A stretch of DNA of 64,000 nucleotides, from contig JAXHMM010000017.1 in NCBI GenBank assembly GCA_034521445.1, positions 186,001 to 250,000 on the forward strand, written 5' to 3'. This document shows, piece after piece, positions 1 through 64,000 of the stretch (positions are counted from its first letter, which is position 1; each line of letters opens with the position of its first letter). The stretch is from Balneolaceae bacterium (GTDB lineage Bacteria; Bacteroidota; Rhodothermia; Balneolales; Balneolaceae). Under the pieces are notes generated by a model. The model saw only the letters and a program-made list of their open reading frames with translations, had not been told where the DNA came from and did not search any database. Position numbers and translations under genes: made by a program.

Positions 1-572
1 ACCACCAGGATGCGCGGGGTGGTGAAGTAGGGGCGGTCGGCGTCGGTCTGCACAAAAAGAAGCTGCACGGGCGGACCCGCCTCCACGCCCTCGGCCACAT
101 GGATAAAGGCCCCGTCGTCGGCATAGGCGCTGTTGAAGGAGCTGAAGGCGTCGCTCTCGAAGTTGCCGTAGCGGTTCAGGTGCTCCTCCACAGCGGGATG
201 ACTGCCGGCCAGTTCGGCCAGGCTCCCCGCAGTCACGTCCCCGGGGAGTGCCTCCACGGACGAGCGTTCCGGTGCATAGCGGCCGTTGACGAAGACCAGA
301 CGGGAACCCTCGCACTCGGGCAAGTAGTGCCCGGAGAAGTCGCCGGGTTCCGCCTCCACCTGCGAGGCGTGCACGTACTCATCTCTATAGAGGTCGCGGA
401 GGCTTATAAAACGCCAGTCCTCGTCCTTGGGTTGGGGAAAAGGCGTACTGCGCACGTCTTCGGCCCCCTTGCGGCGCAGGCCGTCCAGCAGGGCTGATCG
501 CCCGTCCAGATCCTGTCGGCCGAGGTGGTTGATCAGGAAGTTGTCTCGTAGGTCTTGCAGGGTCTTGCTCAT
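1..572 (-). CDS. sufD: Fe-S cluster assembly protein SufD (N-terminal part)
   Basis: SufD is the scaffold partner of SufB in the SufBC2D complex that builds Fe-S clusters in the cytosol. The frame opens with ATG at 572 (MSKTLQDLRDNF) and stays open to the window edge, giving about 190 N-terminal residues. It contains the typical SufD stretch in which W and R precede 'FISLRDLYRDEY', and a later 'FVNGRYAPE' segment. It starts 9 bp after the sufC stop, so sufB-sufC-sufD form one operon read leftwards. The C-terminal half, with the conserved core, is off the window. Identity rests on the N-terminal pattern and on gene order. Confidence 0.88.
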   Translation of the reverse strand, partial: MSKTLQDLRDNFLINHLGRQDLDGRSALLDGLRRKGAEDVRSTPFPQPKDEDWRFISLRDLYRDEYVHASQVEAEPGDFSGHYLPECEGSRLVFVNGRYAPERSSVEALPGDVTAGSLAELAGSHPAVEEHLNRYGNFESDAFSSFNSAYADDGAFIHVAEGVEAGPPVQLLFVQTDADRPYFTTPRILV

Positions 573-581
573 CTCAGGTTC

Positions 582-1361
582 TCAGTTCGGTTCTCCGTTG
601 ACGGATACGGACGCCAGGTCGTCCAGCCAGTCGTAGCCCTTCTCCTCGAGTTTGAGGGCCAGATCCTTGTCGCCCGACTTGACGATCTTGCCGTCCAGCA
701 TGACGTGGACGTGATCGGGGACCACGTAATCCAGGATGCGCTGGTAGTGGGTGATCATCACCACAGCATTGTCGTCGCCGGAGAGCTGATTGACGCCGTC
801 GGCTACGATTTTGAGCGCGTCGATGTCCAGGCCCGAGTCGGTCTCGTCCAGGAAGGATAGGCGAGGGCGAAGCACCGCCATCTGGAAAATTTCGTTTCGT
901 TTTTTCTCGCCTCCGCTGAAGCCTGCGTTCACGCTGCGCTCCAGGAATTCCTCCTTCATGTCGACCAGCTCCAGGCGCTCCCTTACGTAGTCGTCGAACT
1001 GGATGGGGTCCAGCTCCTCTCGGCCCTGCTTGGGGGCGATGGTGTTGTAGGCCTGCCGCATGAGGGTGGCGTTGGTCACGCCCGGCACCTCCACGGGATA
1101 CTGGAAGGCGAGGAAAATACCCAGGTGGGCCCGCTCCTCGGGATCCAACTCCAGGACGCTCTCCCCTTCGAAGAGGATGTCGCCCCTGGTCACCTCGTAG
1201 GTGGGATGGCCGGAGACCGCCTTGGCGAGCGTACTCTTGCCGCTGCCGTTGGGTCCCATAATGGCGTGAATTTCACCGGGGTTGACGGTCAGGTTGACCC
1301 CTTTCAGGATCTCGGTCCCCTCTTCTTCGACTATCACATGTAAATCCTTGATCTCTAACAC
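582..1361 (-). CDS. sufC: Fe-S cluster assembly ATPase SufC
   Basis: This is the ABC-type ATPase of the SufBC2D scaffold, 259 aa, close to the usual 250. Walker A is GPNGSGKST at residues 36-44. The signature region is the Suf-specific [12 protein letters not shown], and Walker B ends in [12 protein letters not shown], the hallmark SufC sequence. The start codon is GTG at 1361 (VLEIKDLHV); the reading frame gives no better ATG. It lies between sufB (62 bp upstream) and sufD (9 bp downstream) and is presumably co-transcribed with both. Confidence 0.95.
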
Positions 1362-1423
1362 GTTACACTTGTCTTTTAAGGTTTGCTGTAGGTTGGTTTC
1401 TTGGCGATGAAGGACAGGGGTCT

Positions 1424-2875
1424 CTAGCCCACACTGCCTTCAAGCTTGATGCCGAGCAGCTTGTTGGCCTCCACGGCGAATTCCATGGGAAGCTCCTTGA
1501 GGACTTCCTTGCAGAAGCCGTTTACGATGAGGCTGATGGCATCGTCCTCATCCATGCCGCGTTGCTGCAGGTAGAAAATCTGATCCTCGCCCACACGGCT
1601 GGTGGTCGCCTCGTGCTCCACCTTGGCGGTAGGGTTTCCGGACTCGATGTAGGGAAAGGTGTGGGCGCCGCAGGTCTGCCCGATAAGCATGGAGTCGCAC
1701 TGCGAGTAGTTGCGGGCGTTGTCAGCCCGCGGGGATATCTTGACCAGGCCCCGGTAGCTGTTGTTCGACTCGCCGGCGGAGATGCCCTTCGAAATGATGG
1801 TGCTTTTGGTGTTTTTGCCGATATGGATCATTTTGGTGCCGGTGTCAGCCTGCTGCCGATTGTCGGTCACGGCCACCGAGAAAAACTCGCCTACCGAGTC
1901 GTCGCCCTGCAGAATCACGCTGGGGTACTTCCAGGTAATCGCAGCGCCGGTTTCCACCTGGGTCCATGAAATCTTGGAGCGGTCGCCGCGGCAGTGGCCG
2001 CGCTTGGTCACAAAATTGAAGATGCCACCCCGCCCCTTTTCGTCGCCTGAGTACCAGTTCTGAATGGTGGAGTACTTGATTTCGGCGTCCTCGAGGGCCA
2101 CCAGCTCGACCACGGCGGCGTGAAGCTGGGTTTCCTGAAACATGGGGGCGGTGCATCCCTCCAGATAGCTCACATGACTATTTTCCTCGCAGATGATGAG
2201 CGTGCGCTCGAACTGCCCGGACTGCATGTTGTTGATGCGGAAATAGGTGGAGAGCTCCATGGGACAGACCGTGTCTTTCGGCACGTAGCAGAAGGAGCCG
2301 TCGGAAAATACGGCGGAGTTGAGGGCAGCAAAGTAATTGTCGCCTTTTGGCACCACCGATCCGAGATACTTCTTGACCAGTTCGGGATGGTCCTGGATCG
2401 CCTCGGAGATGGAGCAGAAAATCACGCCCGCTTCAGCCAGTTTCTCCTTGAAGGTGGTGAAGATGGAGACGCTGTCGAAGACCGCGTCCACGGCAACCCC
2501 CTGCAGCATCTTCTGTTCTTCGAGCGGGATGCCCAGCTTGTCGTAGGTTTCCTTGATTTCAGGGTCGATGTCGTCCAGACTCTCCGGACGGTCCTTGCCG
2601 CTCTTGTTTTTGGGCGCCGAATAGTACTGAATATTATCGAAGTCGGGCTTCTCGTACTCCACGTTGGGCCAGTCGGGCTCCTCCATCTCCTGCCACTTGC
2701 GGTAAGCCTCCAGGCGGAACTCGGTCATCCACTCGGGCTCGTCCTTGCGGCGGGATATTTCACGGATGACCTCCTCGCTGATGCCTGAGGGAAAATCCTC
2801 GTATTCCACATCCGTAGTAAAGCCGTACTTGTACTCACCGCCAACGTAGGATTCCAGGGCTTCGGTTTCACTCAT
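1424..2875 (-). CDS. sufB: Fe-S cluster assembly scaffold SufB
   Basis: SufB is the scaffold subunit on which the nascent cluster is assembled, 483 aa, full family length. The right-handed beta-helix core is recognisable from [18 protein letters not shown] through [13 protein letters not shown]. The Cys in that last motif matches the conserved cluster-site Cys of E. coli SufB, and the following KVEHEATTS carries the conserved Glu. It is the first gene of the suf operon. The 164 bp upstream hold a near-perfect inverted repeat (2990-3017) that could be a regulator site. No SufR or Rrf2-type regulator gene is visible nearby. Confidence 0.96.
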
Positions 2876-2989
2876 AAATTCGCTTCAGGTCAACTGGTTA
2901 TTATTTGCGATCTGGCTTCCTTCCAAAAACAGCACGCAGCCGCGCACCGTTCGGGGCATCATCCCCGATCAGCCCCTCTCAGGGGCCGA

Positions 2990-3017
2990 TTTACCTGTTT
3001 CTGCATAGAACAGTAAA
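2990..3017. promoter_or_regulatory. Inverted repeat between pta and sufB, candidate operator
   Basis: TTTACCTGTT is followed 9 bases later by AACAGTAAA, a dyad with one unpaired base. It lies 115 bp before the sufB start. On the sufB strand a loose TTGGGA / TACTGT promoter-like pair overlaps it, which is the arrangement expected of a repressor site. Two small GC hairpins (around 2953-2968 and 2971-2986) follow but lack a T-tract, so they are poor terminators. The function is an inference from position alone. Confidence 0.35.
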
Positions 3018-3039
3018 TATAGTCATTTAGCGTCCCAAG

Positions 3040-4026
3040 TTAAACTCGAATGCCCCCCTGTCCGCCCTCTTCCCCCTCCCCCATGACGGAGGCCACGCAG
3101 GCCGCATTGACAATATCATCGGCCGAACAGCCGCGCGACAGATCCATCATGGAACGCGCAAGACCCTGAAGAATGGGTCCCGTAGCGCGGGCGTCCGCAA
3201 GCCGTTCGGTGATTTTATAGGCGATATTGCCGGCATCAAGGTTGGGAAAGACGAATACCGTGGCACGTCCCCCGACCGGCGAACCGGGACACTTCTTTTC
3301 GGCCACTTCCGGCAGCAGTGCCGCATCGAACTGCATCTCTCCGTCCACGGCCAGCTCCGGGGCGTCTCGCCGCACCCTTTCGGTAGCGCGTCGCACCAGG
3401 TCGGCGCGCTCGTGGCTGGAACTCCCCAGGGTGGAAAAGGAGAGCATGGCCACCCGCGGCTCTCCTCCCGTTAGCATGCGGTGGCTGCGGGCCGATTCCC
3501 GCGCGATGCCGGCCAGCTGTTCCTCGTCGGGGTAGGGCACCACCCCGCAGTCGCCGTAGGTTACGGTGCGCCCGTCAGCCAGCTCCATGAGAAAGATGCT
3601 GGAGACCAGCGAAATTCCATCTCGCATACCGATGTAGCGCAGCGCTGCGCGTATCACCTGCGACGTGGGATGCGCCGCGCCCGCCACGGCGCCTTCCGCC
3701 CCGCCGGAGCCCACCAGGCAAGCGGCGAAGGTGAGAGGGTCGCGCAGCAGGCGGTGCGCCTCTTCCCTTCCGGGGGGCGGATCCTGACCTCTCCTCATTT
3801 CCCGTAGGTAGTCTGCCAGCGGCGCGCGGTCGGACTCCCGTTCGGGGTCGAGGACGCGCAGGGCCTCGCCTGCCCTTGCATCGGATCCCAGCAGAATCAC
3901 CTGGCAGAGTCCCTCGTCGGCCAGGCGGACGGCGGCCGCCCGCACCCGTTCGTCGGAGGCTTCGGGAAGCACCATGCGGGGGCGTCGGGCCCGCGTGCGT
4001 TCGTAGAGTCGCTGCATTACGTTCAT
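3040..4026 (-). CDS. pta: Phosphate acetyltransferase
   Basis: It interconverts acetyl-CoA and acetyl phosphate. At 328 aa it is the short Pta form, without the N-terminal DRTGG/BioD-like domains of the enterobacterial enzyme. Diagnostic segments are RMVLPEASDERVRAAA near the N-terminus, the GGAEGAVAGAAHPTSQVIRAAL region, and VFPNLDAGNIAYKITERL in the C-terminal half. It starts 29 bp downstream of the EamA gene stop and is the last gene of the greA-pta cluster. No ackA is present in the window. A phosphate butyryltransferase is a less likely alternative. Confidence 0.9.
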   Translation of the reverse strand: MNVMQRLYERTRARRPRMVLPEASDERVRAAAVRLADEGLCQVILLGSDARAGEALRVLDPERESDRAPLADYLREMRRGQDPPPGREEAHRLLRDPLTFAACLVGSGGAEGAVAGAAHPTSQVIRAALRYIGMRDGISLVSSIFLMELADGRTVTYGDCGVVPYPDEEQLAGIARESARSHRMLTGGEPRVAMLSFSTLGSSSHERADLVRRATERVRRDAPELAVDGEMQFDAALLPEVAEKKCPGSPVGGRATVFVFPNLDAGNIAYKITERLADARATGPILQGLARSMMDLSRGCSADDIVNAACVASVMGEGEEGGQGGIRV

Positions 4027-4055
4027 GGCTTCGGTTTATGGGTTGGAGTGTCGCT

Positions 4056-4913
4056 TCAAAGCAGCAGTGCCATGGCGAGTATCGCCAATACAATGCCCGC
4101 CCACTGCCGGCGGCTTACCCGGTCTTTCCAGACCGCCAGTCCCAGCAGGGTGCCCCCCAGCACAATAAGGGCATTGACCGCCGGAAATGCCACCGCCCCG
4201 TCCATGCCGCGCAGGGCACGAATGAGAAAGACGCCTGAATAGAGGTTGGGCAGGCCTATGAGCGCTCCCAGGACCACTTCACGGGGACGGGGCCAAGCCG
4301 ACCGGCGGATGGCGAGCATGACTAACCCGATAAGGAAAGCGGACAGGAAGATCATGCCCATAAACTGCACCTCCCCGAACACCCCGCCGAACTCCTCCTG
4401 ATAGACCTTCAGCGCGGAATCGGCCAGCCCGGTTAGCAGAAAGATGCCCGCCAGCATCCACCCCGCGTCCACCCCGCGTATCCAGCTTCGACTTCTCTTC
4501 GGCACCAGCAGAAGCAGCGCAAAAAAGACGCCGGCGATGCCCGCGCCCTTCAGCGTCGTCAGGCTCTCCCGGTAAACCGCCAGCGAGAGCAGTACCGGGA
4601 AAAAGAGGGAGACGCGCATGGCCGCCACGGTGACCCCTACGCCGTTGAGGTGCACCGACTTGCTGTAGAGGACGAAGTTGAGGATAAAAAAGGCCCCGGT
4701 GAGGGCGCAGAAAATAAGTGGAAGCGGCGTGAATAGGGTGTGGAGGACGGACCCTGCGAGGGGATCGAGGGCCAGTGCGATGGCGGCGGCCACGAGGTAG
4801 TTTACCGTGAGGGTGGGCAGGGTGCGCATCTGCCGGTGTTCGCAGACTTTCAGCAGGTGGGCGATGAGCAGGGAGCATCCTGCGCTGAGCAGCAGGTAGA
4901 GCCAGGCCATCAC
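4056..4913 (-). CDS. EamA/DMT-family membrane permease
   Basis: This 285-aa protein is almost entirely hydrophobic, with about ten predicted membrane segments arranged as two EamA halves, as in the drug/metabolite transporter superfamily. Its start overlaps the stop of the pseudo-caspase lipoprotein gene by 4 bp (ATGA), so the two are translationally coupled. The substrate cannot be deduced: DMT proteins carry amino acids, nucleotide sugars and many other small molecules. Neighbouring sugar-nucleotide genes do not decide it. Confidence 0.82.
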   Translation of the reverse strand: MMAWLYLLLSAGCSLLIAHLLKVCEHRQMRTLPTLTVNYLVAAAIALALDPLAGSVLHTLFTPLPLIFCALTGAFFILNFVLYSKSVHLNGVGVTVAAMRVSLFFPVLLSLAVYRESLTTLKGAGIAGVFFALLLLVPKRSRSWIRGVDAGWMLAGIFLLTGLADSALKVYQEEFGGVFGEVQFMGMIFLSAFLIGLVMLAIRRSAWPRPREVVLGALIGLPNLYSGVFLIRALRGMDGAVAFPAVNALIVLGGTLLGLAVWKDRVSRRQWAGIVLAILAMALLL

Positions 4914-6676
4914 TGTCCGCCTGCCAGGTTTACCTCGGTATTACCGAAGAAATGAATCTCCTGGGGTCGGTCGTGCAGTCTGCGCGAGGTGTAGGAGACG
5001 TTGCGCTGCAGAAACTGCTGGATGGCGCCCGCCAGCGTGTTGCGCTGCTGGATAGCCCGTGCGAAATAGTAGGTAAAGATGTGATGCTTTTTGTCCTCGC
5101 CCGACTGATTGAGGTAGAGGGCCGACTGCTGGTCCAGTCCCGAAGCCACGAAGACCGCGGCCTCGTCCGGCCCGTCCAGCAAGGGCTTTGCAAGATTGCG
5201 AAGGGGCTGCTCGAGGTCAAGGCGCCGCTCCCCGGGAAGTTCTCCTTCCCCCGTGGACCGGAAACTCAGGTCGAGCACCACCACCTTGCGCTGCGCGCGA
5301 ATCAGGGAGAGCTCACGGAATAGCTCCTCCAGGGAGATCCCGGGCGCATCTCCGGGGGCGCTTCCTGTAAGACGGTAGGAGACCCTGATGCGATCCTCGC
5401 TGAGGTCCACATCCGCGTAACCGGCCAGGTAGACGAAGAGGTTGGTGGCGTTATCCGAGGCCTGTCGCAGCCGCTCCAGGCGGTCCTGCAGCGGAGCCGT
5501 CTCCTCCAGGTCCTCCAGCCGCATGACCGAGGAGGAGTAATAGCCGAGGGCGTTTTCCAGGTAGGTCGTGATCAGCCGGCCGTCACGGTGGGTATAGCTG
5601 CGCGTGGGCAGCGGTGCGGGGTAGTGCTCGTTGGTCACCACCAGCGCGCGGTTGGAGAGACTGTGCGGCGCCAGGATGGGTATATTACTCTCCACATCCA
5701 CCTTGCCCCAGGGTATGGTGGGCACCGACACGGCCTGCCCGCCGCTCTCCGACTGGGCCGTGTCCCACACGATACGGGCGTCGGTCTTCAGCAGGTAGTT
5801 CTCCGAGAGACCGTAGCGCACGCGGTACCAGCGGCTGGACGGCTGTTCGTCCACGAAGATAAGGCGGCTTCCCTCCACCAGTTCGGCCAGGATGTTGCCG
5901 GGTCCCTCCTCGGCCGTGGAGCGCAGCTGGGTGACCGGGGATGTGACGCGTACATAGGGCTTCAGGACCTCTTCGACTCCCATGTCGTAGCGGTAGAGGG
6001 AGTCGCGGTAGGATACCTCCACCCTCAGGCTTCCCGGATCGGGTCCGCTGATCCCCTGGTCGGCCAGGCGCTCGCCGAGGGCGATCTCAAGTCTGCCGGA
6101 TTCGGGAACCCTGTTTTCGCTGTATATTTCGCTCTGCTGATAGAACACGCGAATGCGTGCCGCATGCTCGCTCGGTTCTTCCACCCGGAGGGTGTCCGAT
6201 TTTACAACGGTGCCTGTGTCGCCAAGCAGGCGTTCCTCCCCCGTGGGCTGCGGATCGCCGGCCGGCTTCATGTTCAGCAGACCCACCAGTGCAGCCAGTC
6301 CCCCGGCGGCCTGAAAGGCCACGCGCTGCCCCGCCGAAAAACTTCCCGAGACCGAGGGACTCTGGCCCAGGTAGACGCCCAGCCCGGCGCCGGCCAGTCC
6401 CGCAATCACAAAACCGGGACGCAGACGATAGCGCTGGATGGTGCGTTCGTAGCGTATTTTTCGGGCGTATTCGTAGCGGGTGCGGGAGAATAGCTCCAGG
6501 CGCAGGACGGGCGTATCAGGGGTGGGCGCTGCCAGGCGCTGCAGGAAGCGTTCCTCCTCGAGCACCTGGAACTCACCGCTGTCCACAGCTCCGCGGTCGC
6601 GTTCCACCCATTGGGCGCTTGTGCAGCCTGACGCCAGTGCAGACGCCAGAAGTAGTATGCAGAGAAGGTAACGCAT
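4910..6676 (-). CDS. Lipoprotein with SH3-like and inactive caspase-like domain
   Basis: The 588-aa protein has a lipoprotein signal with lipobox LASGC (Cys18). It has a hydrophobic Gly-rich stretch near residues 90-135, an SH3-like segment (NILAELVEG...WYRVRYG) near 255-295, and a C-terminal caspase/metacaspase (peptidase C14) fold from about 340. Hallmarks are NRALVVTNEHY, NLFVYLAGYADV, KVVVLDLSFRS and HHIFTYYFARAI. At the two catalytic positions the expected His of SGHG is Tyr420 and the expected Cys of DAC is Ser471, so it should be proteolytically dead. It sits between the Omp85-like barrel (17 bp) and the EamA permease (4-bp overlap). Binding or scaffolding is a likelier role than cleavage. 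Confidence 0.72.
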   Translation of the reverse strand: MRYLLCILLLASALASGCTSAQWVERDRGAVDSGEFQVLEEERFLQRLAAPTPDTPVLRLELFSRTRYEYARKIRYERTIQRYRLRPGFVIAGLAGAGLGVYLGQSPSVSGSFSAGQRVAFQAAGGLAALVGLLNMKPAGDPQPTGEERLLGDTGTVVKSDTLRVEEPSEHAARIRVFYQQSEIYSENRVPESGRLEIALGERLADQGISGPDPGSLRVEVSYRDSLYRYDMGVEEVLKPYVRVTSPVTQLRSTAEEGPGNILAELVEGSRLIFVDEQPSSRWYRVRYGLSENYLLKTDARIVWDTAQSESGGQAVSVPTIPWGKVDVESNIPILAPHSLSNRALVVTNEHYPAPLPTRSYTHRDGRLITTYLENALGYYSSSVMRLEDLEETAPLQDRLERLRQASDNATNLFVYLAGYADVDLSEDRIRVSYRLTGSAPGDAPGISLEELFRELSLIRAQRKVVVLDLSFRSTGEGELPGERRLDLEQPLRNLAKPLLDGPDEAAVFVASGLDQQSALYLNQSGEDKKHHIFTYYFARAIQQRNTLAGAIQQFLQRNVSYTSRRLHDRPQEIHFFGNTEVNLAGGQ

Positions 6677-6693
6677 GGTGGTCGGTTCAGGTC

Positions 6694-7968
6694 CTACAGC
6701 GATATCACCGCGCCCAGCCCGATTATATTACGGAATTTGAAAGCCTTCTCCTGGCCCGGCCGGGAGAGCCACAGGGGCAGGTCGTAGCGGATCATGATAC
6801 CGCGTGGCTTACCCAGGTAGTCGGGTATGTTGAGCGAGAGCATGAAACCGGGTCCCGCGTCGGCCAGCAGGTTGCCGTCCGGGTGCAGGTCGGCCTCCCG
6901 GTTCAGGGAGGCGCCTGCATCAAAAAAGAGGTAGGAACGCAGCTCCAGCAACTCGCCGATGATCGGGGTTTCTTTAATGAGTTGGTCGAGGGGATTGGGG
7001 AACTGTAGCTCCAGGTTTAGGGAACTGACCGAACGAAAAAGAGGTCCTGGTTCTCCTTCGGAGAAACTCGCCTGGTTGAGCTCACCTATATCCCGCCAGG
7101 TGTAGCCCCTCAGGTTGGGGCCGCCGCCCACCTGTATGAAGCCGTCGGTGAGCCAGGCCTGCGGTATGGTGCCCTTGGCGCGGGTGAGCCCTTGGTCCGC
7201 CCATCCCGCCGGACTGCGCATGCTTCGGAGAAAGCGGTACTGCGGGGGTACATCTTCGCCCGCGAAGCCCCCAAACAGACGGGCGTGAAGGGCAAAGGGC
7301 TCGCCCAGGTCGAGCCGCTGCTGCAGCTCCGCGGTGAAACGGGCAAAGGGATCGCCGTATTCGCGGGCCACGCTCACCTGGAGTCCGCCGTGGACCAGCC
7401 AGGGTCCACCTCCGTGGCTACCGCGTGCCTGCAGGGAGGCGCCGGCCAGTCCCATCCATTCCGTGTTCCAAAAATTGCGAAAGGGCTGGTATTCGGTGTC
7501 GTAGCGCCGCTCGACGCGCCCGAAGACCGAGAGCTCCCGGTAGGTCATCTCGTCAAAACCGGGCTGCCAGCGTTTGTTGAAGGAGATCCTGTGACGGTGC
7601 AAGCCGGTGCGTATGGAGCTCTCCAGCCTTACACTGGCTTCGCTGTTGAAGGCCGAAAGTGAGGGAATGGGCTCAGTGAGGGAGAGGTAATAGGAAAGAG
7701 GGTGCTCAGGCCACCAGGTGCCCAGCCAGACACCCAGGTCGAGGCGGTGCGGACCGTCCTGAAAGGTGCCTGGCACCTGTCCGCGCAGGCGGATTCCAAG
7801 GCGTATGCCGTCCACGTCGTTGTACCAGAGATCGGGCGCGGGCAGCAGCTCGTATCCCCCTCCATCCTGCCCGCGGGCCTCCTGCGGCACCGCGCCCACA
7901 GCCACCGAAATCAAGAGAATCAGGACCGCCGCGCGCATCCCGAGACTATGTGGCCGGAGATGTGCCAT
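6694..7968 (-). CDS. Outer-membrane beta-barrel, Omp85/surface-antigen-like, no POTRA
   Basis: The 424-aa protein has a signal peptide ending near residue 34 (QEARGQ) and then alternating aromatic/polar strands to the C-terminus. GGGPNLRGYTW near residue 280 resembles the loop-6 (V/L)RGY motif of Omp85 barrels. There is no room for POTRA domains: strand-like sequence begins about 15 residues after the signal. It lies between the UDP-xylose synthase gene (6 bp) and the pseudo-caspase lipoprotein gene (17 bp), so it is probably co-expressed with a periplasmic lipoprotein partner. Cargo or role is unknown. A generic DUF-type barrel is the alternative. Confidence 0.65.
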   Translation of the reverse strand: MAHLRPHSLGMRAAVLILLISVAVGAVPQEARGQDGGGYELLPAPDLWYNDVDGIRLGIRLRGQVPGTFQDGPHRLDLGVWLGTWWPEHPLSYYLSLTEPIPSLSAFNSEASVRLESSIRTGLHRHRISFNKRWQPGFDEMTYRELSVFGRVERRYDTEYQPFRNFWNTEWMGLAGASLQARGSHGGGPWLVHGGLQVSVAREYGDPFARFTAELQQRLDLGEPFALHARLFGGFAGEDVPPQYRFLRSMRSPAGWADQGLTRAKGTIPQAWLTDGFIQVGGGPNLRGYTWRDIGELNQASFSEGEPGPLFRSVSSLNLELQFPNPLDQLIKETPIIGELLELRSYLFFDAGASLNREADLHPDGNLLADAGPGFMLSLNIPDYLGKPRGIMIRYDLPLWLSRPGQEKAFKFRNIIGLGAVISL

Positions 7969-7974
7969 GTGGAG

Positions 7975-8916
7975 TCAAAGCACCTGCTTCTTGAAGTAGT
8001 CCAGCGTCTTGAGCAGTCCCTCGCGCCGGGAAACGCTGGGCTGCCAGTCGAGCACCCGGCGCGCCTTGGAGATATCGGGCTGGCGGATCTGTGGGTCGTC
8101 CTTGGGCAGCTCCTCGAAGACGACCTCGCTGCCGGAGCCCGTCAGCTCGATGATCTCGCGGGCAAACTCCAGGATGGAGATCTCCTCGGGGTTGCCGATG
8201 TTCACCGGCTCGGCCTCCTCGGACATCGACAGCCGCCAGATACCCTCCACCAGGTCGTCTACGTAGGTGAACGATCGCGTCTGGCTTCCGTCTCCGAAGA
8301 CCGTCAGCGGATTGCCGTTGAGCGCCTGCCGCATGAAGGTGGGCAGGGCGCGCCCGTCGTGCAGCCGCATGCGGGCCCCGTAGGTGTTGAAAATGCGCAC
8401 GATACGCGTCTCCATGCCGTGGTAGCGGTGGTAGGCCATGGTCATCGCCTCGGCGAATCGCTTGGCCTCGTCGTAGACCCCGCGGTGGCCGATGGGATTT
8501 ACGTTGCCCCAGTAGTCCTCGCGCTGGGGGTGCACCTGCGGATCCCCGTAGACCTCGCTGGTGGAGGCCAGCAGGAAGCGGGCTCCCTTGGCCTTGGCCA
8601 GACCCAGCGCCTTGTGGGTGCCCAGCGAGCCCACCTTCAGGGTCTGTATGGGCATCTCCAGGTAGTCGCGGGGGGAGGCCGGCGAGGCGAAATGCAGAAT
8701 GAGGTCGAGGGGGCCGTCCACCTCGATATACTCGGTGACGTCGTGTTCGACGAAGGTAAAGCGCGGCTCGTCCTCCAGGTGGGCGATGTTGTCCAGCGAG
8801 CCGGTAAGCAGGTTGTCCATGCAGATCACCCGGTACCCCTCGGCCAGGTAGCGGTCGCAGAGGTGCGAACCCAGGAAGCCGGCGCCCCCGGTTATGAGAA
8901 TGTGTTTGTCAGGCAT
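7975..8916 (-). CDS. UDP-glucuronate decarboxylase (UDP-xylose synthase)
   Basis: This NAD-dependent extended SDR converts UDP-glucuronate to UDP-xylose. The 313-aa protein has the Rossmann motif GGAGFLG (residues 10-16), the active-site TSEVYGDP, and the YxxxK pair in YDEAK. The [24 protein letters not shown] block is characteristic of UXS rather than of UDP-glucose epimerase. Its start overlaps the ugd stop by 8 bp. Because Ugd makes its substrate, the pair forms a two-step UDP-glucose to UDP-xylose route, presumably for a surface polysaccharide. No glycosyltransferase that uses it is next door. Confidence 0.9.
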
Positions 8917-10237
8917 AGATATGGGGTCTGCCGACGCTGATGTAGGTGATGCCGGCCTTGCGGGCGCGGTCCAGGTCGTAGAGGTTGCGCCCGTCGAAGA
9001 TAACCGCCTTCTCCATGTGGGAGGCGAAGTTGTCCACCGTCGGGCGGCGGAATTCGTTCCATTCGGTGCATATCACAAGGGCGTCCACCCCATCGATGGC
9101 CTTCTTCTGGTCGTCCACGAAACGTATACCCTCCAGGGTCTCCGGGTCGATGGCCTCCCGGAACGTCTCGATGGCCTCCGGGTCGTAGGCCAGCAGCTCC
9201 GCCCCGCGGCGTACCAGCTCGCGGGCGATGTAGAGGGCCGGGGCCTCACGGACGTCGTCGGTTTCCGGTTTGAAGGAGAGTCCCCAGAGCCCGAAGGTCT
9301 TTCCGCTGAAGTCGTCGGTGCCGTAGTAGTTCTCCATTTTCTTTACGATGGAGACCTTCTGGGACTCGTTCACTTTCATTACGGAGTCGAGAATGCGAAA
9401 ATCGTAGCCATTCTGACTGGCGGTATAGTGGATGGCCTGCACGTCCTTGGGAAAGCAGCTGCCCCCGTAGCCGATGCCGGCGAAAATAAAGCGCTTGCCG
9501 ATGCGCGAGTCGGTGCCGATGCCGCGCCGCACGTTGTCCACATTCGCCCCCACCCGCTCACAGATGTTGGCGATCTCGTTCATGAAGGTGATCTTGGTGG
9601 CCAGCATGGCGTTGGCGGCGTACTTGGTCAGCTCGGAGCTGCGCTCATCCATCACGATGATGGGGTTGCCGCTGCGTACGAAGGGCTCGTAGAGGGTGGT
9701 CATGATTTCGGCGGCCCGCTCGCTGGAGGTGCCGATCACCACGCGCTCGGGTTTCATGAAATCGTCCACCGCCGCTCCCTCGCGCAGAAACTCGGGGTTG
9801 GAGACCACGTCAAACTCCTCCTCGGTTCCTTCGGCTATGGCCTTCCGCACCCGTTCGGCGGTCCCCACCGGTACGGTGCTCTTGTTGACGATCACCTTGT
9901 AGCCGTTAAGCAGCCCGCCCAGCTGGCCGGCCACCTTCAGCACCGCGCTCAGGTCGGCCTGCCCGTCGGCGCCCGGAGGCGTGGGCAGGCAGAGAAAGAC
10001 AATTTCGGCCTCGCGGACGGCCGACTCCAGGTCGGTGGTGAAATGCAGCCGACCCTCACGCACCGAGCGGTTGAAGAGGGTCTCCAGGCCCGGCTCATAT
10101 ATGGGAATTTCGCCGTCTCGCAGGCGCTTTACCTTGTTCTCGTCGATATCCACGCAGGTCACGTCGTTGCCCGAATCGGCAAAACAGGTGCCCGATACCA
10201 GGCCGACATAGCCCGTCCCTACAATCGCAATCTTCAT
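8909..10237 (-). CDS. ugd: UDP-glucose 6-dehydrogenase
   Basis: It oxidises UDP-glucose to UDP-glucuronate with two NAD+. At 442 aa it is full length. The N-terminal Rossmann motif is [10 protein letters not shown] (residues 7-16). The catalytic Cys lies in GGSCFPKD (Cys261), and the C-terminal UDP-binding domain includes [17 protein letters not shown]. It follows greA by 12 bp and overlaps the UDP-xylose synthase gene by 8 bp, which supports co-transcription and a shared product. Confidence 0.95.
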
Positions 10238-10249
10238 GAAGTCGTCAGA

Positions 10250-10732
10250 TTATCGTTCGATGTTCTTGATTTCCAGTTTCAGGCTTCCGGCGGGCACATC
10301 CACCGTTACCACTTCCCCCACCTCGCAGCCCAGGATAGCCTTGCCGATGGGCGACTCTATGGAGATTTTGTTCTTCTTGAAATTGGCCTCGTCCTTGGAA
10401 ACGAGCCGATACTTCACCTCGCGCTCCACGGAATGGTTGTAGATGGTGACGGTGGAAAGCAGGTAGGCCTTGTCGGTCTTGATATCCTCCTCGTCGAGGA
10501 TGCGGGCGTTGGCCAAGGCATTTTCAAGTTCGGCGATGCGTTTTTCCAGCATGCCCTGTGCCTCCTTGGCGGCGTCGTACTCCGCATTCTCGCTAAGGTC
10601 GCCCTTGGCCCGGGCCTCGGCAATCTCCTCGGCAATCTCCTTGCGTCCGCGACCTTTCAGATCCTTGAGTTCGGCATCCAGTTTTTCGTATCCTTCGCGG
10701 GACAGGTAGTTCTTCTCCACAGCATTGGCCAT
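10250..10732 (-). CDS. greA: Transcription elongation factor GreA
   Basis: GreA rescues backtracked RNA polymerase by stimulating transcript cleavage. The 160-aa protein has the N-terminal coiled coil (YEKLDAELKDLKGRGRKEIAEEI...). The tip carries acidic residues in the ARAKGDLSENAEYDAAKEAQ segment, and the C-terminal FKBP-like domain ends with ESPIGKAILGCEVGEVV. It is the first gene of the leftward greA-ugd-uxs-barrel-lipoprotein-EamA-pta cluster. Its leader contains a strong intrinsic terminator 35 nt before the ATG, so expression is probably controlled by premature termination. Confidence 0.95.
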   Translation of the reverse strand: MANAVEKNYLSREGYEKLDAELKDLKGRGRKEIAEEIAEARAKGDLSENAEYDAAKEAQGMLEKRIAELENALANARILDEEDIKTDKAYLLSTVTIYNHSVEREVKYRLVSKDEANFKKNKISIESPIGKAILGCEVGEVVTVDVPAGSLKLEIKNIER

Positions 10733-10766
10733 TTTTTGATGATTTCTTGCGTACTTTTACCACTCC

Positions 10767-10799
10767 AAAAAAGAATGTCAGCCGCAAAGCTGACATTTT
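10767..10799 (-). terminator. Intrinsic terminator in the greA leader (possible attenuator)
   Basis: On the minus strand a perfect 9-bp stem AATGTCAGC / GCTGACATT with a 6-nt loop is followed at once by CTTTTTT. It ends 35 nt before the greA ATG and lies downstream of a promoter-like sequence, and no upstream minus-strand gene needs it. It therefore appears to act within the greA leader. On the plus strand the same stem is followed by TTTTCT, which is weaker. Confidence 0.75.
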
Positions 10800-10813
10800 C
10801 TCATCAAAGGATC

Positions 10814-10846
10814 CTAAAATACCATGATAATTCCTCAACTACCAAA
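10814..10846 (-). promoter_or_regulatory. Candidate greA promoter (Bacteroidota-type)
   Basis: Reading leftwards, TTTG is followed by 21 bases and TATTTTAG, seven of eight positions of the Bacteroidota TAnnTTTG -7 element at the usual spacing. Transcription would start near 10808, just before the leader hairpin. The match is by eye only. Confidence 0.45.
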
Positions 10847-10908
10847 TGTTAATTGCCCCTGCCGGCACGCTCGCCGGGTCGCCGGCGGCCGCTGCAGCCC
10901 CCTTCGCC

Positions 10909-11451
10909 ATGACCGCTGAAAAACTATCCACACGCGAGATTCTACGCCGAAATCTGCAGCGAAAACCACCGGCCGGCATGGGACAGCTGCGGCTTATGCT
11001 CCACGACGTGCGCAGTATGCACAACGTAGGAGCGGCCTTCCGCTCGGCAGACGCCTTCGGGGTTCTGGAACTACTGCTGACCGGCTTCACGCCGGTCCCG
11101 CCGAGACCGGAGATCACCAAAACCGCCCTGGGTGCCGATGAGCATGTAGACTGGCGCCGTTTTGAGGAGACCGGGGAGGCCGTGACGCTGCTGCGCGAGG
11201 AGCAGAGCCTGCTGGTGGCCTTCGAGCAGACCGACCGAAGCGTGGCCATGCCCGAGCTGGAACTGCCCGCCGGTCGGCCGGTCTGCCTGCTCTTCGGCAA
11301 CGAAGTGGAGGGCATCCCCCCCACGCTGCTGGAAGAGGCCGACCGCCTGGTGGAGATACCACAGTACGGGCACAAGCACTCGCTGAACGTATCGGTGACC
11401 GTGGGCATCGCCCTCTACGGGATACTGAGTCTCTGCTGGGAGCATGACTGA
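10909..11451 (+). CDS. TrmH/SpoU-family RNA 2'-O-ribose methyltransferase
   Basis: This SAM-dependent SPOUT methyltransferase acts on tRNA or rRNA ribose. The three SpoU motifs are present: VRSMHNVGAAFRSADAFG, LLFGNEVEGIP and HSLNVSVTVGIALYG. I start it at ATG 10909 (MTAEKLSTREIL), giving 180 aa. A longer frame opens at 10846 but its extra 21 residues are Ala/Pro-rich and lie over the divergent greA promoter. The exact RNA target cannot be read from sequence. The gene is divergent from greA. Confidence 0.85.
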   Translation: MTAEKLSTREILRRNLQRKPPAGMGQLRLMLHDVRSMHNVGAAFRSADAFGVLELLLTGFTPVPPRPEITKTALGADEHVDWRRFEETGEAVTLLREEQSLLVAFEQTDRSVAMPELELPAGRPVCLLFGNEVEGIPPTLLEEADRLVEIPQYGHKHSLNVSVTVGIALYGILSLCWEHD

Positions 11452-11481
11452 GTTGCGGCGCGGTCAAATGCCCGCCCTTTC

Positions 11482-11512
11482 TTTAATTTCTCACCGGATA
11501 GCGCTATTTTCG
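11482..11512 (+). promoter_or_regulatory. Candidate metG promoter
   Basis: TTT, 20 bases, then TATTTTCG at 11505-11512, matching the Bacteroidota -7 consensus TAnnTTTG at seven of eight positions with a weak -33. If used, transcription would begin at about 11518, so the GACTTNNN repeat array would occupy the whole metG 5' UTR. Confidence 0.4.
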
Positions 11513-11513
11513 C

Positions 11514-11602
11514 GAACTTCCGACCTCCGGACTTCCGGACTTTTGGACTTTACGACTTCCCGACTTTAAGACTTCCCGACTTATTAGACTTATTAGACTT
11601 TA
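11514..11602 (+). repeat. GACTTNNN tandem octamer array in the metG leader
   Basis: There are eleven consecutive units. Each begins GACTT (first two degenerate: GAACT, GACCT) followed by a variable triplet such as CCG, TTG, TAC, CCC or TAA. Units 1-8 are exactly 8 bp; units 9 and 10 are identical 9-mers (GACTTATTA). The last, truncated unit GACTTTA abuts the metG ATG directly. A matching 12-unit array precedes the nitrilase gene at 45682-45780 in the same sense orientation. The pentamer is conserved while the spacer varies, unlike a recently slipped microsatellite. Confidence 0.85.
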
Positions 11603-13645
11603 ATGAAACGAACCCTAGTAACATCCGCCCTCCCCTACGCCAACGGTCCCCTGCACCTGGGACATCTCGCCGGCGCCTACCTGCCGGCCGATCTTTTCGT
11701 GCGCTACCGGCGCATGCGGGGCGACGACATCCTCCATATATGCGGCTCCGACGAGCACGGGGTGCCCATCACCCTGGCCGCCGAGAAGGAAGGGGTGGCG
11801 CCGCAGGACATCGTGGACCGCTTCCACGAGATGAACAAGAAGTCCTTCGCCGAATTCGGCATCGATTTCGACTACTACGGGCGCACCAGCTCGAAGGTGC
11901 ACTACGAGACCTCCCGGGCCTTCTTCACCAACCTTCATGAGAAGGGCGTATTCCGCGAGAAAGTGGAGGAACAGCTCTACGATGAGGAGGCGGAGATGTT
12001 CCTGCCCGACCGGTACGTGAAGGGCACCTGTCCGAACTGCGGCTACGAGGAGGCCTACGGGGACCAGTGCGAGAAGTGCGGCTCCTCCCTCTCCCCCACC
12101 GAACTGATCGACCCGCGCAGCGCACTCACCGGCAAGGTGCCCCAGACACGCACCACCCGCCACTGGTACCTGCCGCTGGGCGATTTCCAGGAGCGTCTGG
12201 AGAACTGGCTGGAGAGCCGCACGAACTGGAAGGCCAACGTGCGGGGACAGGTGCAAAGCTGGCTCAATGAGGGCCTGGCCGACCGCGCCGTGACGCGCGA
12301 CCTCACATGGGGCGTGCCCGTCCCATTGGAGGAGGCCGATGGCAAGGTGCTCTATGTATGGTTCGACGCACCCATCGGCTACATTTCGGCCACCAAGGAG
12401 TGGGCCGCCGGCACCGGCGATCCGGAGGCTTGGAAACGCTACTGGCAGGACGAGGAGACCGAACTCCTTCACTTTATCGGCAAGGACAACATCGTCTTCC
12501 ACTGCATCATGTTTCCCGCCATGCTGATGGCCCACGGCGACTACGTGCTGCCGGAAAACGTGCCGGCCAACGAGTTCCTGAACCTGGAGAGCCGCAAGCT
12601 CTCCACCTCCCGCGGCTGGGCGGTCTGGCTGCGCGACTACCTGGAGGATTTCGAGGCCGACCTGCTGCGCTATGTGCTGGGCACCATCCTCCCCGAGTCG
12701 AAGGATTCCGATTTTACCTGGGGCGACTTTCAAAACAAGGTGAACAGCGAGCTGGCCGATGTGCTGGGCAACTTTGCCCACCGCACCCTCTCGTTCACCC
12801 TCAACTACTTCGACGGGAAGGTACCCCCACTGGAGGAGCCCGCCGAAGCGGACCGGGACATGCTGTCACGGATCGCCGCCCAGCGCGAACGCATCGCCGA
12901 ATGCTATGAGGCCTTTCGTCTGCGGGAGGCCATCGCAGAGACCATGAAACTGGCCCGCGCGGGGAACAAATATTTTACCGACCGCGAGCCCTGGCATACC
13001 CGCAAGAGCGACCGGCAGACCTGCGGCAACACCCTGCACGTATGCCTGCAGGTAACCGCAGCCCTCTCTTCCCTTTTCGACCCTGTCATGCCCGCTAAAA
13101 TGGGCGAACTTCGCCGCCAGCTGGGCCTCGGCGAGGCGCTGCCCTGGCAGGAGATCGGTCCCGCCATCCTCAGCGCAGGCGAGCCGGTGAGGGAGGGAGA
13201 AATCCTGTTCGAAAAAATCGAGGACACGGCCATTGAAGTCCAGCTGGAAAAGCTGCGCGCCCGGTCCGGGGAGGACGGCGACGCAGAAGCGGAGCCGGAG
13301 ACGGAAGACTACGAGCCCCTCAAAGAGCGCATCTCCTACGACGAATTCGCCAGACTCGACATGAGGGCGGCGCGCATCCTATCCGCCGAGCCCGTGGAAG
13401 ATGCCGACCGCCTGCTCAAGCTGAGAGTGGACCTCGGATTTGAAGAGCGCACGGTGGTGGCCGGCATCGCCGGGCACTACCGCCCCGACGAACTGGAGGG
13501 ACGCATGGTCTGCGTGCTCGCCAACCTGGAGCCGCGCACCCTTTTCGGCATCGAAAGCAACGGGATGGTGCTGATGGCCGAGGAGTCCGACGGAGGACTG
13601 AAATTCCTGTCCGCCGATGCGCACCCCGGCAGCACCGTAGCCTGA
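11603..13645 (+). CDS. metG: Methionyl-tRNA synthetase
   Basis: It charges tRNA-Met. The 680-aa protein has the class I HIGH-like HLGHLAG near residue 20, a zinc knuckle with CPNCGYEEAYGDQCEKCG near 135-152, and the KMSKS counterpart KLSTS. The anticodon-binding alpha-helical domain follows. A C-terminal EMAP/Arc1p-like OB-fold tRNA-binding domain starts near 580 (YDEFARLDMRAARILSAE), as in the dimeric bacterial form. A Glu/Asp-rich linker precedes that domain. The ATG is immediately preceded by the GACTTNNN array, with no Shine-Dalgarno sequence. Confidence 0.97.
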   Translation: MKRTLVTSALPYANGPLHLGHLAGAYLPADLFVRYRRMRGDDILHICGSDEHGVPITLAAEKEGVAPQDIVDRFHEMNKKSFAEFGIDFDYYGRTSSKVHYETSRAFFTNLHEKGVFREKVEEQLYDEEAEMFLPDRYVKGTCPNCGYEEAYGDQCEKCGSSLSPTELIDPRSALTGKVPQTRTTRHWYLPLGDFQERLENWLESRTNWKANVRGQVQSWLNEGLADRAVTRDLTWGVPVPLEEADGKVLYVWFDAPIGYISATKEWAAGTGDPEAWKRYWQDEETELLHFIGKDNIVFHCIMFPAMLMAHGDYVLPENVPANEFLNLESRKLSTSRGWAVWLRDYLEDFEADLLRYVLGTILPESKDSDFTWGDFQNKVNSELADVLGNFAHRTLSFTLNYFDGKVPPLEEPAEADRDMLSRIAAQRERIAECYEAFRLREAIAETMKLARAGNKYFTDREPWHTRKSDRQTCGNTLHVCLQVTAALSSLFDPVMPAKMGELRRQLGLGEALPWQEIGPAILSAGEPVREGEILFEKIEDTAIEVQLEKLRARSGEDGDAEAEPETEDYEPLKERISYDEFARLDMRAARILSAEPVEDADRLLKLRVDLGFEERTVVAGIAGHYRPDELEGRMVCVLANLEPRTLFGIESNGMVLMAEESDGGLKFLSADAHPGSTVA

Positions 13646-13742
13646 GCATACGGCGGCAAAAATGCATTTGTAAGTGAATACTTGTCGTTACATCTTAACG
13701 CAACTCGCTTAACACGAAGAAACAACACATAGGAGGTAGGTA

Positions 13743-15092
13743 GTGGCTGGGACAGACACGACTGCGCGCGGCACCTGGAATTCCAAACTGGGCTTTATCC
13801 TTGCAGCGGCGGGTTCGGCCGTGGGACTGGGCAACATCTGGCGTTTTCCCACTGAGGCGGCCTCCAACGGGGGCGGGGCCTTCCTGCTCATCTACCTGGT
13901 CTGCTGTTTCCTCATCGGCTTTCCCGTCATGATGGCCGAGATCAGCATCGGACGCAAAACACGCAAAAATCCGGTGGGGGCCTTCAGGGCCCTTGGCAAC
14001 AACGCCTTCTACCCGCTGATCGGGCTCTGGGGGGTGCTTTGCGGGGTAATGATTCTCTCCTTCTATACCGTGGTGGCAGGCTGGACCGTCAGCTACGTCT
14101 TCGAGGAGGCTCTCTTCTTCATGGGCTACACCGACTGGGCCGCCTGGATCGGTGACACCTCCAACGGTTGGCTCAACGCTCTCTTTGCTGTCGCCTTCAT
14201 GGGCGCCACCATTTCCATCATACGGGGCGGGGTGAGCGACGGCATCGAACGGGCCACCAAGACCCTCATGCCCCTGCTTTTTATTATCCTTTTTGTGCTC
14301 ATCGGCTACGTAGTCACCCAGCCGGGCAGCGGCGTAGGGTTGTCCACCTACCTCTATCCCGACTTTTCGGAAATCGACGCGGAGCTCATTTTTGCCGCCA
14401 TGGGACAGGCTTTCTTCTCACTATCGCTGGGGATGGGTGCTGATCACCCGATGCGAAGCGACCCTCTCCACAAAGAGAATGTGCAGCAGGCGCGGCCCTT
14501 ATCACCCGGCCTGGGACACCTGGTCGCCTTCCTGGCCGGCCTGCTGATTATTCCCGCCATGTACATGGCCCAGGCGGCGGGCATCACCATTTTTGACGCG
14601 GCCGACAACCTGATCGCCGGACCCGCCCTCATCTTCCAGGTACTTCCCTCCCTCTTCCATGAACTGGGCGGCTTCTTCGGCGTCTTCCTCGGGATCACCT
14701 TCTTCCTGCTGCTCAGCGTGGCAGCCCTTACCTCAACCATCTCCCTGCTGGAGGTGCCTGTTTCCTACGCCATCGACGAATATAAGATACCCCGCAAACG
14801 GGCAGCTCTCTACATCGGGCTCGGCATCCTGGCCGTCTCCATGTTCGTCTCCTTCGACACCAGTCTCATCGGCACCCTCGACTACGTCTTCAGCACCATT
14901 GGCCTGCCGCTGGGCGGTATTCTGATCTGCCTCTTCCTGGGCTACACCTGGAAGACCGAAAACGCCCTGGCCGAAATGGACCAGGGCAACCCGGGCTTCA
15001 GCGGCTCCGTCATGGGCAAAACCTGGAAGCTCTTCATCATGATCGTCTGCCCCCTTCTCATCCTCTACAACCTACTCAGCAATTTCCTGTGA
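13743..15092 (+). CDS. Sodium-dependent transporter, NSS/SNF family
   Basis: The 449-aa polytopic symporter resembles LeuT/Tyt1-type proteins. N-terminal hallmark: AAAGSAVGLGNIWRFPTEAASNGGGAFL, in which unwound TM1 binds sodium. About 11 TM segments follow. Translation starts at GTG 13743 behind a strong AGGAGG. Residues about 233-258 (after FFSLSLGMG) do not resemble the family. Frame-shifted reading restores expected pieces such as LIT and ALITGLDTL, so several compensating small indels are likely at 14439-14520. The substrate, probably an amino acid, is unknown. Confidence 0.88.
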   Translation: MAGTDTTARGTWNSKLGFILAAAGSAVGLGNIWRFPTEAASNGGGAFLLIYLVCCFLIGFPVMMAEISIGRKTRKNPVGAFRALGNNAFYPLIGLWGVLCGVMILSFYTVVAGWTVSYVFEEALFFMGYTDWAAWIGDTSNGWLNALFAVAFMGATISIIRGGVSDGIERATKTLMPLLFIILFVLIGYVVTQPGSGVGLSTYLYPDFSEIDAELIFAAMGQAFFSLSLGMGADHPMRSDPLHKENVQQARPLSPGLGHLVAFLAGLLIIPAMYMAQAAGITIFDAADNLIAGPALIFQVLPSLFHELGGFFGVFLGITFFLLLSVAALTSTISLLEVPVSYAIDEYKIPRKRAALYIGLGILAVSMFVSFDTSLIGTLDYVFSTIGLPLGGILICLFLGYTWKTENALAEMDQGNPGFSGSVMGKTWKLFIMIVCPLLILYNLLSNFL

Positions 15093-15107
15093 TCTGCCAT
15101 TTTCGTC

Positions 15108-15138
15108 TTGTTTTCCCAGGACGCCCATGGTATTTTGG
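15108..15138 (+). promoter_or_regulatory. Candidate efp promoter
   Basis: TTG, 20 bases, then TATTTTGG at 15131-15138, seven of eight positions of TAnnTTTG. It lies in the 81-bp gap between the symporter stop and the efp ATG, giving a predicted 5' UTR of about 30 nt. Confidence 0.45.
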
Positions 15139-15173
15139 GGCTTGCAATTTTCCCGTAATCCCAAACACGATTT

Positions 15174-15749
15174 ATGGCGAAAGTCTCCACATCTGAATTC
15201 CGTTCGGGCATGGTGCTTGACGTCGACGGCGAGCTCTACTCCATCGTGGAATACCACCACGTAAAGCCCGGCAAGGGCGGGGCTTTTCTGAAGACCAAGC
15301 TGAAAGGAGTGGTCAACGAAAAGACCATCGAGAAGAGCTTCCGCTCGGGTGAAAGCGTCAACGAGGTGCGCGTGGAGCGCCAGCCCTACCAGTTCATCTA
15401 TCGCGAGGGCAACCTCTTCTATTTCATGCACCAGGATACCTACGAGCAGCTTCCCGTGGAGGAGAGCAATGTCCGCGGCGCCAACTTCATCACCGAAGGG
15501 CAGCAGTGCACACTGGTGGTGGACGTGGATAATGAAAATGTGCTCTACGCCGAACCCCCGGACCACATCACCGCCGAAGTGGTGAAAACCCGGCCCGGCA
15601 TCAGGGGCGACACGGCCACGGGCGGCTCCAAGCCGGCCACCCTGGAGTCGGGCGCCGAGGTGCAGGTGCCCCTCTTCATCGAGGAAGGTGAGCTCATCAA
15701 GGTCGACACCCGCACGTCGGAATATCTGGAACGCGTCAAAACCGAGTAA
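15174..15749 (+). CDS. efp: Translation elongation factor P
   Basis: EF-P relieves ribosome stalling at polyproline. The 191-aa protein has three OB-like domains: KOW-like N-terminus, central [24 protein letters not shown], and C-terminal [22 protein letters not shown]. The loop PGKGGAF places Lys34 exactly where E. coli carries its modified lysine. No epmA/epmB or earP is in the window, so the modification type cannot be told. It is followed 4 bp later by accB. Confidence 0.96.
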
Positions 15750-15753
15750 CGAC

Positions 15754-16260
15754 ATGGATTTAAAACTAGTCAGGAAAATCCTCGATATGATCGCCGAAAG
15801 CGAGGTGGACGAAGTGTCCATCGAGGAGGGCGATTTCAAGATCAGCGTCAAAAAGAAAGCCGAGGTCGATCAGCCTCCCATGCCCGTACAGTACCAGGTG
15901 CCGGCAGGGCAGGCGCCCGCGCAGCCGCAGGGAGGCGCCGCAGGCAGCCAAACCCCGTCCGGCGGAGGCGAGGAACCTTCGGGAGGCGCGCAGGGCGGCC
16001 CCTCCGAAGACGGGAAGGAGATCGACGGGCAGGTGATCACCTCGCCCATCGTGGGCACCTTTTACCGCTCCCCCTCCCCCGACGCCGACGCCTTCGTAAA
16101 GGTGGGCGATTCGGTAGAGAAGGGTGACACCCTCTGCATCGTGGAGGCCATGAAAATCATGAACGAGATCGAATCGGAACACACCGGCGAGATTAAAAAG
16201 ATCCTGGTCGAAGACGCCGAGCCGGTGGAGTACGAACAGCCGCTTTTCATCATCGGATAA
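15754..16260 (+). CDS. accB: Biotin carboxyl carrier protein of acetyl-CoA carboxylase
   Basis: It carries biotin between carboxylase and carboxyltransferase in the first step of fatty-acid synthesis. I start it at ATG 15754 ([21 protein letters not shown]), the typical AccB N-terminus, giving 168 aa; the frame is open a little further upstream, inside efp. A Pro/Gly/Ala/Gln-rich linker (residues about 50-90) precedes the biotinyl domain. The biotin attachment motif is EAMKIMNE with Lys134. accC begins 12 bp downstream. Confidence 0.95.
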
Positions 16261-16272
16261 CTTTTCTGCTGC

Positions 16273-17626
16273 ATGTTTGACAAGATCCTTATTGCCAACC
16301 GGGGCGAAATTGCCCTCCGCATCATCCGCACCTGCAAGGAGATGGGCATCAGGACGGTGGCCGTATACTCCACCGCAGACCAGGACAGCCTCCATGTAAA
16401 GTTCGCCGACGAGGCCGTCTGTATCGGTCCCCCATCCAGCAAGGAGAGCTATCTTAAGATTCCCAGCATCCTGGCAGCCGCCGAGATCACCAATGCGGAG
16501 GCCATTCATCCCGGCTACGGCTTCCTCTCCGAGAACGCCGATTTTGCCCGTATCTGCGGGGAGCACGACCTTACATTCATCGGCCCCTCCCCCGACAGCA
16601 TTCAGCGCATGGGCGACAAAGCCAGTGGCCAAGAATACCATGATCAACAGCGGCGTGCCGGTGGTGCCCGGCAGCGACGGGGAGGTCACCGACCCGGAGG
16701 AGGCCAAAAAAATCTGTGCCGACATCGGGTATCCCGTTATTATCAAGGCCTCGGCGGGCGGCGGGGGACGCGGCATGCGCATCGTCCATGAAGAAGAAAA
16801 GCTGGAACAGGCCTTCGACACCTGCCGCAACGAAGCCGAGACCGCCTTCGGCAATCCCGGCGTCTATATCGAAAAGTTTGTGGTCAACCCGCACCACGTG
16901 GAGATACAGGTAATGGGTGACCGGCACGGCAACGCCGTGCACCTGGGCGAACGCGACTGCTCCCTGCAGCGCCGTCACCAGAAAATTCTGGAGGAGGCCC
17001 CCTCCCCCCTGCTCACCCCCGAGCTGCGCGAGGAGATGGGACAGGCCGCCGTGGACGCCGCCCTTTCGGTAGACTACGAGGGCGCCGGCACCGTGGAATT
17101 CCTGGTGGACGCCGACCACAACTTCTATTTCATGGAGATGAACACCCGCATCCAGGTGGAGCACCCGGTCACCGAGGAGATCACCGACTGCGACCTGGTG
17201 GCCGAACAGATCAAGGTGGCCGCCGGCATGGAGCTGAACCTGGGACCCCTGAAAATGCGGGGGCACGCCATCGAATGCCGCATCAACGCCGAGGACCCCG
17301 CTCACAACTTCCGCCCCTCTCCCGGCACCATCACCGTATTTCATCTTCCGGGGGGACACAGTGTGAGGATGGACACCCACGCCTACTCCGGATACCGCAT
17401 ACCCCCGCACTACGACTCCATGATCGCCAAGCTCATCGTAAGCGCCTCCACCCGTGAGGAAGCGATCAACCGCATGCGACGTGCCCTTTCTGAATTCGTG
17501 GTCGAGGGCGTAAAGACCACCATCCCCTACCACCTGCAACTGATGGACGACGAGAATTTCCGCAGAGGCACCTTCCACACCAAGTACCTCGAAAACGAGT
17601 TCACCTACCGCAACCCCGAATCCTAA
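16273..17626 (+). CDS. accC: Biotin carboxylase of acetyl-CoA carboxylase (frameshifted)
   Basis: This ATP-grasp enzyme carboxylates the biotin of AccB. The first 117 codons ([21 protein letters not shown]...) run in one frame to GDKA at 16623. The rest, [16 protein letters not shown] onward, lies in the +1 frame from 16625 to the stop at 17626. Removing the A at 16624 restores a continuous enzyme of about 450 aa with the expected GDKA-x-AK motif, the ATP-loop [12 protein letters not shown], and the catalytic [15 protein letters not shown] region. Because accC is essential and both halves are undamaged, a sequencing or assembly insertion is the simplest explanation. Confidence 0.9.
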
Positions 17627-17645
17627 CACCCAGAAGCCAGGAGCC

Positions 17646-18026
17646 ATGAGCAATCCCGAGAAACTGAAATACACCCGCGAACACGAGTGGGTGCGCGACA
17701 ACGGCGACGGCACCCTGACCGTGGGCATCACAGACTTCGCCCAGGGCGAGCTGGGAGACATCGTTTTCGTGGAACTGGATCCTGAGGGCACCGAGGTAGA
17801 CCGCGAAGAGGTCTTCGGCACCGTCGAGGCAGTCAAGACCGTATCGGATCTCTTTGCCCCGGTGAGCGGGGAGATTACCGAGGTCAACGCCCGGCTGGAA
17901 GACGAGCCCGAGCTGGTCAACGACGATCCTTACGGAGAAGGATGGATGATTACCATAAAACCTGATGATCCTTCGCAGCTCGACGAACTGATGTCAGCCG
18001 AAGATTATGAAGATATTATCGCCTGA
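17646..18026 (+). CDS. gcvH: Glycine cleavage system H protein
   Basis: This lipoyl carrier protein shuttles the aminomethyl group between the P, T and L proteins. The 126-aa sequence is typical: [25 protein letters not shown] at the N-terminus and the lipoylation motif [11 protein letters not shown] with Lys64. Its TGA overlaps the guaA ATG by one base (TGATG), suggesting translational coupling. gcvP and gcvT are not in the window. Confidence 0.96.
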
Positions 18027-19576
18027 TGCAGCACCGACCCGAAGCGTGGATCCTCATACTCGATTTCGGCTCCCAGTACACCCAGCTTATCGCCCGTCGC
18101 ATCCGGGAGCAAAACGTCTACTGCGAAATCCATCCCTGCAACCATAACCTGTCCGATTTTGACGGGCAGCCGCCCCACGGGGTCATTCTTTCCGGCGGTC
18201 CCAGCAGCGTGAACGACGAGGACGCCCCCGACCTCAACGAGCATATCTTCAGCTGGGAGGTGCCCGTACTGGGCATCTGCTACGGGCTGCAGATACTGTC
18301 CCACCGCGCTATTCCGGGCAGTGTGGAGAAGGCTGAAAGGCGGGAATTCGGCCGCTCCGAGCTCATCGTGGACGACGACGCCGACCTGCTGGCCGGTATT
18401 CCGCAGGAGTCGGTGGTCTGGATGAGCCATGCCGATCACATTCGCGAGCTGCCGCCCGGCTACGACATCATCGCCCATACCGACAACGCACGCGTGGCCG
18501 CCGTCCGTCAGGCCGAGAAGCCCGTATGGGGCGTGCAGTTCCATCCCGAAGTGGTTCATACCGTACACGGCCGGAAGATCCTTGAAAACTACGTCCGCCA
18601 TATCTGCGGACTGGAGGGCAGCTGGACCCCCGAATCGTTTATAGAATCCACCGTATCGGAGATACGCGAGCGCGTGGGCTCCGACCGCGTACTCTGCGGC
18701 CTCTCCGGGGGCGTCGACTCCACCGTGGTGGCCACCATCCTGCACCGCGCCATAGGCGACCAGCTCCAGTGCATCTTCGTGGACAACGGACTGCTGCGCA
18801 AGAACGAATTCGAGACGGTGCTTCGGCTCTACCGCGATAAGCTGAACCTGCCGGTGCGCGGTATTGACGCCGGCGACCGTTTCCTGGCCAACCTGGAGGG
18901 CGTATTCGACCCCGAATTGAAGCGCAAAATCATTGGAAACACCTTCATTGACGTCTTTGACGAGGAGGTAGCCGACGACTCCTCCTTCCGCTTCCTGGCC
19001 CAGGGCACCCTCTATCCCGATGTCATAGAAAGCATCTCCTTCAAGGGGCCCTCCGCCACCATCAAATCGCACCACAACGTGGGCGGACTTCCCGAGGAGA
19101 TGAACCTGGAGCTGGTGGAACCCGTGCGAGAGCTCTTCAAGGACGAGGTGCGCAAGGTGGGACGCACGCTGGGCATTCCCGAAAACTTCATAGGCCGCCA
19201 CCCTTTCCCGGGACCCGGCCTGGGCATCCGCATCATCTCCGACATCACCCGCGAAAAGCTGGACATGCTGCGAGAGGCCGACCACATTTTCATCAGCGAA
19301 TTGCGCGAGGCGGGCCTCTACGACGAGGTCTGGCAGGCCCTTGTTGTACTGCTGCCGGTACAGAGCGTCGGAGTTATGGGCGACGAGCGCACCTACGAGT
19401 TCACCGCCGGGCTGCGGGCCGTGACCAGCGTGGACGGCATGACCGCCGACTGGGCGCACCTGCCACACCCTTTCCTGGCCCGCGTCTCCAACCGCATTAT
19501 CAACGAGGTGCCCGGCATCAACCGGGTGGTCTACGACGTGAGTTCCAAGCCCCCCTCCACCATCGAGTGGGAATAG
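18026..19576 (+). CDS. guaA: GMP synthase (glutamine-hydrolysing)
   Basis: It converts XMP to GMP with glutamine and ATP. The 516-aa protein has the N-terminal class I amidotransferase domain: [18 protein letters not shown], nucleophile Cys85 in GICYGLQ, and the His/Glu pair in QFHPE. The ATP pyrophosphatase domain follows, with the PP-motif [10 protein letters not shown]. The C-terminal dimerisation domain ends [16 protein letters not shown], the universal GuaA terminus. Its ATG overlaps the gcvH stop. Confidence 0.98.
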
Positions 19577-19653
19577 GACAGAACATTTTCCGGCGTCCAA
19601 GGTTTACAACCATGTACACGGCAACCCACGGCAACCAAGCAAGGACCTGAACC

Positions 19654-21435
19654 ATGCGACTTCCCCATTCCCTTCGCCCGCTGGCCCTCCTGCTGCTGGC
19701 CCTCCTTCTGGGCGTTCCCCAGCTCCGGGCCCAGGATTTCGACCGGGCGCTCAACCTGTACCAGCAGCAGCAGTACCAGGAGGCCGCCGCTCACTTCGGA
19801 GAGCTTCCCGGCGAACGCGCCCGCCTCTTCGCAGGCAAGAGCTGGTTCGCCCTGGGCCGCTACCTTCGCGCCAAGGCCGTACTTGAAGCCGTGGACAGCG
19901 CCGAAGCCGACCCTGACGTCTACCGCGAAGCCCGATACACGGCCGGCCTTGCCTACCTTCAACTGGAGGATTTCGCCGGGGCGCTTGAGACCTGGCAGAC
20001 CCTTGCCCAGGCCTCCAATGCCGAGCTCGCGTCCGACGCCGAGCAACGCTACAGCGAGCTGCTGGGCTATCTCACGGTGAACCAGCGCCGCGAGGCGTTC
20101 CGGCGCACCACCAGCCCGCAGGTCCGGTTCGACCTTGTGCGTACCGCCCTGGGAAGGGTGCCCTGGTCCACCGCCCGGGTACTTGCGCAGACCTACGCCG
20201 CCTCGGTGCCGGAGGGAGAGGAAGGTGACCGCATCGGACGCCTGCTAGACACGACGGCCGACTCGCTCACCTATCACACCCGTACCTCGGGCACGCCACC
20301 CCTACGCGCTCCCGAGGGTATGGTATTCGACATCGGCGTGGCTCTGCCCCTCTTCCCGTCCGACGACAGCGCCTTCGGCGTGTCACAGGGACTTTACTAC
20401 GGCTACCTGATGGCAGTGGACGACTACAACCGGCAAAATCCCCGCGTGCGAGCCGTCCTGCGTCACCGCAACACCGGCACCCGTGCCAGCGCAGACTCGG
20501 TGGACCGCATCATGACCGATTTCGCATGGCAGGTGAACGCCGAGGCCATCCTTGGACCCCTTTTCTCCGAGGCCGCCGCCCCCATGGCAAGCTACGCCGA
20601 ATCCTACGGCATTCCCCTGCTGGCGCCGCTGGCCAACTCCGACTCCCTCAATTTTGACAATCCCTACGTCTTTCAGTCCAATCCCACCTACGCAACCCAT
20701 GGACAACAGATGGCGCGATTCGCCCACCAACAGCTGGGCCTTGACACCCTGGCGGTGATGGCCGAAAGTGGCACCAGCGGCGAAAACGCGGCTTACGCTT
20801 TCCGTGAAGAGTTCGAAAGGATGGGCGGCAAGGTCAGCTATTTCTTCAGTGAAAACCTGGAGGCAACCGGCTACGAGATTACCGAATACACGCGATATTT
20901 CACGGCCGATTCAGCCGTCATTGACTCCCTCCATTTCCATCCCGTCGAAGCCGTCTATGCACCCTTCACCGGTCAGGCATCCGGCACCTTGATGGAGCTT
21001 CTGATGATTGATCTGAACGCCATGAACCCTGGCATCCCGGTGCTTGGCTCCCCCGAATGGGGCACCTCGGATCTTCCCGAATCGCGCGTGGGAAATCGCC
21101 CGGTCTATTTCACCGAGAGCTTTTACACCGATGCGCAGAGGACCCAGGTGCAGGAGTTCGACCAGCGGTTCCGGGAGCGTTTCGAACGGGATCCCAACCG
21201 CTTCGCACGCATCGGTTACGACGCGGCCACCTACCTCCTGCGCACCCTGGGACGGGTTCAGAATCCCGCCCTGCTGAAGGAGGAACTCTCGCTGGGACCG
21301 GCCCTGCCCGGGCTGGCCAACACCATTCGTTTCAAGGGAGGGCACGTAAACAGCCACGTCTATTTCATGCGGCTCGGATCCGGCGGGGAGGCGATTACGA
21401 TGCAGGGATCCGGTTCAGGGGACGCCTCCAACTGA
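19654..21435 (+). CDS. Periplasmic-binding-protein-like protein with TPR-like N-terminus
   Basis: The 593-aa protein has a signal peptide ending near LRAQ (residue 26). A helical TPR-like region spans about 27-190 (FDRALNLYQQQQYQEAAAHFG repeats). A type I periplasmic-binding/leucine-binding domain starts near 230 (VFDIGVALPLFPSDDSAFG) and includes ILGPLFSEAAAPMASYAESYGIPLLAPLAN. The arrangement of TPR plus PBP fold resembles LpoA-type activators of penicillin-binding proteins as well as branched amino-acid sensors. No ABC permease genes are adjacent, so a transport role is unlikely. It converges with mltG, a cell-wall gene, 17 bp apart. Confidence 0.75.
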   Translation: MRLPHSLRPLALLLLALLLGVPQLRAQDFDRALNLYQQQQYQEAAAHFGELPGERARLFAGKSWFALGRYLRAKAVLEAVDSAEADPDVYREARYTAGLAYLQLEDFAGALETWQTLAQASNAELASDAEQRYSELLGYLTVNQRREAFRRTTSPQVRFDLVRTALGRVPWSTARVLAQTYAASVPEGEEGDRIGRLLDTTADSLTYHTRTSGTPPLRAPEGMVFDIGVALPLFPSDDSAFGVSQGLYYGYLMAVDDYNRQNPRVRAVLRHRNTGTRASADSVDRIMTDFAWQVNAEAILGPLFSEAAAPMASYAESYGIPLLAPLANSDSLNFDNPYVFQSNPTYATHGQQMARFAHQQLGLDTLAVMAESGTSGENAAYAFREEFERMGGKVSYFFSENLEATGYEITEYTRYFTADSAVIDSLHFHPVEAVYAPFTGQASGTLMELLMIDLNAMNPGIPVLGSPEWGTSDLPESRVGNRPVYFTESFYTDAQRTQVQEFDQRFRERFERDPNRFARIGYDAATYLLRTLGRVQNPALLKEELSLGPALPGLANTIRFKGGHVNSHVYFMRLGSGGEAITMQGSGSGDASN

Positions 21436-21452
21436 GGTTGGGAAGACCGCCT

Positions 21453-22526
21453 TCAGCTGTTGATCTCCTGCGAGGAGTCCTGCTGCGCCTTGATGCGGTA
21501 CTGCTCTTCCAGCCACTCGCGCCACTTGGCGCTCTGCCGCCTGTGCTCTTCAAAGGTCTCCGAGAATACGTGGTAGCCGTCGGGGCTGGCCACCATGTAG
21601 AGGTAGTCGTGGTCGGCCGGGTATAGCGCAGCTTCGATGGAGGATCGACTTGGATTGGTGATCGGACCGGGGGGCAGTCCGTCGACCACATAGGTATTGT
21701 AAGGATGCTCGTAGCTGTAGTCTTCGTAGAGCAGGCGGCGGCGCTCGCCCAGCGCATAGTTGACCGTAGCGTCAGCCTGCAGGCGCATTCCGCGGTTCAG
21801 CCGGTTCCAGTAGAGTCCGCTGATCATCTCCTTCTCGTCTTCGCGCGTGGCCTCCCACTCTACGATGGAGGCCAGCGTGAGCACCTCCTCAAGGTTCAGC
21901 TCCACCTCTTCGATGCGCGCACCGTACTCGTCCAGGACCACCCGTTCAAATTCGCTTACCACGCGCCGGAGCACGCTCTCGGGCGGGGAGGTCCAGTAGA
22001 TGGAGTAGGTTTCGGGCAGCATCTTCCCCATTAGCCCGCGGCTGCCTATGCCCAGTTGCCGCAGCAGCGCCGTATCGGCCAGGGCGGCCTGCACCGAAAG
22101 GGAATCGAATTTCAGCTGGCCCGACAGGCTGCGCACCAGCCGCTCCCGGGTGATGCCGGGTAATATAGTCACCGATACGGGGTCCTGTATGCCGCGCGAC
22201 ATTCTCGACAGGAAGACCTCGTAGGAGTAGCCTCCCTCCACCTGGTAATGGCCCTCTGAGAAACTATTCCATCCCAGCAGCCTTCCGGCCCAAACCAGCT
22301 CCTCACGACTGTGCACCACACCCGAGTCAGCCAACATGCCGCCCAGGGTCTCCAGGTCTGAGTTCTCCTCCAGGTAGATGGATACGGGCTCCTCGGAATA
22401 GATGGCGCGGGCGTTGGTGAGACGAGAGAGGCGGTGTCCGCCCACCAGCGCCAAAGCAAGGGAGAGCAGCGCCAGTCCGCCAGCGAGTTCTTTGCGGGTG
22501 CAGGGTATGTAGTCGGTCAGGTTCAC
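21453..22526 (-). CDS. mltG: Endolytic murein transglycosylase MltG
   Basis: MltG cleaves nascent glycan strands and sets their length at the inner membrane. The 357-aa protein has one N-terminal membrane segment (LAGGLALLSLALALVGG), a LysM-like region, and the YceG domain. The catalytic Glu is Glu223 in ASIVEWEA, followed by the hallmark LQADATVNYALG and GLPPGPITNPSRSSIEAAL. It stands alone on the minus strand. The terminator at 22702 insulates it from the upstream barrel gene. Its promoter should lie within 22527-22700. Confidence 0.93.
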   Translation of the reverse strand: MNLTDYIPCTRKELAGGLALLSLALALVGGHRLSRLTNARAIYSEEPVSIYLEENSDLETLGGMLADSGVVHSREELVWAGRLLGWNSFSEGHYQVEGGYSYEVFLSRMSRGIQDPVSVTILPGITRERLVRSLSGQLKFDSLSVQAALADTALLRQLGIGSRGLMGKMLPETYSIYWTSPPESVLRRVVSEFERVVLDEYGARIEEVELNLEEVLTLASIVEWEATREDEKEMISGLYWNRLNRGMRLQADATVNYALGERRRLLYEDYSYEHPYNTYVVDGLPPGPITNPSRSSIEAALYPADHDYLYMVASPDGYHVFSETFEEHRRQSAKWREWLEEQYRIKAQQDSSQEINS

Positions 22527-22701
22527 GGCGCCATTGGATATTCGGGGTCCACTTCAAGGTACGAAATAGTAGGGGTCCAGTCACCCCCCACCGGCCGGGC
22601 AGGACGGCCGCAGCCGATTGTAACATTTCCTCGCTTTGGCCGTAACAGGCTGATGGAAGAGCAATTATTTGGTTGCTACATAAGCACCAAATGCCCTAAA
22701 G

Positions 22702-22738
22702 AAAAGCATCCAGCCTTGACCGGCTGGATGCTTTTTTT
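22702..22738 (-). terminator. Intrinsic terminator after the barrel gene
   Basis: A perfect 10-bp GC-rich stem, GCATCCAGCC / GGCTGGATGC, has a 6-nt loop and flanking A4 and T7 runs that extend the pairing to 14 bp. Reading leftwards it terminates the transcript of the barrel gene that stops at 22770. The T7 run makes it efficient rightwards as well, so it is bidirectional in form. Confidence 0.88.
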
Positions 22739-22769
22739 ATGGCGCAGATCTGCCGCAAGGGGGGGGGCG

Positions 22770-24173
22770 TCAGAAGGTGGGATTGAAACGGACCCAGAAG
22801 ACGGGTGCGCGGGAGGTGTTCTCCAGATCCCAGGCAAGCTCGCATCGCACCAGGCTGGAACCCAAGCCCACCCCGGCGTTATGGTAGAGGTCGCCGAAGC
22901 GGAAGTCGCTGAAGCCTGCAAAGGGGTCGGTGCCCTCCTCCAGCTCGGAGCTGTAGCTGGTCCACCCGGAATCGAGGAATAGGCTCAGGTAGAGCTCGTC
23001 GAAGTCAATCCAGTCGCGGTTTCCAAAGTCGGGTGAACCGAAATGCACCTCGGTGGTGCTCAGAATCATCTGGTTGCCGGGCATCCCGCCGTTGAGCGAC
23101 TTATAGGGAATGGCCCGCAGGGAGCCGATACCACCCAGTTGGAAGGACTTCATGAAGGGGACCTCTCCGGTTATGCTTCCGATGCGCAGGCGGTGCTTGA
23201 ACATGCCGCCCCGCTCGAAATTATAAAAGGTGAGCAGCTCGGCCTGGTAGCGCTCATAGGAGTAATCGGAGCGGCCCAGGCCGGGATCGGCAAATTCAGC
23301 CTCCAATGCGGCCGAAAAGGTAAAGCGTGGCTCCAGTACCAGCCGCTTGGGGTTGAATGAGACCGAGGCGGTCAGTGCGGAGATATCCACCTGCTCCACG
23401 GCAAGCCCGTTCACGTATTCCACGGGGGGATTGGGACGATATCGTCCCCCCGCGCCGAAGAGGGCCCAGCCGGTCTGACGCTCAAGACTGCTGTAACGGT
23501 CGCTGTTATAGGCAAGCCCACCCTCAAAAAGGCGTGTACTTCGCAGGAGGGTCCAAGCGCCCCAACCCTGCTGCTTGTAGTAGTCATGGTAGTCGTACCC
23601 TCCGAAAAAAGAGGTGAAGCTGGTTTCATTGAGACCCACGCGCCAGTAGTCGTCGGTGGTGGTGCCACTGTGGTACTCCCCGCCGATGAGCACGTGGCGC
23701 CTGTCGCCCAGGAAACGCTCCAGCCCAATACTGTACTGCCAGTCGGCCAGGGCAAAGGCATAGCCCAGCATTCCATGTACGTTCATATTGGGGATGCCCA
23801 GCAGCCAGTCGTCGTGATACCATTGCATACGCTCCTTTCTAAGTCCCAGAAACAGGCCGTCCACGCGGTTATAGTGTAGCATGGGCATGGTGGGATAGGT
23901 GCCGTAAAGCGCGTTTGAGCTGTAGGGACCCGCCTCCAGAGTAGCCTCGTAGTCAAGGCCATATTGATAGAGGTCGCCGAAATAGTGGCGGTCGCCCTCG
24001 CTGCTGTCCGAGGGCAGGCGCAGCAGATCGCTCAGCGAGCGCGAAAAGAGCGGGTCTTCCTTGAAGGGATCTTCCTCCTTGTTGCTCTTGGAGCCGGACT
24101 GCTGGCCGAAGGCGGCGGAGGCAAAAACCAGGGTTAGGATACAGAGAGCGAGGTAACGGGTGAATGCTGTCAT
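22770..24173 (-). CDS. Outer-membrane beta-barrel protein, Omp85-like, no POTRA
   Basis: The 467-aa protein has a signal peptide (cleavage near AAFGQ, residue 24), a short charged stretch (KSNKEEDPFKEDPL), and then beta strands to the end. SFQLGGIGSLRAIPYKS near residue 345 sits where Omp85-like barrels carry the loop-6 L/VRGY motif, although the Gly is replaced. The C-terminus ends in Phe (WVRFNPTF), as outer-membrane barrels do. Upstream lies a 21-bp tandem duplication (24184-24225), downstream a strong terminator. It is weakly similar in layout to the barrel at 6694-7968. Function unknown. Confidence 0.62.
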   Translation of the reverse strand: MTAFTRYLALCILTLVFASAAFGQQSGSKSNKEEDPFKEDPLFSRSLSDLLRLPSDSSEGDRHYFGDLYQYGLDYEATLEAGPYSSNALYGTYPTMPMLHYNRVDGLFLGLRKERMQWYHDDWLLGIPNMNVHGMLGYAFALADWQYSIGLERFLGDRRHVLIGGEYHSGTTTDDYWRVGLNETSFTSFFGGYDYHDYYKQQGWGAWTLLRSTRLFEGGLAYNSDRYSSLERQTGWALFGAGGRYRPNPPVEYVNGLAVEQVDISALTASVSFNPKRLVLEPRFTFSAALEAEFADPGLGRSDYSYERYQAELLTFYNFERGGMFKHRLRIGSITGEVPFMKSFQLGGIGSLRAIPYKSLNGGMPGNQMILSTTEVHFGSPDFGNRDWIDFDELYLSLFLDSGWTSYSSELEEGTDPFAGFSDFRFGDLYHNAGVGLGSSLVRCELAWDLENTSRAPVFWVRFNPTF

Positions 24174-24183
24174 GGCCTTTTCC

Positions 24184-24225
24184 TACCGTTTATGGATTAC
24201 ATGATACCGTTTATAGATTACATGA
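24184..24225. repeat. 21-bp direct tandem duplication upstream of the barrel gene
   Basis: TACCGTTTATGGATTACATGA is immediately repeated as TACCGTTTATAGATTACATGA, one mismatch in 21. It lies 11-52 bp before the start of the barrel gene, in the only gap between it and the phosphatase gene. Two head-to-tail copies 21 bp apart, two helical turns, fit a cooperative activator or repressor site. A simple duplication is the alternative. Confidence 0.8.
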
Positions 24226-24264
24226 TTTGGTACGGAACCACCCGGCGGAATGTTGCAGGGCAAG

Positions 24265-26391
24265 CTACCGCGCCTTCATAACCAGAATGGTAATATCGTC
24301 TTCGTGGGAGGCGCGTCCCGACCACTGGTCAATAAGCCGGTTGAGACGCGAGAGAATGTTGTTGGCGGGCGACTCAGCCACCTCCTCGAAGGCCTGGCGT
24401 ATGCGGTTGAGTCCCAGCAGCTCGCGCTGCTCGTTGAAAAGCTCCATCAGTCCGTCGCTCATCAGCAGCATCACGTCGCCAGGTTGCAGCTGGAGCTCCC
24501 GGTTCTCGTAGGGGTAGTCGATGCGGGTGCCCAGGGGCATGCCCTTGATGGTAACGGTTTCCACCTCGGCCGGAGCGCTGCGGTAGACCAGGATCGGAGG
24601 CATGCCCGCGGCGGTGATCTCCACGCGATGCCTGCGGCAATTGACCAAGGTCATGCCCATGTAGAGCAGCTTGAGATCCATGTTGCGAATACCCGAGGAC
24701 ATGCGCCGAAGCAAGTCCAGGTTGTCGCGGTCGCCGGCAAGGGTATGGAAATAGCTCTTGGCCGTGGCCACAATGATGCCGGCCTTCATGCCGTGTCCGG
24801 TGGCGTCGCCCAGGGCCACAGTCATCTGCCCGTTTTTGTCCAGGCTGAAGTCGTAGTAGTCGCCCCCCACCTCCTGCGCGGTCTCCATGAAGACGGCAAT
24901 ATCCCAGTGGCTGCTCTCCGGCAGGTTCTTCGGCAGCATGGAGAGCTGAAGGGCCCGCGCCTCCTCCAGCTCCCGGGTCTTGCGCTCGTTTTCGGCCTCC
25001 AGCAGCTTGCGCTCCAGCTCCTTCTTCTTGTTCATGCGCTCCTGTTCCAGGGATCGCTCCGAGAGATGCTTCACTTCGATTAGCTTGTGCTCCAGGCGAC
25101 GCTGGGTACGCGCAAAGTCGCGAGAGAGGAAGACCGACATGGTGAATATGAGCAGAATGGCGCCGTAGATCCCCCCGTAGACGGGATCGCCAGCCACCAT
25201 GTTCAGATTGACCAGGGAGGTGTAAAGCATGCCGCCGGTAAAACAGAACAGTCCGGTTCCGATGATCCAGACGCCCTGACGCTTGTGCCAGAAGGAGACG
25301 GCCAGCACACGGCCGATCTCCAGCAGCACCGCCAGCACGAAGAAATCGTGATAGGAGGCGAGTCCCCCCTCCCCGCTCCAGGAGGCGCCCGCCAGCAGGA
25401 CCCCGGCTGCCAGAAAGCCCCAGAATAACAGTGGTACCTTCTTGTAGAAGAGGCTGTAGGCAAAGCGTAGGGCGAAAACGAGCATCATCAGCCAGGCTAC
25501 CTCGTGGTAGACCCCGAGGTCCACCACTTCGAGCGGTGAGTGGGTGTGGTCGCCGCGGTAGCGCAGCCAGGTGACCAGGGCCAGCAGTCCGGTGAAGAGG
25601 GCGAAGTAGAGGTTTCGCTTCTCGCCGGGATAAAAGGCAAACAACAGAAAGTGGATGCCGGTAAAGGCCAGCAGGAGCCCTCCGAAGAAAAGGGTGAGCC
25701 GTGAATGGCGCTCCGTCCAGCCCAAAGCCTGTTTGAGATGAGCCTCCATGTCGCCCAGCTGCAAGCCGAAGCCTGGTGTGTAGCCACGCTCCAGGTAGGT
25801 CTGCGCGTCGTGGTTCACGTAACGGACAGCCAGCAGGTGCACGCCGGTGTCGGGCAGGACCACGGGTCTGGGCCGGCGGTCGCGGTAGGGCCGGTAGTCC
25901 TCGGCGAAGACCGACACCTCCCCGAGATGGTAGATCAGCTCTCCATCCAGGTATATCTCGGAAGCCCCGTTGTGCGGGGAGAGCACCAGGGCGAGTGGAT
26001 GGTTGACCAGGGTGGAGTCGACCCTGAGTCTCTTGCGGAACCAGCCTATGCCCTCCCAGTCCAGGAAGGGCAGTTCGGAGGGACCCAGATAGGTGCTCGC
26101 CTCCTCCCATCCGGAGGCGTCGTAGGAGGGCGAGGCCCACTGCAGGCTGTCGCCGGCCCGGAAACGCCAGTAGCTGCCCAGGGAAAGCACGCTGTCGGTG
26201 GGGTGAAAGTCGTCGGCCGACCAGACGGGCACGCTGTCGGCATCACCGGTCATCGCGGGAAAATCGGCCTGCTGCCACGCCGCGGCGGGGGATGCCTGCA
26301 ATGCAAAGGCCAGCAGCGCAAGCAGCGCAGCGATACGGCCCGGCAGCCTGTCCCCTTTTCCCCTCTGGAATGGTGTTCGTAGTGCCCTCAA
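24265..26391 (-). CDS. 7TM receptor-like protein with C-terminal SpoIIE/PP2C phosphatase
   Basis: The protein is 708 aa. A signal/anchor is followed by an extracellular jelly-roll region (residues about 45-210, with SYWRFRAGDSLQWASPSYDASGW and an IYLDGELIYHLGE strand pair). Then come seven membrane helices (about 215-420, 7TMR-DISM-like), a charged coiled coil (about 425-475) and a SpoIIE-type serine phosphatase. Metal-binding acidic motifs are VGGDYYDF, ALGDATGHGM and DGLMELFN. It presumably transduces an envelope signal by dephosphorylating an anti-sigma-factor antagonist. Translation starts at TTG 26391, 14 bp after the DUF4097 gene stop; no ATG is available. Confidence 0.85.
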   Translation of the reverse strand: MRALRTPFQRGKGDRLPGRIAALLALLAFALQASPAAAWQQADFPAMTGDADSVPVWSADDFHPTDSVLSLGSYWRFRAGDSLQWASPSYDASGWEEASTYLGPSELPFLDWEGIGWFRKRLRVDSTLVNHPLALVLSPHNGASEIYLDGELIYHLGEVSVFAEDYRPYRDRRPRPVVLPDTGVHLLAVRYVNHDAQTYLERGYTPGFGLQLGDMEAHLKQALGWTERHSRLTLFFGGLLLAFTGIHFLLFAFYPGEKRNLYFALFTGLLALVTWLRYRGDHTHSPLEVVDLGVYHEVAWLMMLVFALRFAYSLFYKKVPLLFWGFLAAGVLLAGASWSGEGGLASYHDFFVLAVLLEIGRVLAVSFWHKRQGVWIIGTGLFCFTGGMLYTSLVNLNMVAGDPVYGGIYGAILLIFTMSVFLSRDFARTQRRLEHKLIEVKHLSERSLEQERMNKKKELERKLLEAENERKTRELEEARALQLSMLPKNLPESSHWDIAVFMETAQEVGGDYYDFSLDKNGQMTVALGDATGHGMKAGIIVATAKSYFHTLAGDRDNLDLLRRMSSGIRNMDLKLLYMGMTLVNCRRHRVEITAAGMPPILVYRSAPAEVETVTIKGMPLGTRIDYPYENRELQLQPGDVMLLMSDGLMELFNEQRELLGLNRIRQAFEEVAESPANNILSRLNRLIDQWSGRASHEDDITILVMKAR

Positions 26392-26405
26392 TGTTGATGC
26401 CCTGA

Positions 26406-27281
26406 TTATTCGGTTTCGACAGAGACCGTGCCTGAAGTGGATCGGAGGATGATGCGCGGACCCCCGCCTTCACGCAGCGAGCCTTCCACCAGGTCACTGC
26501 GGCGGATGCCCTCAAAAGAACCGCTGGTGCTGAAACGCACTTCGCTGCCGCGCAGGTCAAATTCAAAAGGCTGCACCGGCAGGCGGACGGCGATGTCCCC
26601 CCTTGTGGTCTCCAGACGCATGCCCAGGTTGACGCGGTCGAACTGGGCGCGAATGTCACCCCGGGTGATCTCGGCCACCATGTCGCCGGTAATGCGTTCG
26701 GCGTCAATCGCTCCGCCCAATATACGCAGGCGTATCTCACCGCGGAAATTCTCCAGGGAGATATCGCCCCGGTTGGTGTTGCCGCGGATCACCCCGCTGC
26801 TGCTGCGCACGGTGATGTCGCCGCTGCTGGTTGACAGGTCCTGCCGCTCCCCGGTGACCCCCTCCACATCGATGTCGCCGTTGGAGGTCTGCAGGCGCAG
26901 CGCAACCCCGGGCGGGGTGAGCACGCGGTAGCTGAAACGCACGTGGTCGCCCCCGAAACTTCCTTTGGGTTCCACGGAGGCGAGGATTTCCCGGCCGCGC
27001 TGGGCGGTGGTGATACGGTAGTTGTCGAGGTTGCCGCTGCGCGTCCAAACAGAAATACCGCGGTTCACGTACATCTCGATGCGCACCTCCTCCCTGCCCT
27101 CCTCGCCGATCACCTCGATATCACCGGTAGGAGTGTGCACCCGAACCACGGGCGTCTCGCCCGCGCGGAAGGTCCGAACTTGGTAGGGATCCTGCTGCGC
27201 GGCCAGGGGCCGGGGAGCCAGCATGAGCAGGGCCAGGAAAAGGGCTCCGAGGGAGGTCAGGTATGGCGAATGTGTTCTCAT
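26406..27281 (-). CDS. Secreted DUF4097-type beta-helix protein
   Basis: I start this at ATG 27281 (MRTHSPYLTS), giving 291 aa with a signal peptide ending in PLAAQ; the frame extends 16 codons further upstream. The mature protein repeats the pattern T-x-x-G-D-I about every 18-22 residues: PTGDIEV, SNGDIDV, SSGDITV, NRGDISL, TRGDIRA, TRGDIAV. This is the ladder of DUF4097 putative adhesins. It is the first gene of a two-gene unit with the 7TM-SpoIIE phosphatase, so it may be its ligand or an envelope-stress partner. Biochemical role unknown. Confidence 0.8.
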   Translation of the reverse strand: MRTHSPYLTSLGALFLALLMLAPRPLAAQQDPYQVRTFRAGETPVVRVHTPTGDIEVIGEEGREEVRIEMYVNRGISVWTRSGNLDNYRITTAQRGREILASVEPKGSFGGDHVRFSYRVLTPPGVALRLQTSNGDIDVEGVTGERQDLSTSSGDITVRSSSGVIRGNTNRGDISLENFRGEIRLRILGGAIDAERITGDMVAEITRGDIRAQFDRVNLGMRLETTRGDIAVRLPVQPFEFDLRGSEVRFSTSGSFEGIRRSDLVEGSLREGGGPRIILRSTSGTVSVETE

Positions 27282-27452
27282 GGCACGGGATGTTGGTGCG
27301 GACGTTTGCATCATGTACGGCAAAAACACCGTCGGTGTTGCGCCCCCCCGGGCAGGGTGTCGTAGAGTCGGAATATAATAATCAGTTCCCTGCTTAGTTA
27401 TTCAGATGCGGGTAGCGTGATGCTGAAAGATCGCGTTTTTTTGCCCCTATTG

Positions 27453-27464
27453 TTTAATATTAAA
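27453..27464. promoter_or_regulatory. AT-rich 12-bp palindrome upstream of the cytochrome-like gene
   Basis: TTTAATATTAAA is a perfect palindrome inside an AT-rich island (27437-27485) that stands out from the surrounding GC-rich DNA. It lies 32 bp before the ATG at 27496. The island probably holds the promoter of the three-gene unit. I see no clear TAnnTTTG here. Confidence 0.3.
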
Positions 27465-27495
27465 TAATCCGAACATTAAACTTGATCACGAAGCT

Positions 27496-27957
27496 ATGAA
27501 AGCAACGATACGCATGCGATTCCTGCGCCTGACCGGTGCAGCCGTACTCTGCCTGGCCGTTCTGGCGGCCTGCGGGGACAACTCCACCTCGGCTATGGAC
27601 GATGACGACGGAGGAGGTGGCGGTACGCCCCCTCCAACGGAACGCGAACCTACCTGGACCAACGTAAGTCAGATCCTCAGCACCAGCTGCGGCGGATCCA
27701 GCTGTCACCTGAGCGAACCCTTCGAAAGCGGCGTGAATCTCACCAGCTACAGCAATGTGATGAATTCCGTGGGTGAACAGTACGGCAAGGAAATAGTAGA
27801 GCCCGGCGACGGCTCGCAGGAAGCCTCCCCCATCGTCGACAAGATCAACGCCAACCCCGAATTCGGTGATCGAATGCCGCTGGAGGGTGGGACCCTTTCA
27901 CAGGATGACATCGACCTGATCGTCGAATGGATTGACGAAGGCGCCCAAGACAACTAG
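27496..27957 (+). CDS. Lipoprotein with cytochrome c-like CX4CH motif
   Basis: The 153-aa protein has a lipobox (LAVLAACGD), then a low-complexity linker of Asp, Gly and Pro. The domain that follows begins WTNVSQILSTSCGGSSCHL and ends LSQDDIDLIVEWIDEGAQ. Its layout matches planctomycete-type cytochrome c domains (ILxxxCxxCH ... L...WI..GA). The haem motif is C-x4-CH instead of the usual C-x2-CH. Met in RMPLEGG is a candidate distal ligand. It is followed at once by YceI and DUF5777 genes, a set that often travels together in Bacteroidota relatives. Haem attachment is not proven. Confidence 0.72.
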   Translation: MKATIRMRFLRLTGAAVLCLAVLAACGDNSTSAMDDDDGGGGGTPPPTEREPTWTNVSQILSTSCGGSSCHLSEPFESGVNLTSYSNVMNSVGEQYGKEIVEPGDGSQEASPIVDKINANPEFGDRMPLEGGTLSQDDIDLIVEWIDEGAQDN

Positions 27958-27961
27958 TGTC

Positions 27962-28531
27962 ATGTCAAATATCTCCGCTATCCTGACAAGGGGGGCCGCC
28001 GCCGGACTGCTCCTGACGCTGATATGCGCCTCGACGGCCGGCGCCCAGGCTTTCCGTACCGAATCGGGACACGTGGCTTTCCACTCCTCGGTGCCGCTGC
28101 ACGCCTTTACAGGCACCTCCGAGACGTTGAACGGCCGCATCAGCCTGGCCGACTCCACGGTGGACTTCTACGTGGACCTGATTACCCTCGAAACGGGTAT
28201 TGCCAAAAGGGACAAGGACATGCGCCAGACGCTTGAAACCGAGGAACATCCCTTTGCGGAGTTCTACGGCAAGCTCACTACCCCCGTCAACCTGCAGGCC
28301 GAAGGCGCGCAGCAGGTGTCCGCGGAAGGCACCTTCACCATTCATGGCATCTCTCGGGAGATTACTGTGGAGGGCACGCTGAACCGCACCCCCGAGGGCC
28401 TGGCGGTGGAGGCCTCGTGGACCCTCAATATGACCGACTATGATATCAAGCCGCCCGGCATTCTCTTCTACCGCGTAAGCGAGGAGATCGAGATCGAGCT
28501 GCAAGCCACCCTTCAACCTGAAAACAACTGA
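27962..28531 (+). CDS. YceI-family periplasmic lipocalin-like protein
   Basis: This is a 189-aa secreted protein starting at ATG 27962, 4 bp after the cytochrome-like gene. The signal peptide ends near AGAQ. The YceI fold is seen in AFRTESGHVAFHSSVPLHAFTGTSETLNGRI, ETGIAKRDKDMRQTLETEEHPFAEF and GTFTIHGISREITVEGTL. YceI proteins bind isoprenoid chains in a lipocalin-like barrel. Next to a c-type cytochrome-like lipoprotein it may carry a quinone or polyprenoid, which is an inference. Confidence 0.88.
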   Translation: MSNISAILTRGAAAGLLLTLICASTAGAQAFRTESGHVAFHSSVPLHAFTGTSETLNGRISLADSTVDFYVDLITLETGIAKRDKDMRQTLETEEHPFAEFYGKLTTPVNLQAEGAQQVSAEGTFTIHGISREITVEGTLNRTPEGLAVEASWTLNMTDYDIKPPGILFYRVSEEIEIELQATLQPENN

Positions 28532-28534
28532 ACC

Positions 28535-29374
28535 ATGCGCATCCAAACCCTGCTTCTTACCACGATCCTTACCCTGCTCTTCCTGCCGGCCCACGCCCAG
28601 ATGGAAAGGGAGCGGGCGGACATCCGTCCGCCGGTAGAGGAGATCTTCTGGACGCACGGGCTGGTGGCTACCGGAACCGTGCAGCAGGTGCCCGCCGGCA
28701 ACATGAACGTGACCATTATGCACTCCTTCGGGGTGCTAAGCAACCGCACGCTGCAGAACTTCTTCGGACTGGATTCCCCGCCCAACGTGCGACTGGGACT
28801 CGATTTCGGGCTTACCGACCAGTGGTCGCTGGGCATCGGACGGACCACGTTCGAGAAGGTAGTGGATCTGCGCACCCAGCTGGTCCTCCTGCGGCAGGGT
28901 TCCGACGGCGCCCCGCCGCTCAGCCTGAGCCTGAAGGGCGACCTGGGCGTGACCACCGTGGAGAACCGTCGTCCGCTGTCGGACGACCTGAGCGGAACAG
29001 CCGCGTTGATGGCCGCACGAAGCTTCGGGGATGCCTTCAGCCTGCAGATCTCCCCGATGGTAAGCTGGTTCGCCTCTCCCCTGCCCGGAAATGACGGCAC
29101 GCTGGCCGGACTCGGCGTGGGAGCGGAATACCGGCTCAGCGATCGCTACGCCTTCTTCGCCGAATGGCTTCCGGTGGTCGGCGACCGATTCGAGGGGGCG
29201 CACAACGCCTTTTCGGTGGGACTGGATATTGAGACCGGGGGACACGTTTTCCAGCTCTTTTTCAGCAATACCCAATGGCATACCGAACAGTACGCCATCT
29301 CGCACACCAACACCGATTTCTGGGCGGGCGATTTCCGCTTCGGGTTCAACGTAAACCGCATCTTCCAGTTATAG
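28535..29374 (+). CDS. DUF5777-family outer-membrane beta-barrel protein
   Basis: The 279-aa protein has a signal peptide (PAHAQ near residue 22). It then has the DUF5777 pattern: FWTHGLVATGTVQQVPAGNMNVTIMHSFG, VRLGLDFGLTDQWSLGIGR, and a C-terminal strand ending WAGDFRFGFNVNRIFQL. The alternating strands indicate a membrane barrel. It is the third gene of the cytochrome/YceI/DUF5777 unit, 3 bp after YceI. The trio is conserved in context but its function is not established. Confidence 0.82.
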   Translation: MRIQTLLLTTILTLLFLPAHAQMERERADIRPPVEEIFWTHGLVATGTVQQVPAGNMNVTIMHSFGVLSNRTLQNFFGLDSPPNVRLGLDFGLTDQWSLGIGRTTFEKVVDLRTQLVLLRQGSDGAPPLSLSLKGDLGVTTVENRRPLSDDLSGTAALMAARSFGDAFSLQISPMVSWFASPLPGNDGTLAGLGVGAEYRLSDRYAFFAEWLPVVGDRFEGAHNAFSVGLDIETGGHVFQLFFSNTQWHTEQYAISHTNTDFWAGDFRFGFNVNRIFQL

Positions 29375-29418
29375 GGCCGTACCGGGCGAATCCGGTTCCG
29401 CGCCCCAGGAAGAGGAGG

Positions 29419-29760
29419 CTAGATCATGCCGGTCACGTCGCGGGCCACATCGCGGTTGTATTCGAAGGCCAGGTTGCGGTAGTTGATCAGGTCGACGATG
29501 GTGCCAATCAGGCAGAGCCCGCCGGTGAGCAGATAGAGAATGCCCATGCCCACGTGGCCGATGATAAAGCGGTGGACGCCGGCCACCCCGAAAAAGCCGA
29601 TGATGGCGGTAAGCAGCACGATCTGGGGATCCTTGCGCCGCGCCCGGTAGACGCTGCTGAAGCGCCGGGCCTGTTCTTCGTCCATATTTTCCATCATTTT
29701 GCCTATGTAGGCTGCCTCGTCGCCTTCCAGCTCGGGCAGATAGTCTATCATTCGCGCCAT
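29419..29760 (-). CDS. TM2-domain membrane protein
   Basis: The 113-aa protein has a charged N-terminal helix (residues 1-45) and a TM2 domain: two membrane helices joined by the signature GVAGVHRFIIGHVGMGILYLLTGGLCLIGTIVDLI. It overlaps the DUF2752 gene by 13 bp, so both are probably co-expressed. Such pairs of small membrane proteins are common in Bacteroidota. No function is known. Confidence 0.85.
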   Translation of the reverse strand: MARMIDYLPELEGDEAAYIGKMMENMDEEQARRFSSVYRARRKDPQIVLLTAIIGFFGVAGVHRFIIGHVGMGILYLLTGGLCLIGTIVDLINYRNLAFEYNRDVARDVTGMI

Positions 29761-30104
29761 AACAAGTCTCCGTTGTTGGGTTTATGCTGAATATTCAGGT
29801 GTACCAGGTAAGATATCCTTCCCCCCATGATACTTACAGCGGGAATGCCCATGAAGTGCATCTGCAGAGAAGCCGCAAGGTCGCCCCGCATGAGCAGGGC
29901 TACCGACCGTCCCAGGCCCTCGCCCGGGCACCAGCTCATCCCCGCCCACTCCAGCAGGCAGAATCCCCCCTCCCTCGCAGTGTAGGGGTCGATGGCGGCC
30001 ATGAGCAGCAGGCCGGCCGCCAGGGCGCACCATTCAAAATGCCGCCGGAAGAACGATTTCCAGGGACTCTCGGGGTGCGATATGCGGGGTGCGGCGTCCA
30101 TCAT
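29748..30104 (-). CDS. DUF2752-family small membrane protein
   Basis: The 118-aa protein has one N-terminal helix (residues about 24-42). It then has the DUF2752 pattern, with a Cys-containing turn (GMSWCPGEGLGRSVALLMRGDLAASLQMHFMGIPAV), where the family usually shows CPGCG-like residues before the second helix. It precedes and overlaps the TM2 gene. The first codon may be either Met of MMDAAP. Role unknown. Confidence 0.75.
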   Translation of the reverse strand: MMDAAPRISHPESPWKSFFRRHFEWCALAAGLLLMAAIDPYTAREGGFCLLEWAGMSWCPGEGLGRSVALLMRGDLAASLQMHFMGIPAVSIMGGRISYLVHLNIQHKPNNGDLLWRE

Positions 30105-30280
30105 GTGTACGGTTCTACGAAAACGAGAGGAATACGATACATAATAATTGGATGTAATTCCAAAAGGGGGCTTCGTGCATGTTAAAAGATGTAGCCGCCG
30201 GAATGGGACTTGGCGCGCTCAGGTTGCAATAACGTGCCGGATACGTCTCGCACGGCCAATCGAAAGACAAATCGAAGAAA

Positions 30281-32317
30281 ATGAATAAGACCTGCCTGCT
30301 TGCCGCACTGCTCATGCTGCCCGGCCTGCTCTCCGCCCAGGACAGCACCGCCGCCGTCGGCGACACCCTCGCGACCCACCTGAAAGCCATCGAGGTCGTG
30401 GGCGTGCGTTCGGTGATCAGCTCTGCCGACGCCCCCCTTGCCCTGGCCATCGCAAACCGTGACAGGGCTTCCCTGAACCACGGTTCCAGCCTCTCTCTTT
30501 CGGGCATCGGGCAGCAGCTGCCCGGTCTCTGGGTGAACAACCGCCGCAACTACGCCCTGGGCGAACGCATGACCATACGCGGACTCGGATGGAGGGCCGC
30601 CTTCGGGGTGCGAGGCATACAGGTCATCCTTGACGGAGTGCCCCTCACCGTGGCCGACGGACAGTCGATGATCAACATCGTGGACCCCGCCTTCGTGAGG
30701 CGCGCCGAACTCATTCGCGGGCCCGCCTCCTCCTTCTGGGGCAATGCCAGCGGCGGGGTGCTCTACCTCTCAACCGATCCCGGCTATTCGGCCGGCGACG
30801 GGCTGCATCTGCGCGCGCTCGGCGGCTCCTACGGCATGGCCCGCACCGAAGCGCAGTACCGTCAGGCGGGCGAGCGGCACGCATTCAGCGCATACGGCTC
30901 CTTCCTGGACGATCCCGGCTTCCGCAACTACTCCTCGGCACGCCTCTGGCGCGGGGGACTTACCGGACGTGTGGAGATTTCCGGCGGGGGCACACTGGAG
31001 TATTCCGGCGCCATGGTGCACATGCCCTTCGCCGAACATCCCAGCGGACTTTCCAGGCAGCAGGCGAAGGAGGAGCCCCGCACAGCGGTCCCCTCCTTCG
31101 TGGAGGCAGGGGCCGGCAAGAGCATGACCCAGGGACAGGCCGGCCTGCGCTACCTGGCCGACACCGGGCTGGGCGATCTAACCCTGTCGGCCTACGGCAT
31201 CCGCCGCGACCTGCGCAATCCCCTCCCCTTCGCCATTATTACCGTGGACCGCCTGTCCGGGGGACTTCGTGCCGGCCTGGAGCGTGAATACGACGAGATT
31301 ACCTGGAAAGCAGGGGCCGAGGTCAAGCTCCAGCGTGACGACCGCGTGGAATTCGGAAACGATAGCGGAAGCCGCGGAGGCGTACAGATCGACCAGCTGG
31401 AAACCGTCTGGAACCAGGCCCTGTTCGCCTCCGCAGCCTGGGGGCCCGGCGACCTGGCCCTGCTGGGCAGCCTCCGCCTGGACCGCCTCGCCTTCGCCAG
31501 CGATGCCCGCGCCTCGGGGGCCGAGGGCGAGCGCAGCTTTCAGGCCCTCAGTCCAGGCGTGGGCGTGCGCTGGGATCTCGGCGCGGCCAGCCTCTTCGCC
31601 AATCTCGGCACCAGCTTCGAGGCGCCCACCACCACCGAGCTGGTAAACCGTCCCGGCGGCGGGGAGGGCTTTAATCCCGATATCCGTCCCGAACATACCA
31701 CATCGGTGGACCTCGGTATGCGGGGCGAGCTGGTGAACAGCCCGCTCTCATGGGAGCTGACCCTCTACCAGATGTGGATTCGCGACCTGCTCTTTCCCTA
31801 CCAGCTGGCCGCCGACGGACCGGTTTTCTACCGCAACCAGGGCGAAACCCGTCACCGGGGCGTGGAGGCCCGCGTGGAGGCCCGGATCCTCCCCTCCCTC
31901 ACCCTATCGTCCACCTGGAACCTGACCGACGCCGCCTTCGTCGAGGCCGCCACCCTGGATGGTTTCTCTCTGGCCGGAAAATCGGTGCCTGGCGTGGCCC
32001 GGCACCGCCTCAACACCACCCTGCGCTGGCAGGCATCGGGATGGCGCGCCTCCCTCTCACACGAAATGGTGAGCCGGCACCCGGTGGATAATCTCAACAC
32101 CGCCTGGAACGACCGCTACCAGGTTCTGGACGCCCGGCTTAGTTACCGCAGCAATCCGGGCGCCGGGAGCGGCCTCACCCTGCATCCCTTCCTGGAGGTA
32201 AACAACGTGCTGGACCACCGCTACAACGGCTCGGTGGTGGTGAATGCCTTTGGGGGGCGCTACTACGAGCCTGCGGCCGGGCGCAACTGGACCTTCGGGC
32301 TCTCCCTCGATTTCTAA
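30281..32317 (+). CDS. TonB-dependent outer-membrane receptor
   Basis: The 678-aa protein has a signal peptide (LLSAQ near residue 20). A plug domain follows at about 40-165 (LKAIEVVGVR TonB-box-like start, MTIRGLGWRAAFGVRGIQVILDGVPLTVADGQS, IELIRGPASSFWGNASGGVL-type end). A 22-strand barrel then ends in Phe (NWTFGLSLDF). There is no N-terminal carboxypeptidase-like (CarboxypepD) domain and no SusD gene, so it resembles siderophore/cobalamin-type rather than glycan receptors. I found no cobalamin riboswitch in the 176-bp leader. The substrate is unknown. Confidence 0.92.
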   Translation: MNKTCLLAALLMLPGLLSAQDSTAAVGDTLATHLKAIEVVGVRSVISSADAPLALAIANRDRASLNHGSSLSLSGIGQQLPGLWVNNRRNYALGERMTIRGLGWRAAFGVRGIQVILDGVPLTVADGQSMINIVDPAFVRRAELIRGPASSFWGNASGGVLYLSTDPGYSAGDGLHLRALGGSYGMARTEAQYRQAGERHAFSAYGSFLDDPGFRNYSSARLWRGGLTGRVEISGGGTLEYSGAMVHMPFAEHPSGLSRQQAKEEPRTAVPSFVEAGAGKSMTQGQAGLRYLADTGLGDLTLSAYGIRRDLRNPLPFAIITVDRLSGGLRAGLEREYDEITWKAGAEVKLQRDDRVEFGNDSGSRGGVQIDQLETVWNQALFASAAWGPGDLALLGSLRLDRLAFASDARASGAEGERSFQALSPGVGVRWDLGAASLFANLGTSFEAPTTTELVNRPGGGEGFNPDIRPEHTTSVDLGMRGELVNSPLSWELTLYQMWIRDLLFPYQLAADGPVFYRNQGETRHRGVEARVEARILPSLTLSSTWNLTDAAFVEAATLDGFSLAGKSVPGVARHRLNTTLRWQASGWRASLSHEMVSRHPVDNLNTAWNDRYQVLDARLSYRSNPGAGSGLTLHPFLEVNNVLDHRYNGSVVVNAFGGRYYEPAAGRNWTFGLSLDF

Positions 32318-32375
32318 ATTGCAAACCGTCAATCCCTGCTCACCGACCAGGGGAGCCAGGGGCGTGCGGGTCGGT

Positions 32376-33752
32376 TCAATTTCCTCCCATGCGCTCAGCG
32401 GTGATTTCCTGGCCGTTTTGATATAAAGTCAAGGAGTCGGCCGGCTCGGATTTAGCGCCATAAAATTCGATTTCCGCGGGTACGACCCGGTAGAAGAAGC
32501 GGGTCTCGGAGTCGGCAAAGACCCGGTGCTCGGGCTGCCCCGGCAGCTGTACCCTGAGCCCTTCTTCATGAAGCCTGACCTTAAAGATCAGTCCCTGGGG
32601 TGTACGGTAGGTACCGGCATAAGACCTGAGACGTTCGCGAGGGACTTCCTCTGTGCGGCGGACTTGCCGCAGCTCATTACGCCGGTCCAGCAAATGGAGC
32701 CCCAGATCATTAATGTCGCCCGTCCCGTTACTCAGAATCACGGCCCCGGTCCCGTCTTCCTGGTTGAAACCCGCAAAAGCACGGAATCCTCCCGTACCGC
32801 CGCCATGCCAGAAAATGGTATCGGCTTCGGTCGAGATAAACCAGGCCAGGCCCATCTCCTGATGGTGAGACCGGTCGGGTGAGAAATAACTTCGGCGGGT
32901 CATCTCGGCAGCTTCTTCCAGGGACCCGGGCCCCGACCCTGAAACCGCTGAAAGGTATGCGGCCATGTCCTTAGTGGATGACCTAAGTCCCCCGGCTCCT
33001 GCCAAAACCCCCAAATTCCACGCCTTTACAAGGCGCCCGTAGCTGGTAGGACGAGCCTGGAGAGTAGTGTCAGATGGAGACAGGGAAATTCCGGTCTGCT
33101 GCATGCCGATTTGCCGGCTGATCATATCGCGAGCAAGCTCTTCATAACTTCTCCCGGCATGGCGCTCCAGAATATGTCCGAGCAGTCCCATTCCCAGGTT
33201 GGAGTAGGCATAGGCGTTTCCAGGCGAATGCTGAAGTGTCGCTCCTTCAAGATAGCGATAGAGCTTGCTCACAGTATAATCTGCATAAGGATCGGCAGGA
33301 TCGCGCGGTGAGAGATTGGAAGGCAGCCTGGACAGCCCAGAGGTATGGGTGGCCAGATGCTCCAGCCTAATCGGCTGGTCCTGAGTGCCGGGCAGGTCCA
33401 GGCTGTCCGGAAGAAACGCTGAAATGGGATCATGCAGGTTCAGTTCTCCCTGGCGGTCCATCTGTGCAAGCAGCAAGGCTGTGAAGGTTTTGGTGACGGA
33501 CCCAATTTCGTACACGGTGCGCTCGTCAACAGGTTGTTGCTTGGATGGTCCGCGGTGTCCCATGGAATAAAATGTGACCTCTCCCGAACGGTCGAGGTAG
33601 GCCATGCTGATGCCAGTGAAATACCCCTCCTGCAGGCGAAGTTCGAGGGTGTCTTCCAGTCCGCTGAAAGGAGCCGGTTGCGAGGCGGCTACCACAGGCA
33701 GCAGCAATATCATTATGATGATAGGACATCTGATCAGGCGAGTGAAATTCAT
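32376..33752 (-). CDS. Secreted serine hydrolase, class C beta-lactamase family
   Basis: The 458-aa protein has a signal peptide (PVVAASQ near residue 25). The catalytic SxxK is Ser85-Val-Thr-Lys88 (GSVTKTF). The second motif is YSN (AYSNLGMGLL) and the third is HGG (WHGGGTGGF). A C-terminal lipocalin-like extension carries LRSYAGTYRTP. The family includes esterases, D-aminopeptidases and beta-lactamases, and resistance cannot be assumed. Its base composition is visibly less GC-rich than its neighbours, with few open frames on the other strand, so recent acquisition is possible. Confidence 0.87.
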   Translation of the reverse strand: MNFTRLIRCPIIIMILLLPVVAASQPAPFSGLEDTLELRLQEGYFTGISMAYLDRSGEVTFYSMGHRGPSKQQPVDERTVYEIGSVTKTFTALLLAQMDRQGELNLHDPISAFLPDSLDLPGTQDQPIRLEHLATHTSGLSRLPSNLSPRDPADPYADYTVSKLYRYLEGATLQHSPGNAYAYSNLGMGLLGHILERHAGRSYEELARDMISRQIGMQQTGISLSPSDTTLQARPTSYGRLVKAWNLGVLAGAGGLRSSTKDMAAYLSAVSGSGPGSLEEAAEMTRRSYFSPDRSHHQEMGLAWFISTEADTIFWHGGGTGGFRAFAGFNQEDGTGAVILSNGTGDINDLGLHLLDRRNELRQVRRTEEVPRERLRSYAGTYRTPQGLIFKVRLHEEGLRVQLPGQPEHRVFADSETRFFYRVVPAEIEFYGAKSEPADSLTLYQNGQEITAERMGGN

Positions 33753-33833
33753 GGTCGACTTCTTTTTATAGCTTGATAATTTTCACTAGTATTGCCTTCG
33801 AAGTACACGAATTCGAGCTCTTATTGTTATTCT

Positions 33834-34751
33834 ATGGCCTCAGGATCCAAAAAAGTCATCTACGCCGCCCTGGTCGGCAACGGACTCATCGCCATCACCA
33901 AATTCACGGCCTCCTTCCTTACCGGGAGCTCGGCCATGCTCACCGAAGGCATCCACTCGGTCGTGGACACCGGCAACCAGGTACTCCTGCTGCTGGGACT
34001 CAAGCGGGCTAAAAAGCCGGCCGACGCCACCCACCCCTTCGGCCACGGCAAGGAGATCTACTTCTGGAGCTTTGTGGTGGCCATCACCATTTTTGCCGTG
34101 GGGGCCGGCATCTCGATCTACGAGGGGATACACAGCATCATGGATCCCCACATCATTACCAATCCCATGCCCAACTACATCGTGCTGGGACTGGCCATGG
34201 TCTTCGAGGCCTTCGCCTGGTTCTTTGCCTGGCGGGAATTCGAGAAACAGCGTCGCGGACGAGGCTACGTGGAGACCATCCGCAAGGAGAAGGATCCGGT
34301 CACCTTCGTGGTGCTTTTCGAAGACTCCGCCGCCATGCTGGGCCTGATCGTGGCTTTCCTGGGCATCGCGGCGGCGCAGTGGACCGGTAATCCCGTCTAC
34401 GACGGAGTGGCCTCGGTGTTCATCGGCGGCATCCTGGCCATCACCGCGGGCTGGCTGGCCTGGGAAACCAAGGGACTGCTTATAGGCGAGAGCGCCGACC
34501 CGCGCATCGTGGAAGGCATTCGCGGCATTGCGGGTGAACACAGGGAGGTAAAGACCGTCAACGAAACCCTCACCATGCATATGGGTCCCCAGTTCATCCT
34601 GGTTAACCTGAGCCTTGATTTCCACGGGGACCTCGGCGCGGGGGCCATAGAGCAGGCCATCGCAGCCATCACCCGTGAGATCCGTGAACGCTTCCCCCGT
34701 GTAAAGCGCGTCTTTATAGAGGCCGAAGATTACAAATCCAAACCCGACTGA
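33834..34751 (+). CDS. Cation diffusion facilitator family transporter
   Basis: This is a divalent-metal/proton antiporter of the inner membrane. It is 305 aa from ATG 33834 (MASGSKKVIYAALVGN); an in-frame upstream ATG would add 14 unlikely residues. The metal site is visible in LTEGIHSVVDTGNQ (TM2) and FEDSAAMLG (TM5). A cytosolic C-terminal domain with HGDLGAGAIEQAI follows. CDF members export Zn, Fe, Mn or Co, and the metal is not decidable here. It is followed 1 bp later by the DmpA-type peptidase. Confidence 0.9.
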   Translation: MASGSKKVIYAALVGNGLIAITKFTASFLTGSSAMLTEGIHSVVDTGNQVLLLLGLKRAKKPADATHPFGHGKEIYFWSFVVAITIFAVGAGISIYEGIHSIMDPHIITNPMPNYIVLGLAMVFEAFAWFFAWREFEKQRRGRGYVETIRKEKDPVTFVVLFEDSAAMLGLIVAFLGIAAAQWTGNPVYDGVASVFIGGILAITAGWLAWETKGLLIGESADPRIVEGIRGIAGEHREVKTVNETLTMHMGPQFILVNLSLDFHGDLGAGAIEQAIAAITREIRERFPRVKRVFIEAEDYKSKPD

Positions 34752-34752
34752 C

Positions 34753-35907
34753 ATGAAAAGCACCCTCTTCTGTCTGTTGTTGCTCCTGGCCGGTGCGGCG
34801 CTCTGCCCCGCCCAGCATAACCTCCGCTCCCACGGAGTGGCCATTGGCGTCATGGAGACCGGCCCGCGCAACGCCATTACCGACGTGCCCGGCGTACGCG
34901 TGGGTCACCGAACCCTCGTCCGCGGAGGAGACGTGCGCACCGGCGTTACCGCCATCCTTCCCCATGAGGGCAACCTCTTCCAGCAGAAAGTTCCCGCCGC
35001 CATCTATGTGGGCAACGGCTTCGGCAAACTGGCGGGTGTCACACAGGTGCGCGAGCTGGGCACCCTTGAAACACCCGTTGTGCTTACCAATACCCTGAGT
35101 GTACCCACGGCGGCTGACGCACTGCTGGATTATACGCTCGGTCTGCCGGGCAACGAAAACGTAGGCTCGGTCAACCCGGTGGTGGGCGAGACCAACGACA
35201 GCTACCTTAACGACATCCGCGGCCGCCATGTGGCGAAGGAGGATGTGCTGGAGGCCATTCGCTCGGCCTCCGGCGGGGCCGTCCCGCAGGGTAACGTGGG
35301 CGCGGGCACAGGCACCAGCGCCTTTGGATTCAAGGGCGGCATAGGCACCGCTTCGCGCAGGCTGCCCGCCGACCTGGGCGGATGGTCCGTCGGCGTGCTG
35401 GTGCAGACCAACTTCGGGGGCGTGCTCTCGGTGGACGGGGTGCCCGTGGGTGAGGAGCTGGGCGAGTACTACCTCAGCGGACGCCTGCAGGACTCCCCGG
35501 ACGGCTCGTGCATGATCGTGGTCGCCACCGACGCCCCCCTGGGCTCCCGCAACCTGGAGCGGCTGGCCAAACGCGCCATGCTGGGACTGGCGCGCAGCGG
35601 GGGCATCGCTTCCAACGGCAGCGGGGACTACGTCATCGCCTTCTCCACAGCCGAATCGGTGCGGGTCCCCTACCGCGGCGAGGGACGCACGCAGCAGGTG
35701 GAACGGGTGCGCAACAGCGCCATGTCTCCCCTCTTCATGGCCGTCAACGAGTCCACCGAAGAAGCCATTATCAACTCCCTGTTCCACGCCGAAACCATGG
35801 AAGGACGTGACGGGCATACCGTGGAGGCCCTGCCGGTGGTCCGGGTGCTGGAGATCCTTCGCCGTCACGGCCGCCAGGTAGACGACCAGCCGGGGAACCG
35901 GCCGTGA
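34753..35907 (+). CDS. Secreted P1-family (DmpA-type) aminopeptidase
   Basis: The 384-aa protein has a signal peptide (LCPAQ near residue 20). The P1/DmpA family is recognised from NAITDVPGVRVGH, NVGAGTGTSAFGFKGGIGTASR and VATDAPLGSRNLERLAKRAMLGLARSGG. These are self-processing Ntn-type enzymes cleaved at a Gly-Ser bond; the likely site is the Gly-Ser in DSPDGSCMIV. They release N-terminal D- or L-residues or beta-amino acids, but specificity cannot be read here. Its TGA overlaps the next gene's GTG by 4 bp (GTGA). Confidence 0.9.
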   Translation: MKSTLFCLLLLLAGAALCPAQHNLRSHGVAIGVMETGPRNAITDVPGVRVGHRTLVRGGDVRTGVTAILPHEGNLFQQKVPAAIYVGNGFGKLAGVTQVRELGTLETPVVLTNTLSVPTAADALLDYTLGLPGNENVGSVNPVVGETNDSYLNDIRGRHVAKEDVLEAIRSASGGAVPQGNVGAGTGTSAFGFKGGIGTASRRLPADLGGWSVGVLVQTNFGGVLSVDGVPVGEELGEYYLSGRLQDSPDGSCMIVVATDAPLGSRNLERLAKRAMLGLARSGGIASNGSGDYVIAFSTAESVRVPYRGEGRTQQVERVRNSAMSPLFMAVNESTEEAIINSLFHAETMEGRDGHTVEALPVVRVLEILRRHGRQVDDQPGNRP

Positions 35908-36602
35908 GGCTGGCCTCCATACCCCCCGCAGCGTACACCGCGACGGCCTTGCTGTTGATCCTGCTGCCGGCCCTCGCCTCGCTCCTCCAAGCCCAGCACG
36001 GGGATGCCGTAATGGCCATGGAGAGCGAAAAAGACGCCGCAGAACCAACGGCGGACCGCGAGCGCGCTCCCGGCCTGCGATGGATACGCGGCGAGCCCCA
36101 CATGCATGAATTTTCCATCTGGGGCGGCTACGCCTACGACTCGCACAGTCTCATCGGGGAGACCGACGATGTGACGCTGGGCGTGGGCGGGGGACGCTAC
36201 AACCTCCGCCTGCTTCGATGGCGCCGCCACCTGGTGGAGTACTCCGCCGAGGTGAGCCTGTTCACCCGCTACCGATGGCCCGACGACGGCCGGCAGCGCC
36301 AGCTGGGCGGCGTGGGTATCTCCCCCCTCGGCCTGCAGTTAAATTTCATCAGCGACCGCGCGCTGCAACCCTATCTGCGTTCGACCGCCGGACTGATGTT
36401 TCTCGAAGCCCCCTTTCCCGACGACCGCGGCACCAGGGTCAACTTCACATTCGGGGTTGGTGGCGGTGCGGAACTCTACCTCTCCGACTTCAGCTCCCTC
36501 TCGGTAGGCTACTATTTTTTTCATCTCTCCAACGGTGAGACAGGTTCGGTCAACCCGGGCATCGACTCCAGCCTGTTCATGGGTACGCTTACCCTCTTCT
36601 AA
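35904..36602 (+). CDS. PagL-like/acyloxyacyl hydrolase family outer-membrane protein
   Basis: The 232-aa protein starts at GTG 35904, overlapping the peptidase stop. A signal peptide (LLQAQ, about residue 31) precedes an eight-strand-type barrel with the motif YFFHLSNGETGSVNPGIDSS near the C-terminus. This corresponds to the HxSN...NxG(I) block of lipid A 3-O-deacylase PagL. The His and Ser of the PagL triad are in place, but the position of the catalytic Glu (12 after Ser) is Asp. It may deacylate lipid A or be an inactive barrel of that family. Confidence 0.72.
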   Translation: MRLASIPPAAYTATALLLILLPALASLLQAQHGDAVMAMESEKDAAEPTADRERAPGLRWIRGEPHMHEFSIWGGYAYDSHSLIGETDDVTLGVGGGRYNLRLLRWRRHLVEYSAEVSLFTRYRWPDDGRQRQLGGVGISPLGLQLNFISDRALQPYLRSTAGLMFLEAPFPDDRGTRVNFTFGVGGGAELYLSDFSSLSVGYYFFHLSNGETGSVNPGIDSSLFMGTLTLF

Positions 36603-36686
36603 AAAAACAGCGCACTCCCACACCTCCGAATGGTTGCGCCTTGTGAACTGTTGCTTGAGAGAAACCCTGACCAAAGCCATCCCGCC

Positions 36687-37256
36687 ATGAAAACCTTCTG
36701 GACCATTCTCGTCACCCTAATCGTGCTGGCCGGGGGCTGGCTGCTGTTGGGCATCACCGGCTTCCTGCAGCAGGGCCCCGCCGATATGACCCTGGCCGCC
36801 TCGCAGGCGGAGGCCGCCCCCGCCGATTCCATCACCTTCCAGAAACTGGAGCTCTCCGAGGAGGCCTGGAGGGAGAAGCTCACCGACAAGCAATACCGCA
36901 TCCTCCGCCAGAAAGGCACGGAAACGCCTTTCATAAATGAATACTTCGATACCACAGAGGAGGGTGTCTACCACTGCGCGGCCTGCGGGCTTCCCCTCTA
37001 CAGCTCCGCACACAAATACAAATCGGGCACAGGCTGGCCCAGCTTCTGGAAACCCATCCAGGCCAACGTCGTGGAGGAACGCGTGGACAACTCCTTTTTC
37101 ATGACGCGCACCGAGATCGTCTGCGCCCGGTGCGAATCGCACATCGGTCACGTCTTCAGCGACGGCCCCGAGCCCACGGGACTGCGCTACTGCATGAATT
37201 CGGCGGCGCTGACCTTCACGGCCTCCGACGAATCCACCGCCGCGGAAGGACGCTGA
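36687..37256 (+). CDS. msrB: Membrane-anchored peptide-methionine (R)-S-oxide reductase
   Basis: It reduces methionine-R-sulfoxide in proteins. I start it at ATG 36687 (MKTFWTILVTL), giving 189 aa; a frame from 36630 is also open. One N-terminal membrane/signal segment (residues 5-24) places the domain outside the cytoplasm. MsrB features are the zinc CxxC pairs HCAACG and CARCES, SGTGWPSFW, and the catalytic Cys169 in RYCMNSAAL. An exported MsrB fits repair of oxidised envelope proteins. Confidence 0.93.
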   Translation: MKTFWTILVTLIVLAGGWLLLGITGFLQQGPADMTLAASQAEAAPADSITFQKLELSEEAWREKLTDKQYRILRQKGTETPFINEYFDTTEEGVYHCAACGLPLYSSAHKYKSGTGWPSFWKPIQANVVEERVDNSFFMTRTEIVCARCESHIGHVFSDGPEPTGLRYCMNSAALTFTASDESTAAEGR

Positions 37257-37275
37257 CCGTAAACGGTATCACGCC

Positions 37276-37809
37276 TCAAATCTTCTTCTCGATGCGCCCC
37301 AGCGTATCGCGTATGTCGCGCAGCAGGGCGGCCGTCTCTCCCTGTTCCACACTGTCGGAGTTCGCGGCGGACAGGGAGTTGTCGGTCACCACATCGCGCT
37401 GCTCAAGTACCATCTGGCGGAAGGCGGCCGCATCCACGATGCCGATGAGCGTCAGGTCGCTGGTCCCCTGGCCGGTGTTGCCCGCCGTCTCCACCTTCAG
37501 GATGCTCAGGCCAAAGGCGCGCAGCAGAGGCCCCTCCTTGAAGGTAAGATCCTGAATTTTGTCCAGCGGTATGGTTCGTTCGATGTGAAATATAAATCCT
37601 TTTTCGAAACGCAGGGCGCGCGTGGTCAGCTCGCAGCTCAGGCGGTCAAAGTATTTGCGGATAAGGATGGGGGCGATCACCAGAATGAAAGGGATGAGCA
37701 AGATACCCGCAATGGTGGCTGTGCTGACCAGGATACTGAATACGAGCAGGTATTTTTTGATATCCGGGTTGAATTCGGCGGTGGCGAGGATTCGCGCTTG
37801 GTTGGTCAT
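37276..37809 (-). CDS. Bacterial PH-domain (bPH2/YdbS-like) membrane protein
   Basis: The protein is 177 aa from ATG 37809 (MTNQARILATAEFNP); an upstream in-frame ATG at 37845 would add 12 residues. Two adjacent membrane helices (about 20-55) are followed by a bPH2 domain: YFDRLSCELTTRALRFEKGFIFHIERTIPLDKIQDLTFKEGPLLRAFGLSILKVETAG. The C-terminal tail is a short amphipathic coiled coil (LLRDIRDTLGRIEKKI). Role unknown. It converges with msrB 19 bp away. Confidence 0.82.
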   Translation of the reverse strand: MTNQARILATAEFNPDIKKYLLVFSILVSTATIAGILLIPFILVIAPILIRKYFDRLSCELTTRALRFEKGFIFHIERTIPLDKIQDLTFKEGPLLRAFGLSILKVETAGNTGQGTSDLTLIGIVDAAAFRQMVLEQRDVVTDNSLSAANSDSVEQGETAALLRDIRDTLGRIEKKI

Positions 37810-37887
37810 GGCGTCAGTCGGTAGGTTCCAATGGAGGCGGGCCATACTCTGGCCGCGCCCTTCGTGTACGCAGCGCGGCCGCGCAGG

Positions 37888-39396
37888 TTATTCGCCCGCG
37901 GAAAACTCCTCGCGGGTCTTGCCGGCCAGGCGGCGGTTATAGAAATAGAGCAGTCCCATGGCCACCCCCCACTGCAGCAACACCGTCGCCAGCGAGAAAG
38001 GGCTGAGGGGATTGAACCAGGCGTCGGTGGCTGCGCTCTGGTAGATCCACCAGGCCAGCAGGGTCACGACCTCTACAGGCACCACGTACTTGATGACTAT
38101 TTCCCACCAGGGACCCAGCGTATGGTTGCTCTCCTCGATGTTCACGATCTCGCTGCGGAACTTCGAGGGACCGTATCTGATGATGGCAAAGGACATGAAT
38201 GCGCCCGAGATAAGCAGGCCTACGCCCCAGACGAAGTCCTGGTTGGCCAGGAAATCGGTGGAGAGGGCCGAGGGCATGCCCAGCAGAAAGCCGGCGACGC
38301 ATATTCCAGCCACGGCCTTGGTCCGGGTAACTCCCATGTCGACGAAAACGCGGCTGGCGAGTTCAATCATGGAGATCAGCGAGCTGAAGGCGGCAAAGGT
38401 GAGTCCCAGGAAAAAGAGAATGGCGAATATGGGTCCCCCGGGCATCTCGGCGAAGAGCTGGGGCATCCACATAAAGGTGAGTCCCGTACCGGCGGGGCCG
38501 GAATCCTGCATGATACCCAGCACCTCGGAGCTGCTCATGCCGCTGCCCAGGATGCCGAAGACGGTGGAGAAGATGGTCACGGCAGCCAGCAGGGAGACGA
38601 TGTTGTTGCCTATGCCGGTCTGGAAGGCGCTGATGGTCACGTCATCCTTTGAGCGCATGTAGGCCGCGTAGGTCAGGATCAGTCCCCACGCCGCGCCGGT
38701 GTCCCAGGCGTTCTGGGTGAGAGCCTCGATCCAGATGGTGGGCTGGGATAGGGTGGACCAGTCGGGCGTAAACAGGTAGGCGATTCCCTCGTAGCTGCCC
38801 GGCAGGGTGACTGCGCGCACCAGGGAGATTACCACCACCAGCAGCAGGGAGGGTATGAGCACCTTGTTGATACGCTCGATGGAGGAGATGCCCTTGACTA
38901 CGATGAAGCCGCCGGCGCCCATCATCAGGGCGTGGAAGACCGAAGGCAGGGCCGAACCCTGAAAGCCGTACCACACCGATTCGGCCTGCGCGACGCTGGA
39001 GGGGAGATCGGCGGCCACCGACTGGATCAGGTAATAGAGGCACCAGCCGGCGATGACGCTGTAGTAGAACATGATGGCTGTGGCCACGAAGCCGATGAAA
39101 GCGCCCATCCAGGCGAATTTCTCACCCACCAGCTTCACGAAGGAGCCGATCACCCCCTTGCGCCCGTGGCGGCCGATGCCGTATTCGGCGATGATGAGCG
39201 GGATGGAGAAAAGGAAAAGGCAGCAGATCCAGGCCAGCAGGAAGGCCCCGGCACCCTCCTGTCCCCCGTTCTGGGCTACGATGCGCGGGAAGCGCCAGAT
39301 GTTGCCCGTGCCTACGGCGATGCCCAGCACACTCAGGATGAGTCCCAGTTTGGAGGAAAAAAACTGTCCGGAAGAGGAGTTGGAGGTGGATGCCAT
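37888..39396 (-). CDS. Sodium-dependent transporter, NSS/SNF family
   Basis: The 502-aa symporter has the N-terminal signature SVLGIAVGTGNIWRFPRIVAQNGGQEGAGAFL and about 12 membrane segments, including the conserved NAWDTGAAWGLILTYAAYMR of TM6. Full length and frame are intact, in contrast to the other NSS gene at 13743. The two differ clearly in length and loop sequence, so they are not recent duplicates. The substrate is unknown. Confidence 0.92.
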   Translation of the reverse strand: MASTSNSSSGQFFSSKLGLILSVLGIAVGTGNIWRFPRIVAQNGGQEGAGAFLLAWICCLFLFSIPLIIAEYGIGRHGRKGVIGSFVKLVGEKFAWMGAFIGFVATAIMFYYSVIAGWCLYYLIQSVAADLPSSVAQAESVWYGFQGSALPSVFHALMMGAGGFIVVKGISSIERINKVLIPSLLLVVVISLVRAVTLPGSYEGIAYLFTPDWSTLSQPTIWIEALTQNAWDTGAAWGLILTYAAYMRSKDDVTISAFQTGIGNNIVSLLAAVTIFSTVFGILGSGMSSSEVLGIMQDSGPAGTGLTFMWMPQLFAEMPGGPIFAILFFLGLTFAAFSSLISMIELASRVFVDMGVTRTKAVAGICVAGFLLGMPSALSTDFLANQDFVWGVGLLISGAFMSFAIIRYGPSKFRSEIVNIEESNHTLGPWWEIVIKYVVPVEVVTLLAWWIYQSAATDAWFNPLSPFSLATVLLQWGVAMGLLYFYNRRLAGKTREEFSAGE

Positions 39397-39431
39397 TCGT
39401 TTCCCGTGCCGATTTTTTGGAGTTAGCGCAT

Positions 39432-39439
39432 CAAAGGTA
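39432..39439 (-). promoter_or_regulatory. Candidate -7 element for the sodium transporter gene
   Basis: Reading leftwards, TACCTTTG is a perfect match to TAnnTTTG, 36 bp before the ATG at 39396. No good TTTG is seen 19-21 bases upstream. The 259-bp divergent gap also holds T-runs near 39471-39491, without a convincing terminator stem. Confidence 0.4.
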
Positions 39440-39543
39440 TTAAAACGTACAGCCGCTGCGGACGGCCAGCCTTTTTTTAACTATTTTTTTCATGAGAGGC
39501 AAACGGAACTGTCGGAAATATCACGTCGGACTTACCGTTAGAC

Positions 39544-39577
39544 TTTTTCGACACTGGATGACGGGTGCCTAATTTTG
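39544..39577 (+). promoter_or_regulatory. Candidate promoter of the DUF2723 gene
   Basis: TAATTTTG at 39570-39577 matches TAnnTTTG perfectly. A T-run (39544-39548) lies at the -33 distance but is not a true TTTG. The predicted 5' UTR is about 70 nt. Two GACTT pentamers (39529 and 39541) lie just upstream, but they are 12 bp apart and do not form an 8-bp array. Confidence 0.42.
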
Positions 39578-39655
39578 ATTCCACACCGCCCATGCGTATT
39601 ATTGCATGCCTGACTGAAAAGCCCCTTTTTCATCGATTTAATCAACCCGCACGGA

Positions 39656-42637
39656 ATGTTCAAGGACCACAGAACGACCAATAAATGGCTGGCCCTTTTC
39701 GTTTTTTTCGCCTCCCTCCTGCTCTACTTCTTCACCATGGCTCCCACCGCCTCGTTCTGGGACGCCGGTGAGTTTATTGCCGTGGCCCACGGACTGCAGG
39801 TGAACCACCCGCCGGGCGCCCCCTTTTACTCCCTGCTCGGGCGCCTTTTCTCCATGTTCATGCCCTCCGGCTACGTGGCCATGAGCATCAACTTTGTCAG
39901 CGCCCTCACTTCCGCACTCACCGTCATGCTGCTCTACCTTATCGTGGTGCGGCTGGTGCGCGAGTGGAAGCCGGAGGTGGACGCCATGGAGGCCATTGAC
40001 AAGATGGGCATGTACGGCGGGGCCCTGCTCGGTGCCTTCACCTTTGCGGTAACTGACACCTTCTGGTTCAACGCCGCGGAGGCCGAGGTCTACGCCATTT
40101 CCATGTTCTTCACTGCCGCAGTGGTCTGGATGGCCCTCAAGTGGTCCGAACATCACCGCGAGGCCCACAACGAGCGCTGGCTCATCCTCATCGCCTACAT
40201 GTTTGGACTGGCCCTCGGCGTGCACCTGCTCAACCTGCTCGCCTTTTTCTTCGTGGTGCTCATTGTCTACTTCAAGAAGCGCGAGTTTCAGTTTATGACC
40301 TTTCTGGGTGCGGGCCTGCTCTCGGTACTCTCCTTCGGCGTAATCTATCCCTTCACCATCCAGACCATCCCCTCCATCATGGACGGCATCGACCAGGCGA
40401 CCTACGGCCTGATCGGACCCATTGCCTTCATGGTGCTGGTGGCCGCCCTGGTGGGCTGGGCCCTCTGGTACACGCATACGCGGAACCACCGCCTGGCCAA
40501 CCTGGTGGTGCTGGCCTATACCATGATCCTCATAGGCTACTCCTCCTATGCGCTCATCTTTATCCGCTCGGTGGCCGATCCGCCCATTGACGAGAACGAC
40601 CCGGAGACCATGGAGGCCTTCATCAGCTACCTTGAGCGCGAGCAGTACGGGCAGACGCCCCTGTTGACCGGCTACACCTACGACAACAGCCAGGGACGTG
40701 TGAACACCGAGGAGGAGACCTTCCTGCCCCGCCGCTACTCCCAGAATCCCCAGCACATGCAGGCCTACGCCAACTACGCCAGCGACTGGGACTATTTCTG
40801 GAGTTACCAGGTTAACCACATGTACATCCGCTATTTCAACTGGAACTTTATCGGCCGGGAGTCCGACATCCAGGACACCGGCTGGCAGGCCGGCTTCACC
40901 GAGAGTCCCTATGAGGACAATCCCGCGCATAATTCCTACTTCTACCTGCCCTTCCTGATTGGGCTCTTCGGGATGATATTCCACTTCCAGAAAGACTGGA
41001 AACGGGCGCTCTCGGTCATGGTGCTCTTTATCATGACGGGACTGGCCGTCATCGTCTTCCTCAACCAGACCCCCGACCAGCCGCGCGAGCGGGACTATGC
41101 CTATGTGGGATCCTACTTCGCATTCGCCATATGGGTGGGCATGGGAGGGGTCGGCCTTATCCAGATGGTCAAGGAGTACCTGGGACGAAATCTAGCAGCC
41201 GCTGGCGGAGTGCTGGGCCTCTGCATGCTGGCACTACCGCTCTGGATGGGCTACCAAAACTTCCATGACCACGACCGCAGCGAGCGCTATATCGCCTCGG
41301 ACTACGCCTACAACCTGCTCAATTCGGTAGCCCCCAACGGTATACTTTTCACCAACGGCGACAACGACACCTTTCCCCTCTGGTACCTTCAGGAGGTAGA
41401 GGGTGTGCGCACCGACGTGCGCATCGTCTGTCTGAGCCTGCTCAATACCGATTGGTACATCAAACAGCTGCGTGACCAGTGGTCCCACGAATCCGCCCCG
41501 CTGCCCATCGACCTGACCAACGAGGAAATCGAGCAGATGACCAGCGGCTATACCCGCTACCAGCCCGACACCCTCAGCATTCCGGTTGACAAGCAGCTGC
41601 TGCGAACCGCCTTTTCCGGAGATAGAAGTTTCAAGGAAACCATCGGGGTAAAGCCTGACACCAGCCTTAGCCTCTACCGTGAAGGCGTGGACTTCGGCAT
41701 ACCGGTGGATTCTCTCGACAACGAGGTAAGCTGGTACCTGCAAGGTCGGCCCGCCGGAACCGACCAGCAGGGCAACGAGATCCGCTACCTTCAGATCCAG
41801 GATGAGATGATTCTGCACATCCTGCGGCAGAACCAGTGGCTGCGGCCCGTCTACTTCTCCAACACCGTCTCTTCGGGCAGCCAGCTCAACCTGCAGGACT
41901 ACTTCCGTTTCGAAGGCAAGGCCTTCCGGGTGGTGCCACAGCAGCGCGAAGGTTCCAACTACGGCTGGATCGACCCGGAGTTTCACGCCAAGAGGCTCAA
42001 CGACTTCCGTTTCCGCGGCTGGGACAACCCCGACATGTACCTTGATGAGAACATCCGGCGCATGCTGGGCAACTACCGCTTCAGCATCACCGAGCTGGCC
42101 GATCGCTACCGGCGCCTCGGCAACAACGAGAGCGCGGTGAAATGGCTGGACTGGGGACGAGAAAAAGTCCCCTTCCTGGAATCCAACACCGGCGATTTCG
42201 GCACGCTGGCCCTCTACGCCTACAGCTACGCACAGGCCGGAGATACCGAAGCGGCCCTGGAGCTGGTCAACAAGGGGCAGCCTGAAGCTCTGGATGAGCT
42301 CTCGCAGGTGATCAGCCGCTACGACGGCGTACAGTCTGAATACGGCGCCCTGCAGGAAAAGATCAACAACGCCCGCATGAACGCCAACATGGAGCGTCAG
42401 CGCCGGCTGAAACAGCAGATTCAGGATCTGCAGTCGCGTTTTAACAACGTGCAGCGCGACATCTCCCGCAACCTGAGTCACCTGATGCTTATGCAGCGTA
42501 TCTACTACCTGGACGGAGACACGACCCTCGCCTCCCAGCTGGCCGACACCGTTAACGATATGACCACCAGCCGGGTACCCTTCCCCACCACGGAGGCGGA
42601 GAACCTGGAATACCTCGGTCAGTTCGGCCTCGATTAG
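39656..42637 (+). CDS. DUF2723 membrane protein, probable protein O-mannosyltransferase-type glycosyltransferase
   Basis: The 993-aa protein has an N-terminal DUF2723 region (residues about 10-200) with SFWDAGEFIAVAHGLQVNHPPGAPFY. The Asp-x-Gly-Glu and nearby His resemble the acidic motif in the first loop of GT-C enzymes. About ten membrane helices extend to near 540. A soluble periplasmic part follows, with NGDNDTFPLWYLQEVEGVRTDVRIV and helical TPR-like repeats in the last 250 residues. DUF2723 is the domain of human TMEM260, a protein O-mannosyltransferase. Bacterial substrate and sugar donor are unknown. Confidence 0.78.
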   Translation: MFKDHRTTNKWLALFVFFASLLLYFFTMAPTASFWDAGEFIAVAHGLQVNHPPGAPFYSLLGRLFSMFMPSGYVAMSINFVSALTSALTVMLLYLIVVRLVREWKPEVDAMEAIDKMGMYGGALLGAFTFAVTDTFWFNAAEAEVYAISMFFTAAVVWMALKWSEHHREAHNERWLILIAYMFGLALGVHLLNLLAFFFVVLIVYFKKREFQFMTFLGAGLLSVLSFGVIYPFTIQTIPSIMDGIDQATYGLIGPIAFMVLVAALVGWALWYTHTRNHRLANLVVLAYTMILIGYSSYALIFIRSVADPPIDENDPETMEAFISYLEREQYGQTPLLTGYTYDNSQGRVNTEEETFLPRRYSQNPQHMQAYANYASDWDYFWSYQVNHMYIRYFNWNFIGRESDIQDTGWQAGFTESPYEDNPAHNSYFYLPFLIGLFGMIFHFQKDWKRALSVMVLFIMTGLAVIVFLNQTPDQPRERDYAYVGSYFAFAIWVGMGGVGLIQMVKEYLGRNLAAAGGVLGLCMLALPLWMGYQNFHDHDRSERYIASDYAYNLLNSVAPNGILFTNGDNDTFPLWYLQEVEGVRTDVRIVCLSLLNTDWYIKQLRDQWSHESAPLPIDLTNEEIEQMTSGYTRYQPDTLSIPVDKQLLRTAFSGDRSFKETIGVKPDTSLSLYREGVDFGIPVDSLDNEVSWYLQGRPAGTDQQGNEIRYLQIQDEMILHILRQNQWLRPVYFSNTVSSGSQLNLQDYFRFEGKAFRVVPQQREGSNYGWIDPEFHAKRLNDFRFRGWDNPDMYLDENIRRMLGNYRFSITELADRYRRLGNNESAVKWLDWGREKVPFLESNTGDFGTLALYAYSYAQAGDTEAALELVNKGQPEALDELSQVISRYDGVQSEYGALQEKINNARMNANMERQRRLKQQIQDLQSRFNNVQRDISRNLSHLMLMQRIYYLDGDTTLASQLADTVNDMTTSRVPFPTTEAENLEYLGQFGLD

Positions 42638-42671
42638 GGGCCGGGCATTTCTTTTTCCGGGATTGTAATGG

Positions 42672-42701
42672 TATATTTGCCCGTCGGCTGCAGCCACGGG
42701 C
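42672..42701 (+). promoter_or_regulatory. Candidate -7 element and 5' hairpin before the unknown gene at 42737
   Basis: TATATTTG (42672-42679) is a perfect TAnnTTTG. It is directly followed by a hairpin, GCCCGT / ACGGGC enclosing the palindrome GGCTGCAGCC (42679-42701). It has no T-tract, so it is not a terminator. It would form at or just after the transcription start, possibly as an mRNA-stabilising 5' cap or an operator. Confidence 0.45.
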
Positions 42702-42736
42702 AGAGACGGCACACAGGCTAACCAACCGCACCATCC

Positions 42737-43192
42737 ATGGTACACCAGTTCACCAAGGAAAACATCGACGCCATCGCTAAGATTCTGGGCTCCGAAGCGA
42801 AGCCCCTGGGCGACGATGTCTTCCGGCTGGAGGTGCAGAACCCCGAGGAGGGTCGCAAGCTGGCCCTGGAAATCCACCTGGGACTGGAGGTTAACGGCGA
42901 GCCCCTCAATATGGTTTCGGTCTACGCCTCCAACACCTTCCTGCAGCTGCACAACTGCACGGCCTTCATCGCCAGCGACATGCTCAAGCAGGTCACCTTT
43001 TTCGGCCGCCAGCACGAACGCACCTCAGGCCTGATCGTTGAGCGCGGCGCCGGCTGCAGTCTCTACTCCAACGTGAGCGAGCTCATCCTCAACAGCGATT
43101 TCACCAAGCTTCCCGAGGACCTGATGATGTGCGCCATCGCCCTTTCCCTCACCGAATCGGTGGACCTGGACGACTTCTCCTTCGACGAATAG
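42737..43192 (+). CDS. Conserved-looking hypothetical protein
   Basis: I do not recognise this 151-aa cytosolic protein. It has no signal peptide or membrane helix. It is acidic (tail VDLDDFSFDE) and reads like a compact alpha/beta fold, with NMVSVYASNTFLQLHNCTAFIASDMLKQVTFFG in the middle. Codon use matches its neighbours, it has its own promoter-like site, and it lies 4 bp before ybeY, so it is a real gene. A small chaperone-like or YbjN-like fold is possible but unsupported. Confidence 0.75.
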   Translation: MVHQFTKENIDAIAKILGSEAKPLGDDVFRLEVQNPEEGRKLALEIHLGLEVNGEPLNMVSVYASNTFLQLHNCTAFIASDMLKQVTFFGRQHERTSGLIVERGAGCSLYSNVSELILNSDFTKLPEDLMMCAIALSLTESVDLDDFSFDE

Positions 43193-43196
43193 CCCC

Positions 43197-43661
43197 ATGT
43201 CCGGCGAGTATCCGCTGCAACTGTTCAACCGAAGCGGGACCGGCGTGCCGCTGACTCCGGCCTGTGCCCGCGAGGCTGCCCGTCTCGTTGAGAAAGGCGA
43301 AAACTGCCGCTTCTCCCTTCTGGAAATTGTGTACGTGGACGAGGAGGCCATCCGTGAGATCAACCGGGAGTACCTTGACCGGACCTATGTGACCGACATC
43401 ATCACCTTCCGCTACGATACGGGGGAGGAAGCCTCCCCCGCTGCCGAAACCAAGTCGGGAATTGAAGCCACTCTCTACTGCTGCGCATCCCGCATCGCCG
43501 AGCAGGCCGCCGATTACGGGGAGGGCGAGGGACGGGAATTCCGCCGCATACTGCTTCACGGACTGCTGCACCTGGCGGGCTACGGCGACGACACTCCCGC
43601 CCGCAAAAAGGAGATGACCCGCCGGGAGGAGCACTACCTGAGCATGCTGGACGACCGCTAA
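43197..43661 (+). CDS. ybeY: Endoribonuclease YbeY, rRNA maturation factor
   Basis: YbeY is a metal-dependent endonuclease involved in 16S rRNA 3' maturation and ribosome quality control. The 154-aa protein has the family core REINREYLDRTYVTDIITF and the metal motif HGLLHLAGYGDD. The third ligand, usually His in HGxLHLxGYDH, is Asp here. A similar H/D form is, to my knowledge, common in Bacteroidota YbeY proteins. It starts 4 bp after the unknown gene and precedes the DUF445 gene. Confidence 0.92.
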   Translation: MSGEYPLQLFNRSGTGVPLTPACAREAARLVEKGENCRFSLLEIVYVDEEAIREINREYLDRTYVTDIITFRYDTGEEASPAAETKSGIEATLYCCASRIAEQAADYGEGEGREFRRILLHGLLHLAGYGDDTPARKKEMTRREEHYLSMLDDR

Positions 43662-43693
43662 ACCCAGGCGGCCCGATTTCGTAGTACAAGCCT

Positions 43694-44869
43694 ATGGACA
43701 GCGACAATAACATGATACACGAGGAGGATTCCGGCGAGACAGCCCTGGCCTCGGCCCGGGAGAAAACCCGGTTCTACGCAGGCCGGCTCTGGGAGATCAT
43801 CCGCCGGCACAGCCGCATCGAAGAGCTGGGCGAACAGGCGACTCCCGGCGCAAGTCCCCTGGAGCGCTACCGTCACCACCGTCCCGGCCTGCTGACCGTG
43901 CTTTCGGCCGTACCCTGGCTCCTGGCCGGGTTCTTTGCATGTTCCTTCTTCTGGGATTTTCCCGGGATGAGCTGGACGGTATGGGGCTATACCCTCACCT
44001 TCTCCGGCCTGCTCAAAATCGTCAGCGTCAGCGGACTCATCGGCTACCTCACCAACTGGCTGGCCATCACCATGCTCTTCAAGCCCGCTGAAAAGCGTCC
44101 CCTGCTTGGACACGGGCTGGTCCCCGCCCAGAAGGACCGCATCGCCTACCGGCTGGCGCAGGCGGTATCGGAAGACCTGATCAACCCCGAGATTATCAAA
44201 CGGCGCATTCACGAGTCGGGGGTCATCACCCGCTACCGCGAGCAGTCCACCGAATACATCCGCGGGGTCATCGACAAGCCCGCCTTCCGCGCGGAGCTCA
44301 AGGAGTGGGTGGTGGCCTACGTAGACGAAATGATTGCCGACCCGGAGATCCGTACCGCCATGGCCCGTAAAATCATTCGCGAGATGGAGGATGCACTGGA
44401 GGGGAAGGCCATCGAGAAGGTAGCTCTCAGGGCCTACTCCTTTATTAAGGGACAGGAGATGCAGGAAATTGTCGAGGAGGCGCTGGTACGGCTTCCGGAC
44501 TCCATCGAGGGCGCCCTCAACAAGACCGACGAGCTGCTCGACCGCCTCCCGGAAAAAATCGACGAGCACAGTGAGGCCATTGAAAACGTGGTTACTTCCC
44601 TGCTCTACAAGCTCATCAACCAACTGGACGTACATGCCCTGGTGGAGGATAACCTGAGAAGGTACGACGACCGGGAGATCTCCCGTATCATCCGCGGGGC
44701 TACCAACGAGCAGCTTCGCTACATCCAGTACCTGGGCGCCGTACTGGGCATGGTGGGCGGATTCGTGATCTGGGAGCCGCTGCTGAGTGTGGCGGCCCTG
44801 TTGGCGCTGGGCGGACTGGTCCTGGGCGCCGACGCCCTGCTCTACCGATACGGAAAACGTAACCCGTAG
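43694..44869 (+). CDS. DUF445-family membrane protein
   Basis: The 391-aa protein has two N-terminal membrane segments (residues about 68-125). The second runs into SGLIGYLTNWLAITMLFKPAEKRPLLGHGLVPAQKDRIAYRLAQAV, the DUF445/YheB-YtaF signature. A long helical cytoplasmic or periplasmic region follows. A C-terminal hairpin of two membrane segments (about 345-385) re-anchors it. Function unknown; the family is widespread and often near cell-envelope genes. Confidence 0.82.
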   Translation: MDSDNNMIHEEDSGETALASAREKTRFYAGRLWEIIRRHSRIEELGEQATPGASPLERYRHHRPGLLTVLSAVPWLLAGFFACSFFWDFPGMSWTVWGYTLTFSGLLKIVSVSGLIGYLTNWLAITMLFKPAEKRPLLGHGLVPAQKDRIAYRLAQAVSEDLINPEIIKRRIHESGVITRYREQSTEYIRGVIDKPAFRAELKEWVVAYVDEMIADPEIRTAMARKIIREMEDALEGKAIEKVALRAYSFIKGQEMQEIVEEALVRLPDSIEGALNKTDELLDRLPEKIDEHSEAIENVVTSLLYKLINQLDVHALVEDNLRRYDDREISRIIRGATNEQLRYIQYLGAVLGMVGGFVIWEPLLSVAALLALGGLVLGADALLYRYGKRNP

Positions 44870-44879
44870 CCGGTCCTTC

Positions 44880-45695
44880 CTACAGCCTGCGGTGTTTCAG
44901 CGAGGGAAGGGCGCGGCGCACCTCTTCCAGGCGGACCGGGTCCAGCTCCGCGACGGCCATGCCTGTCCCCTCGGGTTTTTCGGCCGATATCTCCCCCCAG
45001 GGGTCCGCTATCAGGGCGTGTCCGAAAGTATGCCGGTTATCCCCGTGCCGCCCGTGCTGGGCGGCGGCCACCACCCAGCAGGTGTTCTCGATGGCGCGGG
45101 CGCGCAGCAGCGGGTGCCAGTGCGCCTGACCGGTGGTGCGGGTAAAGGCCGAGGGCACCAGCAGCATCTGGGCCCCGCGGTCCGAGAGCGCGCGGTAGAG
45201 CTCGGGAAAACGCAGGTCGTAGCAGACCGAAAGGCCCACAGCGCCCGTTTCGGGATCTTCCGACACCGTCGGTCCCCCCTGCCCCGGCGCGATGAAGTCC
45301 GATTCCCGGTAGGACTCTCCACCGGGCAGATCCACGTCAAACAGGTGCATCTTGTCGTAGGAGGCGCGCAGCTCCCCGTCGGGTCCCACCAGCTCCGAGC
45401 GTGCGAAGATCAGTCCCCCGGGCGCCCCATCCGGCTCGGGATAGGTGCCTCCGGCAATCCAGATATCAAATTCCGCGGATGTTTCCCGCAGGAAGGCGCG
45501 GCTGCGCGAGGCAATCTCCGCCGCCCGCCCGGCGCGTTCCTCCGGGCGCGCCATCCAGGAGAAGTTTTCGGGGAGGCAGGCCATGCGGCAGCCCTCGAAG
45601 GCGGCCTGGCGCACCAGCCGGTAGGCCTGGTCCAGGTTGTAGTCCAGGTCGGGCTGGCTGTTCATCTGCAGGGCGGCAACCTTCAAAGTCTTCAA
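44880..45695 (-). CDS. Nitrilase-superfamily amidohydrolase (Nit1/omega-amidase-like)
   Basis: This is a 271-aa carbon-nitrogen hydrolase. The Glu-Lys-Cys triad is in CLPENFSW, YDKMHLFDVDLPGG and VCYDLRFPELYR. The last two resemble the Nit branch (deaminated-glutathione amidase/omega-amidase), which removes ammonia from 2-keto amides. There is no ATG start. The frame offers TTG at 45695 (MKTLKVAALQM) or TTG at 45686 (MKVAALQM). Both lie inside the terminal units of the GACTTNNN array, so the repeat forms the translation start. It converges with the DUF445 gene 10 bp away. Confidence 0.88.
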   Translation of the reverse strand: MKTLKVAALQMNSQPDLDYNLDQAYRLVRQAAFEGCRMACLPENFSWMARPEERAGRAAEIASRSRAFLRETSAEFDIWIAGGTYPEPDGAPGGLIFARSELVGPDGELRASYDKMHLFDVDLPGGESYRESDFIAPGQGGPTVSEDPETGAVGLSVCYDLRFPELYRALSDRGAQMLLVPSAFTRTTGQAHWHPLLRARAIENTCWVVAAAQHGRHGDNRHTFGHALIADPWGEISAEKPEGTGMAVAELDPVRLEEVRRALPSLKHRRL

Positions 45696-45780
45696 AGTCG
45701 GAAAGTCTTAAAGTCAGAAAGTCTTGAAGTCGGAAAGTCGGGGAGTCGGTAAGTCCAGAAGTCCTAGAAGTCCTAAAGTA
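45682..45780 (-). repeat. GACTTNNN tandem octamer array leading into the nitrilase gene
   Basis: Read on the nitrilase strand there are twelve units, ten with intact GACTT (the most upstream is TACTT, one is GACTC). Spacing is 8 bp for nine of eleven steps and 9 bp for two. The last two units (GACTTTGAA twice) contain the TTG start codons of the nitrilase. The variable triplets include TCC, TAA, TCT, CAA and ACC. The array fills the gap between a terminator (45784-45814) and the gene, and is in the same sense orientation as the metG array. Confidence 0.85.
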
Positions 45781-45783
45781 AGA

Positions 45784-45814
45784 AAGGCCGTCCCGAGAGT
45801 CACGGGACGGCCTT
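45784..45814 (-). terminator. Intrinsic terminator of the amidohydrolase operon
   Basis: A perfect 12-bp stem, AAGGCCGTCCCG / CGGGACGGCCTT, has a 7-nt loop. Reading leftwards it is followed by a broken T-tract (TCTTACTTT). It ends the three-gene amidohydrolase unit that stops at 45856. Just upstream, 45832-45845 holds the perfect palindrome TGCGCCATGGCGCA, which may be an additional stem. Confidence 0.75.
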
Positions 45815-45855
45815 ATATCTTTTATTCCTGTTGCGCCATGGCGCAGGCGGACGCG

Positions 45856-47190
45856 TCAGTTGCGCTCGCCGGCCACTCCGCGGTCCAGAAACTGCTCGTA
45901 AAGTTTCATATGGCGGTCGGTCATCGGAATCTTGAATCCCTCGATCCAGACCTGCTCCACCTGAGAAAGCGGCTCGAAGGGATCGCCGTTCACGATGAAG
46001 AGGTTCGCCTGTTTGCCCTCCTCGATGCTTCCGAGGCGGTCGCCCACGCCGAAGATCTCGGCGGGGTTAATGGTTACGGCTTTCAGCGCCTCCTCAATGC
46101 CCATGCCGTAGGTGGCGGCGTAGCCGGCGTTGAAAGGCAGGTTGCGCGTGTTCTCCACGTCACCGGCTGTGATGGCTACTTTCACGCCCGCTTCGGCCAG
46201 CTTGCCGGCGTTCTGGTAGGCGGTCTGGTAGTTGAACCAGCCGTGGCTGGGGGTACTCAGTACCGGTCCCACAACGGCGGGCAGGCCTGATTCGGCAATC
46301 TCGTCGGCCACCAGCCAGCCCTCGTCCACACCCGCCAGTATGAAGCGAATGCCGCGCTCCTCCATGGCGGTGGTCCATTCGATCACCTCCAGGATGTCGC
46401 GGGAGTCGTTCACCGCGATGGCTACAGGGATCTCCCCGTTAATAACAGGGCGCATGGCCTCCAGATCGGGCACCTTGTCGGGCTGCTCCTTGCCGGCGGG
46501 ACTCTGCTCCCAGGCGTTCATCATCTCATTGTAGGCGAAGGCACGGTCCCAGTAGTCCTGTATATCCTGCACATTCTCCTCGTACTGCTCCCGTATCTGC
46601 TGCTCGGAGCGGTTGTCCCACCAGCCACCCCCCGTGGATGAGGGCCAGTCGTGCACCAGCGCCGCGCGCTGCAGCACAGCCATGGAGTCGGGTGAGTTGC
46701 CGTAAAGGTCGATGAGGGTGGCCATGCCTGGAATGGTGCCGCCGCCCGGGGGCGAAATCACCGTAGTGATGCCGTTGGTGCGCGTCACCGGGATGGCGGC
46801 GCTGTGGGGATTGATGGCGGTAAAGGCCATCACATGGGGCTTGAACTCGCCGATTTCGTTGGCGTCCACCGTTACCGGCACGGCGCTGACCTCAATCAGG
46901 CCCAGTCCCCCGGTGCCTGCGTCGATGAATCCGGGATAGATCCTTTTGCCGGCCGCATCGATGCGCTGGTAGCCGGCAGGCACGGTGACGTTCTGTCCCA
47001 CCGCGGTTATGGTCTTGCCGTCGATAAGCACGGTACCGCCCTCGATCACGCCGTCGGTGACGGTGTAGATATCGGCGCCCGTGATGGCGAACTGCCCGAA
47101 CTCGGGCTTCTCGGGAATCTGGGCGATGGCGGCGCCCGCCGTGAGGCAGATGGCCATCAGTGTAAGCGTTAGCTGTTTGAATGCCTTCAT
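45856..47190 (-). CDS. Secreted amidohydrolase-like protein lacking the HxH metal motif
   Basis: The 444-aa protein has a signal peptide (AAIAQ near residue 23). The amidohydrolase composite domain begins ITGADIYTVTDGVIEGGTVLIDGKTI and ends LGSIEEGKQANLFIVNGDPFEP, as in imidazolonepropionase-like enzymes. At the usual PGFIDxHxH the sequence is YPGFIDAGTGGLG, so both first metal ligands are missing. Other His-rich motifs are also absent. It is the last of three tandem secreted amidohydrolase genes. It may be a non-catalytic partner. Confidence 0.82.
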   Translation of the reverse strand: MKAFKQLTLTLMAICLTAGAAIAQIPEKPEFGQFAITGADIYTVTDGVIEGGTVLIDGKTITAVGQNVTVPAGYQRIDAAGKRIYPGFIDAGTGGLGLIEVSAVPVTVDANEIGEFKPHVMAFTAINPHSAAIPVTRTNGITTVISPPGGGTIPGMATLIDLYGNSPDSMAVLQRAALVHDWPSSTGGGWWDNRSEQQIREQYEENVQDIQDYWDRAFAYNEMMNAWEQSPAGKEQPDKVPDLEAMRPVINGEIPVAIAVNDSRDILEVIEWTTAMEERGIRFILAGVDEGWLVADEIAESGLPAVVGPVLSTPSHGWFNYQTAYQNAGKLAEAGVKVAITAGDVENTRNLPFNAGYAATYGMGIEEALKAVTINPAEIFGVGDRLGSIEEGKQANLFIVNGDPFEPLSQVEQVWIEGFKIPMTDRHMKLYEQFLDRGVAGERN

Positions 47191-47216
47191 AGTAATGCGT
47201 CCTTTAAATTTAATTC

Positions 47217-48632
47217 TTACTTGGAGGAGGATTCCCCGAAGAGGTAGAACACTTCGGTGTCCCTCATGCAGGAGTCGAAGTGGCGTCCGCCGGAAATCAG
47301 CGCATTCCTGCCGGGCTCGAAGCCGGTGTGCTCATTTTCGGTGGTCGGGCTGATCTCGATGCGCATATCGTCGGGATCCTCTTCCCGGTCGAAGTATTTG
47401 ACTCCGTCCACAAAGGTCTTCTCATTGATGCTGTAGATGCTCAGCGGGTGGCCGCTCCAGATGGAAACGTCGCCGTGCTTGCCCTCCTCCAGACTGCCCA
47501 CCTTGTCGTCCACGCCCAACTGGTGTGCCGGGTTGATGGTGATCATGCGCAGAGCGTCGTTTTCGGAGGTGCTTCCGTAGCGTACGGTCTTGGCCGCCTC
47601 ATGGTTGAGGTGGCGGATAAGCTCACCGCTGTCGGAGTTGATGCTCACATTCACATCGTTGGCATTCAGGATGGAAGCGTTGTAGGCGGTCGAGTAGTAG
47701 ACCTCGAATTTGTAGGCCCACCAGTCGGCGAAGACCGAGGCGTGAGCACCATTTTTGCGCAGTTCAGTGGCCACCTTGAAGGCCTCGTTGCCATGAGTAA
47801 AGGTGTAGTTCTCCACGCCGTAGTCGTTGAAGACGCGCATGATCATGAGGATTTCATCGGCCCGATAGGAGTGAATGTGCACCAGGATTTCCCCGTTAAG
47901 GATATCTGCAACCGTCTCAAGCTGCACGTTGCGGGGCACCGGTTTGGGAGCGGGTCCGTTGCCGTTTTCGTAGGCCTCGCGTGCCGCCAGGTACTCCTCG
48001 CGGTTGCGCTCATGATCCAGGGCTTCGTCGAACTTCATGCGGATGATCTGCTCAACGCCCATCCGCGTGCGGGGCATGATGCCGCGTCCCTGTCCGTGTA
48101 CACGGGTGGGATTTTCCCCCAGGGCGAACTTGATGGTGCGCGGTGCGTCCTGGAACTTGAGTCCCTCCTGGTCCTGCCCATAGCGAAGCTTGAGGGTCTC
48201 CGACTCGCCGCCGATTACGTTGGCCGAGCCGTGCAGCAGGTGGATGGAAGTCACGCCCCCGGCCAGTGCCCGGTAGATGCTGACATCGTTGGGGTCGATG
48301 GAGTCGCCCATTTTCACCTGTGCGGTGACAGGGCTGGAGGCGTCGTTGATGTCCACGCCGGCAATGTGCGAGTGCGCATCGAGGATGCCGGGCATGACGT
48401 ATTTGCCGGTGGCGTCCACTACGGCCACGCCGCTGGGCGTGCTCAGGTTCTGCCCGATTTGGGTGATGATGCCGTCCTCGATCAGAACGTCGGTGTTCTC
48501 CATCACACCGTCAGTAATGGTAAGTACAGTTCCTCCCTTGATGTGGACCGAGCCGGTGGGCTGGCCGAATCCGACCGCCGTGAGGCAGGCCAGGAGGAGA
48601 GTAAGCATTAGTTTCTTCATGGCTCTGTTCAT
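47217..48632 (-). CDS. Secreted amidohydrolase with intact metal site
   Basis: The 471-aa protein has a signal peptide (LTAVGFGQ near residue 24); an internal ATG at 48620 (MKKLML) is an alternative start. The metal motif MPGILDAHSHIAG is intact. Further candidate ligands are in LVHIHSYRADE, NYTFTHGNEA and VSINSDSGEL. It is the only one of the three adjacent amidohydrolases that looks catalytic. The imidazolonepropionase/prolidase-like superfamily acts on cyclic amides, dipeptides and deaminated bases; the substrate is not predictable. Neighbours lie 13 and 26 bp away in the same orientation. Confidence 0.87.
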   Translation of the reverse strand: MNRAMKKLMLTLLLACLTAVGFGQPTGSVHIKGGTVLTITDGVMENTDVLIEDGIITQIGQNLSTPSGVAVVDATGKYVMPGILDAHSHIAGVDINDASSPVTAQVKMGDSIDPNDVSIYRALAGGVTSIHLLHGSANVIGGESETLKLRYGQDQEGLKFQDAPRTIKFALGENPTRVHGQGRGIMPRTRMGVEQIIRMKFDEALDHERNREEYLAAREAYENGNGPAPKPVPRNVQLETVADILNGEILVHIHSYRADEILMIMRVFNDYGVENYTFTHGNEAFKVATELRKNGAHASVFADWWAYKFEVYYSTAYNASILNANDVNVSINSDSGELIRHLNHEAAKTVRYGSTSENDALRMITINPAHQLGVDDKVGSLEEGKHGDVSIWSGHPLSIYSINEKTFVDGVKYFDREEDPDDMRIEISPTTENEHTGFEPGRNALISGGRHFDSCMRDTEVFYLFGESSSK

Positions 48633-48645
48633 CCTTGAATGGTCA

Positions 48646-49995
48646 TTAATCGTTGTGCTCGATGAGCGATCCGTCGGAGACGGTGTAGAGGGCCTCGGCG
48701 TCCTCGGACGTAAAGGCGTCGCTCATAACGCTGAAGCTTGCCACGCGTCCGGTGGTAAGATCACCCAGGGCCCCGGAGGCGTTCAGAATCTCCGCGGTAT
48801 GTACGGTGAGCAGCTGAAGCAGCTCATCTTCGCCCATCTGCCCGTGCTCCAGCAGGGTGGCCATATGGCCCTTGAGGTCGCCCAGTCCGGTGCCCGCCGT
48901 GGCGAATCCGACCTCAACGCCGGCGTCCATCAGCGTGCGGATATTTCGCACCGCCTCGAGGTAGGCATTCCACTGTTTGTCGCGGAACTCCTGGTCGGCG
49001 TCGGTGAGCTCTTCGCCGGAGTCGCCTTCCTCCTCGTCAGAGTGCCATTCGGGCTCGTCGGGGAAGTCGACAGAGGCCAGCACGGGAATGCCGCGCCGGT
49101 TCAGCTCGTCAGCCACTTTCCAGGCGCCCAGGCCGGAGACGATGACCGCCTCGAAGCCCAGCTCATCCTGCAGCTTAAAGACGCGCTCGATATTCTCCTT
49201 GGAGTCCACCTTGAAAAAGACGCGTTGTTCGCCGTCCATGACCGGGACCATGGCCTCCAGCTGAGGCTCGTGATCGGGCGGGGAGAGCTGCGAGGCGTTG
49301 GAAGCGTAGTAGGTCTGCCAGTCGCGGTGCGCCTCGGCATCGTACCAGAGCTGATGCATCCGGGAGACCACCCCCATGGTCGTGCCGGGGAAGACGCCGT
49401 CGGAGTCCTCGAACTGCATCTGCATGCCCGTGCCCCCCATAAAGAGATCTCCGGTTTCCAGCTGCGTTTTAAGTAAGAACAGGTCGGTCTGTCCGGGGAC
49501 CATATAACCTCGGGCGGCCATATTGCCAGAGGTGATTCCGTGCTGCAAGGCCGAAGCGAGGTTGTCGGAATCCATCGTAAGAACCTCGCGGGCCCGGCGG
49601 TCCGGCCGGATGCCTGCGCGCACCATGGTGGGAGAGCCGCGATAGCGCGGGGTCTCGTCGAAGTCGATGGCTTCGGGGCTGCTCCATTCGGCGTAGCCGT
49701 CCAGGAAGCCCGGATAGACGTGCAGGGAGTCACCCCCGTCGGTCACCAGGGCGTCGAAGGGAATGGTTACGTTGCTGCCCATGGCTTCGACCACCCCGCC
49801 CCGCCAGACGATGGTTCCACTCTCGACGGTGCTGCCGTCGGCGAGATGGATAGTTACGTTGTCGAAGGCCCGGGCTGGCAGACCGGAGTTGTCGTTGTCA
49901 GGTGCCTGTGACTGGGGCGGAAACTGGGCCTGGGCGGCGGCAGCCAGTCCGACCATCACAAGCAGTACAGGTAGCATGCTGAGTACTCGCTTCAT
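48646..49995 (-). CDS. Secreted amidohydrolase-like protein lacking the HxH metal motif
   Basis: It starts at ATG 49995 (MKRVLSMLPVLLVMVG), giving 449 aa with a signal peptide ending QAQ; the frame is open 17 codons further upstream. The composite domain is clear (VTIHLADGSTVESGTIVWRGGVVEAMG ... DLTTGRVASFSVMSD). The catalytic barrel has YPGFLDGYAEWSS where HxH is expected, and no replacement ligands are obvious. It is the first gene of the three-gene secreted amidohydrolase unit. A structural or heteromeric role with the intact middle protein is plausible. Confidence 0.82.
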   Translation of the reverse strand: MKRVLSMLPVLLVMVGLAAAAQAQFPPQSQAPDNDNSGLPARAFDNVTIHLADGSTVESGTIVWRGGVVEAMGSNVTIPFDALVTDGGDSLHVYPGFLDGYAEWSSPEAIDFDETPRYRGSPTMVRAGIRPDRRAREVLTMDSDNLASALQHGITSGNMAARGYMVPGQTDLFLLKTQLETGDLFMGGTGMQMQFEDSDGVFPGTTMGVVSRMHQLWYDAEAHRDWQTYYASNASQLSPPDHEPQLEAMVPVMDGEQRVFFKVDSKENIERVFKLQDELGFEAVIVSGLGAWKVADELNRRGIPVLASVDFPDEPEWHSDEEEGDSGEELTDADQEFRDKQWNAYLEAVRNIRTLMDAGVEVGFATAGTGLGDLKGHMATLLEHGQMGEDELLQLLTVHTAEILNASGALGDLTTGRVASFSVMSDAFTSEDAEALYTVSDGSLIEHND

Positions 49996-50029
49996 GTGCA
50001 CCGGTGTGGTTGGTTCAGGTTTAAAAACC

Positions 50030-50041
50030 AAGTACGTACTT
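50030..50041. promoter_or_regulatory. 12-bp perfect palindrome upstream of the amidohydrolase operon
   Basis: AAGTACGTACTT lies 34 bp before the first amidohydrolase ATG, next to an AT-rich stretch (50045-50085) that could hold the promoter. Position and symmetry suggest a dimeric regulator site. No regulator gene is adjacent, and chance occurrence cannot be excluded. Confidence 0.3.
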
Positions 50042-50159
50042 TTCACGGACTAATGAAAAGAGCTAAACAATAAAATATGTAAACGGACCCCATCCATGGC
50101 ACAGAATCGTTGATTTATCGGCCCCTTGAGAAGCAAGAGCGGGGCCTGGCGCCCACCGC

Positions 50160-51785
50160 TCATACCTGCATCACGCCGGTCTTGAATTCGGGGATGTCGG
50201 GGTTGTGGTTGGCGCAGGCGATAGCCTCGGAGACGCGTTCCCGGGTTTCCACGGGATTAATAATCTCATCCACCCACATGCGGGCGGCGGCGTAGCGCAC
50301 GTCGGTCTGCTCTTCGTATCGCTCGCGTATCTCCCGCATGATCTGCTGCTCTTCCTCCTCCGTAATCTCTTCGCCTTTTTTCTTGAGGGAGGAGACGCGG
50401 ATCTGCGTCAATACCTTGGCCGCCTGGGTGCCCCCCATGACGGCGATCTGCGCCGACGGCCAGGCGTAGATAAAACGCGGATCGTAGGCGCGTCCGCACA
50501 TGGCATAGTTGCCCGCCCCGTAGCTGTTGCCGACAATGACGGTGATTTTGGGCACGGTGCTGTTGGCCACGGCGTTGACCATTTTGGCCCCGTCCTTGAT
50601 GATGCCGCCGTGCTCGCTGCGCTTGCCGATCATAAAACCGGAGACATCCTGCAGGAAAAGAATGGGGATTTTCTTCTGGTTGCAATTCATGACAAAACGG
50701 GCCGCCTTGTCGGCCGAGTCGGAGTAGATCACCCCGCCGATCTGCATCTCGCCCTGCTTGTTGCGTACCACTTTGCGCTGGTTGGCCACCACGCCCACGC
50801 TCCAGCCGTCGATGCGGGCGAAGCCGGTCACAAGAGTCTGCCCGTAACCCTTTTTGAATTCGGTAAAGCTGCCGGCGTCGATAATCCCTTTGAGTAAGTC
50901 GTGCACATCATACGGTTTGGTACGGTCGTCGGGCAGGATGTCGAGCAGTTCGACGGGGTCGGTCTCGGGCTCACTGGGCTCGGCCCGGTTGAAGCCCGCC
51001 GTGTCGAAGGGCCCCAGCTTGCCGACCAGGTCGCGCACGGTGGACAGGCACTCCTCGTCGTCTTCCATCTTGTAGTCGGTCACCCCGCTGATCTCTGTAT
51101 GGGTGGTGGCCCCGCCGAGGGTTTCGTTGTCCACCTCCTCGCCTATGGCGGCTTTCACCAGGTAGCTGCCTGCCAGAAAGACGCTGCCCGTGCCATCCAC
51201 GATCAGCGCCTCGTCGCTCATGATGGGCAGGTAGGCCCCGCCCGCCACGCAGCTGCCCATGATGGCGGCGATCTGTGGGATGCCGCGGGCGCTGAGCACG
51301 GCGTTGTTGCGGAAAATGCGGCCAAAGTGCTCCTTGTCCGGAAAAATCTCGTCCTGCATGGGCAGGTAAACCCCGGCCGAGTCGACCAGGTAGAGGATGG
51401 GCAGGTGGTTTTCAAGGGCGATCTCCTGGGCACGCAGGTTCTTCTTGGCGGTGATGGGGAACCATGCGCCCGCCTTGACTGTGGCGTCGTTGGCCACGAC
51501 GATGCAGCGACGTCCGCTCACCTTGCCAACGCCCATGATCACCCCGCCGGCCGGGCAACCTCCCTCCTCCTCGTACATTCCGTGGCCGGCCCAAATTCCC
51601 AGCTCGTAGAACCTGGCGTCCTCATCCACCAGCCGTTCCACGCGCTCCCTGGCGGTCATCTTGCCTTTGTTATGTTGTTTGGCCACACGTTTATCGCCCC
51701 CTCCCCTGCGTATTTCCTGCTGGGTCTCGTTAATCTGCTTTATCATCTCCTGGAGGGAAGGCATCTGGGAGGCGTTGGAGCTCAT
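50160..51785 (-). CDS. Acyl-CoA carboxylase, carboxyltransferase (beta) subunit
   Basis: This enzyme transfers CO2 from biotin to an acyl-CoA. I start it at ATG 51785 (MSSNASQMPSLQEMIKQI), giving 541 aa; the frame extends upstream without a good start. The crotonase-like halves contain YLVDSAGVYLPMQDEIFPDKEHFGRIF and FLQDVSGFMIG. The first block resembles methylcrotonyl-CoA carboxylase beta more than AccA/AccD. Propionyl-CoA is an alternative substrate. The biotin-carrying alpha subunit is not adjacent. It stands alone, divergent from the GWxTD gene. Confidence 0.9.
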   Translation of the reverse strand: MSSNASQMPSLQEMIKQINETQQEIRRGGGDKRVAKQHNKGKMTARERVERLVDEDARFYELGIWAGHGMYEEEGGCPAGGVIMGVGKVSGRRCIVVANDATVKAGAWFPITAKKNLRAQEIALENHLPILYLVDSAGVYLPMQDEIFPDKEHFGRIFRNNAVLSARGIPQIAAIMGSCVAGGAYLPIMSDEALIVDGTGSVFLAGSYLVKAAIGEEVDNETLGGATTHTEISGVTDYKMEDDEECLSTVRDLVGKLGPFDTAGFNRAEPSEPETDPVELLDILPDDRTKPYDVHDLLKGIIDAGSFTEFKKGYGQTLVTGFARIDGWSVGVVANQRKVVRNKQGEMQIGGVIYSDSADKAARFVMNCNQKKIPILFLQDVSGFMIGKRSEHGGIIKDGAKMVNAVANSTVPKITVIVGNSYGAGNYAMCGRAYDPRFIYAWPSAQIAVMGGTQAAKVLTQIRVSSLKKKGEEITEEEEQQIMREIRERYEEQTDVRYAAARMWVDEIINPVETRERVSEAIACANHNPDIPEFKTGVMQV

Positions 51786-51942
51786 GGCGGGGTGAATTTT
51801 GAAGGGTAATAGTTTTGTTTTAAAAGCGTTTCCAAAATAACGAATTTTGACACAGCTCAAAGAACAGGCGACCGCCTGTGCCGGAAGACCTCCGGCGGAC
51901 CGGGGCCCGTCCCCGCTCTCGTACAGCCATCACCCTGACAAA

Positions 51943-53349
51943 ATGCTACCCATGCCCAGCTTTCCCGCCCGTCTCATCGCCGCTCCCCGTCGCCTCGCCC
52001 TCCTCACGCTCGTCCTGCTGCTGGCCGCCGGATGGCAGCCGGCGGAGGCGCAGCGCCCCATGCAGTACCGGAGCCTGCTCATGCAGAGCCAGATGCAGCC
52101 TCTGTACTTCGACTATTTCACGCTGCCTGCCGATTCCGGCGCACCCCTGACGTTTCATGCCATCTTCAAGCTGCCCTACAGCACCCTCCCCTTCCGCAAA
52201 GCGGCCGAGGGCGACAGCACCGCATCCTTCTTCAGTACGGCGCAGCTAAGCATCGAAATCTTCCACGGCACCGCAGAGGACCTGCACGAGCCGCGAGAGG
52301 TGGAGGTAGACGGGCGTGAGGCTGTCGGCCGGGCCGCATGGACCGATACCGCCCGTGTCACAACCTATGAGCGCACGCAGTCACGCGACCATTTCCTTGA
52401 GGGCAGCCTCACCGTAGGTCTCGAGCCCGGCGTCTACGTCTACGTGGTACAGCTGAGCCGGGGGGGTGATACCGAGGGGATCACCTCGCGTGCGCGCGCC
52501 GTGCAGGTACGGCCCTACGACGATCAGCGGCACGGCGATATACTCTTCGGAAAGCGTGTAAACGGAGAGTCCCTCAGGCTGTTGAACATAGGTAACAGTG
52601 TGCCCTACGCGGAGGATTTTGACGCCCTGGTGCACCTGCCCGGACACGGAGAGGGCGACCGTTACGCCGTGCACGTGCAGAGACTGCGGGTGCAGGACGA
52701 AGACACCACCGCTGAGGCCACCGTATGGGAATCCAATCTGGACGCCTCGCAGCTGGCGGACGACCGGAATCCGGTCTTCGATTCCGAAGCGATTTCCGTC
52801 CGGCTGGCGCCGGGCGGGGGTACCTACGCCCTGCTGGGCGTGCCCAACAGCCGCTTTCCGAACGACTGGTACCGCATGACGGTAACCCGCGGTGAGGACG
52901 GTCCGGTGGTGGCCCGCCGCACCTACCGCTCCCTCTGGCGCAACATGCCCGCAGCCCTCTACAACCTGGAGATAGCGGTGGACATGCTGCGCTTCATCGC
53001 CGACGAGAGCACCGTCCGGGATATCCGACGCGGCTCGCAAGCCGAAATTGAACGCAAGTTCCGCAACTTCTGGGAAGAGCGCGATCCCACTCCCGACACC
53101 GAATTCAATGAGCTGATGGCCGAATACTACCGGCGTGTGGACCATGCCTTCCGAGAGTTTACCACTGAGGAGACGCCCGGCTATGAGACCGACCAGGGCC
53201 GCATCTACATACAGTACGGGGAACCCCGGAAGGTGGAGCGAACCTACCCCGCCGGCGAGCCCACCACGGAGATCTGGATTTACGAGCAGCGCCGCTTTGT
53301 CTTCCAGGCTACCAGCGGTTACGGCGATTTTCAGCTGGTGAACGGCTGA
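51943..53349 (+). CDS. GWxTD-domain secreted protein
   Basis: It starts at ATG 51943 or 51952 (MPSFPARLIAAP), giving about 468 aa with a signal peptide ending PAEAQ. The central region is beta-rich. The C-terminal 110 residues match the GWxTD domain: FRNFWEERDPTPDTEFNELMAEYYRRVDHA, followed by DQGRIYIQYGEPRKVERTYP and TEIWIYEQ. The name-giving GWxTD motif itself is not obvious. The family is found mainly in Bacteroidota, Rhodothermota and relatives; function unknown, probably periplasmic. It is the first gene of a run that continues with pdxA. Confidence 0.82.
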   Translation: MLPMPSFPARLIAAPRRLALLTLVLLLAAGWQPAEAQRPMQYRSLLMQSQMQPLYFDYFTLPADSGAPLTFHAIFKLPYSTLPFRKAAEGDSTASFFSTAQLSIEIFHGTAEDLHEPREVEVDGREAVGRAAWTDTARVTTYERTQSRDHFLEGSLTVGLEPGVYVYVVQLSRGGDTEGITSRARAVQVRPYDDQRHGDILFGKRVNGESLRLLNIGNSVPYAEDFDALVHLPGHGEGDRYAVHVQRLRVQDEDTTAEATVWESNLDASQLADDRNPVFDSEAISVRLAPGGGTYALLGVPNSRFPNDWYRMTVTRGEDGPVVARRTYRSLWRNMPAALYNLEIAVDMLRFIADESTVRDIRRGSQAEIERKFRNFWEERDPTPDTEFNELMAEYYRRVDHAFREFTTEETPGYETDQGRIYIQYGEPRKVERTYPAGEPTTEIWIYEQRRFVFQATSGYGDFQLVNG

Positions 53350-53417
53350 CCCTGCTTCTTGGCCCGAATATTGCTATTTTTTACGGGCACGAAGCCAGCA
53401 ACCGGAACCCCGTACCC

Positions 53418-54425
53418 ATGTCCATGCGCCTCGCCATCAGCCTGGGAGATTATAACGGCATAGGACCCGAGGTGGTCCTCAAGGCTCTCTCGGAGCGGAG
53501 CGCCGGCGGACCCACCCCGGTGCTGCTGGGCAGCGAGGCCGTGCTGCGCTTTTACGCCTCCCGCATGCAGCGCCCCCCCTCCTGGCGTATGGCTTCCGGA
53601 CCCGGCGACCTGGCCGAAGGCGAACTGAATCTGCTGCCGGCCTACGGCACGGAGGACGAGCCCAATCCCGGCGTCCTCTCCGAAGCTGCGGGTCTGGCCG
53701 CCATGAAGGCCGTCGAGACGGGCGTGGACCTCTGTCTGCAGGGCCATGTGCACGGACTGGTGACGGCCCCCATCTCGAAGGAGGCGGTGAACCGAGCCGG
53801 CTACCGCATCCCCGGCCACACCGAATTCCTGGCCGAACGCACCGGAGCGTCGTCGGTGCTGATGGTGATGGTACGCGATAACCTGCGCGTAGCCCTGCTC
53901 ACCGGACACCTGCCCCTGGCGGAAGTGGCCGGACAGCTGGACGGAGAGGCGCTGGACCGCAGCCTCAAGATGCTGAACCGCTCCCTGCAGGATGATTTCG
54001 GGGTGGAGGAGCCCCGCATTGCGGTTCTGGGACTCAACCCGCATGCCGGCGATGGGGGCGTGATCGGCGAGGAGGAGCTGCGCATCATAGGCCCGCGGCT
54101 GGACCGGGCGCGGCAGACGGGCCTGCGTGTGAGCGGTCCCCACCCGGCCGACGCTTTCTTCGGCAACCGAAGCTACGAGTCGCACGACGCCGTGCTGGCC
54201 ATGTACCATGACCAGGGCCTCATCCCTTTCAAGACCCTCTCCTTCGGGCGGGGGGTGAACGTTACCGCGGGCCTGCCCATCGTACGCACCTCGCCCGACC
54301 ACGGCACGGCCTTCGATATTGCCGGTACGAACAGCGCCCGTCCCACCTCTTTCGCGGCGGCCTGGGAGCTGGCCGGGCGACTGGCCCGCAACCGGTCAGA
54401 CGGGGAAAAAATGCAGGAGACGTAA
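53418..54425 (+). CDS. pdxA: 4-hydroxythreonine-4-phosphate dehydrogenase
   Basis: It acts in the DXP-dependent pyridoxal 5'-phosphate pathway. The 335-aa protein shows SLGDYNGIGPEVVLKAL, VTAPISKEAVNRAGYRIPGHTEFLAER and AMYHDQGLIPFKTLSFGRGVNVTAGLPIVRTSPDHGTAFDIAGT, all diagnostic of PdxA, including metal-binding His residues. The methyltransferase gene begins 4 bp after its stop. pdxJ is not in the window. Confidence 0.96.
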   Translation: MSMRLAISLGDYNGIGPEVVLKALSERSAGGPTPVLLGSEAVLRFYASRMQRPPSWRMASGPGDLAEGELNLLPAYGTEDEPNPGVLSEAAGLAAMKAVETGVDLCLQGHVHGLVTAPISKEAVNRAGYRIPGHTEFLAERTGASSVLMVMVRDNLRVALLTGHLPLAEVAGQLDGEALDRSLKMLNRSLQDDFGVEEPRIAVLGLNPHAGDGGVIGEEELRIIGPRLDRARQTGLRVSGPHPADAFFGNRSYESHDAVLAMYHDQGLIPFKTLSFGRGVNVTAGLPIVRTSPDHGTAFDIAGTNSARPTSFAAAWELAGRLARNRSDGEKMQET

Positions 54426-54429
54426 TCCC

Positions 54430-55218
54430 GTGAACGACGACACCCGCCCCGAATACAGCAAGCTGGCGGAGGTCTACGACGCCCTTATGGAGGACGTGGA
54501 CTACGCCTACTGGGCCGATTTCATCGACGCCCTCATGCAACAGCACCATCCGGATCCCCGCCACGTGCTGGAGGTTGCCTGCGGCACGGGCTCCCTGGCT
54601 ATCTCTCTGGACGAACTGGACTGCTACGAGATCACCGCCACCGACAAATCGCCCGACATGATCCGCCAGGCCCGCCGCAAGGGTCGCGAGGCGGGCTCGG
54701 AGGTGGATTTCCGCGTGATGGACTTTCTGGATATCGACCTGGATCAGCGCTACGATGTGGTCTTTTCGGTCTTCGACAGCGTCAACTACCTCCACAGCAC
54801 CCGTCAGGTGGATGCCATGCTGCAGGAGACACGCAGGGTGCTGCGTCCCGGGGGACTGCTTATCTTCGATTTTACCACGCCCCGCAACTCCATCCAGGCC
54901 ATCCGGTACCTGAACAACGAGGAGGGCTACGCGGAGGGCGGCTACCGCTATTTCCGTAAAAGCCGATACGACCCTGAGGAAAAAATTCACTATAATGACT
55001 TCCGCATAGAAAAGCTCGCCGACGACCGGGAAACGGTGCTCCGCGAGTTCCGCGAGCTGCACCGGCAGCGCATCTACACGCTGACCGAGATGCGGGAGGT
55101 CGTCGCGGCCACCGACTACCGCCTGGCCGCCGCCTACAAAGGTTTTGAAATGGAGGAGGCCGACAACAGGAGCCTCCGCATAACCATGGTACTGCGATGT
55201 CCGATCGATCGGTCATAG
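54430..55218 (+). CDS. Class I SAM-dependent methyltransferase
   Basis: The 262-aa protein starts at GTG 54430 (MNDDTRPEYSKLAEVYDALMEDVDY). SAM motif I is VLEVACGTGSLA, motif II is acidic (ITATDKSPDMI), and a post-motif LRPGGLLIFDF follows. The N-terminal Y-x-x-L-A-x-x-Y-D pattern is common to small-molecule and tRNA methyltransferases, so the substrate is unknown. Its last 22 bp overlap ftsE in another frame. Confidence 0.88.
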   Translation: MNDDTRPEYSKLAEVYDALMEDVDYAYWADFIDALMQQHHPDPRHVLEVACGTGSLAISLDELDCYEITATDKSPDMIRQARRKGREAGSEVDFRVMDFLDIDLDQRYDVVFSVFDSVNYLHSTRQVDAMLQETRRVLRPGGLLIFDFTTPRNSIQAIRYLNNEEGYAEGGYRYFRKSRYDPEEKIHYNDFRIEKLADDRETVLREFRELHRQRIYTLTEMREVVAATDYRLAAAYKGFEMEEADNRSLRITMVLRCPIDRS

Positions 55219-55880
55219 AATTTGAACAGGTATGCGTAAGCTACGACCACCGCATGGTGCTCGACCACGTGGACTTCAGCCTGGGCAACGGCGAATTCGC
55301 CTACCTGATCGGCCAGACCGGGGCCGGAAAGAGCTCCTTCCTGAAACTCATATACCGCGACATCCTGCCCGACGCCGGCAGGGTGCGGGTGGCCGACATG
55401 GATATATGCAGTATGTCCCACAGCCAGGTGCCCCACCTGCGCCGCCGCCTCGGCATCGTCTTCCAGGATTTCCAGCTTCTTCCCGACCGCACGGTCTACG
55501 ATAACGTGGCATTCGCCCTGCAGGTGACCGGCGAGAAGAAGAGCCGCATCAAACAGCGGGTGGTCGAGGTGCTGGGTATGGTGGGACTCAGCCACAAGCG
55601 CAAGAGTATGCCGGGCGACCTTTCGGGAGGCGAGCAGCAGCGGGTGGTCATTGCCCGCGCCCTGGCCAACGAGCCGCGCATCCTGCTGGCCGACGAGCCC
55701 ACGGGCAATCTGGATCCGGAGGCCTCCCAAGCCATCATGGAACTCCTGCAGCAGATCAACAACCGGGGCATGGCCGTGCTGATGGTTACCCACGACTACG
55801 ATACGGTCAAGGAGTATCCCTTCCGCACGGTCAGGCTCCGGAACGGCACGCTCCGAGAAATCAGCGCCGAACAGCTCTGA
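55197..55880 (+). CDS. ftsE: Cell-division ATP-binding protein FtsE
   Basis: FtsE is the ATPase of FtsEX, which controls peptidoglycan hydrolases at the septum. The 227-aa protein has Walker [10 protein letters not shown] (residues about 39-47), [18 protein letters not shown] typical of FtsE, signature LSGGEQQR and Walker [14 protein letters not shown]. Its start lies 22 bp inside the preceding methyltransferase gene. ftsX does not follow; the next gene is queG. LolD or another MacB-type ATPase is a less likely alternative. Confidence 0.87.
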
Positions 55881-55890
55881 ACCTCACGTC

Positions 55891-56826
55891 ATGGACCTTC
55901 GTGAACGTACGCAGCGCGTCCGGGAAGAGGCCCACAGGCTGGGTTTCGACGCCTGCGGCTTCGCCCGGGCCAGGCGCCTGGAGGCCGAGGAGCGGCGACT
56001 GGAGGAGTGGCTCGGCCAGGGGCGCCACGGTGAGATGAGCTGGATGGAAAACCACTTCGACAAGCGCGTGGACCCCACCCGTCTGGTGCCCGGTTCCCGC
56101 TCGGTGGTCTCGGTCATCGGCAGCTACTGGCACCCCGACCACGAGCGCATGCGCCGTGAGGGCGAGGCCCCCAAAATCGCCAAATACGCCCAGGGGCGCG
56201 ACTACCACCGGGTCTACAAAAAGAAGCTCAAGAAGCTCTTCGCCTTCACCGAGGAGTTGGTGGGGGAACTTCGGGGGCGGGTTTTCGTCGATTCTGCGCC
56301 GGTGCTTGACAAGGCCTGGGCCGCGCGCAGCGGACTGGGCTGGATCGGCAAGAACTCGAACCTGCTCAACCGCGACATCGGCTCCTTCTTCTTCATCGGG
56401 GAGATGATCGTGGACGCCGATTTCGTCTACAGCGCGGCGGTGACCGACCACTGCGGCAGCTGCACCCGCTGCATCGACGCCTGTCCCACCGACGCCATCT
56501 ACGAGCCCTACCGCGTGGACGCCACGCGCTGCATATCCTACCTCACCATCGAGCTCAAGGAGCAGGTGCCCGAAGAACACCGCAAAAGCCTGGGCGACTG
56601 GGTCTTCGGCTGCGACATCTGCCAGGACGTCTGTCCCTGGAACAACGACCCGGAGTTCGGCCGCATGGAGGATCTGCACCCGCGCGAGAAGGTCACCCGC
56701 CGCGACCTGGAATTCTGGGAACACCTGCAGCTGGAGGAGTACGACGAGATTTTCGAGGGTAGCGCGGTGAGAAGGGCAAAATTCGACAAATTCAAAAACA
56801 ACCTGGAGCTGGTGCTGGAAGGCTGA
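55891..56826 (+). CDS. queG: Epoxyqueuosine reductase
   Basis: It catalyses the last step of queuosine formation in tRNA using cobalamin and two [4Fe-4S] clusters. The 311-aa protein has the QueG N-terminal domain (LGFDACGFARARRL, KYAQGRDYHRVYKKKLKKL), WAARSGLGWIGKNSNL, and the ferredoxin-like clusters CGSCTRCIDACPTDAI and CDICQDVCPWN. It follows ftsE by 10 bp and converges on the sigma-factor gene, 9 bp apart. Confidence 0.95.
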   Translation: MDLRERTQRVREEAHRLGFDACGFARARRLEAEERRLEEWLGQGRHGEMSWMENHFDKRVDPTRLVPGSRSVVSVIGSYWHPDHERMRREGEAPKIAKYAQGRDYHRVYKKKLKKLFAFTEELVGELRGRVFVDSAPVLDKAWAARSGLGWIGKNSNLLNRDIGSFFFIGEMIVDADFVYSAAVTDHCGSCTRCIDACPTDAIYEPYRVDATRCISYLTIELKEQVPEEHRKSLGDWVFGCDICQDVCPWNNDPEFGRMEDLHPREKVTRRDLEFWEHLQLEEYDEIFEGSAVRRAKFDKFKNNLELVLEG

Positions 56827-56835
56827 GCGAAAAAC

Positions 56836-57474
56836 TCAGAACTTGTCCTTCTTGTCCTTCAGCTCCTTGTAGAGCAGTTCGCGCGCCCGGAAGATGTGCG
56901 CCTTCACCGTGCCCAGCGGCAGGTCGAGCACGTCGGCGATCTCCTGGTAGCTTTTCTCCTCCATGTGGCGCATCTCGATCACCTTCCTGTATTTTTCGGG
57001 GAGATCCTGGATGGCCTCCTGCACCATGCGCTGGCGCTGTTTGCGCAGGATACGCCGGTCGGCCCCGGCGTCTTCGTCGGGCAACTGCATCTGCATCTCT
57101 CCGTCCCGCGTCTTCATGGGCTCGTCGATCGACAGGGTCTGCAGCTTCTTCTTTCGCAGGTAGTCGATGGTGTGGTTGGTGGCGATGCGGTAGAGCCAGG
57201 TGGAGAAAGCGTAGCTGTTGCTGTAGGTATTCAGGTTGTTGAAGGCCTTGACGAAGGCCTCCTGGACCAGGTCCTCCACCTGCTCGCGGTCCTTGATCAT
57301 CTTGAGGACGTGGAAGTAGAGCGCCCGCTCGTACTTGTCCACCAGCTTGCCGTAAGCCTGCTCGTCGCCTCCGATGGCGGCCTCGACCAGCACGTCGTCC
57401 TCCCGGCTGCTCGAGGAGGCGTTCTCCCGGGGGGCGTCGTCTTCGCTATGTCCCGATCCGTTATTCTCTGACAT
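56836..57474 (-). CDS. ECF-type RNA polymerase sigma factor
   Basis: The 212-aa protein has a low-complexity acidic/Ser N-terminus (residues 1-26). Sigma region 2 (about 30-105) carries EQVEDLVQEAFVKAFNNLNTY and STWLYRIATNHTIDYLRKKK. Region 4 (about 150-205) carries LPEKYRKVIEMRHMEEKSYQEIADVLDLPLGTVKAHIFRARELL. It resembles SigW/RpoE-like factors of Bacteroidota. No anti-sigma factor gene follows; the convergent neighbour is queG. It is the last gene of the minus-strand run from tatA. Confidence 0.92.
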   Translation of the reverse strand: MSENNGSGHSEDDAPRENASSSSREDDVLVEAAIGGDEQAYGKLVDKYERALYFHVLKMIKDREQVEDLVQEAFVKAFNNLNTYSNSYAFSTWLYRIATNHTIDYLRKKKLQTLSIDEPMKTRDGEMQMQLPDEDAGADRRILRKQRQRMVQEAIQDLPEKYRKVIEMRHMEEKSYQEIADVLDLPLGTVKAHIFRARELLYKELKDKKDKF

Positions 57475-57552
57475 CTTCAGGTGGCGCTGGGCTTGCTTCC
57501 TTGAAAGCCCTTAACATACAGAATGATTCGCTTTATTCCCATTGCAGGACCC

Positions 57553-58479
57553 TCAAATACCGGCCATCTCCCGCACCGCACCGTGGCGCAGTCCGCCGCA
57601 GGAAACGGTCACCGCGTCGAAGCCCAGCACCTCCATACAGGCCTCCAGAATGAGCAGTCCCGCCGGCAGGATGTCGGCCCGGCCAGCCAGAAATCCCGGC
57701 CAGCGCTGTGCGCGCTCATCGGCGCTCATTTCAAGCAGCAGTCGGCTCCAGGCCGCCGTCTCCTCCAGGCTCACGCGCCGCCCGTTCAACCGGTAGGGAT
57801 CGTAGACTTCCAGTCCCGCATCCAGCATGCCCAGGGAGGTGACGGTGCCTGCCACGCCCACCAGTCTGCCGCCGAAAGGCCCTTCCGGGAGCTCCCTCCG
57901 CAGGTAGTCGCGCGCGGCCTCCCGGCAGGCTTCGGCCTGCCCGGGCGAGGGCGGGTCGCCCGACAGGAAGCGCTCGGTGTAGCGCACGCAGCCCATGTCG
58001 AGGGACCAGCGATCGCGCAGCCGTCGCGTGCCCCGCGCAATCTCCGTGCTGCCACCCCCGATGTCCACCACCGTCGTGCGAGTTCCCTCCTCCCCGACCA
58101 GCACGGCGGTGGCCCCGGCATAGGTGAGAGCCGCCTCCCCGGGGCCCGACAGCAGGCGCACCTCAAAGCCGGTCTCCCGCCGAACGCGCGACAGGAATTC
58201 CTCCCGGTTGCCCGCGTCGCGCACGGCCGAGGTAGCCGTCACGGCCACCTCCCGCAGGTCCGGATACTCCTCCTTCAGCAGATACCGGTAGTCGGCCAGC
58301 GCCTCCAGGGTGCGCGCCACCGGCTCCCCGCCCAGATTGCCGCTGCGGTCCACCCCGCGACCCAGCCGCGGCATGCGCTGCTCTTCATGCAGGGTCTCCA
58401 GCAGGGGGGCGCCGGTGGAGGAGGGACGGGCCACCAGCAGCAGAACGGTATTGCTCCCTATGTCGATGGCGGCGTACAC
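57553..58479 (-). CDS. Exopolyphosphatase / pppGpp phosphohydrolase family
   Basis: The 308-aa Ppx/GppA protein starts at GTG 58479. The ASKHA fold is recognised from YAAIDIGSNTVLLLVA, VAVTATSAVRDAGNREEFL, the phosphate-loop TVVDIGGGSTEI and GVAGTVTSL. It has only the two-domain core, like the short Ppx proteins, and lacks the C-terminal HD-like domain of E. coli Ppx. It follows prmA by 3 bp. Polyphosphate and pppGpp hydrolysis cannot be told apart from sequence. Confidence 0.9.
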   Translation of the reverse strand: MYAAIDIGSNTVLLLVARPSSTGAPLLETLHEEQRMPRLGRGVDRSGNLGGEPVARTLEALADYRYLLKEEYPDLREVAVTATSAVRDAGNREEFLSRVRRETGFEVRLLSGPGEAALTYAGATAVLVGEEGTRTTVVDIGGGSTEIARGTRRLRDRWSLDMGCVRYTERFLSGDPPSPGQAEACREAARDYLRRELPEGPFGGRLVGVAGTVTSLGMLDAGLEVYDPYRLNGRRVSLEETAAWSRLLLEMSADERAQRWPGFLAGRADILPAGLLILEACMEVLGFDAVTVSCGGLRHGAVREMAGI

Positions 58480-58482
58480 GGA

Positions 58483-59325
58483 TCAGGAGCCCGTACGCCG
58501 GGCAGTCAGCGCGATCCAGTCGTTCTCGCGGCTTTCGCCGGTGAGCTGCAGTCCGGCGGGCAGGGCCTCCTCCACCGCCCCGCGGTCGCTGCTCAGCAGC
58601 CCCGACAGCAGAAGGCGTCCACCGGGAGCCAGGCGCGCGGCCATGGGCTCCAGCAGCTCCACGATGGTGTTGCGCTCGATGTTGGCCATCGCCAGCTCAA
58701 AACGCTCCTCCTCGTCCACCGCCTCGAGGGAACCGAGGCGCACCTCCACGCACGCCTTCACCCCGTTCAGCAGCACGTTCTCCCTCGCATTGGTTACGCT
58801 CCAACGGTCGATGTCCACCGACAGCGCCCGGGAGGCCCCCAGCTTGCAGGCGGCGATAGCCAGGATGCCGGTGCCCGTTCCCGCGTCCAGCACCCGGTCG
58901 CCCTCGTCCAGCAGACCCGGGAGCGCGCGCAGCATGAGGCGGGTGGTTTCGTGGTAGCCGGTGCCGAAGGACATCTTGGGGTCGATCTCAAGCACCACGG
59001 CCTCGCCTGTGGCTGCTTCACGGGACCAGGTGGGACGCACCAGAAAGGGGCCGATGCGCTGGGGACGGATGGTCCGCTCCCACTGCTCGTTCCAGTTCCT
59101 GTCGGCGATGACCTTCTCCGATTCGACGCGCCCCTCGCCGGGACAGTCCGCCAGGATACCCTCAATGCGTTCGCGGTCGCCCGCCGACAGGCGCCCCCGT
59201 GGCACGTAGGTGATGATACGCTCCTCCTGCTGCTCGAAGCCGTTGAACTCCATCTCCATCAGCTCGGCGATGAGGGATTCCTGGTAGCGGCCGGCGACCG
59301 AGATGACCAGTTTGAGGTAGTTCAT
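58483..59325 (-). CDS. prmA: Ribosomal protein L11 methyltransferase
   Basis: It trimethylates ribosomal protein L11. It starts at ATG 59325 (MNYLKLVISVAG), giving 280 aa; a TTG two codons earlier is also in frame. A small N-terminal L11-recognition domain is followed by the catalytic core: MSFGTGYHETTRLMLRAL, SAM motif VLDAGTGTGILAIAA, and AMANIERNTIVELL with the conserved N-I. It lies between the M28 peptidase gene (21 bp) and ppx. Confidence 0.92.
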   Translation of the reverse strand: MNYLKLVISVAGRYQESLIAELMEMEFNGFEQQEERIITYVPRGRLSAGDRERIEGILADCPGEGRVESEKVIADRNWNEQWERTIRPQRIGPFLVRPTWSREAATGEAVVLEIDPKMSFGTGYHETTRLMLRALPGLLDEGDRVLDAGTGTGILAIAACKLGASRALSVDIDRWSVTNARENVLLNGVKACVEVRLGSLEAVDEEERFELAMANIERNTIVELLEPMAARLAPGGRLLLSGLLSSDRGAVEEALPAGLQLTGESRENDWIALTARRTGS

Positions 59326-59346
59326 GGGCAAGGGTGGTGCGGGCGG

Positions 59347-60327
59347 TCAGCGCACCCGGTTATAGACCAGTTCTGCCACCACGCCGCCCACGGCGTCCAT
59401 CACCGAGCGGTCGATGATATCCAGGTCGTCCCGCTGGGTGTGCCAGTAGGGCGGGAACTGCACGCCCCCGCCTTCGGCGTTGCGGTAGTGGATGATGTCG
59501 ATGGTGGGAATTCCCAGCACGCGGTTGATCACCACATGGTCGTCCGAGACCGGCGCCCCCTCGGTCTGCACGAAAAGGTCGCCGTGCCCCTGCTCGCCGG
59601 CGATGGACCAGATCTCGTTGACAAGCGCCGGGGCGTACTGCAGGGAGTTGCCCTCGCGCGGAAAGTGGGCGTTCTGCCCGCCCACCATGTCGAGCAGGAT
59701 GCCGAAGCGCGGGCTGTATTCGGGCACCGGCGGGTTGGCGGACCAGTAGCGGGATCCCAGGAAATAGTTCTCCAGGCTGCCCTCCCGCCCGTAGTCCTCC
59801 CCGTCGAAAAGCACGATGTCCACCCCGATGGGCGGCGGATGGTCGCGGAACATGCGCGCCAGCTCCAGCAGCACGGCCGTGCCGCTGCCCCCGTCGTCCG
59901 CCCCGGGAATGGGCTGATCGGGATGCAGGGAGTCGCGCTCGGCGCGCGGGCGGGTATCCCAGTGCGCGCAGAGCAGGATGCGGTCGGGACTGGAGGTGTT
60001 GAAGGCGGCGATGATGTTCGAAAGCTCCAGGGTGTCGCTGTCAATCACGCGCGTAAAGTCCTGCGCGTAGACCGCATGCTCGCCGGCGTAGGCGCCCAGC
60101 TTGTCGATAAGCCAGCTGCGGGTGCGCCGGTGACCCTCGCTGCCGGGGTTGCGGGGACCGAAGGAGAGCTGGGTCTCCACGTGGGCGTAGGCGCTGTCGG
60201 CCGAAAAGGCGGGCACCTCCCTGCCCTGCTGCTGAAAATTGAGCCGCGAACGGTCGCTGCCCGTGCAGCCGGCCAGCAGCAGGATTCCCACGACCAGGCT
60301 CGCTATGACGGAAGCGCCTCTATGCAC
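59347..60327 (-). CDS. M28-family lipoprotein, glutaminyl cyclase-like
   Basis: The 326-aa protein has a lipobox (LLLAGCTGS, Cys21). The M28 zinc-peptidase fold shows ligands in LLCAHWDTRP, IPGADDGGSGTAVLLELA, LFDGEDYG, LLDMVG and IDIIHYRN. A single GADDGGSG and the HWDTRPRAERD stretch resemble animal-type glutaminyl-peptide cyclotransferases, which form N-terminal pyroglutamate, more than aminopeptidases. It overlaps the SDR gene by 8 bp. Localisation would be periplasmic, membrane-tethered. Confidence 0.83.
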   Translation of the reverse strand: MHRGASVIASLVVGILLLAGCTGSDRSRLNFQQQGREVPAFSADSAYAHVETQLSFGPRNPGSEGHRRTRSWLIDKLGAYAGEHAVYAQDFTRVIDSDTLELSNIIAAFNTSSPDRILLCAHWDTRPRAERDSLHPDQPIPGADDGGSGTAVLLELARMFRDHPPPIGVDIVLFDGEDYGREGSLENYFLGSRYWSANPPVPEYSPRFGILLDMVGGQNAHFPREGNSLQYAPALVNEIWSIAGEQGHGDLFVQTEGAPVSDDHVVINRVLGIPTIDIIHYRNAEGGGVQFPPYWHTQRDDLDIIDRSVMDAVGGVVAELVYNRVR

Positions 60328-61102
60328 GGGCGTCCTCCCCTTCTCGCCACACCATGGAGGAGGAAGACTGGGCCACCGGAAAGACCACCGTGTCCATGAT
60401 GTTCACATGCGGCGGGCGCCCCGCCACGAATACGACGATCTCGGCGATGTCCTCCGCCACCAGGGGTTGCATATTCTCATAGACCGATTCGGCCCTCTCG
60501 CGGTCGCCGCGGTAGCGCACCATGCTGAACTCGGTCTCCACCAGGCCCGGCGACACCATGCTTACGCGTACCGGGGTGCCGTGAAGGTCTTTCTTGGTGG
60601 CCTCGGTGATGGCCTTGACGGCGTGCTTCGTGGCGCAGTAGACCGCCCCGCCGGCGTAGCTTTCGTGTCCGGCGATGGAGCCGATGTTGATAATGTGTCC
60701 CTCTTCGCGCTCGCGCATGGAGGGACTCACCAGCCGCGTCATGGTCAGCAGGGCCTTCACGTTGGTGTCGATCATGGCATCCCAGTCGTCGAAGTCCGCC
60801 TCATACACCGCATCGGTGCCGTAGGCCAGCCCGGCGTTGTTCACCAGGATGTCCACCGGTCCCGGCAGGCCCTCCAGGAAATCGCGGCAGTCGCCGCGGT
60901 CGCGCAGGTCGAATGCGCCGGTGTGCACGGGCACATCGCATACCTCCTCGATCTCCTCGCGCAACTCCTGCAGGCGCTCCTCCCGCCGTCCGGTGACAGC
61001 CACCTCGCAGCCGGCCTCCGCCAGCAGCCGCGCCGTCGCGCGTCCGATGCCGGCCGTGGCTCCCGTTACCAGTGCGCGTTTACCCTCGATGCGTCGGTTC
61101 AT
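60320..61102 (-). CDS. SDR-family NADP-dependent oxidoreductase
   Basis: The 260-aa classical short-chain dehydrogenase has the cofactor motif TGATAGIG (residues 13-20), NNAG, the catalytic Ser in INIGSIAG and YxxxK in YCATKHA. It resembles YdfG-type 3-hydroxy acid dehydrogenases (serine/3-hydroxypropionate), although the substrate is uncertain. It lies 18 bp after gatA and overlaps the lipoprotein gene downstream. Confidence 0.88.
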   Translation of the reverse strand: MNRRIEGKRALVTGATAGIGRATARLLAEAGCEVAVTGRREERLQELREEIEEVCDVPVHTGAFDLRDRGDCRDFLEGLPGPVDILVNNAGLAYGTDAVYEADFDDWDAMIDTNVKALLTMTRLVSPSMREREEGHIINIGSIAGHESYAGGAVYCATKHAVKAITEATKKDLHGTPVRVSMVSPGLVETEFSMVRYRGDRERAESVYENMQPLVAEDIAEIVVFVAGRPPHVNIMDTVVFPVAQSSSSMVWREGEDARA

Positions 61103-61120
61103 GGCCTGTGGATTCTGGAT

Positions 61121-62656
61121 TCAGCCCTGCCGTTCGACCAGCCGGGCGGCGTTGAAAAGCTCGGGTTCACGGAAGGCGCCAGCCATCAGCTGCAGCCCGT
61201 AGGGCAGGCCGTCGGAGTGGGTGCCGGCCGGGACGCTCACAGCGCAGATGCCCGCCAGGTTGGCGGAGATGGTATAAATGTCGTTCAGGTACATCTGCAG
61301 GGGGTCGTCGGTCTTCTCGCCCAGCGGGAAGGCGGTGGTGGGGGCTGTCGGGGAGGCGATCACATCCACCTCCTCGAAGGCCTTTTCGAAATCCTCCTTG
61401 ATCAGCCGCCGCACTTTCTGTCCCCTGGCGTAGTAGGCGTCGTAGTATCCGGCGCTCAGCACGTAGGTGCCCAGCAGGATGCGGCGCTTCACCTCTTCCC
61501 CGAAACCTTCGGTGCGGCTCTTCTTGTAGAGGCGCACCAGGGAGCTGTCGGCCTCCTCCAGCCGGGCCGCCGCCTTCTCCTTCGCGGCGGCGCCTTCGGC
61601 CCGGCGCAGCTCCTCTTCCAGGGCCGCGCGCTCCTCCTTCAGCTCCTCCTGCACCTCTTTGATATCGGCGCGGTGCCCGTAGCGTATACCGTCGTAGCGC
61701 GCCAGGTTGCTGGAAGCCTCCGCAGTGGCCAGGATATAGTAGGCGGCCACAGCGTACTTCATGTGGGGGAGGCTGACGGGCACCAGCTCGGCGCCCCCGG
61801 CCTCCAGGTCGGCCAGGCGCTGCCGCACGCCCTCCCGAATCTCTTCGTCCAGCCCCTCTCCGAAATACTCCTCGGGCACGCCGATGCGGATGCCGGGATT
61901 TGGGCGCTCCAGCGGACCGAGATAGTCGGGCACCGCGCGGCTGGAAGAAGTGTTGTCGTGTTCGTCAAAGCCGGCGATCACCTCCAGCAAGCGCGCGGCG
62001 TCCTCCACGCTGCGGGTCAGCGGACCGATGCAGTCGAAGGAGGAGGCGAAGGCCACCAGTCCGTGTCGCGAGATGCGCCCGTAGGTGGGCTTGAGCCCCA
62101 CCACCCCGCAGAAAGAGGCCGGCTGCCGCACGGAGCCCCCGGTGTCGGAGCCCAGGGCCGCCGTACAGAAATCGGCCGCCACCGCCGCGGCGCTCCCCCC
62201 CGAGGAGCCTCCCGGCACGCGTGTGGGGTCATGGGGATTGCAGGCGGGTCCAAAGGCCGAATTCTCGTTGGAGGAGCCCATGGCGAACTCGTCCATGTTG
62301 GTCCGACCCAGCAGAATGGCGTCCTCCTCGCGCAACCGCCGCACTGCCGTGGCGTCGTAGACGCTTTCAAAATCTTCCAGGATGCGCGAGCCGCAGGTGG
62401 CGGGCTTGCCTTTTTCGCAGATAAGGTCCTTTACGGCGATCACCGCGCCCGCCAGCGCGCCCGCCTCCCCATTTTCAACCTTCCGCTGCACCTCGCGGGC
62501 TCTGCGGAGGGCCTCCTCCCCGTCGTAGTGAAGAAGGGCGTTCAGATGGTCGTTGGTGTCCTGTATGGAGGAGAGGTAGCCGTGGACAATTTCCGGGAGC
62601 GAAGTCTCCCGGTTGTTCAGGGCCTCCCGGATGTCGGAGATGGTACGATGCTGCAA
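61121..62656 (-). CDS. gatA: Glutamyl-tRNA(Gln) amidotransferase subunit A with coiled-coil insertion
   Basis: It supplies ammonia for transamidation of Glu-tRNA(Gln)/Asp-tRNA(Asn). The amidase signature is complete: Lys in GAVIAVKDLI, then GGSSGGSAAAVAADF and GSDTGGSVRQPASFCG for the Ser-cisSer-Lys triad. I start it at TTG 62656 (MQHRTISDIREAL), giving 511 aa, because a longer open frame would run into tatA and no ATG fits. Residues about 331-366 are an extra Glu/Ala/Lys-rich coiled coil (KEVQEELKEERAALEEEL...) just before LYKKSRTEGFGEEVKRRI, where canonical GatA has only a short loop. Confidence 0.93.
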   Translation of the reverse strand: MQHRTISDIREALNNRETSLPEIVHGYLSSIQDTNDHLNALLHYDGEEALRRAREVQRKVENGEAGALAGAVIAVKDLICEKGKPATCGSRILEDFESVYDATAVRRLREEDAILLGRTNMDEFAMGSSNENSAFGPACNPHDPTRVPGGSSGGSAAAVAADFCTAALGSDTGGSVRQPASFCGVVGLKPTYGRISRHGLVAFASSFDCIGPLTRSVEDAARLLEVIAGFDEHDNTSSSRAVPDYLGPLERPNPGIRIGVPEEYFGEGLDEEIREGVRQRLADLEAGGAELVPVSLPHMKYAVAAYYILATAEASSNLARYDGIRYGHRADIKEVQEELKEERAALEEELRRAEGAAAKEKAAARLEEADSSLVRLYKKSRTEGFGEEVKRRILLGTYVLSAGYYDAYYARGQKVRRLIKEDFEKAFEEVDVIASPTAPTTAFPLGEKTDDPLQMYLNDIYTISANLAGICAVSVPAGTHSDGLPYGLQLMAGAFREPELFNAARLVERQG

Positions 62657-62684
62657 CGCGGGCGGTGCTTGTGGTTTCCGGGTT

Positions 62685-62906
62685 CTATTCGGTAGGTTCG
62701 GTGGTCTTCTTCTTCTTGGATCCGGAGGTATATCCCTCCTTCTCGCCCTCCTCAATCTCCTTCTTGATCTGGTCGGAGGCCTTGCGGAACTCGTTGATGC
62801 CCTGGCCTATGCCGCGGGCGAGTTCGGGAATACGCTTGGCCCCGAAGAAGAGCAGAAATACGAGGGCGACGATAAGAAACTCGGGCACGCCAATACCGTT
62901 AAACAT
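62685..62906 (-). CDS. tatA: Sec-independent translocase protein TatA/E
   Basis: TatA forms the pore-like component of twin-arginine export. The 73-aa protein has one short N-terminal membrane helix (residues 7-22), the FGAKRIPELARGIGQGINEFRKA hinge and amphipathic helix with the conserved Phe-Gly, and a charged tail (SGSKKKKTTEP). It is the first gene of the minus-strand run tatA-gatA-SDR-M28-prmA-ppx-sigma. tatC is not in the window. Confidence 0.93.
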   Translation of the reverse strand: MFNGIGVPEFLIVALVFLLFFGAKRIPELARGIGQGINEFRKASDQIKKEIEEGEKEGYTSGSKKKKTTEPTE

Positions 62907-63145
62907 AAAATAAACCTCGCTTTATTGAGTTTGAGAATGAAGGATGAACAAGATACAAATTATTTGGGCAATCTTTCAGTTGTATGATTGGGACAGAAGA
63001 GGGACCTTCCGGTCGGAAGCTCCCCCGGGCGCCCCAGCAGAGGACGATTTCCTGTTTTTGCAAAAAGACTTGAATTTTAGGAAACAATACCTTTTATAAC
63101 GGGCTAAGAATTTAAAAAAGAACAGCAAAGAACCGCTACGCATTT
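62907..63145. other. Divergent intergenic region tatA / DUF2795 gene
   Basis: These 239 bp are AT-rich towards both ends. On the plus strand TTGAAT (63070-63075), 19 bases, TATAAC and an overlapping TACCTTTT are promoter-like for the gene at 63146. The tatA side has several TTG and TAnnTT pieces but no clear pair. I see no open frame, RNA gene or repeat here. Confidence 0.4.
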
Positions 63146-63400
63146 ATGATTTGGACTGTCGAACTGGCTGCCGCACTTGACGACGCGCCGTTCCCGGCCA
63201 CACGGGAGGAACTGATCGAATGGGCCGAACGCAACGGGCTCAAACAACAGATCATTGACAACCTGTACGAACTGGACGAGATTGAGGAGGGAGAGGACAT
63301 GGTCTACGAAGGCATCGAGGACATCTGGCCCGACTACATCCGCAAGGAGGATTTTTTTCACAACGAGGAGGACGAAGGCTTCGACTACGACGACGTTTAG
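63146..63400 (+). CDS. Small acidic DUF2795-type protein
   Basis: The 84-aa cytosolic protein has the DUF2795 pattern FPATREELIEWAERNGLKQQIIDNLYELDE and then a strongly acidic tail (EEDEGFDYDDV). This short helical family is common in Bacteroidota and Actinomycetota and has no established function. A hairpin terminator follows at 63438. Confidence 0.8.
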   Translation: MIWTVELAAALDDAPFPATREELIEWAERNGLKQQIIDNLYELDEIEEGEDMVYEGIEDIWPDYIRKEDFFHNEEDEGFDYDDV

Positions 63401-63437
63401 GTCCTGCACCTTTCACAGCGTCTCCCTACCTTCCAAG

Positions 63438-63469
63438 CGGTTGCAACGGGACCCCCTTGCAACCGTTTT
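63438..63469 (+). terminator. Intrinsic terminator after the DUF2795 gene
   Basis: A 9-bp stem, CGGTTGCAA / TTGCAACCG, has a 10-nt loop and is followed by TTTT. It lies 38 bp after the stop of the small acidic protein and 28 bp before the next gene, separating the two transcripts. Confidence 0.75.
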
Positions 63470-63496
63470 GTATGAACGGCACCGAACGCCCCCGAT

Positions 63497-64000
63497 TTGA
63501 ACAAGGCACTCTCCATCCTGCTCCTTCTTGCGGCCCTGGCGGCGAGTCTGCCTTCCGACGCCCGCGCCCAGGACGGGGAGGCCGTGCAGGCCGACAGCAC
63601 CCGCGAGGTGGTGCGTATCATCCGCTTTGCCGGCAACAACCATGTGGCCGACCGCACGCTGGAGGACCTGATCCGCACGCATACCAACCGGGAGTTTCTG
63701 GGCATCCCCCGCTTCACCCCCTGGTATTTCCTCCACCGGCTGACCGGCCGCTTCGGGGAGCCCCCCGCCCTTCTCGACCGCGCCACCGTGGCCACCGACA
63801 TGGAGCGCATCGCCCGATACTACCAGACCCTGGGCTTCCTGGACGCTGCGGTGGATACCAACATCGTCGAGTTCAAGTCCAACCGCGTGGAGGTTTCCTT
63901 CCTGATTCGGGAAGGCCCCCGCTCCACCATAAGCACCCTCGCCTACACGGGCATGCCCGCCCTTCCAGATGAGGTGGAGGGCAACCTGCAGGCGTTCTAC
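63497..64000 (+). CDS. BamA/Omp85-family outer-membrane protein (N-terminal part)
   Basis: The open frame runs off the window edge and 168 codons are visible. The start is TTG 63497 (MNKALSILLLLAALAAS), because a stop lies 8 codons upstream and no ATG fits. A signal peptide ending DARAQ is followed by POTRA-like sequence: VVRIIRFAGNNHVADRTLEDLIRT, MERIARYYQTLGFLDAAVDTNIV and VEVSFLIREGPRSTISTLAYTG. This is the POTRA pattern of BamA/TamA-type assembly factors. Whether it is the main BamA or a second Omp85 protein cannot be told. Confidence 0.82.
   Translation, partial: MNKALSILLLLAALAASLPSDARAQDGEAVQADSTREVVRIIRFAGNNHVADRTLEDLIRTHTNREFLGIPRFTPWYFLHRLTGRFGEPPALLDRATVATDMERIARYYQTLGFLDAAVDTNIVEFKSNRVEVSFLIREGPRSTISTLAYTGMPALPDEVEGNLQAFY

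Follow-up and report, generated by a model that had tools for sequence, protein, structure and literature searches.

Polar GACTT word arrays dispersed at gene boundaries in a Balneolaceae genome

Results

Two arrays in the window

The window, the whole 64,000-nucleotide stretch of Balneolaceae DNA that was analysed, carries GACTT arrays at the starts of metG and of a nitrilase-family gene (Table 1). MetG matches NF001100 over residues 1-679 of 680. Reading of the sequence at 11530-11600 gives the exact units, separated in order by CCG, TTG, TAC, CCC, TAA, CCC, ATTA and ATTA; the last is followed by TA and then by the metG ATG at 11603, so that the array does reach the start codon as the first-pass annotation had it. 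Its count of eleven units holds if the two imperfect units are included, the exact units alone being nine. The promoter-like box that it placed before the array is also there: a -7-like box that is seen in relatives precedes both array and ATG, and several array-free relatives have TATTTTCG or a TATCTTCG-like box ahead of their metG. The array is placed between TATTTTCG and the ATG, where several relatives have a comparable box and leader without it, and 0/19 relatives carry an array before metG.

The second array ends at the nitrilase start as had been described, with ten exact units and one GACTC in place of the twelve claimed. By eye, it begins directly after a terminator-like hairpin. The product of the adjoining gene is nearest to deaminated glutathione amidase, under the curated cut-offs, and its start is probably the TTG at 45686-45684 within the last repeat unit, judging from the N-terminal reading M-K-V-A-A-L-Q-M. 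The arrays lie far beyond chance: the window has nine matches to three units, whereas 100 dinucleotide shuffles gave none. No known RNA family was found in the window at gathering thresholds, and a literature text search for the octamers returned nothing relevant. Neither array is special to metG or to the nitrilase-family gene; that at metG is one of about 90 in the genome and not a metG switch. Elsewhere in the window, the 21-bp unit TACCGTTTATAGATTACATGA occurs twice, nearly perfectly, at 24184-24226, in a region that is otherwise GC-rich.

Table 1. Features at the two array-bearing loci (window positions)
Feature	Position	Strand	Basis
TATTTTCG, putative -7-like promoter box upstream of the metG array	11505..11512	+	sequence; boxes in relatives
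Two degenerate first units, GAACTTCC (11514) and GACCTCCG (11522), C-rich array start	11514..11529	+	sequence
Nine exact GACTT units, steps 8,8,8,8,8,8,9,9	11530..11602	+	sequence
metG, methionine--tRNA ligase	11603..13645	+	NF001100 and TIGR00398 above cut-off
Nitrilase-family gene	44880..45686	-	NCBIfam deaminated-glutathione-amidase models, below cut-offs
Second array, ten exact GACTT units and one GACTC	45686..45772	-	sequence
Hairpin and T-run just before the second array, intrinsic-terminator-like	45779..45813	-	by eye

The array family in the genome

The source genome (3.2 Mb, 18 contigs) contains 251 exact three-unit GACTT matches and none of the reversed control pattern. With duplicates and coding arrays removed, these resolve into 88 non-coding arrays of 620 exact units in about 67 gene gaps, a list that may lack a few places beyond C5:163 kb whose sole triple match has a T-initial and then a C-initial spacer. 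Gene contexts come from extracted stretches in which the arrays were located and genes were called with a home-made codon-score script. The genome has one tandem word at many dispersed intergenic sites and related words are rare, as in a short-word repeat family; in the window and the array-free stretches no pentamer other than GACTT is strongly over-represented at a spacing of 8 bp. Conservation of the pentamer with divergence of the spacer, first noticed at metG, extends to the whole set. About 97% of interior units are perfect and the few with a single mismatch are mostly GACTC, while spacers vary across the 88 arrays in length (375 of three bases, 103 of four and 18 of two) and in sequence. 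Among three-base spacers the first position is a pyrimidine in 372 of 375, and G is rare at the second.

The 67 array-bearing gaps comprise 21 convergent, 42 codirectional and 4 divergent gaps, against 39, 189 and 43 in a background made up of the window outside its arrays and stretches picked as array-free (convergent, OR 2.7, p=0.002; divergent, OR 0.34, p=0.047). The GACTT strand has its 3' end at a median distance of 1 bp, and its 5' end at one of 49.5 bp, from a gene boundary, and it enters its nearest boundary from outside whether this is a start or a stop codon. A scan of the genome had been proposed with the expectation of sense arrays before start codons; array ends in fact meet stop codons about twice as often as they meet start codons (59 to 26). 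Arrays are single at 47 of the 67 places and form outward pairs at the other 20; neighbouring arrays within 150 bp face outward in 20 cases out of 20. The two arms are typically joined by a CACC/CGCC or GGTGGACCTTCG-like core, often of 4 bp. Spacers are C-rich and short near the array start and AT-rich and longer near the 3' end, their G+C content falling along the array from about 0.5 to below 0.2. This gradient is the same at start codons, at stop codons and far from both, and therefore belongs to the array itself; an origin in nearby start or stop codons is excluded.

Arrays within coding sequence

Several genes have their end within an array, which adds a few array-encoded residues to the product, for example LKSLKSIKS or KVFKS. 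In MtnA and GlmM this tail lies beyond the end of the nearest equivalog models (TIGR00512 and TIGR03990). In-frame arrays also lie in an N-terminal region that resembles IF-2 (recognised by reading, with no Pfam match), in a tail after ribosomal protein S16 and in the linker between two E2 lipoyl domains; at these three sites they encode SESPEVEE-like acidic repeats. What the array sites share is an apparently dispensable spacer bounded by functional elements. The spacer occupied runs from promoter box to ATG at metG and from terminator to start codon at the nitrilase-family gene, and elsewhere consists of gene ends or the acidic linkers and tails of essential proteins.

Relatives and other genomes

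Among 38 family and order relatives we found one stray three-unit match only, which rules out the arrays as a trait of the whole family, and 80 kb from each of four relatives held no comparable array. Within the assembly itself, C3:636157-656156 and C12:7.9-28 kb are syntenic stretches, 81-92% identical, that probably represent two congeneric strains in one metagenome bin. Each carries an array at the corresponding position, and the two arrays agree in their outer units on one side and differ in their inner units.

Three-unit matches recur, at lower density, in 36 of 61 Mucilaginibacter genomes (control 0), where array pairs again face outward (10:0). Arrays persist at the same place and in the same orientation across Mucilaginibacter species, and at the recR promoter they have been gained or lost between species; the recR-promoter arrays end in GACTA at a near-fixed distance before the -7 box. 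A variable loop of RecN holds in-frame GACTT arms, CCCCTAAAGGGG-type inverted repeats or nothing, depending on the species, and this loop, near residues 396-423, appears as a hot spot or tolerant site for differing inverted repeats. Comparison of three RecN orthologue pairs gave 6/75 at pentamer sites, 5/27 at spacer sites and 26/120 in the flank, which is suggestive only of constraint on the pentamer because choosing intact pentamers biases the comparison. Mucilaginibacter oryzae also has another word family with the same outward layout (stretch positions 17069-17195), in which CCTTT is followed by two variable bases; its array pair lies between a promoter and a stop codon.

GACTT octamer tandems are present in many other genomes and are mostly homogeneous. 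A Planctomycetota MAG has GACTT pairs that are homogeneous yet outward-facing. An exception to the outward rule is a Prevotellaceae MAG (stretch positions 4368-4537) with inward GACTT arrays beside CTAACYGT octamers. As the search itself used GACTT, the shared word alone does not prove common descent across phyla.

Discussion

Our results describe a family of word arrays that enter gene boundaries from outside, and we tentatively favour, with confidence just short of even, their interpretation as a dispersed repeat family that is built on a short word and polar in layout. The family, probably neutral or selfish, would sit in dispensable DNA, and its pentamer would be kept by a copying or binding activity. 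This interpretation builds on direct observation that the arrays are dispersed and polar, carry a gradient, are neutral as to strand, occur within coding sequence and have been gained or lost between species. Arrays would grow, or be replaced, inside dispensable DNA until they meet something essential, and growth would take place at the core. The pentamer would be retained because a binder or copier of the arrays reads the word, leaving the spacers to drift. Against the dispersed-repeat interpretation, we found neither a mobiliser nor a clean empty site nor a target duplication. Mobilisation by a RAYT was rejected, as PF01797, the Y1 transposase model, has no match in the source genome and matches 5 of 14 control genomes. 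Below-chance complementarity between paired arms (0.486 for spacers against 0.576 +/- 0.034 by chance) also argues against arms made by simple inverted duplication. The first-pass annotation's alternative of a mobile leader cassette survives in its mobile part, dispersal, and not in the leader.

The main rival to the dispersed-repeat interpretation is a host-functional DNA-binding array, which we regard as unlikely while still a serious contender. By analogy with other direct-repeat sites, a protein oligomerising head to tail may nucleate at the C-rich core and run to the gene boundary, so as to mark, insulate or organise gene ends. Such a protein would be consistent with near-perfect pentamers beside free spacers, with arrays that carry their own polarity and gradient and lie at either end of genes without regard to strand, and with persistence at orthologous Mucilaginibacter sites; indeed, for site persistence across Mucilaginibacter and the near-perfect pentamers, host function fits at least as well as neutrality. 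It sits less easily with spacers of 2 to 4 bases that show no helical phasing, with relatives that keep the same genes without arrays and with arrays inside coding sequences, and no binding protein was identified. Bidirectional RNA hairpins, in which paired arms would base-pair in 5-bp blocks and the resulting stem would terminate or protect two convergent transcripts, appear improbable. Paired arms do occur in 12 of the 21 convergent gaps and outward pairs can fold (about -26 to -64 kcal/mol), but most places have no partner arm and ordinary hairpin-plus-T terminators already adjoin some arrays. Because complementarity of the spacers is below expectation, neither arm is a simple inverted copy of the other, and the idea of a hairpin whose arms co-evolved or co-vary finds no support.

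Two further explanations have much less to recommend them. An ordinary minisatellite that arose by replication slippage and mutated afterwards is a poor prospect despite the tandem form and the homogeneous GACTT octamer tandems of many other genomes. Adjacent spacers resemble one another no more than they do after shuffling within arrays (30 identical neighbours against 26 +/- 4), which rules out recent slippage as the source and agrees with the earlier argument from the metG array; nor would slippage leave the pentamer intact with spacers nearly randomised, or impose a fixed outward polarity and a gradient. Poorer still is the proposal made from the metG leader that a multimeric RNA-binding protein, by analogy with TRAP, may read a sense-strand 5' leader. 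Both arrays of the window are indeed sense and end at start codons, the -7 box known from relatives precedes the metG array, and the TAACTGA repeats of Beggiatoaceae have been read similarly (PMC4679880). Against this, arrays favour the stop side, single arrays in codirectional gaps show no strand preference (16 sense toward the next start codon, 19 antisense toward the previous stop codon), many of those on the start side have their first unit no more than about 6 bp from the stop codon before them, arrays also lie inside coding sequences, and the metG leader array is not conserved in relatives. A sense-strand RNA reader cannot be general given the start and stop counts, the strand neutrality and the outward pairs, and the orientation counts rule out leader-specific RNA regulation as the general function.

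A more novel possibility is that the arrays make up a class of genome element of their own, occurring in distant Bacteroidota and possibly Planctomycetota. Polar arrays of one or a few words per genome would extend from a core in both directions to the adjoining gene boundaries, and a dedicated factor would write or read them, fixing the pentamer and leaving the spacer free. We consider this a rather unlikely prospect. Bacterial short-word intergenic repeats have been noted before, hitherto without explanation, and the present genome offers a clean case, in which a single word makes up about 90 arrays that have free spacers, a composition gradient of their own and a strictly outward polarity. 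These features argue against recent slippage and sense-leader regulation and narrow the testable mechanisms to a few. A trans-acting reader or writer, if there is one, would represent a new kind of sequence-specific activity at gene boundaries; if there is none, these repeats colonise several kinds of dispensable DNA, down to the linkers of IF-2 and E2.

Among known systems, the STRR of heterocystous cyanobacteria are short degenerate tandem words with a 7-bp unit, dispersed through intergenic DNA and species-specific. Tandem form and intergenic dispersal are common to both; the GACTT unit differs from the 7-bp STRR unit, and the GACTT arrays add outward polarity and a gene-boundary rule, neither of which STRR are known to show. 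REP/BIME elements, with their RAYT transposases, are extragenic and enriched at gene 3' ends and in convergent gaps, as the GACTT arrays are, whereas the latter lack a REP hairpin consensus in a genome without a Y1 transposase. Rickettsia palindromic elements are single palindromes of about 100-150 bp, found between genes and in frame in the loops of housekeeping proteins, and their mobiliser is not known. The GACTT arrays are likewise inverted, dispersed and in frame at tolerant coding sites that vary among species (RecN; IF-2-like, S16 and E2). Rather than a palindromic unit of conserved length or sequence, their arms are direct-repeat arrays of variable length, with one arm at most sites, and paired arms have no complementarity beyond the pentamers. 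A related review is PMC2229807. Other features of the arrays thus recur in STRR, REP and Rickettsia palindromic elements, but for the REP and Rickettsia types the arrays fail at least one defining test here.

BldC is reported to bind direct repeats as cooperative multimers (PMC5859096), and the sites of BldC or RdfS (PMC5859096, PMC11963761) resemble the arrays as polar, direct-repeat DNA of variable length, a resemblance limited to the possible mode of reading. The nearest published case is the TAACTGA heptamer, which forms direct repeats in Beggiatoaceae, cyanobacteria and a few Bacteroidetes (MacGregor 2015, PMC4679880), with about 170 dispersed intergenic sets, a sporadic distribution across phyla and no explained function. 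Both systems have one short word per genome in dispersed intergenic sets that often touch start codons, overlap ORF ends and in a few cases lie inside ORFs (PMC4679880). The TAACTGA unit is a fixed heptamer that in Beggiatoaceae is mostly sense and just before start codons (PMC4679880). In contrast, the GACTT arrays combine a pentamer with a variable spacer, use start and stop sides alike without that sense bias before start codons, and are distinguished by their outward pairs and spacer gradient.
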